Positions 1-64,000 of a stretch of 64,000 bases of DNA are shown here, piece by piece; within the stretch, counting starts at the first letter, position 1, and every line of letters starts with the position of its first letter. This DNA is from Methylococcus sp. EFPC2 (GTDB lineage Bacteria; Pseudomonadota; Gammaproteobacteria; Methylococcales; Methylococcaceae): NCBI RefSeq assembly GCF_016925495.1, contig NZ_CP070491.1:1364001-1428000 (forward strand), written 5' to 3'. The notes under the pieces are model-generated. The model was not told the DNA's origin, made no database searches, and saw nothing but the letters and a program-made list of their open reading frames with translations. Position numbers and translations under genes: made by a program.

Positions 1-278
1 TTTTCGATCACCTCGTGAGCCCGCATTACTCGAGCCTCACACGCAATTACCGCTTGCTCTAACCCAGCGATCCGCTCCAAAAGCTCGTCAAATTCACCGG
101 TTCCAGCAGCGGAAATCATCTTACTAGCGGACATCACGGATAATGCCCGCTGCTTGTCACGGTAACGCTTCTGGCGTTCGGCGTGGGTCATGGCCTTGCC
201 GGTACGAGGACGCCCCCTGCCACGCTTGGCCTGGGCCGGGAAAGCATCGCTGGCTTGGCTATCCTTGGGGGCTTGCAT
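1..278 (-). CDS. Small basic DNA-binding-type protein, partial (C-terminus off the window)
   Basis: The reading frame starts at an ATG at 276-278 and is open to the window edge for about 92 residues. The N-terminal third is strongly basic and low in hydrophobics (KRGRGRPRTGKAM then HAERQKRYRDKQRA), an AT-hook-like GRGRPR stretch followed by a charged helix. The following part is a Glu/Leu-rich segment (EFDELLERIAGLEQA) that looks like a coiled coil. This layout resembles small accessory-element regulators but I cannot name the family. The upstream 80 bases hold three GTCAC..GTGAC palindromes that could be its own operators (inference). Confidence 0.55.
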   Translation of the reverse strand, partial: MQAPKDSQASDAFPAQAKRGRGRPRTGKAMTHAERQKRYRDKQRALSVMSASKMISAAGTGEFDELLERIAGLEQAVIACEARVMRAHEVIE

Positions 279-282
279 TTTT

Positions 283-361
283 GTCACCGTGACGCTTATT
301 TACCAGAGTGACTTTATTTTATGTCACGCGACGATAAATTCAAGTATTTACGTCACGTGAC
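283..361. promoter_or_regulatory. Cluster of three GTCAC-type palindromes (candidate operators)
   Basis: GTCACCGTGAC lies at 283-293, GTCACGCGAC at 323-332 and the perfect palindrome GTCACGTGAC at 352-361. A further half site GTGAC is at 308-312. Several copies are followed by the same AT-rich tail, for example GTGACTTTATTTTAT at 308-322 and GTGACTTATTTTAT at 357-370. The cluster sits immediately upstream of the minus-strand start at 278, so autoregulation by that protein is a reasonable inference. No recognised regulator binding motif was matched. Confidence 0.5.
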
Positions 362-378
362 TTATTTTATGGAGGCGG

Positions 379-583
379 TCGGAGTAAGGGTCGTGCAGTT
401 CGCTTCGCTCATTTGCGCGGTCCTCAATCCCACGCGATTTTGGGAAGGGCCGGAAGCCGGATCGAGAACGGGCTTGGCGCCCCCGGAGGACAGATTTTCC
501 GCGGTAGCGCGTCATCTTTTACGCGCGAGCCTACGATAAAGAATTTATACGCGGACCACGCGCAGGCAAGGCTGGGCAAGCGC
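379..583. other. Non-coding stretch downstream of the ABC permease
   Basis: Together with the operator cluster this makes about 300 bases without a convincing gene. Short open frames exist on both strands but have no ribosome binding site and no recognisable protein features. I see no clear hairpin terminator for the permease gene that ends at 584. Confidence 0.4.
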
Positions 584-1930
584 TCAGATTCTGGCCAACC
601 GTTGCCGCAACAACCCCGCGACCACGGCCACATGCCCAGCGGCGACAGTGATGCCTACCCAGGAGCCACCGTGATGCAGCGGGTAGACGGCCGGGAAGGC
701 CAGAAAACCCAGCCCCGCCAGATTCAGTAAGCTCGGCAGGACGGCGTAGAGCACGGCCAGATAGACCAGAGTGGTGGAGGGAGCCCGCTCGGGTCGCTCG
801 CCCAAGCTGAAGAAGTAGAGCAGACCGACATCGCGGAACATCAACAGGGTGAAAACCAAAGGCGACATCGTCAGCATATCGAACACGTGCTGTGATACAG
901 GCGATATATCGGGGATGTAGTAAGGCCGGTTGGCCGGCAGGAATCCGGTGACCAGAGACATCAGCAGGGTGAACGCGGCCACCACCAGCCAGCTCGGCGT
1001 GGCCTGCAGGGCCGGTAGCCAGGACTCGCCGCGCCACGCACGGAGGAATCGCTGGACGGCGATCCAGTCGCGGCGTTCCTTCCAGGCTTCGACGTAAACC
1101 GCGCCGCCGCCGATTGCGGTGCCTAGGGCGGCGTAGCGGCTGGCATAGCCCCAGAGGGCATCGTCGATGAAGCCGCAGACGTACGCGCTCAGGAAGACGA
1201 CGAAACTCAAGGCGCCCCAGGGGAGCGAGCGGACCGCCAAGAGGTCGGACATCAGCCGATACGCGCCGAACCAGACCCAAGCGGCGAACACGGCCAGGCT
1301 GCCCAGCACGAAATCGTGGCCCTGCCAGATGAAGCCGTACCACTCCACCGGCCGTTCGGTATGTTGCGCCAAGGGCCGCTCCAGCCAAAGCAGGAGCAAT
1401 AAGCCGAGCACAGTGATGGGCAGGTTGCGGGAAGGCTTGATTGTACGGCCCGAGCGCGCCGCGGTGAGTCCGGACAGCAAGCCGGCTCCCTGGACGAACA
1501 GGGCCGAGAGAACCAACAACAGACAAAACCGGAGAGCCGACCCGTTTTGCCAGGACCCGAGCGAGACATCATCGAAGGTGAACAGCAGGACGGCCAGGCA
1601 ATAGGCCCCGGTATACCAGTTGTATAAATTGCTGCCGAGCAGTTTGCCCCAGGTCATCTGCCAGGGCCCCAAGGCGGACATGCGCTGGGTGTCCCAGGTG
1701 TGTGCGCGGACCTCGTCGACGATGGAGTCGTAAGCTCGCCGCCCGCCCCACAGCACGGTCGCGAATACGAAGATCACGGCTGCCGTTATAGATGCCGTAC
1801 TATGCCATCCGTTTTCGTTCGTCGAGACGATCAGCGCCAGCAGGAGCAGCAGTACCACCGGCGTGGCGATGAGACGGTGGGGAGTCAACTCCAGCCAGAT
1901 GTTTCTTTGCAATTCGGGATTGCGGATCAT
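584..1930 (-). CDS. ABC-type exporter, multi-spanning permease subunit
   Basis: This 448-residue protein is almost entirely hydrophobic helices separated by short loops: one helix near residues 20-36, another at 46-64, and further ones along the length to a C-terminal pair. A soluble amphipathic stretch (EAWKERRDWIAVQRFLRAWRG) sits in the middle. It has no signal peptide or ATP-binding motif. Its start overlaps the stop of the ATPase gene by four bases (ATGA at 1927-1930), so the two are translationally coupled and form one transporter in the inner membrane. The substrate cannot be deduced; ABC-2 type exporters of this layout move lipids, polysaccharide or drugs. Confidence 0.8.
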   Translation of the reverse strand: MIRNPELQRNIWLELTPHRLIATPVVLLLLLALIVSTNENGWHSTASITAAVIFVFATVLWGGRRAYDSIVDEVRAHTWDTQRMSALGPWQMTWGKLLGSNLYNWYTGAYCLAVLLFTFDDVSLGSWQNGSALRFCLLLVLSALFVQGAGLLSGLTAARSGRTIKPSRNLPITVLGLLLLLWLERPLAQHTERPVEWYGFIWQGHDFVLGSLAVFAAWVWFGAYRLMSDLLAVRSLPWGALSFVVFLSAYVCGFIDDALWGYASRYAALGTAIGGGAVYVEAWKERRDWIAVQRFLRAWRGESWLPALQATPSWLVVAAFTLLMSLVTGFLPANRPYYIPDISPVSQHVFDMLTMSPLVFTLLMFRDVGLLYFFSLGERPERAPSTTLVYLAVLYAVLPSLLNLAGLGFLAFPAVYPLHHGGSWVGITVAAGHVAVVAGLLRQRLARI

Positions 1931-2868
1931 GAATGGATACTCCGGTCCGTGGCGCCGACACTGGCGAGATAGGATGCCTGCATGTCCGGCGTCGTTTCGT
2001 TCAAGCCGCAGACCGGAACGCCGGCTGCTATCAGTTCGCGCAGCAGCCGGTGGCGTGCCGCAAGGTCGCCGGTGTGCAGGAAGCGGATGCGCGTGCCGTC
2101 GACGCGGATGCCGGAGATGCCGGGCAGGGAGCGTAGGCGCTCGGCTATGTCCGCAACGGGCTCGGCCAGCAGCAGTTCAAGTGTCGCGGACGTCTCGGCT
2201 TCCGGCGCGATGCGGCGGTGGTCCACCACCTTGCCCTCTTTCAGGATCAGCATGTCGGTCGAGTATTCCGCCAGTTCCGCCAGGATGTGGGATGACACCA
2301 GCAAGGTCATGCCTTCGGTCTGGAGCAGCCGGAACAAATGGCTGAGTTCGTGGCGCGCCTCGGGGTCCAGCCCGGCGGCGGGCTCGTCCAGCAAAACCAG
2401 GCCCGGGCGGTGGATGATGGCCTGTCCGATGGCGACCCGCTGCCGCAAGCCGCGCGACAGTTCGCCGGTCTTTTGCTCCAACCGGTCGAACAAGCCCAGC
2501 TTGCCGGCGGTTTCTTCGACGGCCCGTCCGGCCTCGTGCTGAGTCAGGCCATTGGCCTCGGCGGCGTAGCGCAGGCATTGCCGTACCGTGAGCGCTTCGT
2601 AGAGTCCGAAACTGTCGGACAGATAGCCCAGCCGCCGGTGGCAGGCGCTGGGCTCTTCCAGCACGTCCAGGCCGTCGACCCGGATAGTGCCCGCAAGCGG
2701 CAAATCCAGGGCCGCGATGCAGCGCAGCAAGGTCGTCTTCCCTGCCCCATTGGGACCCACCAGTGCGGTGATGCTGCCTCGGGCTATGGAAAAACTGACA
2801 TCGTCGAGGGCGCGAACGCCGGGATATTCGAAAACCAGGTTTTCGACGGTGATGGCGGGAAGCGGCAT
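1927..2868 (-). CDS. ABC-type exporter, ATP-binding subunit
   Basis: This 313-residue nucleotide-binding protein has a Walker A motif GPNGAGKTTLL near residue 38, an ABC signature LSRGLRQRVAIGQ near 134 and Walker B LVLLDEP directly after it. The D-loop (AGLDPEARHEL) and an H-loop (SSHILAEL) are also present. A C-terminal domain of about 80 residues follows, as in CcmA/NatA-like exporters. The ATG at 2868 is chosen because AAGGA lies about 12 bases upstream and the conserved fold begins at once (ITVENLVFEYPG). An open extension to 2970 is not needed. It pairs with the downstream permease. Confidence 0.9.
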   Translation of the reverse strand: MPLPAITVENLVFEYPGVRALDDVSFSIARGSITALVGPNGAGKTTLLRCIAALDLPLAGTIRVDGLDVLEEPSACHRRLGYLSDSFGLYEALTVRQCLRYAAEANGLTQHEAGRAVEETAGKLGLFDRLEQKTGELSRGLRQRVAIGQAIIHRPGLVLLDEPAAGLDPEARHELSHLFRLLQTEGMTLLVSSHILAELAEYSTDMLILKEGKVVDHRRIAPEAETSATLELLLAEPVADIAERLRSLPGISGIRVDGTRIRFLHTGDLAARHRLLRELIAAGVPVCGLNETTPDMQASYLASVGATDRSIHS

Positions 2869-3003
2869 CGGTGGGCGGTCCTTACGGTTTTCGAAAAGCA
2901 CGATTGTTACCCAGAACCTGGCAAACTCCCAGCGGAGCGGGCCGGGACGCCGGGAAAAAACAGGCCGCACCGTAAGTTATTAACCCGGCCTAAATATCTC
3001 ATG

Positions 3004-3054
3004 GTGGGAGCGGCCTTCAGGCCGCAATCTTCGCGGGCTAAAGCCCGCTCCCAC
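3004..3054. repeat. REP-like double-hairpin palindrome
   Basis: The element starts GTGGGAGCGG and ends CCGCTCCCAC, so the ends pair with each other. Two inner hairpins (GCGGCCTTCAGGCCGC and GCGGGCTAAAGCCCGC) fold independently. This is the usual build of dispersed intergenic palindromes in proteobacteria. The 14 bases GCCCGCTCCCACAA at its right end recur exactly inside imuA at 5215-5228. Confidence 0.75.
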
Positions 3055-3085
3055 AAATAACTAACCAGGGATATATCAGGCCAGC

Positions 3086-3817
3086 TTAATAGCCGGTTTT
3101 CGTTTCCTCGTTTTCCTTGAGGTGTGACCAGTAGCCCCAGTCCCTGCCCCGCCAACGCCCCGGTATCAGGTCGAAATACAAACACAGGCAGCGAAACACC
3201 GAATGGGCGGTCTTGCGCCAGAGACCAAGGTCTAATCGCCGGTGATCGCTGGCATAGACCGGCAGATCGGGCGCGAACACCACCCGGTGGCCCGCTCGCT
3301 TGATGCGCCAGACTAGTTCGGAATCCTCGTTGCACACCAGGCTGGTGTCGAATCCTCCCACCTGTGCAAACACGCTCCGCCTCACCAGCAAATTGGACCC
3401 AGTTGCGGCGGGGATGCCTAAGCGATGCGAGGCCTGCTGGGCCAGGGCGAATCCTCGGTAATAGCGCGCGTAGCCGTTGCGCGACAATTTGGCCCCGTAC
3501 ACGACATCGCAGCGGGTCTCATAACCGGCGAGGCTGGCGAAATAGCTTTCCGGAAAATGGACGTCGGCGTCGGTGAACAGCAGCCACTCGGTGCGTGCCA
3601 GTTCCGCACCCAGTTGGCGGGCTTCGGCGATGTTGCTCCGCTGCCTAAATATCAGCGTCCGCTCGGGCCGTTCTCGCTTCACGATCTCGGCCGTTTCGTC
3701 GTCGCTCGCGTCGATAACGATGAGTTCCACGGATTTCGGCAGCGTGGCCAGGAAGCCGGCGATGTTGCGTGCTTCGTTTCGGGTGGGCAGTACGACGGTC
3801 ACATTTTCCGGGGTCAT
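3086..3817 (-). CDS. Family 2 glycosyltransferase
   Basis: This 243-residue GT-A fold enzyme transfers a sugar from a nucleotide donor, probably at the cytoplasmic face of the membrane. It shows the opening VTVVLPTRNEARNIAGFL, the metal-binding DxD as FTDADVHF near residue 97, and a later NEDSELVWRIKRAGHRV acceptor/catalytic region with the ED pair. Helical hydrophobic segments are weak, so it is likely membrane-associated rather than integral. ATG 3817 is preferred over the open upstream ATG at 3868 because AGGA lies 7 bases before it. The acceptor is unknown and no polysaccharide genes adjoin it. It is transcribed divergently from lexA. Confidence 0.85.
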   Translation of the reverse strand: MTPENVTVVLPTRNEARNIAGFLATLPKSVELIVIDASDDETAEIVKRERPERTLIFRQRSNIAEARQLGAELARTEWLLFTDADVHFPESYFASLAGYETRCDVVYGAKLSRNGYARYYRGFALAQQASHRLGIPAATGSNLLVRRSVFAQVGGFDTSLVCNEDSELVWRIKRAGHRVVFAPDLPVYASDHRRLDLGLWRKTAHSVFRCLCLYFDLIPGRWRGRDWGYWSHLKENEETKTGY

Positions 3818-3985
3818 GGGAAGTCCTGTGGTGGGGTTGGATAGCCGTCTTGGGACATGAAGGTGCATGCTTACAACACTTTTGTTTCAGCATTCGGACA
3901 ACCGGAGTCGGTAGGTAAAGCGCGACCGACCGATCCCGACATCGGCTCTCGACTCCGCTCTTGCATCCCGCCGAAAGCTGAACAA

Positions 3986-4005
3986 TACTGCTTATAAAAG
4001 CAGTA
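3986..4005. promoter_or_regulatory. LexA binding site (SOS box)
   Basis: TACTGCTTATAAAAGCAGTA is an imperfect 20-base palindrome with the TACTG-N10-CAGTA frame of the gammaproteobacterial SOS box. It ends 14 bases before the lexA start codon, so LexA would repress its own gene and the three mutagenesis genes behind it. The same site could also affect the divergent glycosyltransferase gene. Confidence 0.9.
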
Positions 4006-4019
4006 GTTAAATAAGCAGC

Positions 4020-4628
4020 ATGAAGTCACTCACCGACCGCCAGCGGGACATCCTCGCCTTCATCGAGCAGGCCCTCCAGCAGGAGGGCTTTCCGCCCACC
4101 ATCGCGGAAATCGCGGAGGCCTTCGGCGTGCGCTCCACCAACAGCATACGCGGGCATCTGCAGGCCCTGGCCCGCAAAGGCGTGATCGAACTGGTGCCGT
4201 CCGCCTCGCGCGGCATCCGTTTGCTGAAGTCCCAGGCCGAAGAAGGCTTGCCGCTCATCGGCCGGGTGGCGGCGGGCCAGCCCATCCTGGCCCAGGAACA
4301 TATCGAACGTTATTGCCGGCTCGGGCCTGAACTGTTCCACAACCGGGCCGATTATTTGCTGCGGGTCCAGGGCATGAGCATGCGCGATGCCGGGATATTG
4401 AACGGCGATTTACTGGTAGTGCGTCGCACGCCGGAAGCGCGGGCCGGTCAGATCGTGGTGGCGCGCCTGCACGATGAGGTGACCGTCAAGCGCTTGCGAC
4501 TCGACGGCGCCAGGGCTTGCCTGGAGCCGGCCAATCCGGATTTCGCCGTGATCGAGGTCGAGCTGGAAAAGGAAAGCTTCGCCATCGAAGGCGTGGTCGT
4601 CGGCGTGATCCGTACGGAACCAGCATGA
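4020..4628 (+). CDS. lexA: LexA repressor of the SOS regulon
   Basis: This is a 202-residue LexA. The N-terminal winged helix-turn-helix (residues 1-65) is followed by the self-cleavage site Ala85-Gly86 in GRVAAGQP. The catalytic dyad is Ser120 (GMSMRDAG) and Lys157 (VTVKRLRL). On DNA damage RecA filaments trigger cleavage and the downstream genes are released. The stop overlaps the imuA start (ATGA at 4625-4628). Because it heads an imuA-imuB-dnaE2 operon it could be a cassette-specific LexA paralogue; whether another lexA exists elsewhere cannot be seen here. Confidence 0.95.
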   Translation: MKSLTDRQRDILAFIEQALQQEGFPPTIAEIAEAFGVRSTNSIRGHLQALARKGVIELVPSASRGIRLLKSQAEEGLPLIGRVAAGQPILAQEHIERYCRLGPELFHNRADYLLRVQGMSMRDAGILNGDLLVVRRTPEARAGQIVVARLHDEVTVKRLRLDGARACLEPANPDFAVIEVELEKESFAIEGVVVGVIRTEPA

Positions 4629-5365
4629 ACGGCGACACGCTGGAACAACTGATACGCAGCCATCCGGGCATCTGGCGCGGCCGCCGCGCGGAAGGGAAAT
4701 CCCGGCCGGCGGTCGCCACGGGATTTCCCGAACTGGACACGGCGCTGCCGGATGGCGGCTGGCCCCTGGGTGCGCTGATGGAAATCCGCATGCCCTGTCT
4801 CGGTATCGGCGAATTGCGCCTGCTGCTGCCGGCCATGGCATCCATCAGCCGGGCCGGGCGCTGGATCGCATGGGTTACGCCGCCGCACCGGCCCTATGCT
4901 CCGGCATTGCTGCAAGCCGGCGTCCAATTGCACCGGCTCCTGGTGGTGGATGCCGGGCAAGCCGCCGACATTCCCTGGAGCCTGGAAAAAATGCTGCGCA
5001 GCGGACATTGCGGCATGGCGCTGGCCTGGCCCCAATCTTTGGCCGATCACCAGGCCCGCCGGCTGCAACTGGCCGCCGAGGAAGGCGGGGCGCTGGCGGT
5101 GCTGTTTTCGCTGGGGATGGAGCCATCCGATACGCTAGTCCGGGCAAAAGGCGCAGCTCGTAGCCAACATAAAGGGCTGCTTGTTGGGCATGCCTTCGGC
5201 TTTGCCCAACCTACTGCCCGCTCCCACAAGGCTGCTACGGCAAACTCCAGCCATGCCGCCCTGCGCATCGAGGTAAAACCTGCGGAAGCGGAAACGGGCC
5301 TGGCCGTCGACATCCTCAAGGCGCGCGGCTGCCTGCACCGCACCTCGCTACTCGTGCGCGCATGA
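4625..5365 (+). CDS. imuA: ImuA, RecA-like accessory factor of damage-induced mutagenesis
   Basis: This 246-residue protein matches the ImuA/SulA-like family by its RecA-fold core (GFPELDTALPDGGWPLGALMEI, then LLLPAMASISRAGRWIAWVTPP) and its position between lexA and imuB. The family supports mutagenic translesion synthesis by ImuB and DnaE2. Oddly, residues about 176-210 do not look like family sequence. The DNA below them contains the palindrome GTTGGGCA...TGCCCAAC at 5183-5210 and a piece identical to the repeat at 3004-3054, so a dispersed repeat appears to have been inserted in frame. The reading frame is intact through it. Whether the protein still works is not known. Confidence 0.85.
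   Translation: MNGDTLEQLIRSHPGIWRGRRAEGKSRPAVATGFPELDTALPDGGWPLGALMEIRMPCLGIGELRLLLPAMASISRAGRWIAWVTPPHRPYAPALLQAGVQLHRLLVVDAGQAADIPWSLEKMLRSGHCGMALAWPQSLADHQARRLQLAAEEGGALAVLFSLGMEPSDTLVRAKGAARSQHKGLLVGHAFGFAQPTARSHKAATANSSHAALRIEVKPAEAETGLAVDILKARGCLHRTSLLVRA
5150..5250. repeat. REP-like repeat inserted in frame within imuA
   Basis: A hairpin GTTGGGCA/TGCCCAAC occupies 5183-5210 and is followed by CTACTGCCCGCTCCCACAA. The last 14 bases are identical to the right end of the intergenic palindrome at 3004-3054. The edges are approximate and were judged from where family-like ImuA sequence stops (about FSLGMEPS) and resumes (HAALRIE). Confidence 0.65.
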
Positions 5366-5374
5366 GGCCCGGCC

Positions 5375-7018
5375 ATGCTCGCCCTCGCCCAGACGCTGCC
5401 TTTATTCGAGGAGTCCCCGCCCGCCCCCGAGCGCCGGCCCGAAGCGGGCCGCTTGTGGCTCTGCGCGCACTTCCCCGACCTGGCCTTGGAAGTTCTGCCC
5501 ATCAACCCGGCCCGCCCGGCGGCGACGGTGGAAGAAAGGAAAGGCCGCCCAGTCATCCACGCGGTATCGGCCGGTGCGAAACAGGCCGGCGTCGAGCCGG
5601 GCATGGCTTTGGCCGCCGCCCTCGCCTTGTGTCCCGGCCTGGATATCCGGTCGCGAGACCCGATGGCGGAACGGGAAGCGCTGAACCGGCTGGCGGAAAC
5701 CGGGCTGGATTTCACGCCTTGGGTCAGCCTGGACCAGCCGGAAAGCCTGCTGCTGGAAATCCGCGCCAGCCTGAATCTTTTCGGCGGCACCGAGAAGCTG
5801 CGAGTAGGCTTGCGATCCCGGCTGGCCGCACTGGGTCATAGCCCCGTCATCGCCATCGCCCCGAGCTCCGAAGCCAGCGCCCTGCTGGCCAGGCTGGGCC
5901 TGGAGACTACCGTGTCCGAGACCCAGGCCTTGCGCTCCGCACTGGGCCGGGTACCGATCGCCGCGCTATCCCTGGACGAAAAAAAGGTACGGCGCCTGCT
6001 CAAAACCGGCGTCCGCCATCTGGCCGACCTTTGGCGCCTGCCCCGCGACGGACTGGCACGGCGTTATGGATCGGAACTTCTGCGCCAACTGGACGCACTG
6101 AGCGGCGCCGAAACCCGGATCTTGAGTGCCTATCACTGCCCGCCGCGCTTCACCGCCCGGCGCGAGATGCCCCTGGCACTGGAGCGGCTGGATCATTTCT
6201 TCCCAGCCATCGAGCAAATGACAGAGGAGTTCGCGGTCTTTCTCAAGGCCCGCGATGCCGCCGCCTCCGAACTCAAGCTAATACTGCATCATCAAGGCCG
6301 ACCGGCGAGCGGGCTGGAACTGCGCTTCCGTTCCGGCAATCGCGATGCCTCCCATTGGTGCCGCTTGTTGCGCGAGAAACTGGAGCGCTCTCCCCTGCCC
6401 GCACCGCTCATCGCCGTGGAACTGGAAAGCGGGAGCATCGTGCCTTTCGAGCCGGAACGGACCGATTTGTTCGGCGACGAGACGGCGCAATCCGGCGATG
6501 GCAGGGACTGGCAGGCGGTGTTGGAGCAACTCCAGGCCCGCTTGGGCTCCCACGCCGTACAACGGCTGGCGGCCGTGGCCGACCATAGACCGGAGCACGC
6601 TCTGCACAGGGATGGAGGAAAGAGCTCACGAACACCTGGCCGTGTTTTTCACACGCCTACTCCAGAGCCTACACACGTAGGCTGGAATAAGCGGCGGCGC
6701 ATTCCAGCAGACAGGCCAAAAAGCCGGGATTCCCTACGGTCATCCCAGCCTACGGAGGAAAACGAAGCTTCCGCAGCATCATACGGCACGAACTCCCTTT
6801 TATCTTTGCGCCCAGTCTGGCTGCTAACCGAACCCGAACCCTTGGCTGCCAAGGACATTCGACTGCTGTCCGAAGCCGAGCGCATCGAATCCGGCTGGTG
6901 GGACGGCGGCTCGATACGCCGCGACTACCATCGCGCGACGGATAGGCGGGGACGCCGGCTCTGGGTCTACCGCGACCTGCACGACGGAGGCTGGTATCTC
7001 CATGGTCTCTACGGCTGA
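5375..7018 (+). CDS. imuB: ImuB, catalytically inactive Y-family polymerase-like protein
   Basis: This 547-residue protein has the Y-family palm/fingers/little-finger order but lacks the catalytic acids. The usual first Asp region reads LWLCAHFPDLALEVL, and the second acidic motif reads LLLEIRASLNLFGG. ImuB acts as the adaptor that brings DnaE2 and the sliding clamp together; RTDLFG near residue 366 resembles a clamp-binding peptide. Residues about 412-468 are an atypical Arg/Pro/Ser-rich stretch coded by palindromic repeat DNA, again in frame. The C-terminus resumes normal family sequence (WLLTEPEPL, then WWDGGSIRRDYHRA). It starts 9 bases after imuA and overlaps dnaE2 by 17 bases. Confidence 0.9.
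   Translation: MLALAQTLPLFEESPPAPERRPEAGRLWLCAHFPDLALEVLPINPARPAATVEERKGRPVIHAVSAGAKQAGVEPGMALAAALALCPGLDIRSRDPMAEREALNRLAETGLDFTPWVSLDQPESLLLEIRASLNLFGGTEKLRVGLRSRLAALGHSPVIAIAPSSEASALLARLGLETTVSETQALRSALGRVPIAALSLDEKKVRRLLKTGVRHLADLWRLPRDGLARRYGSELLRQLDALSGAETRILSAYHCPPRFTARREMPLALERLDHFFPAIEQMTEEFAVFLKARDAAASELKLILHHQGRPASGLELRFRSGNRDASHWCRLLREKLERSPLPAPLIAVELESGSIVPFEPERTDLFGDETAQSGDGRDWQAVLEQLQARLGSHAVQRLAAVADHRPEHALHRDGGKSSRTPGRVFHTPTPEPTHVGWNKRRRIPADRPKSRDSLRSSQPTEENEASAASYGTNSLLSLRPVWLLTEPEPLAAKDIRLLSEAERIESGWWDGGSIRRDYHRATDRRGRRLWVYRDLHDGGWYLHGLYG
6612..6770. repeat. Palindromic repeat inserted in frame within imuB
   Basis: GCTGGAAT at 6681-6688 pairs with ATTCCAGC at 6701-6708, GGGAT at 6726-6730 pairs with ATCCC at 6742-6746, and the outer GTAGGCTGG at 6678-6686 pairs with CCAGCCTAC at 6745-6753. 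This looks like two adjacent dispersed hairpin units in opposite orientation. The segment encodes a low-complexity linker and contains no stop in the imuB frame. Confidence 0.65.
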
Positions 7019-10000
7019 GACGGCCTTTGCCGAGCTGCATTGCCTGTCCAATTTCAGCTTTCTGCGCGGAGCCTCGCACCCGGAGGAACTGGTGGCCGAG
7101 GCCGCGCGGCTGGGCTACCGGGCGCTGGCACTGACCGACGAATGCTCGCTGGCCGGCGTGGTGCGAGCGCACCTGGAGGCGCGCAAACACGATATCCGGC
7201 TGATCGTCGGCAGCGAGTTCCGGCTGGAAGACGGCCTCAAGCTGGTCCTGCTGGCCACCGACCGCAGCAGCTACGGCCATCTTTCCGCACTCATCACCCT
7301 GGCCCGCCGGCAGGCGGAGAAAGGTAGTTACCGATTGAGCCGGGAGGATCTGGAAACGCATTTTCCGCGAGACTGCCTGGCGATCTGGCTGCCCGGCGAG
7401 CAAATTCAGGAAGCCGACGGCCTTTGGCTCAAGGATCGGTTCGGCAACGAACTTGGTCTGGGTTACGGCCGTTTTCTCTCTGGACGTGATCGCGAGCGCA
7501 TGCGCCAGGCCGAAAGCTTGGGCCAGCGACTCGGTATCCCTCGTGTGGCCTGCAACGACGTGCACATGCACCGCCGCTCGCGCCGGGCGCTGCAGGACAC
7601 GCTCACCGCCATCCGCTTAAACCTCCCCCTGTCGCAACTGGGCTATCAACTGTTCCCTAACGGCGAACGGCATCTGCGTCCCCTGCCCCACCTGGCCGAA
7701 CTCTATCCACCGGACTGGCTCAAGGCGTCGCTGGCCATCTCCGAACGCTGCCACTTTTCGCTGGATGAATTGCGCTATGAGTATCCGCGCGAACTGGTGC
7801 CCGAGGGGCACACTCCCGCCTCCTGGTTGCGCCATCTGGCCGAAACGGGCATGCGGAAGCGCTGGCCGAACGGTGCCCCTGCCAAGGTGCAACGACAAGT
7901 CGAACATGAGTTGAAGCTGATCGCCGAGCTGACCTATGAGCCTTATTTCCTCACCGTGTACGACATCGTCCGCTACGCACGGGAGCATGGCATCCTGTGC
8001 CAGGGGCGCGGCTCGGCGGCCAATTCGACGGTGTGTTTTTGTCTCGGGATCACCGAGGTCGATCCGGCGCGGCTGGATCTCTTGTTCGAGCGCTTTCTTT
8101 CCCGCGAGCGCAACGAACCGCCCGACATCGACGTGGATTTCGAACACGAGCGGCGCGAGGAAGTCATCCAGTACATCTACCGCAAATACGGCCGCCACCG
8201 CGCCGCCCTGGCCGCCACCGTCATCACCTACCGGGCGCGCAGCGCGGTGCGCGACGTGGGCAAGGCGCTGGGCTTGAACCTGGCCCAGGTAGAGCGATTG
8301 GCCGACACGGTGGACCGCTGGGACGGCTACCGGCTGATGCCGGAAGCCTTGCGCGACTGCGGCTTCGATCCGGCAAGCCCGGCCATACGCCGGCTGGCGG
8401 TTCTGGTCGAAGAAATCCAGGGCTTTCCCCGCCATCTCTCGCAGCATGTCGGCGGCTTCGTCATCGCTCGCGACGACTTGTCGCGCCTGGTGCCGGTGGA
8501 AAATGCCGCGATGGCCGAGCGCACCGTGATCCAGTGGGAGAAGGACGATCTGGAAGCCATGGGCCTGCTCAAGGTGGACGTGCTGGCACTGGGCATGCTC
8601 AGTGCCATCCGCAAAGCCTTGGTCCATCTCGGCGAATACACCGGCCGCGCCTGGACCCTGGCCGACATCCCGGCCGAAGACTCGGCGGTCTACGCCATGT
8701 TGCAGCAAGCCGACAGCATAGGCGTTTTCCAGGTGGAGTCGCGCGCGCAGATGACCATGCTGCCCCGGCTCAAGCCGGCCAATTACTACGACCTGGTGGT
8801 CCAGATCGCCATCGTCCGCCCCGGCCCCATCCAGGGCGAGATGGTTCATCCCTACCTGGCCCGGCGCAAGGGCTTGGAGCCGGTCAGCTATCCCAGCCCA
8901 GAGGTGCAAAAAGTGCTGGAGCGTACCTTAGGGATACCGATCTTCCAGGAGCAGGTGATGCAAATCGCCATGGTCGCGGCCGGCTTCACCGCCGGCGAGG
9001 CGGACCAGTTGCGCCGCGCCATGGCGGCCTGGAAGCGCAAGGGCGGGCTGGAACCTTTCGAGCACAAGCTCATGGCCGGCATGCGGGAACGCGGCTATGG
9101 CGAGGAATTCGCCCAGCGCATCTTCCAGCAGATCAAGGGCTTCGGCGATTACGGTTTTCCCGAGTCCCATTCCGCCAGCTTCGCCCTGCTGGCCTATGTA
9201 TCCGCCTGGCTCAAATGCCATCATCCCGCCGCCTTCTGCTGCGCCCTGCTCAACAGCCAGCCCATGGGTTTCTATCAGCCCTCGCAACTGATACAGGACG
9301 CCCGACGGCACGGCGTGGAAATCAGGCCGGTGGACGTGCAGGCGAGCGCGGCCCAATGTTCGCTGGAGTGTGCGGATGAGGCGCCGCCCGCCCTGCGCCT
9401 GGGATACAACCAGGTGAAAGGCTGCTCGGAGCGGGCGGCCTCGGCCATCGTCCGGGCCAGGGAAGAGGGTTTATTCCGCGACGTGGCCGACTTGGCGACC
9501 CGGGCCGGGCTGGAGCGGAAGGACCTGGAATGCCTGGCGGCGGCCGATGCCTTAAAGAGCCTGGCCGGCAACCGCCATCGGGCTTACTGGGAGGCCGCCG
9601 CCCTGGAGCCGCCCACGCCGGTGTTCGGCACACCATACATCGCCGAAGCCAGCCCGATGCTCAGATCGCCGAGCGAAGCCCAGGACATCCTGGCGGATTA
9701 TGCCGCGACCGGTCTGAGCCTGCGCCGCCATCCGCTGGAACTCTTGCGCGACAAGCTGCGGGAGCGGGGCGTCACCACCGCCCAAGCCTTGCGGGACAAG
9801 CGCGACGGCAGCATCGCCCGAGTCGCCGGCCTGGTCATCGGCCGCCAGCGCCCCATGACCGCGGCCGGCGTTACCTTCGTGACTCTGGAAGACGAAACCG
9901 GCCAGGTCAATCTCGTCGTCTGGGCCTCCCTCGCCCAGAAGCAGCGCAAGGCCTTGCTGAAATCGCGTTTATTGGCCGCCACCGGCCAGGTGCAACAGGA

Positions 10001-10091
10001 AGACGGCGTGCTTCACCTGGTCGCCGGAAGGCTGGAAGACTGGAGCGCCTTGATCGGCAGCCTGGCTTTCAAGTCGAGGGATTTTCAGTAG
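7002..10091 (+). CDS. dnaE2: Error-prone DNA polymerase DnaE2 (ImuC)
   Basis: At 1029 residues this is the length expected for DnaE2 and shorter than replicative DnaE. The N-terminal PHP domain begins AELHCLSNFSFLRGAS. The polymerase core has QGRGSAANSTVCF and the catalytic aspartates in PPDIDVDFEHERREEV near residue 376. Helix-hairpin-helix and OB-fold regions follow (AGLVIGRQRPMTAAGVTFVTLEDE near 944-967). It synthesises across lesions during SOS, together with ImuA and ImuB. Its start lies inside the end of imuB, so expression is coupled and LexA-controlled. No clear terminator hairpin was seen directly after it. Confidence 0.95.
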   Translation: MVSTAETAFAELHCLSNFSFLRGASHPEELVAEAARLGYRALALTDECSLAGVVRAHLEARKHDIRLIVGSEFRLEDGLKLVLLATDRSSYGHLSALITLARRQAEKGSYRLSREDLETHFPRDCLAIWLPGEQIQEADGLWLKDRFGNELGLGYGRFLSGRDRERMRQAESLGQRLGIPRVACNDVHMHRRSRRALQDTLTAIRLNLPLSQLGYQLFPNGERHLRPLPHLAELYPPDWLKASLAISERCHFSLDELRYEYPRELVPEGHTPASWLRHLAETGMRKRWPNGAPAKVQRQVEHELKLIAELTYEPYFLTVYDIVRYAREHGILCQGRGSAANSTVCFCLGITEVDPARLDLLFERFLSRERNEPPDIDVDFEHERREEVIQYIYRKYGRHRAALAATVITYRARSAVRDVGKALGLNLAQVERLADTVDRWDGYRLMPEALRDCGFDPASPAIRRLAVLVEEIQGFPRHLSQHVGGFVIARDDLSRLVPVENAAMAERTVIQWEKDDLEAMGLLKVDVLALGMLSAIRKALVHLGEYTGRAWTLADIPAEDSAVYAMLQQADSIGVFQVESRAQMTMLPRLKPANYYDLVVQIAIVRPGPIQGEMVHPYLARRKGLEPVSYPSPEVQKVLERTLGIPIFQEQVMQIAMVAAGFTAGEADQLRRAMAAWKRKGGLEPFEHKLMAGMRERGYGEEFAQRIFQQIKGFGDYGFPESHSASFALLAYVSAWLKCHHPAAFCCALLNSQPMGFYQPSQLIQDARRHGVEIRPVDVQASAAQCSLECADEAPPALRLGYNQVKGCSERAASAIVRAREEGLFRDVADLATRAGLERKDLECLAAADALKSLAGNRHRAYWEAAALEPPTPVFGTPYIAEASPMLRSPSEAQDILADYAATGLSLRRHPLELLRDKLRERGVTTAQALRDKRDGSIARVAGLVIGRQRPMTAAGVTFVTLEDETGQVNLVVWASLAQKQRKALLKSRLLAATGQVQQEDGVLHLVAGRLEDWSALIGSLAFKSRDFQ

Positions 10092-10221
10092 CACGGGGCG
10101 GAGCGGAATGTGTCGCTCTCCCTGCCCACTCCTCCACACGCTTGTATTTTTCCGACAATTCCCCAGAATCATCGGCGTCGGATACCGACCCTCCCATGAC
10201 AAAAACAACCAGGGAATCGCC

Positions 10222-11550
10222 ATGAGCGCCACTCAAACCTCATCCAAACCTCAAATCATCATCGTCGGCGGCGGCGCCGGCGGGCTCGAGCTTGCCACCA
10301 GTCTGGGCAAGGCGCTGGGCAAGAAGTCCCTGGCCGATGTCATCCTGATAGACAGCAGCCGCACTCATATCTGGAAACCGCTGCTCCACGAGGTGGCGGC
10401 CGGCACGCTGGACTCGCACGACGACGAGCTCGATTACCTGGCTCAGGCCCACCAAAACCATTTCCGCTTCGTGCTGGGCCGCATGGACGGACTGGACCGC
10501 GCCGCGAAACAGGTCAAGATCGCACCCATCTTCGGCGATGGCGGAGAGGAAATCGTACCGGCACGCACCCAGCATTACGACACGCTGGTCATCGCCGTCG
10601 GCAGCATCTGCAACGACTTCGGCATCCCCGGCGCGGACGAACACTGCTTGTTCCTGGACACCACCGAGCAGGCCGAACAGTTCCAGCGGCGTCTGCTGGA
10701 AGCCTATCTGCGCGCCAATGTCCATGGTGGCGTGACTGCGGCGGGCGAGCTGGACATCGCCATCGTCGGCGGCGGCGCCACCGGTATCGAACTGTCTGCC
10801 CAGCTCTACCAGGCCGGCCGCTTGCTCAATGCTTACGGCCTGGACAACGTCAAGCCCGAGGACATCAAACTGCACCTGATCGAAGCTTCCAACCGGCTGC
10901 TGCCGGAGCTGCCCGACCGGCTGTCCAACGCCACGCGCCAGCAACTCGCCTCGCTCGGGGTCGACATCCTGCTGGGCGAACGGGTGGTGGAAGTGACCGC
11001 CGAGGCGATGAAAACCCACAGCGGCCGGGTGATACCGGCGGCCATCAAAGTTTGGGCGGCGGGCGTCAAGGCGCCGGACTTTTTGCGCGAAATCGATAGC
11101 CTGGAGACCAACCGGCTGAACCAACTGGTCGTCGGGCCCACCCTGCAGACCACCCGTGACGAGACGATCTATGCCATCGGCGACTGTGCTGCCTGTCCCT
11201 GGCCCGAGAAAGGACCGGAGGCCACCGTCCCGCCGCGCGCGCAATCCGCCCACCAGATGGCCAGCCTGGTCCATGGCAACATCCTGCGCGGCTTGAAAGG
11301 CGAACCGCTCAAGAACTACAAATACCAGGATTACGGCTCGCTGGTGTCGCTGGGTAAGTTCAGCACGGTGGGCAATTTGATGGGCAATCTGCTGGGCAGC
11401 GTGATGATAGAAGGCGTGCTGGCGCGGCTGGTTTACCTGTCCCTCTACAAGATGCACCAATTGGCCTTGTTCGGACCTTTCCGGGTTTCCCTGCTGGCGG
11501 TTTCCAGCTTCTTCAGAAGCCGGCTGAGGCCCAAGATCAAGCTGCATTGA
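10222..11550 (+). CDS. ndh: Type II NADH dehydrogenase (NDH-2)
   Basis: This 442-residue flavoprotein oxidises NADH and reduces quinone at the inner membrane without pumping protons. It has two dinucleotide-binding motifs: FAD site IIVGGGAGGLELATSLG near residue 14 and NADH site IAIVGGGATGIELSAQL near 175. The FAD-end motif YAIGDCAACPWPEKG, and the membrane-anchoring C-terminal region (SLYKMHQLALFGPF) with a basic end, are also present. ATG 10222 follows AGGGA and starts directly before the first beta strand; the open extension to 10108 is not family-like. A strong terminator follows at 11638. Confidence 0.93.
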   Translation: MSATQTSSKPQIIIVGGGAGGLELATSLGKALGKKSLADVILIDSSRTHIWKPLLHEVAAGTLDSHDDELDYLAQAHQNHFRFVLGRMDGLDRAAKQVKIAPIFGDGGEEIVPARTQHYDTLVIAVGSICNDFGIPGADEHCLFLDTTEQAEQFQRRLLEAYLRANVHGGVTAAGELDIAIVGGGATGIELSAQLYQAGRLLNAYGLDNVKPEDIKLHLIEASNRLLPELPDRLSNATRQQLASLGVDILLGERVVEVTAEAMKTHSGRVIPAAIKVWAAGVKAPDFLREIDSLETNRLNQLVVGPTLQTTRDETIYAIGDCAACPWPEKGPEATVPPRAQSAHQMASLVHGNILRGLKGEPLKNYKYQDYGSLVSLGKFSTVGNLMGNLLGSVMIEGVLARLVYLSLYKMHQLALFGPFRVSLLAVSSFFRSRLRPKIKLH

Positions 11551-11637
11551 TAGACGGTCCCGCCGCCGGAACGTCGTGCCGGAAATGCCGTTCCGCGCAT
11601 AGCCGGATCTCGAAGGAAGATTGAGCCCTCAAGCCCG

Positions 11638-11676
11638 GCCCCGCTGCCATCATCGAAAGCAGCGGGGCTTTATTTT
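11638..11676 (+). terminator. Intrinsic terminator after ndh
   Basis: GCCCCGCTGC (11638-11647) pairs perfectly with GCAGCGGGGC (11659-11668) around an 11-base loop, followed by TTTATTTTG. This is a standard Rho-independent terminator on the plus strand. Confidence 0.9.
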
Positions 11677-11779
11677 GTGTACGACATATTCCCTGCCGGT
11701 GTGCGTGGTAAATGTCCGACATTCGGCCTCAACGGTCATTCGTGCCCGCCGCTCAATTTCGCTCGAATGTCGGCTTTCT

Positions 11780-13011
11780 GGTGTGGATTCAACCGGTGGA
11801 TGCAACGGTTTGGTGAAATCGTTGTGCTGGCGTTTCGTAGTTTAGTGTTTTCCTTGGGCGCCCATTCAATTCTCGCGCTACGGCATTAAGCTTGGCTTGT
11901 GAATAGGCAGACAAGTCAATTCCCTTCGGGAAATACTGGCGCAGAAGTCCGTTGGTATTCTCATTGGTTCCCCGTTGCCAAGGGTGGTGCGGATCACAGA
12001 AATAGACTTGGATGTCGGTAGCCAAAGTAAAACGCTTGTGGTCAGCCATTTCCTTGCCCCGGTCCCAGGTCAGCGATTTGTATAATTCTTGCGGCAATTT
12101 ATGAGCATTCTTGATCAACGCATTGGTGACGGTTTCGGTGTCCTTTCCGGACAGTTTGAGCAGCATCACGTAACGTGACTGACGTTCCACGAGCGTCGCA
12201 ATCTGACTGTTCTTGCTGCCGCACAGCAGGTCGCCTTCCCAATGCCCCGGTATGGCCCGATCATCCGCCGCGGCAGGACGTTCGCTAATGGACACGGTAT
12301 CGACGATTCGGCCGTGATTGTCCGTCTTCTGAGTGTGATGACGAGAACGGCGCATGGCGCGTGTACGACGCAAATACGCCAGCAACTCCTTCTTCAAAGC
12401 CCCTCGGGTTTGGATGAACAAGGTGCGATAGATCGTCTCGTGTGACACCTGATGACTTGCATGGTCGGGATAGATGCGCTTGAGCCATCCGGCAATCTGT
12501 TCCGGCGACCACAGCAACTGGAGCTTGTTCGCCACGATGTGGGCAAGCGTTCGGCTCTCCACCAGCTTACAACGCTTGGGACGACGCGCCCGATCCCAGG
12601 TAGCCTGGTCGGCTTGGCTGGCTCTATAGCAACTCCGACCTCCATTGCGATTGATTTCTCGGCTGATGGTGGAAGGCGCTCGCCCGAGCTGGCTTGCAAG
12701 GGTACGAATGGAGTGCCCCGCAACCAAACCTCGGGAAATTTCTTCCCGGTTGCTCAGCGTCAGCGCCAACCTAGAGCGACATCGCGGAGCAGGAGGTATC
12801 CCACCTGTCTCCGCCAGAATTCTCTGAACCGACGAGTGGTTGCGATCGAATAGTTGCGCAATCTGCTGGAGGGAGTCGCCCTTTCTCCAGCGCTCCCACA
12901 TCAGCGCCTTCTGGCTGTCCGTGTAATAGATTCGGGGTCGCTGTTTCATCTGCAACACTCCTTCTGCCTATGCAGATCTAGTATGTTGCATCCACCGGTT
13001 GAATCCACACC
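11780..13011 (-). mobile_element. Complete IS30-family insertion sequence
   Basis: The 27-base terminal inverted repeats are exact: left 11780-11806 (begins GGTGTGGATTC) and right 12985-13011 (its complement). They enclose one transposase gene, giving an element of 1232 bp. The transposase stop codon lies inside the left repeat. No target duplication is evident: the left flank ends TCT and the right flank starts GAT. The repeat itself contains AACCGGTGG, echoing the ACCGGT cores of the array 190 bp to the right. Confidence 0.9.
11789..12949 (-). CDS. IS30-family transposase
   Basis: This 386-residue DDE enzyme has an N-terminal helix-turn-helix (DSLQQIAQLFDRNHSSVQRIL) and a second one (RTLASQLGRAPSTISREINRNGG) as in IS30. 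The catalytic core residues lie in IPGHWEGDLL (Asp), LTWDRGKEMADH (Asp) and PWQRGTNENTNGLLRQYFPKG (Glu). ATG 12949 is chosen because AAGGAG sits 8 bases upstream; an in-frame GTG at 12958 would be too close to that site. The gene is intact, so the element could be active. Confidence 0.93.
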   Translation of the reverse strand: MKQRPRIYYTDSQKALMWERWRKGDSLQQIAQLFDRNHSSVQRILAETGGIPPAPRCRSRLALTLSNREEISRGLVAGHSIRTLASQLGRAPSTISREINRNGGRSCYRASQADQATWDRARRPKRCKLVESRTLAHIVANKLQLLWSPEQIAGWLKRIYPDHASHQVSHETIYRTLFIQTRGALKKELLAYLRRTRAMRRSRHHTQKTDNHGRIVDTVSISERPAAADDRAIPGHWEGDLLCGSKNSQIATLVERQSRYVMLLKLSGKDTETVTNALIKNAHKLPQELYKSLTWDRGKEMADHKRFTLATDIQVYFCDPHHPWQRGTNENTNGLLRQYFPKGIDLSAYSQAKLNAVARELNGRPRKTLNYETPAQRFHQTVASTG

Positions 13012-13198
13012 GATAACCAGCCGGGTTGAAGCGCTCACTCGCGAATATGTAAGCATGTTGCTTCTGGCGGTGTGAGTCACGCATCCCCCCCTATTCCAGC
13101 ACCATGCCTTGCGCGGGAAGGAAGCTTTCGAACGGACACCTGCGCAATTTCATTTTCGCAGGCACTCCCAGCCGGATCCCGGTGCCGACTCGGCAAAA
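13012..13198. other. Non-coding stretch between IS30 and the palindrome array
   Basis: No gene, hairpin terminator or RNA could be supported here. A minus-strand frame entering from the array is open through it but shows no protein-like features beyond the repeat. Confidence 0.35.
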
Positions 13199-13450
13199 AG
13201 CGGTTACCACGATGCAATCACCGGTTTTTGCGCGACGGTAACCGGTTACCACGGGAGGGTCACCGGTATTTTTACGTTGATCACCGGTGATTGAGGCAAA
13301 TTTACCGGTGAGTGTCAGTCGAAAACCGGTGATCGCGAGACGATCACCGGTTACCGTCTCGTGGTAACTGGTTATCACGGGAAAATCACCGGTTACCGTG
13401 CCGCGCTCACCGGTTTTCATGCAGTGGTAACCGATATTTTCGTGTCGGTC
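13199..13450. repeat. Twelve-unit, 21-bp-period array of ACCGGT palindromes
   Basis: Cores ACCGGT, or one-base variants, begin at 13199, 13220, 13241, 13262, 13283, 13304, 13325, 13346, 13367, 13388, 13409 and 13430, exactly 21 bases apart with no slippage. CCCGGT at 13178 may be a thirteenth degenerate unit. Many cores extend to ten-base dyads such as TAACCGGTTA (13239-13248) and TCACCGGTGA (13281-13290). The bases between cores vary widely, so the core and the spacing are conserved rather than the whole unit. Both strands read as heptapeptides with a Thr-Gly pair because the core is palindromic and 21 is a multiple of three. Twenty-one bases is two helical turns, so all dyads face the same side. 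Confidence 0.85.
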
Positions 13451-13728
13451 GGTACGAACACAAGGCGCGCCACCCGGTTTGTTTCGATTATCGATAGTCC
13501 GGTTCGCGAGTTCCATAGAACTTTCGTACCGGTACACGAGTACGGATGCGCGCATCCGCGGGACGACAGGCTAGTGAACCGTTATCGGGATGTCCCTCGC
13601 GGCGCCGATGGGTCGTGCGGGTAGCCGCGATTTGCAATGCGGCCGGCGGGATTCTGAGGCAAGGACCACAGACGTCAGCGGGCGTTGACAGCGGATCGGG
13701 TGCCGCGGCCCACCCGGCTGAGGAGCGG
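13451..13728. other. Non-coding stretch with the left arm of a duplicated segment
   Basis: From about 13541 this stretch is a diverged direct copy of the region right of 20463 (both contain GAGTACGGATG near the junction and GTTGACAGCGGATCGGGTGCC further on). In neither place does it contain a convincing gene. A 154-residue minus-strand frame (13091-13555) runs through it and the array; I do not regard it as a gene. Confidence 0.5.
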
Positions 13729-13993
13729 CTAGCGCGGGCGGTCCGACTTGCCCAACCCTTCCCAGGGTTCGAACAGGCGCTCGTCCTCGATGCCGAACAG
13801 CGCCAGTATCCGGCCCACGGTTTCGTCGATCAGCTCGGGCAGGGTCTTGGCGCGGCCGTAGAAGGCCGGCATGGGCGGGTAGACAATGCCGCCCATCTCG
13901 GTCACGGCCGCCATGTTGCGGATATGGGCCAGATTCAGCGGCGTTTCCCGCAGCCTGATGACCAGGCGCCGGCGTTCCTTGAATGTGACGTCG
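13729..13993 (-). pseudogene. ubiX remnant (C-terminal part only)
   Basis: The minus strand encodes the UbiX C-terminus from about LRETPLNLAHIRNM onward to the end (MGGIVYPPMPAFYGRAKTL, then WEGLGKSD), nearly identical to the intact gene at 20660. The N-terminal flavin/prenyl-binding part is absent because of the deletion, and the frame upstream joins unrelated sequence. An intact copy lies 7 kb to the right, so loss of this copy should be harmless. Confidence 0.85.
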
Positions 13994-14000
13994 TAGCTTG

Positions 14001-14087
14001 TTCGCCGGTGGCACCGACCAGGGGGGCTATCATCGCCTCGCCCACCGGCAGGTGCCCGGCGTCGGGCAGCAGGCGCAGTTCCGATCC
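14001..14087 (-). pseudogene. pip (proline iminopeptidase) C-terminal fragment
   Basis: About 29 codons match the end of the intact pip gene at 21256-21355 (the DAGHLPVGDAMIDALVGATDE region) with a few changes. It is fused to the ubiX remnant by deletion and ends abruptly where the IS481 element begins. Confidence 0.75.
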
Positions 14088-14094
14088 CATTAGT

Positions 14095-15306
14095 TGTAGA
14101 AGTTCAGACTTGATCTGACAGTTACCCGTTTTGGGTGCGCCTGGTTGTCAGATCAAATTCAAGTGGCTGACTTTTTGGTCCCACACCTCCTTTCCAGCAT
14201 GAAGTGTTTGTAGGGGTGTGCGTCCGCAGCACATCTTACCCTGATGGGTTCTCTCCTGGTTATAGTGGTCGATCCAGGCATCCAGGTCGGCCTGCAGCTC
14301 GTCCATGGATAGATAAAGCTTCTTGCGGAAAGCGACCTGATAAAACTCCTGTAACAGGGTTTTGTGGAAGCGTTCGCAGATGCCATTGGTCTGTGGATGA
14401 TGCGCCCGGGTCTTGGTGTGCTCGATGTCGTTGAGCGCCAGATAGAGCTGATAGTCGTGCGTTTCGGCCTTGCCGCAGTATTCGGTGCCCCGGTCCGTCA
14501 GGATGCGCAGTACGCCCATCCCGTGTTCGGCGAAGAAGGGCAGTACCCGGTCATTGAGCAGGTCGGCGGCGGTGATCGGCGTCTTGGTCGTATAGAGCTT
14601 GGCCATCGCCACCTTGCTGTAGGTATCCACGAAGGTCTGCTGGTAGATACGGCCCACGCCTTTGAGCGTGCCGACATAGAAGGTGTCCTGGGAACCCAGG
14701 TAGCCCGGATGCGCCGTGTCGATCTCGCCCTGCGCCAGATCGTCGTCCTGCTTCTTCTCCAGCGCCACCACCTGGGCTTCGGTGAGCACGATACCTTGCT
14801 CTGCCACCTGTTTCTCCAAGGCGGTCAGGCGTCGCTTGAACGAGGCCAGGTCGTTGCGTAGCCAGATGGAGCGGACGCCCGAGGGCGAAACGAAGATGCC
14901 GCGTTGGCGCAACTCGTTGCTGGTCCTGACTTGCCCATGGGCCGGTTGCTCGGTGGCATAGGCAATCACCGCCGTTTCCGTCGCTTCTTCAACCCGGTTC
15001 TTCGGATTCGGTTTGCGGCGGTTGGCGTCAAACAATGCTTCAAGCCCCCCTTCCGCCATCGCATGCTGATAGCGATAGAAGGTGTCACGCGACAGACCCA
15101 TGACCTTGCAGGCCTTGGCGACATTGCCTAACTCGGTCGCCAGGTTCAGCAAGCCGATCTTGTGGCGTATGACATTCTGATTGAGACTACTCATGGGGTT
15201 ACTCCTGCGCTTACGCGCCGTTTCGATGAAGATTCGCACCTCTATCAAAACGGGTAACCCCACCTCTCGGCAAGGAGTACTGTCAGATCTAGTCTGAACT
15301 TCTACA
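14095..15306 (-). mobile_element. Complete IS481-family insertion sequence with 7-bp target duplication
   Basis: Terminal inverted repeats of 28 bases with one mismatch lie at 14095-14122 and 15279-15306 (outer ends TGTAGAAGTTCAGACT). The seven bases CATTAGT flank it directly on both sides (14088-14094 and 15307-15313). The element is 1212 bp with one intact transposase gene. It inserted exactly at the right end of the duplicated ubiX/pip fragment. Confidence 0.93.
14148..15194 (-). CDS. IS481-family transposase
   Basis: This 348-residue protein has an N-terminal helix-turn-helix (LATELGNVAKACKVMGLSRDTFYRY) and an integrase-type catalytic core. The core shows Asp in YLGSQDTFYVG, Asp in ILTDRGTEYCG and Glu in HHPQTNGICERFHKTL. 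ATG 15194 has AGGAGT seven bases upstream, which decides against the open extension to 15263. The frame is intact. Confidence 0.92.
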   Translation of the reverse strand: MSSLNQNVIRHKIGLLNLATELGNVAKACKVMGLSRDTFYRYQHAMAEGGLEALFDANRRKPNPKNRVEEATETAVIAYATEQPAHGQVRTSNELRQRGIFVSPSGVRSIWLRNDLASFKRRLTALEKQVAEQGIVLTEAQVVALEKKQDDDLAQGEIDTAHPGYLGSQDTFYVGTLKGVGRIYQQTFVDTYSKVAMAKLYTTKTPITAADLLNDRVLPFFAEHGMGVLRILTDRGTEYCGKAETHDYQLYLALNDIEHTKTRAHHPQTNGICERFHKTLLQEFYQVAFRKKLYLSMDELQADLDAWIDHYNQERTHQGKMCCGRTPLQTLHAGKEVWDQKVSHLNLI

Positions 15307-15315
15307 CATTAGTCA

Positions 15316-15347
15316 GGGTGGGCAAGCGTCTTTCTGATTGCCCACCC
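15316..15347. repeat. Dispersed hairpin repeat
   Basis: GGGTGGGCAA (15316-15325) pairs exactly with TTGCCCACCC (15338-15347) over a 12-base loop. The GGGCA/TGCCC core is like the hairpin inside imuA. It lies just right of the IS481 target duplication. It could also terminate transcripts but lacks a T run. Confidence 0.55.
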
Positions 15348-15469
15348 TACCACGCTTTCAGGAACACCGTTGAACTAGCACTATCGGCCAAGACCTGATA
15401 GCTACTCCATCGAGTCGAGCGACTCGTCACGGAAGTTAAATCGCGTCCGACCCCATAGTCCCTGAATGA

Positions 15470-15889
15470 TCAGGCTTGATTGCCGAAGCCTTTCAACAGG
15501 GCCAGCCCCTGCTCCAACAAGCCGCCTTCGGGTAACTGACCATTAGGCGTCAGTTTGTCGATCAGTTGAGGCAACAGACTGGCCAAGCCACCGGATGCGT
15601 CTGCAGAAGAAAGACCTAATTTTTCCGCAATGGCTTGCACTCGTTCGCTACCGAGTGCCGCCTGTACCTGTTCGCCGGATATCGGCAGGTTCTGCCCTGT
15701 GCCGACCCATGAAGCAATGGTTTCTCCCAGTCCTTTCTCGTTAAAGGTGTTGATCAAGCCTTGGAGGCCACCCGTTTCCGGGTTATTGATCAGCCCCGCG
15801 ACCACTTCCAGCAAGCCACCCTGATTGCTGTTATCGGTATTGGACAGTGCGTCGCCAACCTGTCCTACGATTGAATCGATGAGACCCAT
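15470..15889 (-). CDS. YidB-like protein (DUF937 family)
   Basis: This 139-residue protein is soluble, acidic and helical, and starts MGLIDSIVGQVGDAL as YidB-family proteins do. It contains the family's GLxGLINTFNEKGLGETIASWVGTGQN segment and NLPISGEQVQAALGSERVQAIAEKLGLS, followed by a Gly/Leu-rich C-terminus. AGGAGC lies six bases before the ATG. The function of the family is unknown. It sits downstream of the DUF3597 gene on the same strand with about 100 bases between. Confidence 0.85.
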   Translation of the reverse strand: MGLIDSIVGQVGDALSNTDNSNQGGLLEVVAGLINNPETGGLQGLINTFNEKGLGETIASWVGTGQNLPISGEQVQAALGSERVQAIAEKLGLSSADASGGLASLLPQLIDKLTPNGQLPEGGLLEQGLALLKGFGNQA

Positions 15890-15993
15890 AGTCTGCTCCT
15901 GAGTTGTATGAAACCTTAGCGTAGAAAAGCCGCGCTCTGCGCCCGGCGATATTGAGCGTACCGCCGATCAAAACCAGGTTTTGCTGCACCCCA

Positions 15994-16368
15994 CTAGTCC
16001 AGAAGTTCCTTCGGAATATTGCCGCCGTTCTCGGTGATTTTCTGTAACACGGTCTTGTGCAACCACGTATTCATTTGTGCGGAATCGCCCATCTTGTCAA
16101 CGGGGCACCCAAGCTCGGTTGCAAGTTCCTTGCGCGCTTCGAGGCTGCTCTCGAGGCCTAGGAGCTTCAGCAGATCCACAATCGAAACTTTCCAGTTGAG
16201 TTGTTGGGCGTTCGAGGCGGCGAGGCCTTCGAGCTTGCCCAGGACATCGACCGCCGTGATTGCGGCGGGAGGTGCGGAGGTCTCGGGCACTGCTTGCGCG
16301 GCGGGAGCGGTCTGTGCGTCGGCGGTGTTGATACCGAGTTTAGAAAGGATATTGCTGAAGAAACTCAT
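15994..16368 (-). CDS. DUF3597 domain protein
   Basis: This 124-residue protein has a short N-terminal segment (MSFFSNILSKLG), an Ala/Pro-rich linker at residues 17-38, and the DUF3597 helical domain from VDVLGKLEGLAA to the end (LNWKVSIVDLLKLLGLESSLEARKELATELG, WLHKTVLQKI). AAGGAC precedes the ATG. The role is unknown; homologues are small soluble proteins. An IS256 element has landed 81 bases upstream of its start and may have cut it from its native promoter. Confidence 0.85.
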   Translation of the reverse strand: MSFFSNILSKLGINTADAQTAPAAQAVPETSAPPAAITAVDVLGKLEGLAASNAQQLNWKVSIVDLLKLLGLESSLEARKELATELGCPVDKMGDSAQMNTWLHKTVLQKITENGGNIPKELLD

Positions 16369-16449
16369 GGCAGGTCCTTATCCATTTGAAGCGAAGGAGG
16401 CGAGTTGCGAGCGGATAATTGCGTCGCATCGAGTGAATTTGCGTAGCCG

Positions 16450-17872
16450 GGGGCGTCAGAATTTCTGTGTGTGAGGCGTGAGTAGACTTTTCCACGGTGA
16501 CGGCTGCCGAAGGTCCGTTCAGACCGTAGGCAGAGGGCGCGGTGGCAAAGTCGGTGGTCATTTTATCCGCGAGCCGCTTCAAAGCGTTCAGCGTAGAGGA
16601 TGGCGAATTGGTTCATGGCGTCCTTCCAATCCTTGGCCGCCCGTCCCCAGTCGGCCGTAATGTTGCGCAAGGCCAGCCAGATCAGCTTGCTGGCAGCATC
16701 GTCGCTCGGGAAATGGCCACGCGTCTTGAGGATCTTGCGCAGTCGGGCGTTGATGCTCTCGATGGCATTGGTCGTGTAGATCACCCGGCGGATGGCGGGC
16801 GGGAAGGCAAAGAAGGGAATCACCCGGTCCCAGGCCCGCCGCCAGGCGGCGACCACGGTCGGGAATTTCTCACCCCAGAGGCCTTGCTCGAACGCGTCGA
16901 GTTCGGCCAGCGCGGCTTCGGCGCTGGGCGCGGTGTAGATCGGCTTGATCGCTGCCGCCAGTGCCTTACGGTCCTTCCAACTCGCGTAGTCGAGGCTGTT
17001 GCGAATCAGATGCACGATACAGGTCTGCAGCGTGGTCGCTGGGAAAACGGCGGCCAAGGCCTCGGGCATGCCCTTCAGGCCGTCGGTGACGGCGATCAGG
17101 ATGTCGACCACACCGCGCGTCTTGAGGTCATTGAAGACCTTCATCCAGAACTTGGCGCCCTCGGTGTTCTCGATCCACAACCCGAGGATGTCGCGCGTGC
17201 CGTCTGGCAGAACAGCCAAGGCCAGGTAGATCGCCTTGTTGCGGACCACCGCCTCCTCGCGAATCTTGACCCGCAGAGCATCGAAGAACACCACCGGATA
17301 CATGGCTTCGAGCGGGCGTGACTGCCAGGCGGTGACCTCGGCCATCACCGCATCGGTGACTGAACTGATGAATTCCGGTGAAACCTCGGTGCCGTACTGC
17401 TCGGCCAGGAAGCCCTGAATCTCGCGCACCGTCATGCCCCGGGCGTACATGGCCACGATCTTGTCATCGAAACCGGTGAAGCGCCGCTCGTGCTTAGGGA
17501 TAAGCAGGGGTTCGAAGCTGCCCTGACGGTCGCGCGGGATGTCGATCCGAAGCGGCCCGTCTTCGGTCAGCACCGTCTTGCCGGTCACCCCGTTGCGGTG
17601 ATTGCCCACCTCGCCGGGCTTGTCGGCGCCGGGTGGGTAACCCAGGTGATGGCTGAGTTCGGCGCCCAGTGCACGTTCGATCAGCGCCTTCTTGAACGCC
17701 ATCGAGGCGGCATTGATCGCCTCGGCGTCCATCGGGCCACTGACCATCTGGTCTATGAGTTCTTTCGGAATGCTGGGCAGCGCCGCTGCCGGTTTCTTCT
17801 TGCTCGTCTTGCTTGGCATACATGCTCCTTAACAACATGTTATGCCTCACACACAAAATTTCTGACAGGCTC
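16450..17872 (-). mobile_element. Complete IS256-family insertion sequence
   Basis: The inner terminal repeats match at 21 of 23 bases: 16455-16477 (GTCAGAATTTCTG onward) and 17844-17866 on the opposite strand. The 11 bases GCGTAGCCGGG occur on both sides, at 16441-16451 and 17873-17883, consistent with a target duplication of 9 bases or a little more. The exact tips are uncertain by two or three bases. One intact transposase gene fills the element. Confidence 0.88.
16563..17819 (-). CDS. IS256-family (Mutator-like) transposase
   Basis: This 418-residue DDE transposase has the family order: N-terminal region with HHLGYPPG and NHRNGVTGKTV, then catalytic Asp in VVFFDALRVKIR, Asp in AVTDGLKGMPEAL followed by the typical QTCIVHLIRNSL, and Glu in YTTNAIESINARLRK. 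AAGGAG lies five bases before the ATG at 17819. It is intact and probably active. Confidence 0.95.
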   Translation of the reverse strand: MPSKTSKKKPAAALPSIPKELIDQMVSGPMDAEAINAASMAFKKALIERALGAELSHHLGYPPGADKPGEVGNHRNGVTGKTVLTEDGPLRIDIPRDRQGSFEPLLIPKHERRFTGFDDKIVAMYARGMTVREIQGFLAEQYGTEVSPEFISSVTDAVMAEVTAWQSRPLEAMYPVVFFDALRVKIREEAVVRNKAIYLALAVLPDGTRDILGLWIENTEGAKFWMKVFNDLKTRGVVDILIAVTDGLKGMPEALAAVFPATTLQTCIVHLIRNSLDYASWKDRKALAAAIKPIYTAPSAEAALAELDAFEQGLWGEKFPTVVAAWRRAWDRVIPFFAFPPAIRRVIYTTNAIESINARLRKILKTRGHFPSDDAASKLIWLALRNITADWGRAAKDWKDAMNQFAILYAERFEAARG

Positions 17873-17934
17873 GCGTAGCCGGGACCCAGGAAGCCAACCT
17901 GCGTAGCAAACATCAGACAGCGCACTACAAGTAC

Positions 17935-18321
17935 CTAATAAGCACCATCATCGATTGGCGCATAAAAATCAATCCGTACGATTACTGGGTCTCGAAACAG
18001 TCCCTCCTGTTCAAGTGCTGTTCGGTGCTTCTTCTGTCTTACGCGGGTAACGTTTACGTGCACGTGCAGCAGGTTTCCTCGTTGGCTTGCCGCTGTTTCT
18101 CCTGGCGTTATCTGAGCAGACGGCTTCGTCGCAGGTAAAACGGGGTCACCCGCTAGCCAGCCCGTTTTCCACCCCTTATGTTCTGGCCGCGTTTTCGGGG
18201 AATACGCCGCTCCCCGTTCGGCCCCGATACGCAGGTCGCGCTTGAACGCGCTGAACTATCGCCGATACAGCGTGGCGCCGCCGTCCTGGAGCTGAACGAT
18301 CACGCACACGTCGATAGTCAT
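17935..18321 (-). pseudogene. Unrecognised gene with an in-frame amber stop
   Basis: On the minus strand an ATG at 18319-18321 opens a frame of 21 residues (MTIDVCVIVQLQDGGATLYRR) that meets TAG at 18256-18258. The same frame then continues for 107 more codons without a stop to TAG at 17935-17937, ending VRIDFYAPIDDGAY. The part after the amber has normal codon variety and a protein-like mix of residues. No ribosome binding site is obvious. I do not recognise the family. A decayed gene is the simplest reading. Confidence 0.4.
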
Positions 18322-18618
18322 CAATGAGTGTTCATGCCGACGGCATAGGCAAAACCTGCCTTGTGCAGACTTCAACAATCCTACCCATAAATCGTCAGAA
18401 TGTTGACAAAAATACAAGGTATTTAATGTGGGATTTCGCCGGATAGTATCGATCTATCCAAGGCAGCTTTTCTCCATCCCGGTTGATGCCTGGGTCTTCC
18501 GACTGAGTAGCCAACCCGTGCCGACCGGTCTAGACATTGGCGCAAAGTCTGCTTATTACAGCTTACAGCCCGAGTGGGGGCTATTTACCATGCCCATAAA
18601 CTGACTGCGGAGTGTGCG
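18322..18618. other. Upstream region of the dienelactone hydrolase-like gene
   Basis: This roughly 300-base stretch is AT-richer than its surroundings between 18380 and 18450 (TTGACAAAAATACAAGG around 18403). TTGACA at 18403-18408 could be a -35 element, but no well-spaced -10 was confidently picked. No gene is supported. Confidence 0.35.
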
Positions 18619-19392
18619 ATGATCGAAATTACAGCATCTGACGGCCACGTGTTTTCAGCATATCGGGCCGAGCCAGTTGGAACCGCGAAAGGTGTGGTCG
18701 TGGTCCTTCAGGAAGTATTTGGGGTAAATCCGCATATTCGGAAACTGACCGACGCTTTTGCCGCACAAGGTTTCGTCGCGGTCGCGCCCGGCCTGTTCGA
18801 CCGTGTTCAGAAAGGGATCGAGCTCGGCTATGACGAAGCATCAGTTGCCCAAGGTCTAGATCTGGTGAAACAAGTCGGCTTCGAGCACGCGATGACCGAT
18901 ATCCAGGCTACGGTCGATGCTTTCAGCGGTGAGGGAAAAATTGCCCTCGTAGGCTATGACTGGGGAGCTTATTTGGCCTACAACGCCGCGAATCGGGTCC
19001 GGGGTCCGGCGACGGCGGTCGCGTATTACGGTTGCGGGATCACCGACGATTTTTCGCAAAAGCGCAGGATTCCGACATTGTTGCATTTCGGGTCCCTGGA
19101 TCCGTATATCCCACTCAATCAGGTTACGATATTACGCGCAAGGCGACCGGACCTGAGGATTTTGGATTATCCGGCGGGCCACCATTTCAATTGCGAAGAG
19201 CGTGATACCTACGATGCGACGGCCACTGAAAAGGCCTGGACTACGACTTTGCTTCATCTGACCCATCGATTGGAGGGGGCACCGGTCGTTACCTTGACCA
19301 ATCAGGGCTCCTACGTTTCTTCGGGAGGGAAAGACAAGGATAAGAAGAAAAAGGCGGAATCAGTTTCCGACGACATGGGGCCGCCGATGTAA
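18619..19392 (+). CDS. Dienelactone hydrolase-family protein with Asp at the nucleophile position
   Basis: This 257-residue alpha/beta hydrolase aligns with the dienelactone hydrolase (carboxymethylenebutenolidase) family. The conserved Glu is in LQEVFGVNPHI (Glu32), the acid is Asp161 in FGSLDPYIP, and the base is His188 in AGHHFNC. The nucleophile elbow, normally GYCxGG, reads GYDWGAYLA, so Asp114 replaces the catalytic Cys. Asp is the nucleophile in haloalkane dehalogenases and epoxide hydrolases, so changed chemistry is possible; loss of activity is equally possible. The last 25 residues are a Lys/Asp-rich tail absent from usual members. GGAG lies eight bases before the ATG. The gene stands alone between IS elements and orphan sequence. 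Confidence 0.8.
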   Translation: MIEITASDGHVFSAYRAEPVGTAKGVVVVLQEVFGVNPHIRKLTDAFAAQGFVAVAPGLFDRVQKGIELGYDEASVAQGLDLVKQVGFEHAMTDIQATVDAFSGEGKIALVGYDWGAYLAYNAANRVRGPATAVAYYGCGITDDFSQKRRIPTLLHFGSLDPYIPLNQVTILRARRPDLRILDYPAGHHFNCEERDTYDATATEKAWTTTLLHLTHRLEGAPVVTLTNQGSYVSSGGKDKDKKKKAESVSDDMGPPM

Positions 19393-19467
19393 AGGAGGCG
19401 TCTTAAGGCTCGTTCCGACCAACCAAGGTGAATTGCCATGAAGTTCGCGAAGCGAATCCTTTGCTCT

Positions 19468-19488
19468 CCCTCTCCCTGTGGGAGAGGG
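19468..19488. repeat. CCCTCTCCC-TGT-GGGAGAGGG hairpin repeat
   Basis: A nine-base perfect stem with a three-base loop, surrounded by CTCTC and GGGGTGAGAGG. This is a very common dispersed palindrome in proteobacterial genomes. Confidence 0.7.
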
Positions 19489-19503
19489 ACGGGGTGAGAG
19501 GGG

Positions 19504-19535
19504 AACAGGTTATGGCGCGAGCGCCATAACCTGTT
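19504..19535. repeat. Perfect 15-bp inverted repeat
   Basis: AACAGGTTATGGCGC (19504-19518) and its exact complement (19521-19535) are separated by GA. There is no T tract long enough to call it a terminator. It directly follows the hairpin at 19468-19488. Confidence 0.75.
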
Positions 19536-19815
19536 AATTAGGCCATGACGTTCATCGAACGCGCGTTCGGCAAGAAGACAGGCGAGACGCGTCTAGCGTT
19601 TCTGGGAGTTTATATCCCTGGACGGTCCCGTATGAAACTAGCCGGGGCAATACTTACTTCGTCTGGAGCGCGCCGCCGAACGAATCGTTCAGTTGAAAAA
19701 GGCCCTTGAGGAATACGGAGCGACCAGGAATTGTAGGATCAGCAGACGCGCTGCTGATGCTTCCTCATCCGCCAACTGATGAGTCTTGGCCGCCTTTGTC
19801 CGGAGATTCTATACG
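19536..19815. other. Region with one possible tiny frame, otherwise no gene seen
   Basis: An ATG at 19545 opens a 54-residue frame (begins MTFIERAFGKKTGE, ends RSVEKGP) to a TGA at about 19709. It has no good ribosome binding site and is not recognised; it may be a fragment of a larger lost gene. The rest up to 19815 shows nothing I can support. Confidence 0.3.
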
Positions 19816-20343
19816 ATGACTGCGAGCACAGAACTGTCGGCAGAAACGACAGCGGAAAATGAAAGCCGACTTAAGGCAGCCGCCGAGCAAGGGCTCTTGA
19901 TCGACGACGCAATTCTCTTATTCCGAAAGATTGTCGACCGTATGCCAACCACGACTTGGCTATTGGAAACAAAGCGGCTTGTCACAATGGAGCCGGCGTC
20001 CGATTTCGATGCTCGTCGAAAGGCCGATGTCGAGGAAGAACTGGATGATCTGCGCCGGGATTTGAGAAGCCTTGCCGTTGATTGGGTAAGTGGATGGTAT
20101 GCGCGGGGCGGCTTCTATGTCATGAAGGATGGGAGCTTGGGGGATTTCCGTCATTACATGAACGATCTATCGCCGGAAATGAAGGCGCTGGCCGTCCCCG
20201 GTCCCGGGCAAGAGATTCCGCCGCAAACCATGGAACAGATACGTATGGCAATGGAACTGAGCGCGCCGGCCGTGGTTATCGAGTTAATGAAAAATACGCA
20301 TTTGGTGGTATCGGACGCGATGACTTATGCGCTATTGGGCTAA
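19816..20343 (+). CDS. Orphan hypothetical protein, 175 residues
   Basis: The frame starts at ATG 19816, with GGAG nine bases upstream, in preference to the TTG at 19786. The protein is soluble, acidic and mostly helical, with charged stretches (DFDARRKADVEEELDDLRRDLRSL near 55-80) and a more hydrophobic end (MELSAPAVVIELMKNTHLVVSDAMTYALLG). It has no signal peptide, membrane segment or motif that I recognise. Codon use is less GC-biased than the housekeeping genes. It lies alone in the accessory zone. Confidence 0.6.
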   Translation: MTASTELSAETTAENESRLKAAAEQGLLIDDAILLFRKIVDRMPTTTWLLETKRLVTMEPASDFDARRKADVEEELDDLRRDLRSLAVDWVSGWYARGGFYVMKDGSLGDFRHYMNDLSPEMKALAVPGPGQEIPPQTMEQIRMAMELSAPAVVIELMKNTHLVVSDAMTYALLG

Positions 20344-20405
20344 GGGACTTGGCGGCCGAGATATGCGGGTTTTCTGGAGGCTCCAACACTTGAGAAGATG
20401 GAGCT

Positions 20406-20445
20406 ATGGAGAAATCAGTAAGGTTCTCCCCCGACGTTCGCGAGC
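20406..20445 (+). pseudogene. IS3-family orfA remnant (N-terminal codons only)
   Basis: ATG at 20406 begins MEKSVRFSPDVRER, the typical first residues of IS3-family OrfA proteins, and then passes into unrelated sequence and the duplicated strip at about 20463. Only about 14 codons remain, so this is a scar of a lost IS3 element. Confidence 0.55.
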
Positions 20446-20462
20446 GCACCGACAACCAAGAG

Positions 20463-20659
20463 TACGGATGCACGCGTCTGCGGACGACAGGCGGGTGAAC
20501 CGTTATAGGGTGCCCGACGTGGCGCCGATGGGTCGGTTCGTGCGGGGAGCCGCGATTGCAATGCGGCAGGCGGGATTCGGAAGGCGAGGACCACAGACGG
20601 CGGCGGGCGTTGACAGCGGATCGGGTGCCACGGCCCTCCAGGCTGCGGATGCGGAACGG
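20463..20659. other. Non-coding strip left of ubiX, duplicated at 13541-13728
   Basis: No gene is supported here. It forms the left part of the intact copy of the direct duplication. Preservation of this strip in both copies despite apparent lack of coding is only moderate, with many substitutions and small indels. Confidence 0.45.
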
Positions 20660-21259
20660 CTAGCGCGAGCGGTCCGACTTGCCCAGCCCTTCCCAGGGTT
20701 CGAACAGGCGCTCGTCCTCGATGCCGAACAGCGCCAGTATCCGGCCCACGGTTTCGTCGATCAGCTCGGGCAGGGTCTTGGCGCGACCGTAAAAGGCCGG
20801 CATGGGCGGGTAGACGATGCCGCCCATCTCGGTCACCGCCGCCATGTTGCGGATATGGGCGAGGTTCAGCGGCGTTTCCCGCGGCATGATGAGCAGGCGC
20901 CGGCGCTCCTTGAGTGTGACGTCGGCGGCACGGGCGATCAGGTTGTCCGAAAGCCCGTGGGCAATGGATGCCAGAGTCTTCATCGAACAGGGCGCGACGA
21001 TCATACCGTCGGTCTTGAACGCCCCGCTGGCGATGCCGGCCGCCACGTCGTTCACGTCGTAGCTTGCGTCGGCCAAGGCATATACGTCCTTACGCTTCAT
21101 CTGCAACTCGTGCTGCAGGTTGATGAAGCCGGCCGTCGAAACGATCAGATGGGTCTCGAATCCGCCCAGCTCGCGCAAGATTTCCAGCAAACGCACCCCA
21201 TAGATGGCGCCGGTCGCCCCCGTCATCCCGAGTATCAAGCGCCGTTTCTTCCCGCTCAT
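20660..21259 (-). CDS. ubiX: Flavin prenyltransferase UbiX
   Basis: This 199-residue enzyme prenylates FMN to make the cofactor of the UbiD decarboxylase in ubiquinone synthesis. It shows the N-terminal flavin-binding fold start LILGMTGATGAIYGVRLLE, VAPCSMKTLASIAHGLSDNLIARAADV in the middle, and the family motifs RRLLIMPRETPLN and PPMPAFY. It overlaps the pip start region by four bases (ATGA at 21256-21259). A truncated copy of its 3' part lies at 13729-13993. Confidence 0.95.
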   Translation of the reverse strand: MSGKKRRLILGMTGATGAIYGVRLLEILRELGGFETHLIVSTAGFINLQHELQMKRKDVYALADASYDVNDVAAGIASGAFKTDGMIVAPCSMKTLASIAHGLSDNLIARAADVTLKERRRLLIMPRETPLNLAHIRNMAAVTEMGGIVYPPMPAFYGRAKTLPELIDETVGRILALFGIEDERLFEPWEGLGKSDRSR

Positions 21260-22206
21260 GCCAGACGGTCCGCCATTTCGTCGGTGGCACCGACCAGGGC
21301 GTCTATCATCGCGTCGCCCACCGGCAGATGCCCGGCGTCGGGCAGCAGGCGCAGTTCCGATCCCGATAGATTACGGTGCAACAAATACGCGGACTCGATC
21401 GGACACACCAGGTCGCGCCTCCCGTGTAGGATGACGGTCGGCACTTGTGGCAGCTTGCGCAGGTTATCGAGGATTTGATTCTCGTCTATGAAATAGCTGT
21501 GGGCCGCATAATGCGCCTCGATGCGGGCCTGCTGGGCCAGGGCGGTGGGAGCCTGACGATCCAGATCGGACGGATTGAACACTTCCAGATGCGAGACGCG
21601 CGCGCTCCATAGGATCCAGGCCTTAGCTGCGCGCAAGCGGGCCAGTTCGTCCTCGCCGATGAGCGTCCGGTGCAGCGCGGTCAAGGGATCATCCCTGAGC
21701 GCAGGAGGAAACTGGCTCAGGAACTCGTCCCAGTAATCGGGATAAATGCGGCTGACCCCGTCTTTGACGAACCACTCCAGATCCCTTTGCCTAGCCAGGA
21801 AGGTGCCGCGCAGTATCAAGCCGCTGACGGCGTCCGGATGGGCTTGAGCGTAGAGCAGACCCAGGGCCGCGCCCCATGAACCGCCGAACACCAGCCAGCG
21901 GTCCAGGCCCAGCCGGCTACGGATGGCTTCCAGATCGGCCAGCAAATGCGCCGTGGTGTTGTTTTCCAGACCGCCGGCCGGCGCCGAACGGCCCGCGCCG
22001 CGCTGATCCAACAGGATCACGCGGTATCGTGCAGGATCGAAAAAACTGCGGTGAAACGACTTGCAGCCCGAGCCGGGGCCGCCATGCAGATACACGACCG
22101 GCAGACCCTTGGGGTTGCCGGCCTCTTCGAAATAAACGCGATGGCCGTCCTCCGTGTCCAGATGATGGACGGCGTAGGGTTCGATGGCGGGATAGAGAGT
22201 CTTCAT
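21256..22206 (-). CDS. pip: Proline iminopeptidase
   Basis: This 316-residue alpha/beta hydrolase removes N-terminal proline from peptides. The oxyanion loop HGGPGSGC is near residue 42, DQRGAGRS near 70, and the nucleophile Ser in GGSWGAALGLLYAQAHP near 106. The catalytic Asp and His lie in LHGRRDLVCP and DAGHLPVGD. The start at 22206 (MKTLYPAIEP) fits family length; an upstream ATG at 22224 is possible. It is translated just ahead of ubiX in a two-gene unit. Confidence 0.93.
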   Translation of the reverse strand: MKTLYPAIEPYAVHHLDTEDGHRVYFEEAGNPKGLPVVYLHGGPGSGCKSFHRSFFDPARYRVILLDQRGAGRSAPAGGLENNTTAHLLADLEAIRSRLGLDRWLVFGGSWGAALGLLYAQAHPDAVSGLILRGTFLARQRDLEWFVKDGVSRIYPDYWDEFLSQFPPALRDDPLTALHRTLIGEDELARLRAAKAWILWSARVSHLEVFNPSDLDRQAPTALAQQARIEAHYAAHSYFIDENQILDNLRKLPQVPTVILHGRRDLVCPIESAYLLHRNLSGSELRLLPDAGHLPVGDAMIDALVGATDEMADRLA

Positions 22207-22326
22207 GAAGCAGGGCGCGGGCAAAGGCGCTAGGGTATCACAAGCGATGGCCGCCCCGGCTCTGTCGCCCGGCGCAGGCTCAGCGGTCGTCCGATTCGGG
22301 CAAGTGCGGGCGTTCAGCGCCGAGTT

Positions 22327-25300
22327 CTAGACGATTTTCGGCCGTTTCCGCCAGGCCTCGTCCAGTCGCTTCGCCGAAACCGGATAAGGTGTTTTCAATG
22401 ATTGGGCGAACAGGGAAACGCGGAATTCTTCCAACATCCAGCGGAAATCGTCGCGTTCGGGCGTACTTACGGATTTGCCTTGTTTGACCGAGGTCCAGTA
22501 ATTCGTATTATGCGGGGCCAATTCGGCGTACAGACGGGCATCGCGGTTGGCGTCCTGAAGGGCTTTGTCCAGCCGGAATTGCAGCGCCTTGAGATAGCGG
22601 GGAATTTCCTTCAATCTCGGATAGGGCGTGATTGCGACGAATCCGGCGTAGATCAAATGGCCGAGTTGGCTGCGCATGTCTTCGCCGGCCGGGCTGTTGA
22701 GGCCCTTGAGCTTGCGGTTCAGATCGGCATGCAGTATCAGTATGTCGTCCATCAGCCTGGCCGCGGTATTGCCCAGCCCGACGATATCTCCCCTGCCCTC
22801 GCTCAAACGCCGTTCGAACGCCTCACGCGTTCGGATGTCCGGCTGGTTGTCGAGATAGAGCGCTGCCATGAGCCGGTCGAGCAAGTCCTCGCGCAGATCG
22901 CGTCCCGGCTTGAGCTCGGGGTAGAGAAAAGAATGGGCCGCCAATTGCCGGTAAGCCAGTTCGGCCGGAGCGCCGAGCGGCAGGTTCTTGCGCAGGTATT
23001 TCAGCTCCTTGGCCATGGCCAGGCGGAACAATCGCACCAGGCCTTGCTCCTGGCTGGCGGCGGCCGCTTCCGGCGTGTCGAAGACCCGCAGGCCCACCGT
23101 TTCGCCTTCGTCGAACAGGGCCGGAAAGCCCTGGATGTCGGCGGACTGGTAGCGCTCTGGCAGCTCGCCGAATTGCCAGTCGCGGCAGCCGCTCATGGAC
23201 AGTTCCTCCTTGGCCAGCTCGGCGAAATTGCTCACCGCCGCCTGGGCATGGACCTGCTTGAGCTCGGACAAGGTGCGGGAGCGCGCCAGCACCACGCCGC
23301 TGTCATCCACCAGGGCGAAATTCATGCGCAGATGCAGGGGTATGCCCTCCTCGCTCCATTCGGCCTGCGGCACGGCGAAACCGACCATGCGGCGCAGGCT
23401 GGCGCTCATCTGCTCGGTCAGCTTGCCCTGCCGGTAATCCAGTTGCGGCAGTACCTTGTCGGCGAAATCCGGGGCCGGCACGAAATGCTTGCGGGTCTGC
23501 TTGGGCAGGTTCTTGATGAGCGCCACCAGCTTCTCCCGTAGCAGGCCCGGCACCAGCCATTGGAAAGGTTCGGGCTTAAGCTGGTTGAGCACGTGCAAGG
23601 GCACGATCACGGTGACGCCGTCGTCCTCATGGCCCGGTTCGAAGCGGTATTCCAGCCGCAGCTTGGTCCCGCCCATGTCCCAGACGTCGGGGAAATTCTG
23701 GTCATGCAAGGCCTCGTCTTCCTTGCGGGTGACGTCCTCGCGGGTCATGAACAGCAGCTGGGGATTTTTCTTCTCCGCCTGCTTGCGCCAGACCTCGAAG
23801 CTCACCCCGCTCACGACCTCCTGCGGGATGCGCTCGTCATAAAATCGATAAATCCATTCCTCGTCGGCGACCAGATCCACGCGCCGACCCTTCTGCTGGA
23901 GATACTCGGCTTCTTCCAGCAGGGTGCGGTTGTGCACGAAAAACGGCGCCTTGCTGTCGTATTCCATCAGAACCAGGGCATGGCGGATGAACAGATCGTG
24001 TGCCATGACGGGATCGATGTTTTCCAGCGGCACGCGCCGGCCGGCCAGCACGGTGAGGTTGAACAGGGTCAGGCGCTCGAGGATCGCCGCACGGCCGGCT
24101 TTCTTCTCCCAGTGAGGCTCGTAATGGTGGCGCTTGACGATGTGGGCGCAGCAGCGCTCTATCCATTCCGGCTCGATCTTGGCGACGGTGCGGGCATAGA
24201 CCTTGGTGGTTTCCACCTGCTCGGCCGACAGTATCCATTTGGGACGCGGTTTGAACAGCGCCGAGCCCGGCCAGATCTGGCACTTCACCCCGCGCGCGCC
24301 GAGATATTCCGAGCCTTCCTGCTTCAGGCTGACGTTGGTCAGCAAACCGGTCAGCAACGGACGGTGGATCTCGCCGTATTCCGAGTCGGCCTGGTTGAAG
24401 CGCAGGGTGAGCTCGCCCTTGGCGGTGAGCAGGATCTGCTGGTGGATGTCCTCCCATTCCCGCATGCGCAGATAGGACAGAAAGTTGCCCTGGCACCATT
24501 GCCGCAGCTTGCTGTTGGAAAGATGTTTCTTCTGTTCCTGGTAGGCCTTCCACAACTTGAGATAACTCAGGAAATCGGAATTCTCGTCCTTGAACGGCGC
24601 ATGTTTCTGATCCGCTGCCTGGGCCTTGTCCGACGGGCGCTCGCGCGGGTCCTGCAAGCTCAGGGCGGAAACGATGATGGCCACCTCGGTCAGGCTGTTC
24701 TCGTCCGATGCGGCCAGCAGGATGCGGCCCAGCCGAGGGTCGACCGGCAGCTTGGCCAATCGCTTGCCGATCTCGGTGAGCCGGCGCTTGTCGTCCATGG
24801 CGTTGAGCTCTTGCAGGGTGCGCAGGCCGTCGCGCACCATGCGCTCGTCGGGTGATTCGAGGAAGGGGAAGTCGGCCAGATCGCCCAGGCCCAGGGCCTT
24901 CATCTGCAGGATGACGGCGGCCAGGTTGGTGCGCAGGATTTCAGGATCCGTGAATTCCGGCCGGCGGTAGAAATCGGCTTCCGAATAAAGCCGGATGCAG
25001 ATGCCCGGCCCTATGCGGCCGCAACGCCCGGCGCGCTGGTTGGCGGAGGCCTGCGAGATGTTCTCGATGGGCAGGCGCTGCAGCTTGCTGCGGTGGCTGT
25101 AGCGGCTGATGCGGGCATGGCCGGCGTCGATCACCGCGCGTATGCCCGGCACGGTGAGCGAAGTTTCCGCGACGTTGGTGGCCAGCACGACGCGGCGCTT
25201 ACCGTGCGGCCGGAACACCCGGTCCTGCTCGGCCACGGACAATCGCGAATACAAGGGCAGGATCTCGCAATCCCCGGGATGATGCTTGCGCAGGGATTCG

Positions 25301-26223
25301 GCCGTCTCGCGGATGTCACGCTCGCCTATCAGGAAGATCAGGATGTCGCCCTTGGTATCGCGGTAGAGTTCATCGACCGCCGAGAGGATGCCGCGCTGCA
25401 ACTCGTCGCCGGTCTCGTCTTCGGCGTCGGCCTCGACCAACATCGGCCGGTAGCGGATTTCCACCGGATAGGTGCGGCCCGAGACGTTGATGATGGGCGC
25501 GTCGCCGAAATGGCGCGAGAAGCGCTCGGGGTCTATGGTGGCCGAGGTGACGATGAGCTTGAAGTCCGGCCGGCGCGGCAGCAGCCATTTCATGTAGCCC
25601 AGCAGGAAATCGATGTTGAGGCTGCGCTCGTGCGCCTCGTCGATGATCAGCGTGTCGTACTGGTCCAGAAAGCGGTCGTTTTGCGTCTCCGCCAGCAGGA
25701 TGCCGTCGGTCATCAGCTTGATCAGGCTGTCCGGGCTGGTGTGGTCGTGGAAACGGACCTTGTAGCCCACCGCCTTGCCGATCTCCTGGCGCAATTCCTC
25801 GGCGATGCGTGCCGCCACGCTGCGCGCGGCGATGCGGCGCGGCTGGGTGTGGCCGATGTAGCCCGTCACGCCACGACCCGCTTCCAGGCAGATCTTCGGC
25901 AGCTGGGTGGTCTTGCCCGAGCCGGTCTCGCCGCAGACGATGACCACCTGATTGTTCAGGATGGCTTCGAGGATCTCGTCTTTCTTGCCGGAGACCGGCA
26001 AGTCCGGCGGGTAATCCAGCGCCGGCACGCTGGCCGCGCGGGCCTTGCGGGCGGCGGCGGATTCGGCGAGGCGGCTTTGCAGTTCGGCCAGTTGCGCCGC
26101 GATGTCCTTGCCGGACTTGAGATCGTTGCGCAGGCGGTCGATCGTGCGCCGGCAGCGGTGCTGGTCTTTGCGCAGGCAGGCCCCAAGTTGTTCTTCGAAC
26201 GCCGTCAGATCGGCAACTTTCAT
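22327..26223 (-). CDS. hrpA: ATP-dependent RNA helicase HrpA (DEAH box)
   Basis: At about 1298 residues it has the usual HrpA length. The helicase core has Walker A GETGSGKTTQLPK near residue 98, the DEAH box IIDEAHERS near 195, motif III TSAT near 227 and motif VI NQRAGRCGR near 398. The OB-fold region and the long C-terminal DUF3418 domain follow. HrpA acts on ribosome collisions and mRNA in the cytoplasm. Start choice is uncertain: ATG 26223 lacks a clear purine-rich site, and GTG at 26268 is an alternative overlapping the upstream permease gene. Confidence 0.95.
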   Translation of the reverse strand: MKVADLTAFEEQLGACLRKDQHRCRRTIDRLRNDLKSGKDIAAQLAELQSRLAESAAARKARAASVPALDYPPDLPVSGKKDEILEAILNNQVVIVCGETGSGKTTQLPKICLEAGRGVTGYIGHTQPRRIAARSVAARIAEELRQEIGKAVGYKVRFHDHTSPDSLIKLMTDGILLAETQNDRFLDQYDTLIIDEAHERSLNIDFLLGYMKWLLPRRPDFKLIVTSATIDPERFSRHFGDAPIINVSGRTYPVEIRYRPMLVEADAEDETGDELQRGILSAVDELYRDTKGDILIFLIGERDIRETAESLRKHHPGDCEILPLYSRLSVAEQDRVFRPHGKRRVVLATNVAETSLTVPGIRAVIDAGHARISRYSHRSKLQRLPIENISQASANQRAGRCGRIGPGICIRLYSEADFYRRPEFTDPEILRTNLAAVILQMKALGLGDLADFPFLESPDERMVRDGLRTLQELNAMDDKRRLTEIGKRLAKLPVDPRLGRILLAASDENSLTEVAIIVSALSLQDPRERPSDKAQAADQKHAPFKDENSDFLSYLKLWKAYQEQKKHLSNSKLRQWCQGNFLSYLRMREWEDIHQQILLTAKGELTLRFNQADSEYGEIHRPLLTGLLTNVSLKQEGSEYLGARGVKCQIWPGSALFKPRPKWILSAEQVETTKVYARTVAKIEPEWIERCCAHIVKRHHYEPHWEKKAGRAAILERLTLFNLTVLAGRRVPLENIDPVMAHDLFIRHALVLMEYDSKAPFFVHNRTLLEEAEYLQQKGRRVDLVADEEWIYRFYDERIPQEVVSGVSFEVWRKQAEKKNPQLLFMTREDVTRKEDEALHDQNFPDVWDMGGTKLRLEYRFEPGHEDDGVTVIVPLHVLNQLKPEPFQWLVPGLLREKLVALIKNLPKQTRKHFVPAPDFADKVLPQLDYRQGKLTEQMSASLRRMVGFAVPQAEWSEEGIPLHLRMNFALVDDSGVVLARSRTLSELKQVHAQAAVSNFAELAKEELSMSGCRDWQFGELPERYQSADIQGFPALFDEGETVGLRVFDTPEAAAASQEQGLVRLFRLAMAKELKYLRKNLPLGAPAELAYRQLAAHSFLYPELKPGRDLREDLLDRLMAALYLDNQPDIRTREAFERRLSEGRGDIVGLGNTAARLMDDILILHADLNRKLKGLNSPAGEDMRSQLGHLIYAGFVAITPYPRLKEIPRYLKALQFRLDKALQDANRDARLYAELAPHNTNYWTSVKQGKSVSTPERDDFRWMLEEFRVSLFAQSLKTPYPVSAKRLDEAWRKRPKIV

Positions 26224-26249
26224 CGATGTCACGGAGGAGTTCCCGGGGG

Positions 26250-27017
26250 TTATTCCAATAAACGGCACTTTAATCGCCAGATGGCCAAGCAGGCGGAAAC
26301 GACGGCGAACCCCGCCGGCACCAGTAGATGCGGCAGCAAATCCCAGTCCCAGAGACCGGCGACCAGCGGGCGGATGATTTCCACCACATGGTGCAGGGGG
26401 AGCAGGCCGACGCCGATACGGACCGGTTCGGGCAAAGCTTCCAGGGGGAAAAACACGCCACTCAGCAGCACCATGGGCGTGATCAGCAGGGTGATGTAAT
26501 AGACGAAGAAGTCGTAGCTACGGGCGTACGACGTCACCAGCAGGGCCATGCTGCCGAAACACAGGCCGGTGAGGAAAGCCACGGGTATCACCCAGAGGGC
26601 GGTCCAACTGGCGGTGAGGCCGAATGCGGTCGCCACCAGCAGGATCAAACTGGCGCTGATGACACTCTTGGTACCCAGCCAGACCACTTCACCCAGAACC
26701 ACGTCGACGATGCTCAGGGGCGCGGCCAGCATGCCGTCCCAGGTGCGCAGGACGGTCATCCGTGTATAGGCCATGTACAGGCCTTCGAAGGTGGCGGCGT
26801 TCATGGAACTGGTCGACAGGATGCCGGCGGTGAGGAAGCCGATGTAGGACACGCCCTCGATCTCGCCGATGAAGTGGCCCAGGCCGTAGCCCAGTGCCAG
26901 CAGATAGAACAGCGGTTCGGCGAATCCTCCCAGCAGGGCGGTCTTGGCGGATTTACGCCAGACCAGGGCATTGCGCCGCCACACGGCGGACCAGCGGAAG
27001 AAGCGGGAATCAGCCAT
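26250..27017 (-). CDS. ABC-2 type exporter permease, NodJ-like
   Basis: This 255-residue integral membrane protein has six hydrophobic helices and the ABC-2 signature region near residues 165-200 (YYITLLITPMVLLSGVFFPLEALPEPV). The N-terminus (WRRNALVWRKSAKTALLGGFAEPLFYLLALGYGLG) is very like NodJ-family permeases. It overlaps the ATPase gene by eight bases (27010-27017) and runs into hrpA without an intergenic gap. The substrate is unknown; NodIJ relatives export lipo-oligosaccharides, but the wider family exports other lipids. Confidence 0.88.
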   Translation of the reverse strand: MADSRFFRWSAVWRRNALVWRKSAKTALLGGFAEPLFYLLALGYGLGHFIGEIEGVSYIGFLTAGILSTSSMNAATFEGLYMAYTRMTVLRTWDGMLAAPLSIVDVVLGEVVWLGTKSVISASLILLVATAFGLTASWTALWVIPVAFLTGLCFGSMALLVTSYARSYDFFVYYITLLITPMVLLSGVFFPLEALPEPVRIGVGLLPLHHVVEIIRPLVAGLWDWDLLPHLLVPAGFAVVSACLAIWRLKCRLLE

Positions 27018-27939
27018 CGCGCAATTCCCGGCCGGTCAGTTTCAGGAACACGTCTTCCAGGTTGGCGGGCCGATAGGCGTAGCGCAGATCCGGCCAGCCG
27101 TCGAGGGAGTTGACCAGGGTCGAAAGGTCGGCTCCGTAGTAAAACCAGCTCTCGCCGACCTGCTCGTAGCGTATCGGCCGGTCCAACGGATTGGCGGCCT
27201 GCCAAGCGCCCACGCCGGGGCCGTGCATTTCCAGCACATGGGGCTCGATGTTGGCGCGGATCAGCTCCTGAGGCGTCCGGTCGGCGAGGATACGGCCTCT
27301 ATCCATCAGAATGATGCGGCCGCACAGGCGCTCGGCCTCGTCCATGTAATGGGTGGTCAGGATCAGGGTCAGTCCGTCCTTCTGCAACTGGCGCAGCAAC
27401 TGCCAGATGTTCTGGCGGATTTGCGGATCCAGCCCGGTGGTCGGTTCGTCCAGGATGAGCAGTTCGGGGCGGTTGATCAGCGCGCGGGCGATGGACAAAC
27501 GTCGGCGCATCCCGCCGGAAAGTTGGTTGATCAGGGCATCGCCCTTCTCCTCCAGCGCGGCGAAGCTCAGCAGCTCGGGGATGCGGCGTTCGATCTCGGC
27601 GGACCTCAGACCGAAATAGCGGCCATAAACCCTGAGGTTTTCGACGACGGTGAAGTCCGGATCAAGGTTGTCGGCCTGCGGAACGACGCCGATGCGCGCA
27701 CGCATGGCGCGCGCCTGACGGGGTACGTCGTAGCCCAGCACTTCGAGCTTGCCCGAACTGGCCGGCGTGCTGCCGACGAGCATGCGCAGGGTCGTGGTCT
27801 TGCCGGCGCCGTTGGGCCCCAATATGCCGCAGAACTCGCCACTCTGGATGGCAAAACTAATATCGTCGACCACGCGCTGCCGGCCGTATTGTTTGCGCAG
27901 ATGTTCGGCCTGGACGATGACGGGTAGGGAACTGGACAC
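27010..27939 (-). CDS. ABC exporter ATP-binding protein, NodI-like
   Basis: This 309-residue ATPase has Walker A GPNGAGKTTTLRML near residue 41, a Q-loop in VVPQADNLDPDFTVVENLRVYGRYFGL, signature LSGGMRRRLSIARAL near 142, Walker B LLILDEPTTGLDP and an H-loop TTHYMDEAE. Its length and C-terminal domain match NodI. It forms the exporter with the overlapping permease gene. Confidence 0.9.
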   Translation of the reverse strand: MSSSLPVIVQAEHLRKQYGRQRVVDDISFAIQSGEFCGILGPNGAGKTTTLRMLVGSTPASSGKLEVLGYDVPRQARAMRARIGVVPQADNLDPDFTVVENLRVYGRYFGLRSAEIERRIPELLSFAALEEKGDALINQLSGGMRRRLSIARALINRPELLILDEPTTGLDPQIRQNIWQLLRQLQKDGLTLILTTHYMDEAERLCGRIILMDRGRILADRTPQELIRANIEPHVLEMHGPGVGAWQAANPLDRPIRYEQVGESWFYYGADLSTLVNSLDGWPDLRYAYRPANLEDVFLKLTGRELRDG

Positions 27940-28024
27940 GCGTTGGGAGTAATAGTCCGGACGGGAGAGTGTCCGCCTTGTTTGAAGTAAGATCGCGCTT
28001 AGGACCGCTGTGGCAGTCCCCGGA

Positions 28025-28693
28025 TCAGGAAGCCGAATCCGGGCCTCTGAGCAGTTTGGTATCGGGGGCCGCTTGCAGACTCCTGACGCGCAGGGTGTTT
28101 CTCCACCAGTAGCCGCCGAGGAACAGGCCTACCGTCCCGCTGGAGGCGATGCTGAGATAGAGCAACTGCTTGAGCCGCATCAGCTCGTCCAGCATCTGAT
28201 CGTAACGGGCCGTGGGCGGCGAGCCGGGCACGGGTTGCAGCCGGGGGTGGTCGAGCCGTGCCGGATCGATGATATTCCCGCCCTTACCCGCCGCATAGGT
28301 CTCCAGCAGCTTCACTTCGCTTTTCAGGGCTTCGATGCCGCGTATTTCCTGCTCGCCCACCTTGCCTTCGGCCACGTTTCTTTCCAGCGTACGCAGACGA
28401 TCTTCCACCGAATCGGCGATGAAAACCGACATTTTTTCCTCCAGCGCGGCAATTTGCCGGCTGTATTGGCCGATTCTGGCGCCGTCACCCTGCTCCAGTT
28501 TCGCGGTCGTCCGATCGAAAAACTGGTGAGTATGCAGAAAGAGGTAGACGGATAAAACGAGCAGTGCGACGAAAAAAAACAATGCAAGCGCGCGGCCACG
28601 ACGACGCGGTGCGGCGACGTAAGGGTCGCCGAGTATCGCGCCGCGCCGTGCCAGTTCCAGCGCGGCCGGAATATCGTCGTGTTTATGCTGCAT
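28025..28693 (-). CDS. Predicted membrane protein with periplasmic coiled coil
   Basis: This 222-residue protein has a cytoplasmic N-terminus (residues 1-33, basic at 29-34), a transmembrane helix at 35-52 (ALALFFFVALLVLSVYLFL), a Glu/Lys/Leu-rich coiled-coil region to about 135, a Pro-rich stretch (LQPVPGSPPTARYD) and a second helix at about 175-193 (LLYLSIASSGTVGLFLGGY). I do not recognise a family. It lies between pdxJ and the NodIJ-like genes on the same strand. Confidence 0.7.
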   Translation of the reverse strand: MQHKHDDIPAALELARRGAILGDPYVAAPRRRGRALALFFFVALLVLSVYLFLHTHQFFDRTTAKLEQGDGARIGQYSRQIAALEEKMSVFIADSVEDRLRTLERNVAEGKVGEQEIRGIEALKSEVKLLETYAAGKGGNIIDPARLDHPRLQPVPGSPPTARYDQMLDELMRLKQLLYLSIASSGTVGLFLGGYWWRNTLRVRSLQAAPDTKLLRGPDSAS

Positions 28694-28768
28694 GCTTGGG
28701 TTAATCGGACCTAAGAGCGACGGCCGCTCGCTGAGACCGGCCGACTATGACAGAAGCCCGCCGGAGGG

Positions 28769-29515
28769 TCAAACCAGGTTCCTGGCGCGCAACATGATGG
28801 CCTTCAGGTCGGCAACCGCGCGTTCGAGCCCGGTGAACAGAGCCCGCCCGACGATGGCATGGCCGATGTTGAGTTCACACACCTGCGGGATGAGGGCGAT
28901 GGCTTCGACGTTGTGGTAGTGCAGGCCGTGGCCGGCGTTGACGGTCAAGCCGAGCGTTTCCGCCTGCTCGGCGGCCGCCTGCAGGCGCGCCAGTTCGCCG
29001 GCGATGGCGTCGGGAGTGGCCGCATCGGAGTAATGGCCGGTATGCAGTTCGATCACCGGCGCACCGGTTCTGCCGGCGGCTTCGATCTGGGCCGGCTCGG
29101 CGTCGATGAACAGGGACACTTCCACACCGGCCTCGCCCAGCCGCTGGCTGGCCGCCCGTATGCGCTCGAAATTGCCTACCACGTCCAGACCGCCTTCCGT
29201 GGTCAATTCCTCGCGCCGCTCGGGCACCAGGCAGCAGGCATGCGGGTGCACCCGGCAGGCGATGCCCACCATTTCATCGGTCACGGCCATTTCCAGGTTC
29301 AAACGGGTGTTGATCATCGTCTTGAGCAGTTCGATGTCGCGGTCCTGGATATGCCGCCGGTCCTCGCGCAAATGCGCGGTGATGCCGTCCGCCCCGCCTT
29401 GTTCCGCCAACAAGGCGGCCTGTATGACTTCGGGATAGCGGGTGCCGCGCGCCTGCCGGATGGTGGCGATGTGATCGATATTGACGCCCAGCATGATGGG
29501 GTGTGACGCTTTCAT
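28769..29515 (-). CDS. pdxJ: Pyridoxine 5'-phosphate synthase
   Basis: This 248-residue TIM barrel condenses 1-deoxyxylulose 5-phosphate with aminoacetone phosphate to form vitamin B6 phosphate. Signature stretches are [36 protein letters not shown], the catalytic Glu in [30 protein letters not shown], and [11 protein letters not shown] plus [13 protein letters not shown] near the end. It directly follows recO with a six-base gap and ends the long minus-strand series. Confidence 0.96.
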
Positions 29516-29521
29516 TCGGTT

Positions 29522-30235
29522 TCAGGTCGTGGGAGTGAATTTGAACAACTCGCGGCTCTTCAGAGGACGTCCGCCGAGGTGGTGATTGATGATGCTCCGC
29601 ATCAGCCGCTTGGCCTCGCCAAGCCTGTCCGCGCCGCTCAGGCCGCCCATCCGCAGGGCTATCAAGGTACCCCCGCTGACGCTCCCCGACTCGTGGACGG
29701 TCCGTCTGACGCCGACTTCCGCCTGATAAGCATAGCGGGCGCCCGGATCGACAGGCTGTCCGTCATAGGCATCGTGCAACAAATCGGGGCCGTAGCCGAG
29801 CTCATCCAGCAAGGCCAGTTCGAAGCTCCGCAACGAGGGCTCCAAACCCTGCGGGTTCTGCAAGCGCTCCATGATCTGCTCGTAGAGGTGGAAGATGCCG
29901 GGATGGGCATCGTGGCTGGGCAGTAGTCGCAACACCAGTTCGTTAACGTAAAAACCGCAGAAGAGCGCCTTGCCGCTCACGGAGTACACCGCTCCCCGAC
30001 TCTCGACGTTGGTCAGGGCCGGCAGGCTGGAGCGGCCCGCCCAGGATACCGACAGCGGATGAAAGGGCCGCAGCAACGCGCCCTGCAGACCGCGCCCGCG
30101 CAGCACGCCCTTGCCGACCAGGCTGATCAGGCCATGGTCGCGCGTCAGGAGGTCTAGCAGCAGGCTGGTTTCTCGGTAGGGCCTGCGATGCAACAAAAAC
30201 GCATCCTGCAGTGACACGCGCGCCGCCTGCGTCAT
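29522..30235 (-). CDS. recO: DNA repair protein RecO
   Basis: This 237-residue protein has the RecO OB fold at its start (DAFLLHRRPYRETSLLLDLLTRDHGLISLVGKGV) and the helical domain after it (GFYVNELVLRLLPSHDAHPGIFHLYEQIM, then LLDELGYGPDL). It loads RecA onto SSB-coated gaps together with RecR, which lies at 55076 in this window. It follows era with a 15-base gap. Confidence 0.94.
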   Translation of the reverse strand: MTQAARVSLQDAFLLHRRPYRETSLLLDLLTRDHGLISLVGKGVLRGRGLQGALLRPFHPLSVSWAGRSSLPALTNVESRGAVYSVSGKALFCGFYVNELVLRLLPSHDAHPGIFHLYEQIMERLQNPQGLEPSLRSFELALLDELGYGPDLLHDAYDGQPVDPGARYAYQAEVGVRRTVHESGSVSGGTLIALRMGGLSGADRLGEAKRLMRSIINHHLGGRPLKSRELFKFTPTT

Positions 30236-30250
30236 GTCATGTACGCGCGC

Positions 30251-31132
30251 TTAGTCCCTGTAGCCCAGACTTTGCAGGGCCTTCTCGTTGTCCGACCAGC
30301 TGTCCTTGACCTTGACCCAGAGGTTCAGATAGACCTTCTTCTCCAGCATTTTTTCCAGGTCGGATCGCGCCCGCTGGCCGACCTTCTTGAGTCCCTCGCC
30401 CTGGCGGCCGATCACGATCACTTTCTGCCCTTCCCGCTCAACCCAAATGACGGCATGGATGCGCACCAGGCCGCCTTCCAGCTTGTACTGCTCGATTTCC
30501 ACCGCCAAGGCATGGGGCACTTCCTGACCCAGGCTGCGTATCAGTTTCTCGCGGATGATCTCGGCGGCCAGGAAACGTTCGGAACGGTCGGTTATCTGGT
30601 CGTCGGGATAAAAGGCCTCGCCCTCGGGCAGGAGTTCCACGATCCGTTCTTCGAGTCGGTCGAGATTGACACCGCGCAAGGCCGAGACCGGAACGATCTC
30701 GGCGAATGAAAAGCGTCCGGCCATTTCCTCCAGAAAAGGCAGCAGCTTCGCCTTGTCCTCGCATTGGTCGATCTTATTGATCGCCAGGATCACCGGGCAT
30801 TGCGCGGACTTGAGCTTGTCCAGGACCAGGTCGTTTTCTTCCTGCCAGCTCCATTGATCCAGCACCCAGACCACAACGTCCACACCCAGCAGCACGCTGC
30901 TGGCGGTGCGGTTCATGTAGCGGTTCATCGCCCGCTTCTCACTGGCGTGCAGTCCTGGCGTGTCGACATAGATGATCTGCGCCCGCTCGTCGGTCTTGAT
31001 ACCGAGTATGCTGTGCCGCGTGGTCTGCGGACGTCTTGATGTAATGCTGATCTTCTGGCCGATCAGGTGATTGAGCAGGGTCGACTTGCCCGCATTGGGA
31101 CGCCCGACGAGGGCCACATGGCCGATTTTCAT
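30251..31132 (-). CDS. era: GTPase Era
   Basis: This 293-residue GTPase matures the 3' end of 16S rRNA in the small subunit. G1 is GRPNAGKSTLLN near residue 10, G3 DTPGL near 59, and G4 NKID near 121. The C-terminal KH domain carries VIVIGRQGEGLKKVGQRAR. The start at 31132 overlaps the rnc stop by four bases. The frame is open upstream to 31423, but that is antisense to the rnc coding logic and is not used. Confidence 0.96.
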   Translation of the reverse strand: MKIGHVALVGRPNAGKSTLLNHLIGQKISITSRRPQTTRHSILGIKTDERAQIIYVDTPGLHASEKRAMNRYMNRTASSVLLGVDVVVWVLDQWSWQEENDLVLDKLKSAQCPVILAINKIDQCEDKAKLLPFLEEMAGRFSFAEIVPVSALRGVNLDRLEERIVELLPEGEAFYPDDQITDRSERFLAAEIIREKLIRSLGQEVPHALAVEIEQYKLEGGLVRIHAVIWVEREGQKVIVIGRQGEGLKKVGQRARSDLEKMLEKKVYLNLWVKVKDSWSDNEKALQSLGYRD

Positions 31133-31821
31133 GGTTTTATGCCCTGGGATTCGGAGAGCCTGACCAGCATGCGCTCCGCGGCATGCTGTTCGGCTTTCTT
31201 GCGCGAGCCGCCTTCGCCCCGGGCCGCATCCGGTATCAGCACAACGCGGCATTCCACCTGGAAATGTTGATCGTGCGGCAAACCGGATTGGGTCAGCAGG
31301 GTGTATAGCGGAAGTTCCAAGCCCCGCGATTGCATGAGTTCCTGCAGGCGGGTCTTGGGGTCTTTTTTCCAGTCGCTGAGCGACAACTGACTCACAGGAG
31401 CGGAAAACAGCTCCAATATCCATGCCTTGCAGGCGTCGATGCCTTGATCTTTCAGGAGCGCCCCCATGATGGCCTCCAGCGCGTCGGAGAGTATGGAGTC
31501 GCGCCGGTAGCCTCCGCTCTTGAGTTCGCCGGGTCCCAGAATCAGGTAGTCGCCGAGTTCGAGCTGGCGGGCCAAACCGGCCAGGGCGCTCTGATTCACC
31601 AGGGTCGCCCGCAGACGACTCAGCACGCCTTCGTCGGCGTCGGGGAATTTTTCGAACAGACGCTCGGCGATGACGAAGCCGAGCACCGAGTCGCCGAGGA
31701 ACTCCAATCGCTCATTGTTTTGGTGTTCGGCACTACGATGGGTGAGTGCTTGCTGCAGCAGTTTGGGGTTGTTGAACGACAAACCCAGCTTACGGGCCAG
31801 TAGGGCGTGACTCTTAATCAA
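31129..31821 (-). CDS. rnc: Ribonuclease III
   Basis: This 230-residue double-strand-specific endonuclease has its signature NERLEFLGDSVLGF near residue 36 with the catalytic acids Glu and Asp. The second acidic site is ILSDALEAIMGAL near 109. A C-terminal double-stranded RNA-binding domain includes GSRKKAEQHAAERML. It processes rRNA precursors. The start overlaps the end of the DUF4845 gene by four bases. Confidence 0.96.
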   Translation of the reverse strand: MIKSHALLARKLGLSFNNPKLLQQALTHRSAEHQNNERLEFLGDSVLGFVIAERLFEKFPDADEGVLSRLRATLVNQSALAGLARQLELGDYLILGPGELKSGGYRRDSILSDALEAIMGALLKDQGIDACKAWILELFSAPVSQLSLSDWKKDPKTRLQELMQSRGLELPLYTLLTQSGLPHDQHFQVECRVVLIPDAARGEGGSRKKAEQHAAERMLVRLSESQGIKP

Positions 31822-32195
31822 TTCGACGGTACCTCGATGACATCGTCGAAATAGACCAACGCGTCCACGTTGCCCAGGATGGGCGTGGTGACTTCATAGG
31901 CGATCTGAATTTTGACCTTGCCGGGTTGGCGGGTGTAAACCACGTCCTTGGCCGTAACCGCGTTGACCATATTGATTTCCCAGCGCCGCTCCAACAACCT
32001 CAGCACATCGTTCTTGCTTTTGGCGCCGATATCGGGCTCTTTCTTGAGCGACTCCAGGGACGACGAGATCTTGAAATGCTCAAGGTAAATGGGGACCAGC
32101 TTGAGCGTCAGCAGGGCGAAAAAGCCGATCAGCAAAAACATCAGCAAAAAGCCGATCAGGGTCATGCCGGATTGCCGGCCGGGCTGGCTATACAT
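31818..32195 (-). CDS. DUF4845 membrane-anchored protein
   Basis: This 125-residue protein has one N-terminal membrane helix (GMTLIGFLLMFLLIGFFALLTLKLVPI, residues 10-36) preceded by a pilin-like SGMTLIG, and a periplasmic domain ending YFDDVIEV. DUF4845 proteins regularly sit between lepB and rnc in gammaproteobacteria; their role is unknown. ATG 32195 is preferred to the GTG at 32198, with GGGGGA upstream of both. Confidence 0.88.
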   Translation of the reverse strand: MYSQPGRQSGMTLIGFLLMFLLIGFFALLTLKLVPIYLEHFKISSSLESLKKEPDIGAKSKNDVLRLLERRWEINMVNAVTAKDVVYTRQPGKVKIQIAYEVTTPILGNVDALVYFDDVIEVPSN

Positions 32196-32212
32196 CACTC
32201 GTCCCCCTTGGT

Positions 32213-32988
32213 TTATTTCAGTAAGGTTCCCAGTCGGCTGAAGGCGATACCGCCGTTGCTCCAGTCGAAACTCATCCAGACGAAGAACGCCTTGCCGACC
32301 AGATTGCCCTCGGGCACGGTACCCCAGTAACGGCTGTCGTTGCTGTTGTCCCGGTTGTCACCCATGACGAAGTATTGGCCGGGCGGCACCGTGAATTCGC
32401 CCTGCGGCGAAGGCTGGTTTTCGCGTATGAGTATGTCGTGGGTCACGTTTTCCAGTTCTTCGCTCGACAGCACCGCACCCGTCATGTCTTCGCCTTCTCC
32501 GGTGCCGCGATATTCGCCGAGTACCGTTTGATTGACGGGTTTGCCGTTGACGAAGATCTGCTTGTGATAATAGCCGATGCGGTCTCCCGGCAAGCCGATG
32601 ACGCGCTTGATGTAGTCGACCTTGGGGTCCTTGGGGAAACGGAACACCACGATGTCGCCCCGCGCCGGCTGACCGAGTTCCACGACCTTGTTATTGAGCA
32701 CGGGCAGGCGGATGCCGTAGGTGAACTTGTTGACCAGAATGAAATCGCCGATCAGCAGGGTGGGCATCATGGAACCGGATGGGATGCGGAAGGGCTCCAC
32801 CAGGAATGAGCGCAACAGCATCACGATCAGGATGATGGGGAAAAACGAGCGGGCGTATTCCACCACGACCGGTTCTTGCCGGTCTTCGCCGATATCGGGT
32901 TGAAATCTTAGCCAGAGCGCCCAGGCGCCCCAGATCAGGCCGGTTATGAAGGTGGCGGCGACCAGAAAAAAGGAAAAATCGATGTCCA

Positions 32989-32989
<1 letters not shown>
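32213..32989 (-). CDS. lepB: Signal peptidase I
   Basis: This 258-residue membrane protease removes signal peptides from exported proteins. Two N-terminal helices (residues 5-27 and 46-63) precede the catalytic Ser73 in [11 protein letters not shown] and Lys128 in [14 protein letters not shown]. The C-terminal box [12 protein letters not shown] near residue 210 completes the family set. Its start overlaps the last base of the lepA stop. Confidence 0.96.
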
Positions 32990-34794
<1,805 letters not shown>

Positions 34795-34798
34795 AGTC

Positions 34799-36235
34799 TC
34801 AGTCTTTGGGTTTCAAGGCGAGGAACAGCGTACCACCTCGGCGCTGAACCAGCACCGCCGTGGATTTTCCTTTGGGTAGGGATTTAACAACGGATTCGAA
34901 CTGGGCGGCATCCTTGATGGCCTGGTCCTGCAAACGCAGGATCACATCGCCGCGCCGTATGCCGGCATCGTAAGCCGGACCGGGCTTGACGTCGTGCACC
35001 AGCACGCCGTTTTGCTCGAGCTCCAACTGTTCTTTTTGCTCGGCCGTCAGGTTGGCGATGCTCAATCCCAGCCTATCCACATCATGCGTACCCGGTTCCG
35101 CCGCACTGGCTACAGGCTCTTCGTCCGGCAATGCTCCGATCTTGATCTCGACTTCCTTGACGTTGCCCTGGCGTAGCAACTTGACGCTCGCCGATTCACC
35201 TATCTTGGTGGCGCCTACGATGGGCGGGAGGGAAGCGGAAGTGTCCACTTCGCGCTTGTTGAATTCGATGATGATGTCACCCACCTGGATGCCGGCGGCT
35301 TCGGCCGGACTCTTGGGCAATATTTTCGAAACCAGCGCGCCCTGCGGCTTTTTCATGCCGAACGACTCGGCGAGTTCCCGGGTCACGTCCTGAATCTGCA
35401 CGCCCAACCAACCGCGCGAAACCCGACCTTGAGTCTTGAGCTGATCGGCCACCTTGATCGCGACGTCGATGGGGATCGCAAACGAAAGTCCCATGAAACC
35501 GCCGGTACGGCTGTAAATTTGAGAATTGACGCCGACCACTTCGCCGTCCAGGTTGAATAGCGGGCCGCCCGAATTACCCGGATTGATCGCTACGTCGGTC
35601 TGTATGAACGGCACGTAATTATCGCTGGGCAGGCTGCGCCCCTTGGCGCTCACGATACCGGCGGTTACCGAATGATCGAAACCGAACGGCGAGCCTATAG
35701 CCAATACCCAGGATCCGACCTTGAGATTCTCCGGAGAGCCGAGCTTGACCACCGGAAGATTGCTGGCGTCGATCTTGAGCAAGGCGATGTCGCTGCGCTT
35801 GTCCGAACCGACGACCTTGGCGACCAGTTCGCGACGATCCTGCAAACGAACGACGATTTCGTCGGCATCTTTCACCACATGGTGGTTGGTAATGACGTAG
35901 CCGTCGGCCGAAATGATGAATCCGGATCCTAGGGATTGGACTTCACTGGGCTGTCCATTGCCGTCGCCAGGGCCGCCCTGCCCTCCCGGTCCCTGCTCGC
36001 CGAAATAGTGGCGGAAGAAGTCGTCGAATGGCGTACCTTCCGGTATCTCGATGCCTTCGGGAAGCTGCGGCCGCTCGCTGGCAGCCACTTTCTGCGAGGT
36101 GCTGATGTTGACGACCGCGGTGTTGTTCTTCTCGACCAGCGCGGTGAAATCCGGCAATTCGGCGGCATAGGCGCGGGTTAGCAGCGCGCTTAGGCCCAGG
36201 TACAAGCAAACGGCGAAGCGAAATCTATGTTGCAT
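34799..36235 (-). CDS. mucD: Periplasmic serine protease DegP/MucD
   Basis: This 478-residue S1C protease degrades misfolded envelope proteins. A signal peptide is cleaved after about residue 24 (RAYA-AELP). The catalytic triad is His119 (TNHHVVKD), Asp149 (KRSDIALLK) and Ser222 ([10 protein letters not shown]). Two PDZ domains follow. ATG 36235 is chosen because GGAG lies seven bases upstream, with two further ATGs in frame at 36247 and 36253. Its place after rseC in the sigma-E operon identifies it as the MucD branch. Confidence 0.94.
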
Positions 36236-36284
36236 GACGAACTCCATGGTCATGTGAGATCCAGAGGAAAAATTACGAGGGGGA

Positions 36285-36704
36285 TTAATTAATTTTGCGC
36301 AGTATTACGGGGCGCAGGTCAACGCTATCGGTGTGGGAGAAAGTCCTGAAGACCAATAGGTAAAGAACCAGGCCTGCCAGGCCGGCCAAAGCCACGAACG
36401 GGTCGGTGGCTCCGGCGATTTTCCCCATAAGCGCGCCGGCGATTAAGGCCAGCAGCGGTAACAGATAAATTCTGGCGGAGGCGAGCACCAAAGCGCTTTC
36501 GCGGATGCCGACGACCACCTTGTCTCCAACCTGAAGCGGTTGCCCGGTGAACACGGGGATGCGGACGGTTTTTGCGGCAAACAAACCCGCCGTTACCGAG
36601 CTTGCGCAGGTTTGCTGGCAACCCGAGCAGGCGGATTTACGCTGCTTTTCGATCCAGACGCGACCGTTTTCCACGGACGCCACCCAGGCTTCTTCTTCGA
36701 TCAT
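36285..36704 (-). CDS. rseC: RseC/MucC family sigma-E modulator
   Basis: This 139-residue inner-membrane protein has a cytoplasmic Cys cluster (CSGCQQTCASS, residues 24-34), a short beta-rich segment, and two adjacent membrane helices (VLASARIYLLPLLALIAGALMG and FVALAGLAGLVLYLLVF). RseC also functions in reducing SoxR in some bacteria. It overlaps rseB by four bases. Confidence 0.92.
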   Translation of the reverse strand: MIEEEAWVASVENGRVWIEKQRKSACSGCQQTCASSVTAGLFAAKTVRIPVFTGQPLQVGDKVVVGIRESALVLASARIYLLPLLALIAGALMGKIAGATDPFVALAGLAGLVLYLLVFRTFSHTDSVDLRPVILRKIN

Positions 36705-37702
36705 CGATTTGCTGCGTCTTGTTGCCGGATGCCGTTGGCGATTGCCTGGACGGTTTTGGACGGCACTTCACCCATCACGGTGATCAGGTTTCCGTCCAGT
36801 TTGCGCGTATAGGCGTTGATTGCCCCAACCTTGCGCGGTTGGGAGATAAATATATCCTGCATCAACTGGTCGATATAGATCGAAACCGAAGATAATCCGT
36901 CGCCGAGCAAGATATGATCGATGGCGCGATTGTCTGAACCACGCTTGAGGCGGGTATACGCGATCAGCCTAAAACCCTCCGGCACACCATCGAACGTCCA
37001 CTTCAGTGTGTCAGCAGAGAGGCTCTCATGCCGTTTGACCAGCCAACTCTCATCATAACGCGTCGTCGGCGCCAAATCGGCTTTAGGTATCGAGGCTTCG
37101 ATGGACAAGGTATTGAACTGCATTTCTTCGAGTATCTGGCCATTTTCGTCCCGAAGCTCGAACTTGAGCGGCAGCTTGGACTCCTCATCGACCCATATAT
37201 TCCGCCCATAGCGAAAATCGTCCAGGGGACGTATCTTGATCTTGCGGGCTCGGCGCTGCGCAATAGTCTCGGACTCTCCAAGCTCAAGCGCATAGCTTAC
37301 GGACAAACCCCTGAGATCTTCGGGAAGCTCCAAAAGGAAAGATCGCTGGGCCGGTTTATGGTCAACCGACAAAGAATGGGAGTCGGGAAAATAACAGGTG
37401 ACTTTTTCCGGTTCGCGCACGATTTCACGCAGCGGGGAATTAACCGACAGCAGCCGCTCGTATTCCTCTCCGTCGATGACGCTATGTACCACCTGTAGAT
37501 TTTCCAGGTGGTTATCCTTGATGTAGGACACCATCCCGCGATAATTCAGCTGCGCCTTGGCGCGCTGGGCCGCCATCAGCCAGCTATTCGCATCCCCCTG
37601 TTTTTCCTCTGCCGCCGCGCTGGAAATCGTCAAAACCATGAGGAATGCAAGGAAAATCCGACGCCCCATCGTATTTTGCCAATCGAACACTATTCCTCTC
37701 AT
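36701..37702 (-). CDS. rseB: RseB/MucB periplasmic regulator of sigma-E
   Basis: This 333-residue periplasmic protein protects RseA from proteolysis and senses mislocalised lipoproteins or LPS. The signal sequence is MGRRIFLAFLMVLTISSAAA. The MucB/RseB domains follow (ANSWLMAAQRAKAQLNYRGMVSYIK, DGLSSVSIYIDQ near 275, and the C-terminal GAINAYTRKLDGNLITVMGEVP). Start is uncertain: ATG 37702 directly follows the rseA stop and gives an 11-residue longer leader, while ATG 37669 gives a typical signal peptide. Confidence 0.92.
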   Translation of the reverse strand: MRGIVFDWQNTMGRRIFLAFLMVLTISSAAAEEKQGDANSWLMAAQRAKAQLNYRGMVSYIKDNHLENLQVVHSVIDGEEYERLLSVNSPLREIVREPEKVTCYFPDSHSLSVDHKPAQRSFLLELPEDLRGLSVSYALELGESETIAQRRARKIKIRPLDDFRYGRNIWVDEESKLPLKFELRDENGQILEEMQFNTLSIEASIPKADLAPTTRYDESWLVKRHESLSADTLKWTFDGVPEGFRLIAYTRLKRGSDNRAIDHILLGDGLSSVSIYIDQLMQDIFISQPRKVGAINAYTRKLDGNLITVMGEVPSKTVQAIANGIRQQDAANR

Positions 37703-37703
37703 G

Positions 37704-38261
37704 CTAACGTTCGGCGCGCACGCTTACCAAGCGGACGTGCGGCAACATGCCCGCCGCACCGGACATCGCGGCGGTTTCGTTGTGCGCACGGAGATAATCG
37801 TTGAATTGGGCATCGGCAAGGCTTTCCGGAGAACGGGCATCCGGAGTATGGGCCGCATCGTCGTATGGGGCGTTCCTGGCTTCCAGGGGCGTCAGGCCTT
37901 GTGCATTTTCATGTATAGAGTAACCGACCAGCACGGCCACCGACGCGAGTGAAGCCGCCAAGGCCAAGGTCACTATTCGATGCTTCCAAGCGTGATCCGC
38001 GGATCTCTTGCGTGGAAATGCCGCCACCAGTGGTTCGACCGAAACGGCATCGCGGACACGCTTTGCGAAATCGTCGTCCGCCAAGACGAGGCTTTCGCGA
38101 TTGCGCATGACCTCGGCTATCAAATGGTAGCGCGCCCATGCCGCTGTAAGTCCCTCATCGTTTTCGATGCGCCGGATCAACTCGGGGTTGTTCTGCGCAC
38201 TCAACTCGGAATCCATCAGCATGGAAATACGTTGTTTCAATTCCATCTCATCGTATGACAT
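37704..38261 (-). CDS. rseA: Anti-sigma-E factor RseA
   Basis: This 185-residue single-span protein has the cytoplasmic sigma-binding domain at residues 1-90 (starting MELKQRISMLMDSELSAQNNPELIRRIENDEGLTAAWARYHLI), a membrane helix at about 100-118 (IVTLALAASLASVAVLVGYSI) and a short periplasmic tail. It holds RpoE inactive until cut by DegS and RseP. It follows rpoE by 13 bases. Confidence 0.92.
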   Translation of the reverse strand: MSYDEMELKQRISMLMDSELSAQNNPELIRRIENDEGLTAAWARYHLIAEVMRNRESLVLADDDFAKRVRDAVSVEPLVAAFPRKRSADHAWKHRIVTLALAASLASVAVLVGYSIHENAQGLTPLEARNAPYDDAAHTPDARSPESLADAQFNDYLRAHNETAAMSGAAGMLPHVRLVSVRAER

Positions 38262-38274
38262 CGCAGCTCCCCGC

Positions 38275-38856
38275 CTACCCCAAAACCGTGTTCATTTTCT
38301 TATCAATCGCCTCGCGCGCCCGGAAAATGCGGGAACGCACCGTGCCCACCGGACAATTCATCACTTGAGCGATTTCTTCGTAGCTGAGCCCATCCAACTC
38401 GCGCAAGGTGATCGCCGTTCTCAGTTCATCGGGCAACTCATCCACTGCCAGTTGTATGACCCCCGCCAACTCTTCGCTCAGCAGCACACCTTCCGGTGTC
38501 TCCTGATCCCTGAGACCCGTGGCACTTTCGAATTGTTCCGCAGCGTCCAATTCAATATCGTCATCCGTAGGGCGACGGGCACGGGAAGCGAGGTGGTTTT
38601 TAGCCGTGTTGATGGCTATCCGATATATCCAGGTATAAAAGGCACTGTCCCCACGGAATCCCGGCAGGGCGCGATACACCTTGATGAAGGTCTCTTGGGC
38701 GACATCCTGCGACTCGTGGGGGTCGCGAATATAGCGGTTGATGAGTTGCACGATCCTATGCTGGTACTTGAGCACCAACAGATCGAAAGCCTTCCTGTCC
38801 CCCGCCTGAACCCGTCTGACCAGTTCTTCATCGACCGGTTCCGTCATCGTGCTCAT
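38275..38856 (-). CDS. rpoE: RNA polymerase sigma-E factor
   Basis: This 193-residue extracytoplasmic-function sigma factor has region 2 (FDLLVLKYQHRIVQLINRYIRDPHESQDVAQETFIKVYRAL) and region 4 (LRTAITLRELDGLSYEEIAQVMNCPVGTVRSRIFRAREAI). It leads the envelope-stress operon rpoE-rseA-rseB-rseC-mucD and is divergent to nadB, the arrangement seen in many gammaproteobacteria. I could not pick a convincing sigma-E autoregulatory promoter in the 218-base gap. Confidence 0.95.
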   Translation of the reverse strand: MSTMTEPVDEELVRRVQAGDRKAFDLLVLKYQHRIVQLINRYIRDPHESQDVAQETFIKVYRALPGFRGDSAFYTWIYRIAINTAKNHLASRARRPTDDDIELDAAEQFESATGLRDQETPEGVLLSEELAGVIQLAVDELPDELRTAITLRELDGLSYEEIAQVMNCPVGTVRSRIFRAREAIDKKMNTVLG

Positions 38857-39075
38857 GAAACCCGGATTTGCTCCGACAGGCTCACTGATACCAGCGACCT
38901 AGCGCAATCATAGGGGCGGGTCTTTACCTGCATATAGAAGTTGGGAAATGGCGGGTGTGGGGTCGGCGAAAAGGAGGTTTTGCCGCGTTACGCATTATCG
39001 TATTTTTACCAGTGTCGTTCAATGTCGTGCGGTTTTCTTGTAGCATGGAAAATCTAAGCACAAACGTCCCCCGCC

Positions 39076-40677
39076 TTGAACACGACACCTGTATTCGATG
39101 TATTAGTAATCGGTAGCGGCGCAGCCGGCCTGAGTCTCGCGCTACGACTCGCGGATAAAGCCAGCGTCGCTGTACTCTCCAAAGTTACGCTTGCCGAAGG
39201 CAATACGCTTTATGCCCAGGGAGGCATATCGGCAGTCCTGGATGCCAACGATACCTTGGAGTCGCATATCCAGGACACCCTGATCTCGGGCGCCGGCCTG
39301 TGCGACCCGGATATCGTCCGTCTGGTCGTTTCCCAAGGCAAGGAGTGCATAGACTGGCTACTGGATCGCGGGGTTCCTTTCACGGAGGAAATTTCCGAGG
39401 ACGGAACCGTCCACCTGCACTTGACACGCGAAGGCGGCCACACGCATCGCCGGGTCGTGCATGCCGCCGATGCGACGGGACGTGCCATCGAGAACTCGCT
39501 GGAAAAACATGCGCGGCGGCACCCGAATATCCACCTATTCGAGCATCACAACGTCATCGACCTGATCACCGGCAAAAAACTCGGCCGCGATGACCCGCGC
39601 GTCCTCGGTGCCTATGTGCTCGATACCAGCGAACATCGCGTCAAGGTGTTTCGCGCTCGGGTCGTCGTGCTCGCCACCGGCGGCGCCAGCAAAGCCTATC
39701 TCTACACCAGCAATCCCGACGTATCGACCGGGGACGGTATTGCTATCGCGTGGCGGGCAGGGGCCCGGGTTGCCAACCTGGAATTCATCCAGTTTCACCC
39801 TACCTGCTTATACCACCCTCACGCGCGCTCCTATCTTATTTCCGAAGCGGTTCGAGGGGAAGGCGGGCGATTGCTCCTGCCGGACGGCCAGCCCTTCATG
39901 CACAAATTCGATCCGCGCCTAGAGTTGGCTCCACGCGATATTGTTGCGCGAGCCATAGACCACGAAATCAAGCGCCTGGGCATCGATTGCGTCTATCTCG
40001 ACATCAGCCACAAGCCTGCGGACTTCATTACCGGCCATTTCCCGACCATACACGCGCGCTGCCTGGAATTCGGCATAGACATCACCCGCCAGCCCATACC
40101 CGTGGTACCCGCTGCGCATTACACCTGCGGCGGGGTAGTGACCGATCGCGCGGCGCGCACCGACATGTCCGGTCTTTACGCCATCGGCGAAGTGTCGTGT
40201 ACGGGGCTGCATGGCGCCAACCGCATGGCCAGCAACTCTCTGCTCGAATGCCTGGTTTTTGCCAGGCAGGCCGCTGAAGACATACTGCGGATATTGCCCG
40301 AAACGCCCAAACCGCCGGAACTGCCCGAATGGGACGAATCCAAGGTCAGCGACTCGGACGAGGAAGTCGTGGTCTCTCACAATTGGGACGAGATCCGCCG
40401 CTTCATGTGGGACTACGTCGGGATCGTGCGCAGCGACAAACGACTGGAACGCGCTCGCCACCGGGTGGATTTGTTGAAACAGGAAATCGCCGAATATTAC
40501 GGTAATTTCCGTGTCACCAGCGATCTTTTGGAATTGCGCAACCTGGTGATCGTAGCCGAGCTGATCATCCGTTCAGCCCAAGCTCGTAAGGAAAGTCGAG
40601 GCTTGCATTTTACCCTCGACTACCCCCATGCGGACGAGACTCGCCTCCCGGAAAACACCGTACTGAGCCCTCCGTAA
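39076..40677 (+). CDS. nadB: L-aspartate oxidase, TTG start
   Basis: This 533-residue flavoenzyme oxidises aspartate to iminoaspartate for NAD synthesis. FAD motif [19 protein letters not shown] is at residue 8, [11 protein letters not shown] near 47, and the active-site strip [18 protein letters not shown] near 118-135. [17 protein letters not shown] is near 378. The frame must start at the TTG at 39076, since an in-frame TAA lies at 39055-39057 and no ATG or GTG occurs before the conserved fold. No Shine-Dalgarno sequence is visible before it. Confidence 0.95.
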
Positions 40678-40682
40678 CGAAC

Positions 40683-40710
40683 CCGGGGGCGGCCAGCGCG
40701 CCGCCCCCGG
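40683..40710. terminator. Convergent hairpin between nadB and the TPR lipoprotein gene
   Basis: CCGGGGGCGGC (40683-40693) pairs exactly with GCCGCCCCCGG (40700-40710) around a six-base loop. Both flanking genes end toward it. There is no long T run on either side, so efficiency is uncertain. Confidence 0.65.
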
Positions 40711-40735
40711 TCCCTACATCGAGAGACAGCCGCCA

Positions 40736-43120
40736 TTAAAGCGACTTAAGGACCGCCTTCGCTTCCTCTATCCCGCTAAACGGTTTGCCTGGCTCGAGGG
40801 CCTTGCTCAGATGCTCCTTGGCCTGAACCGGATCGCCCTTCTTGTAATACGCCATGCCCAGGTGATACCGGAAAATGGGTTCCTTGTCGTTTTTGGCCAC
40901 GGCTTTGCCCAAGAGCTCCACCGCCTTGGCGAAATCACCGGTCTGATATCCGATCCAGCCCAAGGTATCGAGAAAGGCGGGCTCCTCCGATCCCTGCAAG
41001 CGCTGCCCCAATTCCTGAGCCCGCTTCAGATTCGCCGCATTGGATGCGTCCAGACTGAGCAAGCTGGCGAGATTGTTGATGACCAGCAGATTGTCGGGAG
41101 CCTTGGCCAGGAGAGTTTCGTAGCGTTTGACCGCACCGGCCTGATCCTTGTTGGCCTCCTGCAGACGGGCGATGCTCATCAGCAAATTGCCGTCGTCTGG
41201 GAATACTTTCAACGCCTCTTCATATACCGCGATGGCATCCCCCAGCTTGCCTTTCTGCTCATAAACGGCGGCCAGGTTGGCATACGGCAAGGGCCAGCGC
41301 GGACTGACCTCGATCGCCTGTCGGAGTTCCTTGATCGCCTCGTCCGCTTGCTTGCGGTTGACATAATAAAGAGCGAGCAACTGATGAGCCGTCGGATGTT
41401 TGGGGCGATCGGCAAGCACCTTCTTCAGACGGGCTAGCGCCTTGTCGGCCTGATCGGTTTGCAGATAGATGCCGATGATCGCCTTGAGTGCCTCATAATC
41501 GTTCTCCGACTTGGCCAAACTCGCCTCGAACTCCGCCAACGCGGCGTCGTATTTCTTCTGCGTTTGATAAAGGTTGCCGAGCCGGAAAGGACCGACCAGC
41601 GAATTGGGAAAATCGGTCTTGATCTGGCGAAGCACCGTTTCCAATTCGTCGGGTCTGTTCAGAAGGGCCAGCAAATCGGCCTTGAGATTCAGCGCTTCCA
41701 GGTCCTTGGGTTTCAGCTTCAAATAGTCTTCGGCCTTATCCAGGGCCAACGGGAGGTTCTTCTGCTGTACCAGAAATTCGACCAAACGCTTGCGCACAGC
41801 GAAATCGTCCGGTTTGCTCAGCACGGCCTTTTCCAGGCTTTCCTGCGCCAGCGCCGGCTTTCCGTCCAATAGGTTGGCGGCGGCGAGCAGGGTCATGACC
41901 TCAGTATTTTCGGGTTGATCTTTCAAGATCGAGCGAAACGAAGCGATGGCCTTTTGCGCATCCTTGGCCGCCAACGCGAGCTTGCCTTGCAGCAATAGCG
42001 CATCGATATCCTTGGGATTGTCCTTCAGGATTTCTTCGACGAGCGTGCTCGCCTCCCCCTGCCGGTTTTTCCCCGCCAACAGCGACGCCAAGCGGTTCTT
42101 AGCCTTGAGCACATCGGCGGGATTTTCGTCCTTTTCCACCATGCCGCGATAAATCGCCTCGGCCTTATCGGCCTGATTCAGCTTTTCATGCAACTGAGCC
42201 AAACCCAAACGCAAGATGACGTTGTCGGGGTAGTCTGCGACCGCTTTGCTCAACTCCGCGATTGCTTGATCGGGCTTACGATTCTTGAGCAAAAATTCCA
42301 CCAATACGCCATAACGGCGGCTGTCCTTGGGATCGGCCGCGATCGCTTCGTGCAGAACTTGCTCGGCTTCATCGAAGCGCTTGAGCTGGACGTAAAGCTG
42401 CGCCAGCGTAGCGCGGTGTTCGAGACTTCCCGGCTCCGCGGCGACGAGTCGCTTGAGTATGTCTTCCGACTCTTTCGGTTTGTTGAGCTGTAAGCTGAGT
42501 TTGGCGAGCGCCAGCATCAGCGGCGGATTTCCCGGATTGCTCGCCAAGCCCTGTTGCAGCGTACGTTCGACCGTGGCCACATCGTTCTTTTGGCCGTACA
42601 ACATGGCCAACACCAGGTAGGCATCGGCGCGCGTCGGCTGATCGGTGATGACGGAATTCAATTCGGCGATGGCCGCAGATGCATCACCCTTGGCATTGGC
42701 CAGTGCAGCCCTGAGCAGACGAGCCTCGATGTCGGCTGGCCGTACTTGTAGTATCGCCGCGACCAACTCCTCGGCCTTGGCTTGATCCTTGGCCAGAAGA
42801 TAGAACTTGGCCAGCTTGATCTTGGCATCCACATCACTGGGATCGAGTTCGACGGCTTTGCTGTAATTACCGAAGGCCTCGCGCCAATTTTGCTTGGACT
42901 CCTCTATCTGACCAAGATAGAAATACGGTTTGGCGGTTTTGGGGTCGATCTGCAGCACATTTTTGAATTCGACCTTGGCTTTGTCGAAATTCTTTTCCTC
43001 GAAATATTGCTTGCCCCGAGCGAGATAGCTGGCCTTGCGCTCTTCCGCGCCGCCGCAGGCAGTCAACGCCCCGCCGAGCAGCGCGGATGCCAGCAACGCC
43101 GTCAAGATACGGTTCAGCAT
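40736..43120 (-). CDS. Large TPR-repeat lipoprotein (PrsT-like)
   Basis: This 794-residue protein has a lipoprotein signal with Cys22 in GGALTACGG and then consecutive tetratricopeptide repeats to the C-terminus (the first, ARGKQYFEEKNFDKAKVEFKNVL, starts near residue 34). GGAG precedes the ATG. The length and layout resemble PrsT lipoproteins of PEP-CTERM/exosortase exopolysaccharide systems. No other gene of such a system is near, so PrsT is only a likely label. It would be anchored in a membrane as a scaffold for polysaccharide or outer-membrane machinery. Confidence 0.8.
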   Translation of the reverse strand: MLNRILTALLASALLGGALTACGGAEERKASYLARGKQYFEEKNFDKAKVEFKNVLQIDPKTAKPYFYLGQIEESKQNWREAFGNYSKAVELDPSDVDAKIKLAKFYLLAKDQAKAEELVAAILQVRPADIEARLLRAALANAKGDASAAIAELNSVITDQPTRADAYLVLAMLYGQKNDVATVERTLQQGLASNPGNPPLMLALAKLSLQLNKPKESEDILKRLVAAEPGSLEHRATLAQLYVQLKRFDEAEQVLHEAIAADPKDSRRYGVLVEFLLKNRKPDQAIAELSKAVADYPDNVILRLGLAQLHEKLNQADKAEAIYRGMVEKDENPADVLKAKNRLASLLAGKNRQGEASTLVEEILKDNPKDIDALLLQGKLALAAKDAQKAIASFRSILKDQPENTEVMTLLAAANLLDGKPALAQESLEKAVLSKPDDFAVRKRLVEFLVQQKNLPLALDKAEDYLKLKPKDLEALNLKADLLALLNRPDELETVLRQIKTDFPNSLVGPFRLGNLYQTQKKYDAALAEFEASLAKSENDYEALKAIIGIYLQTDQADKALARLKKVLADRPKHPTAHQLLALYYVNRKQADEAIKELRQAIEVSPRWPLPYANLAAVYEQKGKLGDAIAVYEEALKVFPDDGNLLMSIARLQEANKDQAGAVKRYETLLAKAPDNLLVINNLASLLSLDASNAANLKRAQELGQRLQGSEEPAFLDTLGWIGYQTGDFAKAVELLGKAVAKNDKEPIFRYHLGMAYYKKGDPVQAKEHLSKALEPGKPFSGIEEAKAVLKSL

Positions 43121-43272
43121 TTAATTAACTCCATGTCGAATAGTTAATGAACATTTAGTTCTGTCGATTCGGCGACGAACCCCGCCGAGCGATCCGGCCA
43201 TGTTAACCGACGAATCTTACAATTGTCCCCACCCATACCCCGCGGCGAGCAAAGCGAACAAGATTCGCGGGG

Positions 43273-43545
43273 TCAAGACGCACCCTGGAGCAAATCATCG
43301 AGTCGGCCGGCGCGCTCCAATGCGACCAGATCGTCGAAGCCGCCCACATGGTAATCGTCGATATAGATTTGCGGCACCGTCCGGCGACGGGTCTTTTCCA
43401 TCATCTCCTGCCGCTTTTGAGGCTCCAGATCTACGCGTATCTTGTCGATCTGCTCGATGCCCTTGGTGCGCAACAGCTTTTCCGCCGCGACGCAAAACGG
43501 ACAAACCGCCGTACTGTACATCTTGATTTTAGGCATGGCGCTCAT
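43273..43545 (-). CDS. grxC: Glutaredoxin 3
   Basis: This 90-residue thiol-disulfide oxidoreductase has the active site CPFC at residues 16-19 in YSTAVCPFCVAAEKLL, the cis-Pro loop TVPQIYIDDYHVGGFDDL near 62-79, and a normal glutaredoxin length. ATG 43545 overlaps the stop of the upstream small gene (ATGA), which supports this start over ATG 43536. Confidence 0.93.
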   Translation of the reverse strand: MSAMPKIKMYSTAVCPFCVAAEKLLRTKGIEQIDKIRVDLEPQKRQEMMEKTRRRTVPQIYIDDYHVGGFDDLVALERAGRLDDLLQGAS

Positions 43546-43760
43546 TCCCCGGCACAGTTCGACGGAACGCCCAGCCTCTTGAGGAAAAACTCCAGGGGGC
43601 AGAAACGGGAAAAGCCGCTTTGAAAAAGATTCGCGCCCACGAAAGCGGTGAACCAAAGCCAATTTTCGTTGACGAAAAGTGGGCTGGCAGACACGCCGAG
43701 AGCCAAGGAAAACAAAACGAAAAAACCAGCGACTATGCGTACTAAACGCTCGGTAGTCAT
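43542..43760 (-). CDS. DUF2892 (YgaP-type) membrane protein
   Basis: This 72-residue protein has two hydrophobic helices (LVRIVAGFFVLFSLALGVSA and WLWFTAFVGANLFQSGF) and the family ending with a Cys pair (FCPLEFFLKRLGV, SNCAGE). DUF2892 proteins often accompany rhodanese or redox proteins, and here it overlaps grxC by four bases, so a shared redox role is likely. ATG 43760 is used; the longer open frame to 43925 runs into tolC-side sequence and is not family-like. Confidence 0.85.
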   Translation of the reverse strand: MTTERLVRIVAGFFVLFSLALGVSASPLFVNENWLWFTAFVGANLFQSGFSRFCPLEFFLKRLGVPSNCAGE

Positions 43761-43908
43761 GTAGCCCCCGCAAATTGAAAAGCAAGACCCAGCCAATATC
43801 CATGCATCTGACAGGATAATCAAGACGGAGCCGACTCGCCGGTGGGGCGGCGAGCAATAAACACAGACGGCGTGTACTTTGCTTCCCTGCCTATTCAACA
43901 GGCAGCTT

Positions 43909-45219
43909 TCAGTGCAGCCAGGCATTCACCGCCTCCAGGTCGGTTCTGGATAGCGATCCCGTGGCTTGCTTAAGCAGAAAGCTGTTGTTGATGTAGTCGT
44001 AACGGGCCTGGGCGAAATCCCGCTTGGCGCGGTAGAGGTTGCGCTGGGTAGTGAGCACGTCCACCATGGTCCGGGTCCCTACCCGCAAACCGGCTTCGGC
44101 CGCATCGAGCGCGGCTTTCGAGGACGATACGGCTGCGCCCAATGCGTGGACCTGACTGATGGAGAAACCGATTCCGTCGTAGGCATCCTGGACCTGCCGG
44201 TCGACCCCGCGTCGCTGCTTGTCGACGTTCTCTTTCGCCGCCGCGAACTGGTCGCGCGCCTGCCGTACCCGCGAACTCGTCCCGCCCCCCTGGAAAATCG
44301 GCACATTCAGTTGCACCCCGATGGTTTGAGAATTGGCCACCAGACCCGCTGGACGATCGGTATCGGCGATGCCGACATTGCCAACCAGATCCAGGGTCGG
44401 CAAATGCCCTGAGAATTGGAGATCAATGGTTTTACGGGCGATTTCAGCGCGATTTTCCGCCGCGATGATGGCCAGATTGTGTTGCTGGGCCAGTTCGCTC
44501 CATTCCTTCTGGCCTGCGGGCGTCGGCTCGTGCAGCGGTAGTTCCTCGCGCAAGGGATTGAGTTCGATGTCGCTCTTGCCGATGATTTCACGAAGTGCCG
44601 CTTTGGCGACATTGAGGGTACGCTTGGCGGCGATCTCCCCGGCCAGGGATAGGTCGTAGCCCGCTTGCGCTTCGCGCAAATCCGTTATCGCCGCCGTGCC
44701 GACTTCGAAGCGCTTCTTGATCTGCTGCAATTGCCGTTCGAGCGCCTGCCTCTCTGAATTGGCGAACTCGAGATTGTCTCTTGCCGACAAGACTCCGAAA
44801 TAAGCCTTGCTGGTTCGCACGAACAGATCTTGTTGTTCCGCGGCGTATTCGGCTTCGGCCTGAGCAAGCTGGTTGTCCGCTTGACTGAGTTGTACCCAAT
44901 ATTCGTGATGGTAGATGGGTTGAGAGAGTTTCAGGTAGACGCTGGAGTCCCAGAAGTTCTGCACACCGACCTGGGCGTTGGTGAAGGTGTTCGTGGTATC
45001 GAAGCGGTTTTGATTCAGTGTGCCGACGATGGCCAAAGTCGGAAGCAGGCGGGCGAGACTCTGGGGCCTCGCTTCCTGGATGGCATTACGTGACGCCTCC
45101 GCCTCATGTATCTGGGGATCCTCTTGCAGAGCAAGGTCGTAAATCTGCAGTAAATCGTCCGCATGGGCTTGAGTGATCCATTGCACGAAGCAGAAACAGA
45201 GTAGGATTTTTTTTGTCAT
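43909..45219 (-). CDS. tolC: TolC-family outer membrane efflux protein
   Basis: This 436-residue protein has a signal peptide (MTKKILLCFCFVQWITQAHA) and two homologous outer-membrane efflux domains (residues about 25-210 and 225-430) rich in long helices (AQAEAEYAAEQQDLFVRTSKAYFGVLSARDNLEFA). It forms the trimeric channel of type I secretion and drug efflux pumps. No pump genes adjoin it, as is usual for a shared TolC. Confidence 0.92.
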   Translation of the reverse strand: MTKKILLCFCFVQWITQAHADDLLQIYDLALQEDPQIHEAEASRNAIQEARPQSLARLLPTLAIVGTLNQNRFDTTNTFTNAQVGVQNFWDSSVYLKLSQPIYHHEYWVQLSQADNQLAQAEAEYAAEQQDLFVRTSKAYFGVLSARDNLEFANSERQALERQLQQIKKRFEVGTAAITDLREAQAGYDLSLAGEIAAKRTLNVAKAALREIIGKSDIELNPLREELPLHEPTPAGQKEWSELAQQHNLAIIAAENRAEIARKTIDLQFSGHLPTLDLVGNVGIADTDRPAGLVANSQTIGVQLNVPIFQGGGTSSRVRQARDQFAAAKENVDKQRRGVDRQVQDAYDGIGFSISQVHALGAAVSSSKAALDAAEAGLRVGTRTMVDVLTTQRNLYRAKRDFAQARYDYINNSFLLKQATGSLSRTDLEAVNAWLH

Positions 45220-45470
45220 TTTCCTTGGTCACATCCGGTTATCTATCGATTAGGGTACGGAGCCCACGCGTGAATTCGACAGCCCATGCCCGGCTCCCGA
45301 CCAAGCAGGCCTTGGGGTGAACCGCACCGCGCAAAGCGTGATCGCCACCGGTTCGCCGAGACGGCTTGGTATTCCGCGGGCGATTGTATTAAGACTCGCT
45401 GTACGGTGCACATCGGGAATGCGTACCGGCTCTCCTTGGTAAGGCTTGGCCCGGCGTTCCGGTTCTAGGC
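45220..45470. other. Intergenic stretch between tolC and the flippase gene
   Basis: About 250 bases; it must contain the tolC promoter. I see no gene, strong hairpin or recognised operator in it. Confidence 0.4.
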
Positions 45471-46937
45471 TTACAGTGCCGGCCGTCGTTCCAGGGCCCA
45501 GGTCAGTAAAACGAAGCTCAGCAGCAGTGCGTTACGCGCCAGCAGATCGCCCACGCGGCCAAGATCTGGTAAATGGGTGGCCGCGAACCAGATGGCCAGA
45601 ACCAGCAGGGGATAGCCCAGCAGGCGCTTGAGATCGTAAGGCACGGGATAGTATTTCCGCCCCAGCAGCCAGGACAGCGCCGCCATGCTCGCATAGCAAG
45701 CCAGCGTCGCCCAGGCCGCGCCGCGGTAGCCGTACGCGGGTATCCACCAGAGGTTCAAGGCCAGCGTCGCGGCCGCGCCCCAAAACGTCAGCCAGGCGCC
45801 GAAGCGGGTCTGTTCGGTGAGCTTGTACCAGATCGACAGGTTGAAATAGACGCCCAGACACAGGTTGGCCATCAGCAGGATGGGCGCGATGTCCAGGCCG
45901 ACGCGGTAGCGCGCGCCGATGAAGTATTGTATCCAGGCCATGTTCATCATCACCGCGAGAAACAGAAAGGCGCAGGCGATGACGAACCAGCGCATGACCA
46001 GGGCGTAAAGCTGTCGGGCGTCTTGTTGGCGGTAATGGGCGAAGAAGAACGGCTCGGCGGCGTAGCGGAAAGCCTGGATGAAAATAGTCATGAGGATGGC
46101 CACCTTGTAGCAGGCGCCATAGATGCCCAACTGCTCCATGGCACTGTCGGCCGGCAGCAGATATTTGATCAGCACGCGATCCAGGGTTTCGTTGACCATG
46201 CCGGCGAGCCCCGTCAGCAACAGGGGCAAGGCATACCGCAGCATGGCCCGCCAGAGGCTCAGGCTGGGCCAGGCGCGCGCGGCCAGGTATTCCGGCAACA
46301 GGCATAAGCCTGTCGCCACGCTGGCGATCAGATTGGCGACGAACACATAGCCTATGCCTATCGCCGGGTCGTACCAGTCCCCTACCCGCGCCAGCCAGCC
46401 GGCCTGGCCGCTGTCGTGCGCCCATTTGGCCAGGCCGATGAAAAACAGATTGCCGGCGATGTTGACCAGGATGTTGAAGGTCTTGAGGAGAGCGAAGCGC
46501 GCGCCGCGCTGCTGTTCGCGCAGCTTCGCGAAAGGAATCGCGCAAAAGGCGTCCAGCACCAGGATCCAGCCCAGCCAGATTACCCAGTCGGCCCGGCCGG
46601 GATAACGCAGGAGTTCCGCCAGTTCATCCGCCTGTGCAAGCACCGCGGCGAGAAACAGGAATCCGGTCCCCGCCAATGATATGAGCGCCGTGCTGTAAAC
46701 CCGGGCCTTGTCCGGCCGTTTGGCCGAAAAATTGAACAACGCCGTTTCCATGCCGTAGGTCAGCACCACGTTGAGGAAGGAGGCGTAGGCGTAGAACTCG
46801 GTGAGCACCCCGAAATCGCGGGGGTCGGCGAACTGGTAGGTGTAAAGCGGTACCAGCAGATAATTCAACAGCCGCCCGACGATGGTGCTGAGGCCATAGA
46901 GGGCGGTCTGGCCGGCGAGTTTCTTAAGCGGATTCAT
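45471..46937 (-). CDS. Polysaccharide flippase of the MOP superfamily (Wzx-like)
   Basis: This 488-residue protein has about 12-14 hydrophobic helices over its whole length, the opening GQTALYGLSTIVGRLLNYLLVPLYTYQF and no signal peptide. These features match the polysaccharide transport (RfbX/Wzx) branch of the MOP exporters that flip lipid-linked sugars to the periplasm. No glycosyltransferase cluster is next to it, so its substrate is unknown. Confidence 0.88.
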   Translation of the reverse strand: MNPLKKLAGQTALYGLSTIVGRLLNYLLVPLYTYQFADPRDFGVLTEFYAYASFLNVVLTYGMETALFNFSAKRPDKARVYSTALISLAGTGFLFLAAVLAQADELAELLRYPGRADWVIWLGWILVLDAFCAIPFAKLREQQRGARFALLKTFNILVNIAGNLFFIGLAKWAHDSGQAGWLARVGDWYDPAIGIGYVFVANLIASVATGLCLLPEYLAARAWPSLSLWRAMLRYALPLLLTGLAGMVNETLDRVLIKYLLPADSAMEQLGIYGACYKVAILMTIFIQAFRYAAEPFFFAHYRQQDARQLYALVMRWFVIACAFLFLAVMMNMAWIQYFIGARYRVGLDIAPILLMANLCLGVYFNLSIWYKLTEQTRFGAWLTFWGAAATLALNLWWIPAYGYRGAAWATLACYASMAALSWLLGRKYYPVPYDLKRLLGYPLLVLAIWFAATHLPDLGRVGDLLARNALLLSFVLLTWALERRPAL

Positions 46938-47004
46938 GCGTGAAATAGACCGCCTGTCCCGGACGGCGCACCGATTTATAAGCGTTATTTCGTTGCGGCT
47001 GCGC

Positions 47005-48126
47005 TCAACGGGCGGCCAGGGTTCCCTGATAGCGCTGCTTCACGGCCTGAGCCAAGTGGTGCACGGCCATCGCGTAATGGGTGGAATGGTTGTAGCGGGT
47101 GATGACGTAAAAGTTTTGTTGGCCCAACCAGTATTCGTCACCGCCGTCCGCTCGCAGCAGCAGCAATCTCAGCGGCTCTCCGGGCACGGTGGGTTCGCTG
47201 GGCCGTATGCCGTAAGACGCCAACTGATCGGCGGAATACTGAGCGTCGAACCCGGTCTCCAGCTGGCCCGCCGGCCGGGCCTGCGTCTTGGCGACAACAG
47301 CCTCGCCGCGTCGCCAGCCGTGCTCGGCGAAATAATGCGCCACGCAGCCGATGGCATCTTCGGGATCCCACAAATTGCGCCGGCCGTCGCCGTCGAAATC
47401 CACCGCCCACTGGAGGAAACTGCCGGGCATGAACTGGCCCAAGCCCATGGCGCCGGCGAAGGAACCGACCGGCTGGGCCGGATCGATGCGCTCGTCGCGG
47501 CTCATGAGCAGGAAGTTCTCCAGCTCCTCGGCGAAATAATCCGCCCGGCGCGGATAGTCGAACGCCAGCGTGGTGAGCGCATCGAGGATGCGGTGATTAC
47601 CGACGTTGCGGCCGTACTGGGTTTCCACGCCTATGATGGCGACGATGTATTCCGGCGGCACGCCATAGGCCGAGGCGGCCTGTTGCAGCGCGGCGGAATG
47701 CCCGCGCCAGAACGCCGCGCCGCCGGCGATATGTTGCTCGGTGAGAAACTTGGCGCGGTAGCGCGACCAGGCTCCCGGTTTCGGCTGGGTTCCGCTGGGC
47801 GCGGACTGCGCGTTCATGTAGTTGATCGTCCACTGCTTGCGCTTGGCCTGGGACAACACGCCCTGGAGATATTCGCGGGGAAAGCCGTGTTTGCTGGCCA
47901 TTTTCTGCACGAATGCGTCGACCGCGGGATAGCCGGCATAGTCGCCGCTCACTTTCGCCGCCGAATAGCGGCCCGGCAAGGCCCCCGGCGGCACCGGATA
48001 AGCCCCGGATTGATCCGGCTGCGCGCCGGCGGCGCCGAGAGGACGATCCGGATGGGCGCGCTTGGGCGTCGGCGCGCAGGCGACCAGGAAAATCGACAAC
48101 AGGACGACGAATAGGGCTCTATACAT
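47005..48126 (-). CDS. mltB: Lytic murein transglycosylase B
   Basis: This 373-residue lipoprotein (lipobox LVAC, Cys17) cleaves peptidoglycan to anhydromuropeptides. The catalytic Glu lies in IIGVETQYGRNVGNHRILDAL near residue 168. The family blocks GSFAGAMGLGQFMPGSF and DFDGDGRRNLWDPEDAIGCVAHYF follow. It acts at the inner face of the outer membrane. It lies 22 bases after folP on the same strand. Confidence 0.95.
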   Translation of the reverse strand: MYRALFVVLLSIFLVACAPTPKRAHPDRPLGAAGAQPDQSGAYPVPPGALPGRYSAAKVSGDYAGYPAVDAFVQKMASKHGFPREYLQGVLSQAKRKQWTINYMNAQSAPSGTQPKPGAWSRYRAKFLTEQHIAGGAAFWRGHSAALQQAASAYGVPPEYIVAIIGVETQYGRNVGNHRILDALTTLAFDYPRRADYFAEELENFLLMSRDERIDPAQPVGSFAGAMGLGQFMPGSFLQWAVDFDGDGRRNLWDPEDAIGCVAHYFAEHGWRRGEAVVAKTQARPAGQLETGFDAQYSADQLASYGIRPSEPTVPGEPLRLLLLRADGGDEYWLGQQNFYVITRYNHSTHYAMAVHHLAQAVKQRYQGTLAAR

Positions 48127-48147
48127 GGCAAGCTCTCGGTTTCAGGC

Positions 48148-48987
48148 TCAGACGCCGATTTGCCGTATGGCGTGAACGACCTCCGCGGCCTGGCGATTTT
48201 CGCGCACATCGTGGACGCGGAACAGTCTCACGCCGGCCGCAGCGCCCAGGGCCGTGGTGGCGACGGTGGCGCCGACCAGGCGTTGCGGGTCGGTCTCGTG
48301 GCAAACCGCGCCCATGAAACGTTTGCGGCTGGTCCCCAGCAGGACGGAATACCCGGTCGCAACGAAGCGGGACAGATGGGCCAACAGCGTCAGATTGTCT
48401 TCGCGCCGTTTGCCGAAACCGATGCCGGGGTCGAGGAGGATGTGCTCGGACGGCACGCCAGCGGCGCGGGCGGCTGCAGCCCGCTCCAGCAGGAAAGCCA
48501 GCACCTCGTCGACGACGCTCCCGTACACCGGGGCGTCCTGCATGGTTTTCGGACTGCCCTGCATGTGCATCAGGACGATGGGCGCGCCGCGCCGGGCGGC
48601 CAGGGCCAGGATGGCGGGGTCGTCGCGCCCCGCGCTGATGTCGTTGATGAAGTCGGCCCCGGCCTCCAAAGCCGCCTCGGCGACGCCGGCCCGGGTGGTG
48701 TCGATACTGATAAGCAGGCCTTTCGGCAAGCTGGCCCGCAAGGCGGCGATCACCGGAACGACGCGCAATATCTGATCTTCGGCGGCGACCGGATCGGATC
48801 CCGGCCGGGTGGACTCGCCGCCCACATCGATGATATCGGCCCCTTCCTCGACCATGTGCCGGGCATGCTCCAAGGCCGCCGCGGGATCGACGAACAGGCC
48901 GCCGTCGGAAAAGCTGTCCGGGGTCGCGTTGAGTATGCCCATGATGAGCGGCCGGCCCGGTTCGAACAGCTTGCCCAGGCGGCTCAT
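48148..48987 (-). CDS. folP: Dihydropteroate synthase
   Basis: This 279-residue TIM barrel joins p-aminobenzoate to the pterin in folate synthesis and is the target of sulfonamides. Signatures are LIMGILNATPDSFSDGG near residue 13, IIDVGGESTRPGSDPV near 54, DPGIGFGKRREDNL near 192 and the C-terminal FRVHDV. The start at 48987 overlaps the rluB stop by four bases. Confidence 0.96.
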   Translation of the reverse strand: MSRLGKLFEPGRPLIMGILNATPDSFSDGGLFVDPAAALEHARHMVEEGADIIDVGGESTRPGSDPVAAEDQILRVVPVIAALRASLPKGLLISIDTTRAGVAEAALEAGADFINDISAGRDDPAILALAARRGAPIVLMHMQGSPKTMQDAPVYGSVVDEVLAFLLERAAAARAAGVPSEHILLDPGIGFGKRREDNLTLLAHLSRFVATGYSVLLGTSRKRFMGAVCHETDPQRLVGATVATTALGAAAGVRLFRVHDVRENRQAAEVVHAIRQIGV

Positions 48988-49901
48988 CGCGGCTTCCCGT
49001 GGCGGGGCGGACGCGGCCGACCGGCGGCAGGTTCGCGCCTCGGCGCCTTCAGGTCGACCTGTGCCATCAAGGCCTCCAGTTCGTCGGCCGGCAGTTCCGC
49101 CCATACGCCGGCCTTGAGCCGGGGCGGCAGGGCGATGGAGCCGAAGCGTACACGGATCAAGCGGCTGACAACGACGCCCTGGGACTCCCACAAGCGCCGG
49201 ACGATGCGATTGCGGCCTTCCTTCATGGTCACGTGATACCAGCGGTTGGCGCCCTCGCCGCCTGCTTCGACCAGCGTCTCGAAACGCGCGCGGCCGTCCT
49301 CCAGTTCGACTCCCTGGCGCAAGCGCTCCAGCGTTTCTTCGCTGATCCGTCCCAGCACGCGCACGGCGTATTCACGCTCGATCTCCCGCGAAGGATGCAT
49401 GAGCCGGTTGGCCAGTTCACCGTTGTTGGTGACGAGCAGCAGGCCTTGGGTGTTGATATCCAGCCGTCCGACGGCGATCCAGCGGCCGAATTCCAATCGC
49501 GGCAACTGGGTGAAGACGACCGGTCGCCCTTCCGGATCGCGGCGGCTGACCAACTCGCCTATCGGCTTGTGGTAAAGGAGCACACGGGTCGGAGCGTTGA
49601 TCCGCTTGTCCAGGTTGATGGGGCGTCCGCGCACGACCAGACGGTCGCCCGGTTTCCAGCGATCGCCCAGCTTGGCCGGCTGACCGTTGAGCTGAACCTC
49701 GCCGCCGGCGATCCATGCTTCGATCTCGCGCCGCGAACCCAGGGCCGCGCGGGCTAGCACCTTCTGGATGCGCTCGCCGACCTCGCTGAATTCGGCCGCC
49801 GCCTCGGTTTGCGGGCGCGAGTCAGGTGTCGGCCGACTCGGCCGGTTCGGAGGATTCTTCGGGCGCGCCGAACTCGGGCGCGGGTGTTTCGGATGGCTCA
49901 T
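48984..49901 (-). CDS. rluB: Ribosomal large subunit pseudouridine synthase RluB
   Basis: This 305-residue enzyme modifies U2605 (E. coli numbering) of 23S rRNA. An S4-type RNA-binding domain (ERIQKVLARAALGSRREIEAWI, near residue 41) is followed by the catalytic motif GRLDINTQGLLL with Asp near 150, and GRNRIVRRLWES. The N-terminus is a Pro/Arg-rich extension of about 38 residues and the C-terminus is also basic. The only ATG before the S4 domain is at 49901, inside scpB, giving an 80-base overlap with that gene. Confidence 0.93.
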   Translation of the reverse strand: MSHPKHPRPSSARPKNPPNRPSRPTPDSRPQTEAAAEFSEVGERIQKVLARAALGSRREIEAWIAGGEVQLNGQPAKLGDRWKPGDRLVVRGRPINLDKRINAPTRVLLYHKPIGELVSRRDPEGRPVVFTQLPRLEFGRWIAVGRLDINTQGLLLVTNNGELANRLMHPSREIEREYAVRVLGRISEETLERLRQGVELEDGRARFETLVEAGGEGANRWYHVTMKEGRNRIVRRLWESQGVVVSRLIRVRFGSIALPPRLKAGVWAELPADELEALMAQVDLKAPRREPAAGRPRPPRHGKPR

Positions 49902-50472
49902 GGATTTCCAAAGTGGGAACGGGTTCGGGTAGCTCAGGTTCGGCGGCCTGCGCCAGGCGGTCGATGAAGGTCTGCAGAGGAGGCAGATCGTCCAGGCTCC
50001 TGAGGTTGAAGTAATCGAGGAAGTTGCGGTTGGTGGCGTACAGACCGGGCCGGCCGGGCACCTCCTTGTGGCCGACCACCTGGATCCAGTCGCGTTCCTG
50101 CAAGGTCTTGATGATCTGGGTAGACACCGCGACGCCGCGGATGTCCTCGATCTCGCCGCGCGTGACGGGCTGCCGGTAGGCGATGATGGCCAGGGTCTCC
50201 AGGAAGGCCTTGGAATAACGGCCCGGCCGCTCCTCGAACAATCGGGAAATCCAGGGTGAATAGGCCGTACGCACCTGGAAACGGTAGCCCGAGGCGACTT
50301 CCCTGAGCTCCAGCGGACGTTGGGCATAATCGCCGCCGAGTTCCGACAGCGCCCGGCGCAATTCCGCCGTTTCCGGCCGCTCGGCTTCGTCGAACAGGGC
50401 TTGCAACTGGGCCAGGCTCAACGGCCGGGCGGCGGCGAACAGCGCGGCTTCGAGGATGTTTTTCAGAACCAT
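49822..50472 (-). CDS. scpB: Segregation and condensation protein B
   Basis: This 216-residue winged-helix protein is a partner of ScpA and SMC in chromosome compaction. It begins VLKNILEAALFAAARPLSLAQLQALF and has the conserved stretch SKAFLETLAIIAYRQPVTRGEIEDIRGVAVS and GRPGLYATNRNFLDYFNLRSLDDLP. Its last 45 residues are an acidic Pro/Glu tail. The ATG at 50472 is two bases past the scpA stop. Confidence 0.94.
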   Translation of the reverse strand: MVLKNILEAALFAAARPLSLAQLQALFDEAERPETAELRRALSELGGDYAQRPLELREVASGYRFQVRTAYSPWISRLFEERPGRYSKAFLETLAIIAYRQPVTRGEIEDIRGVAVSTQIIKTLQERDWIQVVGHKEVPGRPGLYATNRNFLDYFNLRSLDDLPPLQTFIDRLAQAAEPELPEPVPTLEIHEPSETPAPEFGAPEESSEPAESADT

Positions 50473-50473
50473 C

Positions 50474-51289
50474 TCAGTCGCCCGCCACGCGCAAGGGTTT
50501 GATGTGCAGATCACCCAACGGTTCGTCCTGGACGATCTCGATCAGCCTCTCCTTGCTCAATTCCAATATGGCCAGCAGCGAGACCAGGGCGCCCTGCCGT
50601 CCTTCGCGGCGCAGGAACAAATCCTGGAAGGCGGCGAACGGCCGGCTGCGCAGCTTTTCCAGCACCTGGCTCATGCGTTCTCGCACCGACAGCGGTTCCA
50701 TCACGATCTTGTGATGGGTGCTGCGTTCGGCGCGCCGCAAGACGTCTTCGAAAGCCAGCAGCAGCTCCTTCAGGTCGACCTCTGGATAGATCTTGCGCAC
50801 CTCGATGGCACTCACGTCCACGCCGCCGAGTTCGTAGAAATCGCGCTCCGCGCGCGGCAGACGGTCCAAGCCCTCGGCCGCCGCCTTGTAGCGCTCGTAT
50901 TCCTGCAGGCGCCGGACCAGCTCCGCGCGGGGATCTTCTTCCACGGCCTCCTCGCTGGCCGGGCGCGGCAACAGCATGCGCGACTTGATCTCGGCCAGGA
51001 TGGCCGCCATCAGCAGGTATTCCGCCGCCAGTTCCATGCGCAGCTCGCTCATCATGTCGATGTAACCGATGTACTGCTTGGTGATGGCCGCGATGGGGAT
51101 GTCGAGGATATCGAAATTCTGCCGGCGTATCAGATAGAGCAGCAGATCCAGCGGTCCCTCGAAGGTTTCCAGGAAAACTTCGAGCGCATCGGGGGGGATG
51201 TACAAATCCTCCGGCAGTGCGGTGTAAGGCGAGCCGTGTACGAGCGCGATGGGGGCCGGGGTCGGGAGGTCGATGACCTGTTCGTTCAT
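50474..51289 (-). CDS. scpA: Segregation and condensation protein A
   Basis: This 271-residue kleisin has the N-terminal SMC-binding block (FEGPLDLLLYLIRRQNFDILDIPIAAITKQYIGYI, near residue 43), the mid region AAEYLLMAAILAEIKSRMLLPRP, and the C-terminal winged helix (FLRREGRQGALVSLLAILELSKERLIEIVQ). ATG 51289 gives normal family length. It lies eight bases after the site-2 protease gene. Confidence 0.95.
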   Translation of the reverse strand: MNEQVIDLPTPAPIALVHGSPYTALPEDLYIPPDALEVFLETFEGPLDLLLYLIRRQNFDILDIPIAAITKQYIGYIDMMSELRMELAAEYLLMAAILAEIKSRMLLPRPASEEAVEEDPRAELVRRLQEYERYKAAAEGLDRLPRAERDFYELGGVDVSAIEVRKIYPEVDLKELLLAFEDVLRRAERSTHHKIVMEPLSVRERMSQVLEKLRSRPFAAFQDLFLRREGRQGALVSLLAILELSKERLIEIVQDEPLGDLHIKPLRVAGD

Positions 51290-51297
51290 CGCGCGAT

Positions 51298-51933
51298 TCA
51301 AATCCCGGCGATGCCGTACAGGATCTTCTGCATCAACATCAAGGGCAGGCCCAGGATGTTGGAGAGCAAGCCGGTGGCGATCAGCACCAGCAGGATAAAA
51401 AATCCGTAGGGTTCCAACTTGCCGAATTTGTATCCCAGACGCGGCGGCAGCAGGCCCAGCGCGATGCGCCCGCCGTCCAGCGGAGGAATCGGTAGCAGGT
51501 TGAGCAGCATAAGTAACAGGTTGATAGAAATGCCTCCCGAACCCATGAGTTCGAAGAATTCGATGCCGATTACATGGGCGAGCCGTACGATAAGCGCCCA
51601 TGCCAAGGCCATCAGCAGATTCGCGGCGGGGCCCGCCACGGCCACCAGGACCATGTCGCGGCGCGGTTTGCGCAGGCGGCCGAAATCCACCGGCACGGGC
51701 TTGGCCCAGCCGAAGATGATTCCTCCCACGGCATACAACACGCCCGGGACCAGCAGGGTACCGATAGGGTCGATATGATGCAGCGGGTTGAGCGACAGCC
51801 TGCCCATTTTTTCCGCGGTGCGATCGCCCAGCATCTTGGCCACCCAGCCGTGGGCCACTTCGTGTAGGGTTATGGCAAATAGTACCGGCAAGATCATGAC
51901 GGTGAAACCTTGAACCAGAGTCAATTTTTCCAT
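51298..51933 (-). CDS. Site-2 protease-like membrane peptidase (M50 family)
   Basis: This 211-residue membrane protein carries the zinc motif HEVAHGW (residues 25-31) in its first helix and the second motif NLLPIPPLDGGR near 145-156. It lacks PDZ domains, like the YwhC/FtsH-associated group of M50 peptidases. Genes of this type are often next to scpA/scpB, as here. Its substrate is unknown. Confidence 0.9.
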   Translation of the reverse strand: MEKLTLVQGFTVMILPVLFAITLHEVAHGWVAKMLGDRTAEKMGRLSLNPLHHIDPIGTLLVPGVLYAVGGIIFGWAKPVPVDFGRLRKPRRDMVLVAVAGPAANLLMALAWALIVRLAHVIGIEFFELMGSGGISINLLLMLLNLLPIPPLDGGRIALGLLPPRLGYKFGKLEPYGFFILLVLIATGLLSNILGLPLMLMQKILYGIAGI

Positions 51934-51953
51934 TGAGAAAATACCGGTGGTTT

Positions 51954-52580
51954 TTAGCGTAAGAAATGAACTTCGCCCTTGCCCTGCCGTATCAGTTCGG
52001 GCACGTCCTCGGTGAGGCCGATCACGGTACTGTACTCGGCGGGCACGACATCGGCATCCACGATCAGGTCGACCTCATTATCCAATCGCTCCCGTATGTC
52101 GTAAGGATCGGACAAGGCGTCTTCGTCGCCGGGCAGTAGCAAGGTGGAGCTGAACAGCGGTTCGCCGAGTTCGGCCACCAAAGCCTGGGTGATGGCGTGA
52201 TCGGGCAGCCTGATCCCTATCGTCTTGCGCTTGGGATGCTGCAGGCGCTTGGGCGTCTCGCGGGTGGCCTTGAGTATGAAGGTGTAGGGGCCCGGCGTGA
52301 GCGACTTGATCAGCCTGAACGCCTCGTTGCCGATCTTGGCGAAAGCCGCGGCCTGGGAAAGATCGTGGCAAATGATCGTGAAATTATGGCTCTCCTCCAA
52401 CTGCCGTATGCGGCGTATCCGATCCGATGCATCCTTGCTGTCCAGGCGGCAACCAAATGCGTAACACGTGTCGGTGGGATAAACGATCAGACCGCCGCCA
52501 CGGACCACGTCCGCCGCGCGCTGTATCAATCGGGGCTGGGGAGTCTTGGGGTGTATGGAGACGAATTGAACCATCGGCAC
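51954..52580 (-). CDS. YciO-type Sua5/YrdC family protein
   Basis: This 208-residue protein has the YrdC-fold blocks: GLIVYPTDTCYAFGCRLDSKDASDRIRRIRQLEE near residue 30 and LTPGPYTFILKATRETPKRLQHPKRKTIGIRLPDH near 88-123. These are shared with threonylcarbamoyl-AMP synthase, which acts in tRNA t6A synthesis. The paralogue YciO is more likely from length and the SLTPGPYTFIL variant. It is divergent from the SRP RNA. Confidence 0.88.
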   Translation of the reverse strand: MPMVQFVSIHPKTPQPRLIQRAADVVRGGGLIVYPTDTCYAFGCRLDSKDASDRIRRIRQLEESHNFTIICHDLSQAAAFAKIGNEAFRLIKSLTPGPYTFILKATRETPKRLQHPKRKTIGIRLPDHAITQALVAELGEPLFSSTLLLPGDEDALSDPYDIRERLDNEVDLIVDADVVPAEYSTVIGLTEDVPELIRQGKGEVHFLR

Positions 52581-52736
52581 AGTTTACTACGAATCGAGCG
52601 CCGACTGGGTGCACGAAAACTCGGGGGCTTACAAAACTTAGCCGGCAACACTTGCAAGTTCGACGCAGCTCCCGTATAGTGAGCGGACTTTGCTGCCTGA
52701 GCCAAGTGTCACGGGCGCAATAACGGTTATTATGGC

Positions 52737-52842
<106 letters not shown>

Positions 52843-52883
52843 GCCACCCTATCTCTCCTCGCACTCCACTCCCAAGGCTGAGC

Positions 52884-54734
52884 ATGGCCTATCAGGCGCT
52901 GGCCCGCAAATGGCGGCCGCGTAAGTTCAGCGAAGTCGTCGGTCAAGAGCACGTCGTCAGGGCGCTAACCCATGCGCTCGAATTCGACCGCATGCACCAT
53001 GCCTATTTGTTCACCGGCACGCGCGGCGTGGGCAAGACCACTCTCGCCCGCATCCTGGCCAAGGCCATCAATTGCGAATCGCGTCAAGGCTTCGATCCCT
53101 GCGGTGAGTGTCTCATCTGCCGGGAAGTGGACGAAGGCCGCTTCGTCGACCTGATCGAGGTGGACGCAGCATCCCGCACCAAGGTGGAAGACACGCGCGA
53201 CCTGCTGGAAAACGTGCAATACGCGCCGGCTCAGGGACGCTTCAAGATCTACCTCATCGACGAAGTCCACATGCTCTCCGGGCACAGCTTCAACGCTTTA
53301 TTGAAGACCCTGGAAGAGCCGCCTCCGCACGTCAAGTTCCTGCTGGCCACCACCGACCCGCAGAAGATTCCCGTCACGGTGCTCTCGCGCTGCTTGCAGT
53401 TCAATCTGAAACGGCTGACGCCCGATCAGATCCGCGCGCAGATGGAAACCATCCTGCGCCAGGAACAGATCGAATACGATCAAAACGCCATCCGTTCGCT
53501 CGCGCGTGCGGCCGACGGCAGCATGCGCGACGGACTGAGCCTGCTGGATCAGGCCATCGTGCACGGCGGCGGACGCTTGGACGATGCCCAGGTTGGCTCC
53601 ATGCTGGGCACCGTCTCGCGCAAGCCGGTCTTCGACCTTCTAACCGCCCTTTCCGAGCGCGACGGCGGGACGCTGTTGGCCCGGGTAGCCGAACTGTCCG
53701 AACACGCGCCGAATTACGCCGACGTGCTCCAGCAGTTCCTGATCGTGCTGCATCACATCGCGCTGGCCCAGCAGGTACCCGAAACCCTCCGCCACGACGA
53801 AGATGCGGACCGTCTGTCGGCCCTGGCCAGTCAGTTGGATCCCGAAGACGTGCAGCTCTTCTACCAGATCGGCCTGATCGGCCAGCGTGACCTCCCGCTG
53901 GCGCCGGAGCCGCGCGGCGGATTCGAAATGGTATTGCTGCGTATGCTGGCCTTCCGTCCCACCGGACCGGGCTCGGAAGACAGGCCGGTTACGCCGCCAA
54001 GTCCGGTCAAGGCCACCCACCCGACCCCGGAAGCCCGGCCGCCCGCACAGTCCGGTCCAGTGGCCGGCCTACAGTCGGTCAAAGCCAGTTTGGGTCTTTC
54101 CAATACCCCGCGCGGATCGACGCCGCAAACCGACGCGCCCGTCGCCCGCAAAGAAAAAATCGAAGCAGCCCCGTCGATAGTGCCGGAACGCACCTTGGAT
54201 ATCGTCGCGGCCGAACGCGTATCGCCATCTGGCGGAGCTGCCGATCGTTCCGAGATGACACAGCCCCAACCGATCGAAGCGGCGAATCAGGCGGCAGACA
54301 GCGAATCCGCCCCGCCCTGCCCTGCCGTCACGCCCGAATCGGCAATGGCTAAGCCTGGGACCGATTGGACGGATCTGATCCGTGCCTTGGGGCTGGCCGG
54401 TCCAGCCCTGCAACTGGCGCGCAATTGCGTGCTGCTGGCCATCGAGGAGTCCCGTGTGGTGCTGGCGCTCGACCCGGCCTACGCGCAGATACGCACCTCA
54501 CAAACCGAAGCGCGCCTGGAAAATTCCCTGCAGACTCATTTCGGCCGTCCGCTAAAGCTGCAATTCCAGCTGGAGACACCCCGCCAGGAAACACCGGCTT
54601 TGCAACTCCAGCGCGAACGGGAGGAACGCCAGCGTGCGGCCGAGCGGGAGATCGAACACGATCCCAATGTCATCGCCATCAAGGAGCGCTTCGAGGCACG
54701 CATCGTGCCCGGCTCCATCAAACCCATCGATTAA
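52884..54734 (+). CDS. dnaX: DNA polymerase III tau/gamma subunit
   Basis: This 616-residue clamp-loader ATPase has Walker [14 protein letters not shown] at residues 45-57, a zinc module with Cys64, 73, 76 and 79, and Walker B LIDEVHML near 120. Sensor 1 follows in [11 protein letters not shown]. After about residue 370 comes a Pro/Ala-rich linker and then the C-terminal tau domain that contacts DnaE and DnaB. A run of six A at 54154-54159 lies in the linker (see findings). ATG 52884 starts the conserved [12 protein letters not shown]. Confidence 0.96.
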
Positions 54735-54745
54735 CGGAGACCGTC

Positions 54746-55069
54746 ATGAAAAACCCCATCGCCGCGCTGATGCAGCAAGCCCAGCAAATGCAGGAAAACC
54801 TCAAAAAGGCCCAGGAAGAGCTGGCCGCCCTGGAAATCCAGGGGGAATCCGGCGGCGGGCTGGTCAAGATCGTACTAAATGGCAAGCGCGAAGCACTGAA
54901 GGTCAGCATCGACGACAGCCTGCTGAAGGAAGACCGCGACATGCTGGAAGATCTGGTTGCCGCCGCCATCAACGACGCCGTGCGCAAGGTTGCCAAGATC
55001 AAGCAGGAAAAGATGTCCGGCCTCACCGGAGGCATCGACTTGCCGGCCGGCTTCAAGATGCCGTTCTGA
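54746..55069 (+). CDS. ybaB: Nucleoid-associated protein YbaB/EbfC
   Basis: This 107-residue DNA-binding protein has the family pattern of a Gln-rich N-terminal helix ([18 protein letters not shown]), a beta sheet with [21 protein letters not shown] and a C-terminal helix followed by [13 protein letters not shown]. It lies between dnaX and recR, the usual order, 11 bases after dnaX. Confidence 0.96.
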
Positions 55070-55075
55070 TCCGTC

Positions 55076-55672
55076 ATGCGGCAAACCGGGAAACTCGCCC
55101 AGTTGATGCAGGCGCTGCGTTGCCTGCCGGGCGTCGGCCCAAAATCGGCTCAGCGCATGAGCTTCCACCTCTTGCAGCGCGACCGCCAAGGCGCGCGCGT
55201 CCTCGCCGAGTCCTTGCTGGCGGCGCTGGACAGCATCGGCCATTGCCGTAACTGCCGCACCCTGACCGAAGGCGAGATATGTCCCGTCTGCGCCAGTCCC
55301 AGCCGGGACGACACCCTGCTCTGTGTCGTCGAGTCGCCGGCCGAAGTCTACGCCATCGACCAGTCCACCGGCTTCAAGGGCCGGTATTTTGTCCTCAACG
55401 GCCGCCTCTCGCCACTGGATGGCATAGGCCCCGCCGAGCTGGGGCTGGATGTCTTGGAAAAACGCCTGGGTGCCGGGGTCGTTAAAGAGCTCATCCTCGC
55501 GACCAACACCACCGTGGAAGGCGAGGCCACCGCCCACTATCTCCACGAAATGGCGCGGGCCTATGGTGTGCGCGCCACGCGCATCGCGCACGGCGTTCCC
55601 TTCGGCGGCGAACTGGAATATGTGGACGGAACGACGCTGGCCCACGCGTTCAACGGTCGCCAGGACTTTTAG
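55076..55672 (+). CDS. recR: Recombination protein RecR
   Basis: This 198-residue protein has the helix-hairpin-helix [19 protein letters not shown] near residue 15, a four-Cys zinc finger (CRNC-CPVC, near 57-72) and a Toprim domain ([39 protein letters not shown]). It works with RecO (29522-30235 here) in loading RecA at gaps. It lies six bases after ybaB. Confidence 0.97.
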
Positions 55673-55785
55673 CGGCGCTCCGCCCGAGTGCCCGCAACGA
55701 TGCGTATGCTTGACTGCCGCCCCGGTTCCGGACTAAAACGCCCGACCAAATCCCGCGCTCGACGCGTCCATACCGGAGATCGGCG

Positions 55786-55998
55786 ATGATCGAAAGCCTG
55801 CTGGACACAATCAACCTCTTCTTGCTGCAACATCCGCATCTGTTGCACGTCATGCATACCCTGTTCTGGATCAAATACTGGCTGTTGCTGGCTATCGTCG
55901 GATTATTCGTTTATCTCGTTTATACCAATGACGAACATAAATTCGGCGCCACGTCGGGCGAAATCGATCCGGCCAGCGAATCCATCTTCCTGGCCTGA
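55786..55998 (+). CDS. Small single-span membrane protein, 70 residues
   Basis: The protein has a weakly hydrophobic His-rich N-terminal half (LLQHPHLLHVMHTLF) and one clear membrane helix at residues 30-46 (YWLLLAIVGLFVYLVYT), then an acidic cytoplasmic or periplasmic tail. GGAG lies seven bases before the ATG. I do not recognise it. It sits between recR and the HIT gene on the same strand. Confidence 0.6.
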   Translation: MIESLLDTINLFLLQHPHLLHVMHTLFWIKYWLLLAIVGLFVYLVYTNDEHKFGATSGEIDPASESIFLA

Positions 55999-56052
55999 AG
56001 CAGTGGCTTCAGAAACCGCCCCGACCACGCCCCACTTCGAGGAACACACCCC

Positions 56053-56394
56053 ATGACCGACTGCCTGTTCTGCAAGATGGTCGCCGGCGAGATCAAGCCG
56101 GACGTCGTCTACGAGAACGACCATGTGCTGGCCTTTCGCGACATCCGCCCGCAAGCGCCGACCCATGTCCTCATCATTCCCAAGATACACATCGCGACCC
56201 TGGACGAGCTCAAGCCCGAAGACGCGGCCCTGGCCGGCGAACTGCTGTTGTCTGTCCCGCTGATCGCGCGGCAGGAGAATCTGGCCGAGGGTTATCGCAC
56301 CGTGATCAATTGCCGTGCGCACGGCGGGCAGGAGGTCTATCACGTGCACATCCATCTGCTCGGTGGCAGGCGCCTGAGCTGGCCGCCCGGCTAA
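56053..56394 (+). CDS. hinT: HIT-family purine nucleoside phosphoramidase (HinT-like)
   Basis: This 113-residue protein starts CLFCKMVAGEIKPDVVYENDHVLAFRDIRPQAPTHVLIIPK and carries the HIT motif HVHIHLLGG near residue 97, where the middle His is the nucleophile. HinT cleaves AMP-lysine type phosphoramidates. The length matches HinT. It is followed by a bidirectional terminator. Confidence 0.93.
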   Translation: MTDCLFCKMVAGEIKPDVVYENDHVLAFRDIRPQAPTHVLIIPKIHIATLDELKPEDAALAGELLLSVPLIARQENLAEGYRTVINCRAHGGQEVYHVHIHLLGGRRLSWPPG

Positions 56395-56409
56395 GCTCCG
56401 CCCAGACGA

Positions 56410-56435
56410 AAAAGCCCGCTTGATGCGGGCCTTTT
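56410..56435. terminator. Bidirectional terminator between hinT and flgL
   Basis: GCCCGC (56414-56419) pairs with GCGGGC (56425-56430) over a five-base loop. A runs before and T runs after (AAAAA and CTTTT) serve both convergent genes. Confidence 0.85.
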
Positions 56436-56453
56436 AGCGCAGCATCGAAATTT

Positions 56454-57464
56454 CTACAGATAGTTGAACAAGGACAGCTTCTGCACCTTGGCATACGACT
56501 GTTGCGCCGCCTGCAAGGCCGTGCTCTGCAGGTTGTAGCGGCTGATGGCTTCCGAATAGTCCAGATCCCTCGCGGTCGATAGATAGCCTTTCTCGTCGGC
56601 GACGAATTTGACCTGCAGGTCCTCCTGACTGTCCAGGGCGCTCAGCCGGGCGCCTATGGTGACCCGTACATCCTCCACCTTGGTGATCGCCCGCTGGATG
56701 CGCTCGATGTCCATGGGGTCGGGGGTATTGTTGGCCATGTTCTCGGCAAAGTTGAACACCACATTGAGGATATTGGGCTCGGGCACGGTGGGCGGCGTCG
56801 CGGCGGGATTGTTCCAGGGGCGGGTAATACTGGCCGGAACGGAGGGCGGCCAAACCGTCACCGGCGGCACCGTGGGCGTCGCGGCGGTGTTGATTTCGAA
56901 GGCGGCGTCGCCGGGATCGCTATCCTTCATGGTGAAATTGGGACCTATCCGGGTGGCGTGCTGATTGCCGTCGCCGCGATAGATGTAGCTGCCTTGCGTG
57001 GCGCTGCCGGCAGTGGCGTCCAGGGAAAACGGTTCGGTGGTGGAAACGAATCCGCCGAACATGAACTCGCCGCTGTCGTTCTTGGCATTCATCAAATCCT
57101 TGAGCTGTTCCAGCAATTGCCGGGCCTCCACTTCGATGGAACGCCGGTCGCTGGCGTTCAAGCTGTCGTTGGCGCCGCGGATGGCGAGCTCGTTGAGCCT
57201 GTGCAAGGTGTTGCCGACCCCGTCCAGAGCCCCCTCCTCCTGAGACAAGCGGGAGCGTGCCATGGTCACATTGGTCTTATATTGTTCGGTCTGGGCGATG
57301 GAGTCCTGCAGCACCAGTGCGCGTACCATGGCCGGCGGATCGTCGGACGGGGTTTCCACCCGCAGGCCCGACGCCATTTGAGCCTGGCTCTTGGCCATCT
57401 TAGCCTGTTGTTCCAGCATCGCGTTGACACTGATTTCCTGGGTGAACGGTGTCGAGATTCTCAT
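56454..57464 (-). CDS. flgL: Flagellar hook-filament junction protein FlgL
   Basis: This 336-residue protein begins with the flagellin-like helical domain (MRISTPFTQEISVNAMLEQQAKMAKSQAQMASGLRVETPSDDPPAMVRAL) and ends with a matching C-terminal helix (SEAISRYNLQSTALQAAQQSYAKVQKLSLFNYL). The middle is Pro/Thr-rich and variable. It joins hook to filament together with FlgK, which ends two bases upstream of its start. Confidence 0.94.
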   Translation of the reverse strand: MRISTPFTQEISVNAMLEQQAKMAKSQAQMASGLRVETPSDDPPAMVRALVLQDSIAQTEQYKTNVTMARSRLSQEEGALDGVGNTLHRLNELAIRGANDSLNASDRRSIEVEARQLLEQLKDLMNAKNDSGEFMFGGFVSTTEPFSLDATAGSATQGSYIYRGDGNQHATRIGPNFTMKDSDPGDAAFEINTAATPTVPPVTVWPPSVPASITRPWNNPAATPPTVPEPNILNVVFNFAENMANNTPDPMDIERIQRAITKVEDVRVTIGARLSALDSQEDLQVKFVADEKGYLSTARDLDYSEAISRYNLQSTALQAAQQSYAKVQKLSLFNYL

Positions 57465-57466
57465 GG

Positions 57467-59167
57467 CTAACTCAATACGCCGAGCAGCGTGTCGAAAGTG
57501 GTGCGGGCCGTGGCGACGGTTTGCGCCGCCGCCTGGTAGGCCTGCTGAAACTGGATCAGGTTGGCGGCCTCTTCGTCCAGATTGACGCCGGCCTGGGATT
57601 CCCGCCGTTGCCGCGCGTTGTCGAGCAGATTCTTTTGCGCCGTGACATTGATTTCGGCCGTCTTGGCCAGGGTGCCGATTTCACCGACGATGCCGTTATA
57701 AGCCTCCTGGTAGCTAGCTCGCCCGTTCAGCAGCAGTTTGGCGTTTTGCAGATCGAGCAGCGCCAGCGCATTGCCGTTGTCGCTCAAGGCCGGGCCGTGC
57801 GGCGGCGGCGTAGCCGGCGTGGCCGTCGAGTTCCTGGCGGCGGCGACCATGCTGGGATCGCTCAGTCCGGGATCGAGGGCGATATCGCTCGCCGCATGGC
57901 GGGTGGGTAGCACGAGGAAGGTATCGCCCACGGCGGCCCCGGTCACGTCGAATTGAACGCCTTCGTGCGTGATCACCGGATAGCCCGCCGTGGTCGCCGC
58001 AGGAAAGTCGGTTGCGGTCCGCGTATGCAGGTTGGTGATGCGCGTACCGGTCGCCGTGATATCGACCTGATAATCGTCGCCGGTCATCGTGTTGAAATTG
58101 CCGTAGGTGGCGAACGTAGCCGGGATGGGGGACAGCGTATTGGTCGCCTTACCCATGACGGTCACCGTGGGCTCCTTGAAAAACGCGATGCCGGTGTTGC
58201 CGTTGAGGTCGTAACCCAGTTTGTGCTGGTCGTTGAACTGAGTCGCGAGGCTGGCCGCCAGCCGGCCGAAATCGTTCTGGGCCTTGTCGAGCACCTGGTC
58301 GACGAAATTCCGATAACCCCCGAGTTGGCCGCCGGTCAACTGGTCGGTCACGACGGCATAACGGCTGGCACCGGGCGCGTAGAGCGCGATGTCCGTATCG
58401 GCGCCCACATAGGCCGAATCCAGCACTTTCAGACTGGCGGAGCGGACGCCCATCACCAGGGACTGGCCGGAGCCGATGAAGACGTTGATCGAGCCGTCGT
58501 CCTGTTCGAGCACCTGGATATCGACCTGCTTGGCCAGATCGTTCAGCAGCTTGTCGCGTTGATCGAGCAAATCGTTGGGCGGATCGCCGCTCAGGAGGCC
58601 GGGCGAGGTGGTGATCTTCTCGTTCAGCGACGCGATGTTGGAAGCGAGCGAGTTGACCTGGTCGATGCTGGTGCTGAGATTCTGGCTCGCCTGCTTGCGC
58701 AGGTCGTCGAAGGTCTGGTTGATCGTGTTGAAACGGTTCACCAGGGTTTCCGCCGAGGTCATCAGCACCCGGCGCACCGGTGTGGATGTCGGTTCGTTGA
58801 CCACGCCGTTCAGCCCGCTGAAGAAACCCTGCAAAGCCGGCGAGAGACTGGCATCGCTGTCGGCGATGAAGCTGTCGATCTGGCTGACCAGATTGTGATA
58901 GGCATCCAACTCGCCCCAGGCCGAGGTGCTCGACCGCACCTGCTCGTTGACGAAGCGGTCGTAACTGCGGGTGATGGCCTGGACGTTGACGCCCGTGCCC
59001 AGATAACCGATCGATCCGCCGTATTGCGGGGTCGACGCCGCCAGTTCGGCGCGCTGGCGGCTGTAGCCTTCGGTATTGACGTTGGTGATATTGTGGCTGG
59101 TCGTGGCCATGGCCCTTTGCATGGCCAACAGCCCCGAGGTCGCGATGCCTAATAGTCCACTGGACAT
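57467..59167 (-). CDS. flgK: Flagellar hook-associated protein FlgK
   Basis: This 566-residue protein has the rod/hook N-terminal signature (LLAMQRAMATTSHNITNVNTEGYSRQRAEL, near residue 14) and the C-terminal partner (NLDEEAANLIQFQQAYQAAAQTVATARTTFDTLLGVL). It forms the first junction zone on the hook. The order flgK then flgL follows flgJ as in most gammaproteobacteria. Confidence 0.95.
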   Translation of the reverse strand: MSSGLLGIATSGLLAMQRAMATTSHNITNVNTEGYSRQRAELAASTPQYGGSIGYLGTGVNVQAITRSYDRFVNEQVRSSTSAWGELDAYHNLVSQIDSFIADSDASLSPALQGFFSGLNGVVNEPTSTPVRRVLMTSAETLVNRFNTINQTFDDLRKQASQNLSTSIDQVNSLASNIASLNEKITTSPGLLSGDPPNDLLDQRDKLLNDLAKQVDIQVLEQDDGSINVFIGSGQSLVMGVRSASLKVLDSAYVGADTDIALYAPGASRYAVVTDQLTGGQLGGYRNFVDQVLDKAQNDFGRLAASLATQFNDQHKLGYDLNGNTGIAFFKEPTVTVMGKATNTLSPIPATFATYGNFNTMTGDDYQVDITATGTRITNLHTRTATDFPAATTAGYPVITHEGVQFDVTGAAVGDTFLVLPTRHAASDIALDPGLSDPSMVAAARNSTATPATPPPHGPALSDNGNALALLDLQNAKLLLNGRASYQEAYNGIVGEIGTLAKTAEINVTAQKNLLDNARQRRESQAGVNLDEEAANLIQFQQAYQAAAQTVATARTTFDTLLGVLS

Positions 59168-59229
59168 GATGATTAACCTCTCGACCCTGCTACGAATTTA
59201 TCGGCGCTATGGCGTTCGGGTGTAGCGAT

Positions 59230-60207
59230 TCAGGTGACATCGAGCCCCTCGAAGGCCTCGTGGCCGTGATAAATCGACAAGACCTTGCGGGCATAGGACG
59301 GATCGGTCGCGTAGCCCGCTTTTTGCAAACCCGCGATGAAGCGCTCGGGATTGTCCGTGTTCTGCAAGGCGTCGGCATAGCGCGGATTGGCGCGCAGGAA
59401 ATGGACGTAGTCGCGGAAACTGTCGGCATAACTGTCGTAGGAGCGGAAGGCCGCACGGGTCTTCGTCGCGGCTCCGCCTTCGTATTCCAGGGTGGTGTTG
59501 GCGATGCTCTGCCCTACCCAGCTGCGATCGGCCTTGATGCCGAACAGATTGTGGCTGCTCTGCCCATCGGCGGTACGCGGCAGGGATTTGCCCCAGCCGG
59601 ATTCCAATGCCGCCTGGGCCAGCAGCATCTTGGGGTCGACGCCCAATTCGGCCGCCGCCCGTTGTGCCTCCGGCCACAAGGTGGCGACGAAATCTTCCGG
59701 TCCGTCGAAGCCGGCCTTGCCGTCGTTCGCCACCGACGCGACCCGCACAGGGCTGGCCGGCGACGCCGACGTGAGCCTGTCGATCAGCTTCACCGCCTGC
59801 GCGTGTTCCTCGTTCAGGTGGGAAGCGCCACTTCGGATCGCAGGCAAGGCCTCGCGGCGGTAATCGACCACGGTCTTGCCGGTCAATGCCGTTCCATCCT
59901 TGCCCGGCTGGCCACCGAGTTGGCGTACCAGCATGTCGGAAAAGCCCAGCTTGGAGTGCTTGCTCAATTCCAGCCCCAGTTGCTGGTCGTACATATCGCG
60001 GTAGGCCTTGGTTTGCTCCGTATTCATCAAGGTCGATTCCTGGGTGGCCTGTCGCATGCTCTTCAACGCCATCTGAACGAAGACCGATTCGAATTGACGC
60101 GCCGCTTCGCGCAAAGCCTGGGGCGAGTTTTCCTTCGCTTGGCCGCGCAATTTGGCGAGCCCGGAAAAGTCGCTGTAGACGTCGGCGGTGCCGCTAGCCT
60201 TGATCAT
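59230..60207 (-). CDS. flgJ: Flagellar rod assembly protein and muramidase FlgJ
   Basis: This 325-residue two-domain protein has an N-terminal rod-capping domain (QALREAARQFESVFVQMALKSMRQA near residue 30) and a C-terminal glucosaminidase domain (AQAALESGWGKSLPRTADGQSSHNLFGIKADRSWVG near 194, where the Glu is catalytic). It caps the growing rod and opens peptidoglycan. The gammaproteobacterial fused form is present. Confidence 0.95.
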   Translation of the reverse strand: MIKASGTADVYSDFSGLAKLRGQAKENSPQALREAARQFESVFVQMALKSMRQATQESTLMNTEQTKAYRDMYDQQLGLELSKHSKLGFSDMLVRQLGGQPGKDGTALTGKTVVDYRREALPAIRSGASHLNEEHAQAVKLIDRLTSASPASPVRVASVANDGKAGFDGPEDFVATLWPEAQRAAAELGVDPKMLLAQAALESGWGKSLPRTADGQSSHNLFGIKADRSWVGQSIANTTLEYEGGAATKTRAAFRSYDSYADSFRDYVHFLRANPRYADALQNTDNPERFIAGLQKAGYATDPSYARKVLSIYHGHEAFEGLDVT

Positions 60208-60217
60208 GACGGCTCTC

Positions 60218-61324
60218 CTAGATCACGATGAGTTCGGCGCGCAAGGCGCCGGCGCTCTTGAGGGCTTCGAGTATGGCCACCAGGTCGCTGGGCGCCGCGC
60301 CCACCTTGTTGACTGCGTTGACGATCTCGTCCAGCGTCACGCCGGGGTTGAACACGAAAGCCCGATTGGCCTCTTCCTGCACATTGATGTCGGACTTGGG
60401 CGTCACCACCGTCTGGCCTCCGGCGAACGGGCCGGGCTGGCTGACCTGCGGGCGTTCGGTGATGGTGACGGTCAGATTGCCGTGCGAAACCGCCGCCGGC
60501 TGCACCCGGACATGGTTGCTGATGACCACCGTGCCGGTACGCGAATTGACGACGACCTTGGCGGCCGCATCGCCCGGACTGACGTTCAGGTTTTCCACCA
60601 TGGAGGCGAAAGACACCCGTTGGGCCGGATCGCGCGGCGCCGCCACCTGCACCGACGAGCCGTCTATCGGGCGCGCCGTGCCTTCGCCGTAGGCGCGGTT
60701 GATCGCGGCGGCGATCTGGTTGGCCGTGCTGAAATCGGGCGTATGCAGGTTCAGCACCATGGCCCCGCCCTGCGCGAATCCGGTCGGAACTTCCCGTTCC
60801 ACCGTGGCGCCGTTGGGTATACGTCCTGAGCTCGGCACGTTGACGGTGATCTTGGAACCATCCTGCCCGGATGCGCTCAAGCCGCCCACCACCAGATTGC
60901 CCTGGGCGATGGCGTAGACCTGGCCGTCCGCGCCCTTCAGAGGCGTCATCAGCAGGCTGCCACCGCGCAGGCTCTTGGCATCGCCCAGGGAGCCGACGTT
61001 GACGTCTATGGTCTGCCCCGGCTTGGAGAACGCCGGCAGTTCCGCTTGCACCGAAACCACGGCAATGTTTTTCGACCTGAGATCGATGCCGGCCGGCAAG
61101 GTGATGCCCAATTGGTTCATCATGTTGCGCAGGGCCTGGCTGGTGAAGCGCGTTTTGTCCCCGGTATTGGTGAGGCCGACCACCAGGCCGTAACCGATGA
61201 GCTGGTTGCTGCGCACCCCGGCCACCTGGGTGAGATCCTTGATGCGCTCGGCCTGCGCGGCCGGTGCGACGATCGCGAGGGCCAGTAGTACGGAAGCCCA
61301 GCGTTGGTATCTTTGGATATTCAT
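60218..61324 (-). CDS. flgI: Flagellar P-ring protein FlgI
   Basis: This 368-residue periplasmic protein has a signal peptide (cleavage after AQA near residue 26) and the conserved opening [32 protein letters not shown]. The end of the protein is [55 protein letters not shown], typical of FlgI. GAGGAG lies before ATG 61324. It builds the P ring in the peptidoglycan layer. Confidence 0.96.
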
Positions 61325-61350
61325 GGTCGGTCTCCTCAAGCGCGCGGCCA

Positions 61351-62031
61351 TCAGAACGGGAATAGGAAACTGGTGAAGAAGCGCTGCAGCCAGCCCATGC
61401 GGTTGACATCCGCGACCACGCCTTCGCCGTTATAAATCATGGTGGCATCGGCCACCTTGGTGGACAGCACGGTGTTATTGGTATCGATATCGGCAGGCCG
61501 GACGATGCCCGACAGCTTGATGTATTCGTTACCCTGGTTGAGTCCCACCCGTTTCTCGCCGCGCACGCGCAGGTTGCCGTTGGGCAAGACCTCGACGACC
61601 GTGACGCTGATCACACCCTTGAGCGCGTTGCTCTGATTGGAGTCGCCCTTGCCTTCGAAATCGTGTTCCGACTCCAGGCTGGTTTTTACGTTATATCCGA
61701 GTATCTCGGCCGCTTCCTGCCCCATCAGCATGGGTGCCTTGACCGAAGTGGTGGCGCTGCGGTTGGCGCTGGTGTCGGCTTTCTTCTTGGCGTCGGTGGT
61801 TTCCACCAACTGCACGGTCAACAGGTCGCCGACCCGGCGGGCTTTGACGTCTTCGAACAGACGCATGTCCACACCGGGCTGGTAGATGCCGCCCGGATTC
61901 ATCGGCGCCTGGGCCATTTCCACCGGCCGCACCGGCGCATAGGCCGGGTCGCGGGTGGGCGGCGGGTTCAGGAGCGAGGCGCAGCCGACCCATTGCGTGG
62001 CGACCAGAAAAAGCGGGATCAGGCGTTTCAT
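61351..62031 (-). CDS. flgH: Flagellar L-ring lipoprotein FlgH
   Basis: This 226-residue outer-membrane lipoprotein has lipobox WVGC with Cys17, and FlgH blocks ([28 protein letters not shown], near residue 65; [35 protein letters not shown] near 150; [22 protein letters not shown] at the end). It forms the L ring, continuous with FlgI. Confidence 0.96.
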
Positions 62032-62047
62032 GGCTACAACTCCTCAA

Positions 62048-62836
62048 TTACAGGGTCTGGGTGGCGAAGCTCAGCATCTGATCGGCGGTTTCGATCGCCT
62101 TGGAGTTCATCTCGTAGGCGCGCTGGGTTTCGATCATGTTGACCAGCTCTTCCACCACGTTGACGTTGGAGGTTTCCAGCGAGCCCTGGGTGACCTTGCC
62201 GAAGCTGTCCAGGCCGGGCGTGCCTGTCAGGGGCGCTCCGCTGCTGGCGGACTCGCGGAAAAAGTTCTCGCCGACCGGCTCCAGCCCGCCCGGATTGGGA
62301 AAATCGGCCAGCTGGATGTCGCCGACCTGGACAGGGGTAGCGTTGCCCGGCTGGGTCACGGTCACCGTGCCGTCGCTGCCTATGGTGATGCTGCTGGCAT
62401 CCTGCGGGATGGTGATGGCGGGCTCCAGCGGATAGCCGCCGTTGGTGACGATCTGGCCCGTCGCGTCCATCTTGAATGAACCATCGCGGCTGTAGGCGAT
62501 ATCGCCGTTGGGCATCAAAATCTGAAAGTAGCCGCGCCCGTTGATGGCGATGTCGAGGGAATTGCCGGACTGGACGATGTTGCCCTGGGTATGGATCTTC
62601 TGGGTCGCCACCGTGCGCACGCCGGTGCCTAGCTGCAGGCCCGAGGGCAATATGTTGTTCTGCGTCGCCTGCGCGCCGACCTGACGCACGTTCTGGTACA
62701 GCAGATCCTCGAACATCGGGCGCTCTTTCTTGAAACCCGTCGTGTTGACGTTCGCCAGGTTGTTGGAAATGATCTGCATGTGGGTCTGCTGGGCATCCAG
62801 GCCGGTCTTGGCGACCCAAAGGGATGGTGTGGTCAT
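62048..62836 (-). CDS. flgG: Flagellar distal rod protein FlgG
   Basis: This 262-residue protein starts [45 protein letters not shown], the strict FlgG form with its rod signature. It ends [43 protein letters not shown] 62836 is used; the longer frame to 62869 adds 11 residues without family support. Confidence 0.96.
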
Positions 62837-62894
62837 GGCGGTATCCTCACAAACGGCGGTGCCGGGCACCGCTGACTAACTCGAATTCTTAGGT

Positions 62895-63635
62895 TCAGCC
62901 CATGCGCATGAGCTGGGCGCTGGCCGCTTCGTTGTCTTCGACGGCCTTCATCATCTTGATCTGCATCTCGTAATGCCGCTGCAGCTCTATCATGCGGACC
63001 ATTTCTTCCACCGAGCTCACGTTGCTGGTTTCCAAAACCCCGCTCGCCAGCTTCACATCGGGGTTGGCCGGAGCCGGCTGTCCGCTCGCCCGGCGCATCA
63101 GGCCGTCCAGGCCTTTTTCCAATTCGCTGCGGGGCGGGTTGACCAGCTTGAGCTGGTCCAACTGCGCCAGTCCCGCAGCGTTGGAGCCCTGCGGGATGAT
63201 GCTGACCGTTCCGTCTATCCCGATGTCCACCTTGTCCGCCGGTGGTAGCGTGATAGGCCCGCCGGCGCCGATCACCGGCAGCCCCTGTCCATTCAGCAAC
63301 CGTCCTTGTTCGTCGATATGCAATTCCCCTGCCCGCGTATAGGCCTCCGTGCCGTCCTTGGCCTGCACGGCGAACCAGCCTTCGCCATTGATGGCCATGT
63401 CAAGATTCCGTCCCGTGGTGACCTGCGGTCCCGCCGACAAATCGACACCGGTGCGCTCCGACATGGCGAATACCCGGCTCGGATGTCCGGGTCCGAACAA
63501 GGGCTGGCTGCGAAACTGCTCCAGGTCGGCCTTGAACGCGGTGGTGTTGACGTTGGCCAGATTGTTGGCGTTGGCGTTTTGGGCCAGGAGTATCTCCTTG
63601 GCCCCGCTCATGGCGACAAATAGACTGCGATCCAT
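62895..63635 (-). CDS. flgF: Flagellar proximal rod protein FlgF
   Basis: This 246-residue protein starts [43 protein letters not shown] and ends with the paired helix (LETSNVSSVEEMVRMIELQRHYEMQIKMMKAVEDNEAASAQLMRMG). It lies between flgG and flgE as expected. AAGGT precedes the ATG. Confidence 0.95.
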   Translation of the reverse strand: MDRSLFVAMSGAKEILLAQNANANNLANVNTTAFKADLEQFRSQPLFGPGHPSRVFAMSERTGVDLSAGPQVTTGRNLDMAINGEGWFAVQAKDGTEAYTRAGELHIDEQGRLLNGQGLPVIGAGGPITLPPADKVDIGIDGTVSIIPQGSNAAGLAQLDQLKLVNPPRSELEKGLDGLMRRASGQPAPANPDVKLASGVLETSNVSSVEEMVRMIELQRHYEMQIKMMKAVEDNEAASAQLMRMG

Positions 63636-63734
63636 GGTTGTTACCTTTTCGAAATGGGGTATCGGCTATAAGGGCCGGGCGGACTTGCCGCGTTCCCCGG
63701 TACTCGTCGAACCGATACCCGGCTCAAGTTTCGT

Positions 63735-64000
63735 TTATTGGATCTGCATCAAGCTTCTGATCGTTTCATTCTCGGTGGAAATGGCCTTCGCATTGGCCTG
63801 GTAGGCCTGCTGGGCGATGATCAAATTCACCAGTTCCGCCGCCAGTTCCACGTTGGCGCTTTCCAGGGAGCTCGACGCGATATCGCCGAAGCCGCCGACT
63901 CCCGCGGATCCCTGTTTGGGCGCGCCCGAACTGGCCGTTTCCCCCCACTGGGTGTCGCCCAGCTTGGCCAGGCCTTGCGGGTTGTCGAAACGCACCAGCG
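63735..64000 (-). CDS. flgE: Flagellar hook protein FlgE, partial (C-terminal end)
   Basis: About 88 residues of the C-terminus are present, open through the window edge. They include FDNPQGLAKLGDTQWGETASSGAP and the closing helix LESANVELAAELVNLIIAQQAYQANAKAISTENETIRSLMQIQ, which is typical of FlgE. The position before flgF confirms the identity. Confidence 0.92.
   Translation of the reverse strand, partial: LVRFDNPQGLAKLGDTQWGETASSGAPKQGSAGVGGFGDIASSSLESANVELAAELVNLIIAQQAYQANAKAISTENETIRSLMQIQ

Follow-up and report, generated by a model that had tools for sequence, protein, structure and literature searches.

The window, that is, the whole 64-kb stretch of DNA analyzed here, contains a tandem array of short palindromes that has, in our estimate, about an even chance of being a solitary representative of an element dispersed among bacteria. 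This element would be a tandem array of ~20-bp dyad-symmetric sites spaced at exactly two helical turns (21 bp) that, at related loci, usually appears to precede the promoter of an orphan gene that is present in multiple copies and encodes a protein of ~230 aa. A homodimeric DNA-binding protein would occupy successive sites on one face of the helix, and the bound dimers could form a cooperative nucleoprotein stretch controlling or insulating the neighboring promoter. The linkage of the array to the orphan gene recurs in three phyla, namely, that of the host order Methylococcales, Verrucomicrobia, and Bacteroidota (the latter two phyla being assigned from record titles and general taxonomy). 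Because the letters of the array differ from locus to locus, it is the period rather than the sequence that seems to be kept.

The cores of the window array start at 13199, 13220, and so on to 13430, every 21 bases with no indels, exactly as described in the first-pass annotation. The twelve ACCGGT palindromes reported there are slightly overstated: all twelve cores are in phase, but only nine are exact, and the other three carry one mismatch each (AGCGGT at 13199, ACTGGT at 13367, and ACCGAT at 13430). A 13th in-phase core, CCCGGT, is located at 13178. The 12-unit core score of the array is 69 of 72, compared with a mean of 35.4 and a maximum of 40 among 100 dinucleotide shuffles of the window, and the best score of the real window at other periods (15–59, excluding 21 and 42) does not exceed 44. 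The bases between the cores have indeed diverged greatly, with pairwise identity of 0.42 in the spacers vs 0.92 in the cores. The recurring dyads are equally real: the symmetry of the 21-column profile was reached in none of the 2000 column shuffles, so that the window array consists of dyad-symmetric sites of the kind expected of tandem operators. Read by eye, the consensus extends to a longer palindrome, approximately CGTGGTNACCGGTNACCACG. Tandem Repeats Finder reported no repeats in the window. The array and the features next to it are as follows.

13178–13450, no strand: array of 13 cores spaced exactly 21 bp apart, dyad-symmetric, solitary copy
13220–13351, no strand: seven consecutive exact ACCGGT cores (13220, 13241, 13262, 13283, 13304, 13325, and 13346)
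13367–13372, no strand: variant core ACTGGT, in phase
13388–13414, no strand: two more exact cores, at 13388 and 13409
13430–13435, no strand: last in-phase core, ACCGAT
11780–13011, minus strand: IS30-type insertion sequence adjoining the array, outside the element; transposase at 11789–12958 with HTH_38 and rve domains
13729–13992, minus strand: flavoprotein gene remnant, outside the element (Pfam PF02441, E=1.5e-9)

The array lies ~167 bp from the end of the IS30-type element, which is bounded by perfect inverted repeats, at least 24 bp long, with ACCGGT inside. The link with this element that had been suggested earlier does not hold: the ACCGGT of the terminal repeat, at 12994, is out of phase, its distance to 13199 being 205 bp, which is not a multiple of 21, and it belongs to the perfect inverted repeat. 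On the other side, the flavoprotein remnant, which we take to be UbiX-like, has broken frames and separates the array from the next insertion sequence; an Rfam psRNA2 match (15196–15372, 123.6 bits) overlaps the end of the transposase gene of this second insertion sequence (14148–15263). Ten proteins encoded between 5375 and 21478 were scanned for families and comprise three transposases, two DNA-polymerase-related proteins, an oxidoreductase, YidB, DUF3597, a hydrolase, and one protein without a family; the two polymerases form a translesion-type pair (5375–10091), an IMS-family polymerase followed by a DnaE-type polymerase III alpha subunit. A hidden Markov model of the orphan family detected no members in the window, hence we call the window array solitary; this copy would have lost its orphan gene or never had one, a supposition that shares the even chance assigned to the explanation as a whole.

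The first-pass annotation compared the array to iterons or partition centromeres while noting that no replication or partition gene adjoins it. The latter observation is correct: among the same ten proteins, there is no replication-initiator family and no ParA, ParM, TubZ, or adaptor partition gene. The comparison itself fails, given that these families are missing and that related arrays lie upstream of the orphan family. In plasmid iterons and RepA arrays, tandem sites recur on one face of the DNA about every two helical turns, and the window array does contain in-phase direct repeats of ~20–22 bp, but the lack of an adjacent initiator led us to reject a plasmid iteron; furthermore, arrays of this type differ from iterons in their chromosomal location, their dyad symmetry, a sequence that changes from locus to locus, and the association with an orphan gene. 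Partition centromeres (ParR/TubR-type iterons and parS clusters) are also made of tandem dimer sites. A centromere is likewise rejected, with no partition genes found nearby, no conservation of the neighbors of related arrays, and several unrelated arrays present in one chromosome. No similarity to the window array at the DNA level was detected in plasmid and phage collections.

A whole-genome pattern search identified one more ACCGGT array in the host genome, 593 kb away (L005). This array consists of ~18 units with 11 exact cores and occupies a divergent intergenic region, and the start of a 230-aa gene follows after ~100 bp. A third array, of ~15 units built on a different palindrome, TACGNCCGTA, is located upstream of a distant paralog of this gene, the second family member of the genome, at C1:3861560-3862171. 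The presence of two arrays in one genome, each upstream of an orphan-family gene, supports the linkage. Allowing up to three mismatches, 10 palindrome sites were found genome-wide, 4 in the two ACCGGT arrays and 6 elsewhere, compared with 2 in the reversed control; a dispersed regulon is not evident.

The search of related genomes for ACCGGT arrays with 21-bp spacing, proposed in the first-pass annotation, was productive: such arrays exist in the host order, and arrays with this period, though often with other letters, precede most of the orphan-family genes examined. Among the 311 genomes of the order, two (G142 and G144) contain two arrays each with several exact ACCGGT cores and diverged spacers; another (G029) carries an array of at least 22 units that is more uniform, mostly, ACCGCT, and weaker arrays with fewer exact cores are present in G149, G133, and G158. 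Solitary arrays exist as well, given that no family hits were obtained in the fetched sequences of L055, L056, L057, and L059. A scan for four ACCGGT cores yielded at least 119 stretches in genome contigs and 11, mostly clonal, in viral contigs; many of the stretches, judged by eye to be near-identical repeats containing open frames, were excluded and the units of 13 were read, so that these counts imply no rate. In two Aminicenantes metagenome-assembled genomes (MAGs), where the orphan family was not found, there are several 21-bp ACCGGT arrays with mostly exact cores and diverged spacers (L068, L072, L074, L093, L151, and L183); one of these, L183, has 15 of 15 exact cores. At two loci, the ACCGGT array has close by another array, unlike it in sequence and with a 42-bp period (L072:6961-7360 and L144:3689-3878). 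A Tannerellaceae MAG (Cf509_bin38) contains 21-bp ACCGGT arrays on at least 10 contigs, several of them at contig ends (L070, L082, L085, L097, L099, L101, L107, L109, L142, L145, and L180).

To quantify the linkage, 90 loci of the host order were read, up to 1.5 kb on each side of the gene; the family search returned 30 of these, and the other 60, predominantly full-length hits, were picked manually from its list. Many of the loci are orthologs of one another, in several cases close ones (upstream identity of up to 98%), and are, hence, non-independent; L202 and L060 are the same place. Under a strict rule (the 21-bp lag family ranking first among 19, with a score of at least 0.5), a 21/42-bp array preceded the gene at 59 of 86 loci (the other 27 fell short of the rule) and followed it at 0 of 81; with rank 1 alone, the numbers are 77 of 86 testable loci and 0 of 81. 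Rank alone has a high background, with 17 of 98 tiles lacking arrays also ranking first, given that coding DNA favors lags divisible by three, as 21 is. When the window and six loci were cut into 104 consecutive tiles of 1.5 kb, the strict rule was passed only by the 6 tiles containing known arrays. The best single lag in the 86 upstream regions was 42 in 31 regions, 21 in 30, and 63 in 8.

The same arrangement was observed outside the host order. In Verrucomicrobia, the strict rule was passed upstream at 15 of 27 testable loci vs 1 of 32 downstream (counted from rounded scores, the downstream one at 0.50), and rank 1 was attained at 18 of 27 testable loci upstream and 4 of 32 downstream; one of the 32 loci comes from an Akkermansiaceae MAG. 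For example, in a Prosthecobacter debontii MAG (L118), an ACCGGT array at 3415–3672 ends ~110 bp before a family member (E=6e-22). In Bacteroidota, rank 1 was attained upstream at 8 of the 11 distinct loci (at 7 with a score of at least 0.5), and at 2 of 11 the array is downstream of the family gene instead; 7 of these 11 loci belong to one genome, and the gene starts of partial matches were extrapolated. The letters differ between paralogs (ACCGGT, CACGTG-centered units, GGATTT...AATCC, and others) but the period is constant. The arrays end at a median of 223 bp before the start codon, and several of the 46 proximal regions inspected show, by eye, TTGC-N17-CATTAT promoter-like boxes and AGGA before the start; the boxes between the array and the gene, together with the length of this gap, indicate that the array usually lies upstream of the promoter.

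The orphan protein (~230 aa) is predicted to consist of N-terminal helices and a C-terminal Fn3-like domain (AlphaFold2 model, mean pLDDT 86.5, pTM 0.52). With the whole model as the query, all the structural matches shown fall within the Fn3 part (Foldseek E of about 1e-4; VIA-align Z of about 11 over 84–86 residues at about 2 Å). The L005 gene and the other members tested match no Pfam, NCBIfam, or PHROGs family, and the best match to a solved structure by sequence (E=0.013) involves a coiled-coil stretch and was not accepted. The orphan proteins are mostly acidic (median pI of 6.2 for 33 proteins and 5.0 for the N-terminal part), which suggests that they probably do not bind the arrays themselves. 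The family is present in 55 of the 311 genomes of Methylococcales, with up to nine scored matches per genome, in 28 of 197 genomes of the verrucomicrobial order that includes the P. debontii MAG, and in 4 of 296 Bacteroidota genomes, and, in a sample of 398 genomes from the phylum of the window, only in the window's own genome; thus, its distribution is patchy. No family gene was found in viral contigs. There are no recurrent neighbor genes at the family loci, with the largest neighbor cluster spanning 5 of 90; downstream of one family gene, there are CRISPR repeats (L198:3452-3659, Rfam CRISPR-DR4).

The arrays might instead be a neutral minisatellite expanding through 21-bp slippage or unequal crossing-over, an unlikely alternative that would account for some of their properties. 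In well-aligned orthologous arrays, the length changes were 21 bp (four cases), 42 (one), 41 (two), and 1 (one); over 18 pairs, 5 of 15 array indels were multiples of 21, or 5 of 8 without the poorly aligned pairs L214/L219 and L273/L254, compared with 1 of 19 in the 3′ flanks, where indel size is arbitrary. Near-identical whole units, named in the first-pass annotation as an argument against a binding array, do occur at some paralogous loci, where the arrays are near-clonal (lag identity 0.94–0.96), but the window array is unlike these. Overall, the arrays are about as divergent as their flanks (83.3% vs 85.9% identity), which implies that most spacer positions are unconserved and limits the visible signs of selection to the single pair in which cores and spacers could be distinguished. 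This pair, L056/L057, consists of orthologous arrays 400–500 bp upstream of an efflux-type gene (protein 94% identical) and permits the comparison of core and spacer conservation that had been suggested: across five aligned units, the cores are identical at 30 of 30 positions, including the shared variant ACCGAT, compared with 42 of 75 in the spacers and 83.8% in the 550-column flank. Thus, in this one pair, the spacers have diverged beyond the flank while the cores remained unchanged. Such a pattern, along with a single period shared by unrelated sequences, placement upstream and not downstream, recurrence in three phyla, and the dyads, argues against neutral growth. Dyad symmetry was assessed in those arrays of the 77 rank-1 loci that were 120 bp or longer, 58 in all, and was significant (p≤0.05) in 32 at period 21 and in 39 at period 42, leaving 19 without significance at the latter period. 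Of the earlier interpretation, selection at the DNA level on core and phase is supported, by the dyads, the lack of stop codon depletion, the length steps of, mostly, 21 or ~42 bp, and the one pair, whereas the iteron or centromere comparison and the IS30 link are not.

In-phase repetition could also matter structurally, by producing intrinsic curvature without a specific binder. We consider this improbable: the period of two helical turns with a free sequence would fit, but neither the dyads nor a conserved palindromic core are necessary for curvature.

Tandem 21/42-nt repeats just upstream of a gene, with locus-specific sequence, also resemble the repeat RNA of type III toxin–antitoxin systems (ToxI), in which a repeat array precedes one gene, and a transcribed hairpin array acting with the downstream protein could be envisaged. 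Several observations make such an RNA element quite improbable. The arms within units do not covary, with 3024 pairs observed vs 3148 expected from permuted arms (z = −3.9, below expectation); at 37 well-paired axes, the observed pairing equals the expected, and there is no excess of G-T mismatches (756 vs 908 A-C). Rfam searches of the arrays in the window and at ten loci yielded no match. Unlike ToxI, the arrays show DNA-type symmetry and are separated from the gene by the promoter-like boxes. A type III system is also disfavored by the absence of a ToxN-like toxin downstream: the orphan gene belongs to no known toxin family in Pfam or NCBIfam, and its best PADLOC match (E=0.041) is not significant. 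Half-sites that follow the consensus independently, without covariation of the arms, are the pattern expected of a homodimer reading duplex DNA.

A gene for a protein of heptapeptide repeats (21 bp being 7 codons), such as a TGxxxxx beta-roll, is very improbable, even with open frames over the arrays of the window (154 aa) and L005 (197 aa), at least one open frame in 8 of 10 arrays checked, and a Pfam LbR_Ice_bind match just above the cut-off of 30 bits at L005 (E=2.2e-7, 31.3 bits) and below it in the window (E=5.1e-4), given that open frames occur in 30 of the 58 gene-linked arrays vs 23 upon sequence reversal, total stops are not depleted (1635 vs 1525 reversed), all six frames of L056 and L183 are interrupted by stops, and the L005 frame runs opposite to the orphan gene; the match and the open frames are taken as a by-product of the 21-bp unit.

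The reading that we favor, to which we give roughly equal weight for and against, is a DNA-level tandem platform that would bind dimers on one face of the helix, usually upstream of the promoter of the orphan gene, with a conjectural binder and function. Among known systems, this arrangement is like tandem operators of the MetJ, omega, or LacI-family type, with palindromic half-sites, no arm covariation, and a position upstream of the promoter, and unlike them in the number of sites (up to 22 or more), in keeping the period but not the sequence, and in having no clear dispersed regulon. Escherichia coli GntR has operators centered on ACCGGT. Literature listings and the opening parts of abstracts contained nothing on arrays of this kind.

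A broader proposal, more tentative than the binding platform, is that the 21-bp dyad array and the orphan Fn3-domain protein constitute a self-contained two-part module that has spread patchily through at least three phyla, with many copies in some genomes and a private array sequence for each copy. The period would be under selection while the letters drift, and the module might serve as an addressing or silencing system of an undescribed kind, with the solitary arrays being trans targets or relics. If this is true, an uncharacterized gene family, multi-copy in some methanotrophs and present also in Verrucomicrobia and Bacteroidota, would have an upstream region that keeps spacing but not sequence, which is unusual for protein-binding DNA. 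The arrays would then provide a handle on proteins for which, among the members tested, there is no Pfam, NCBIfam, or PHROGs model, and the findings point to a DNA element that has not been previously recognized.
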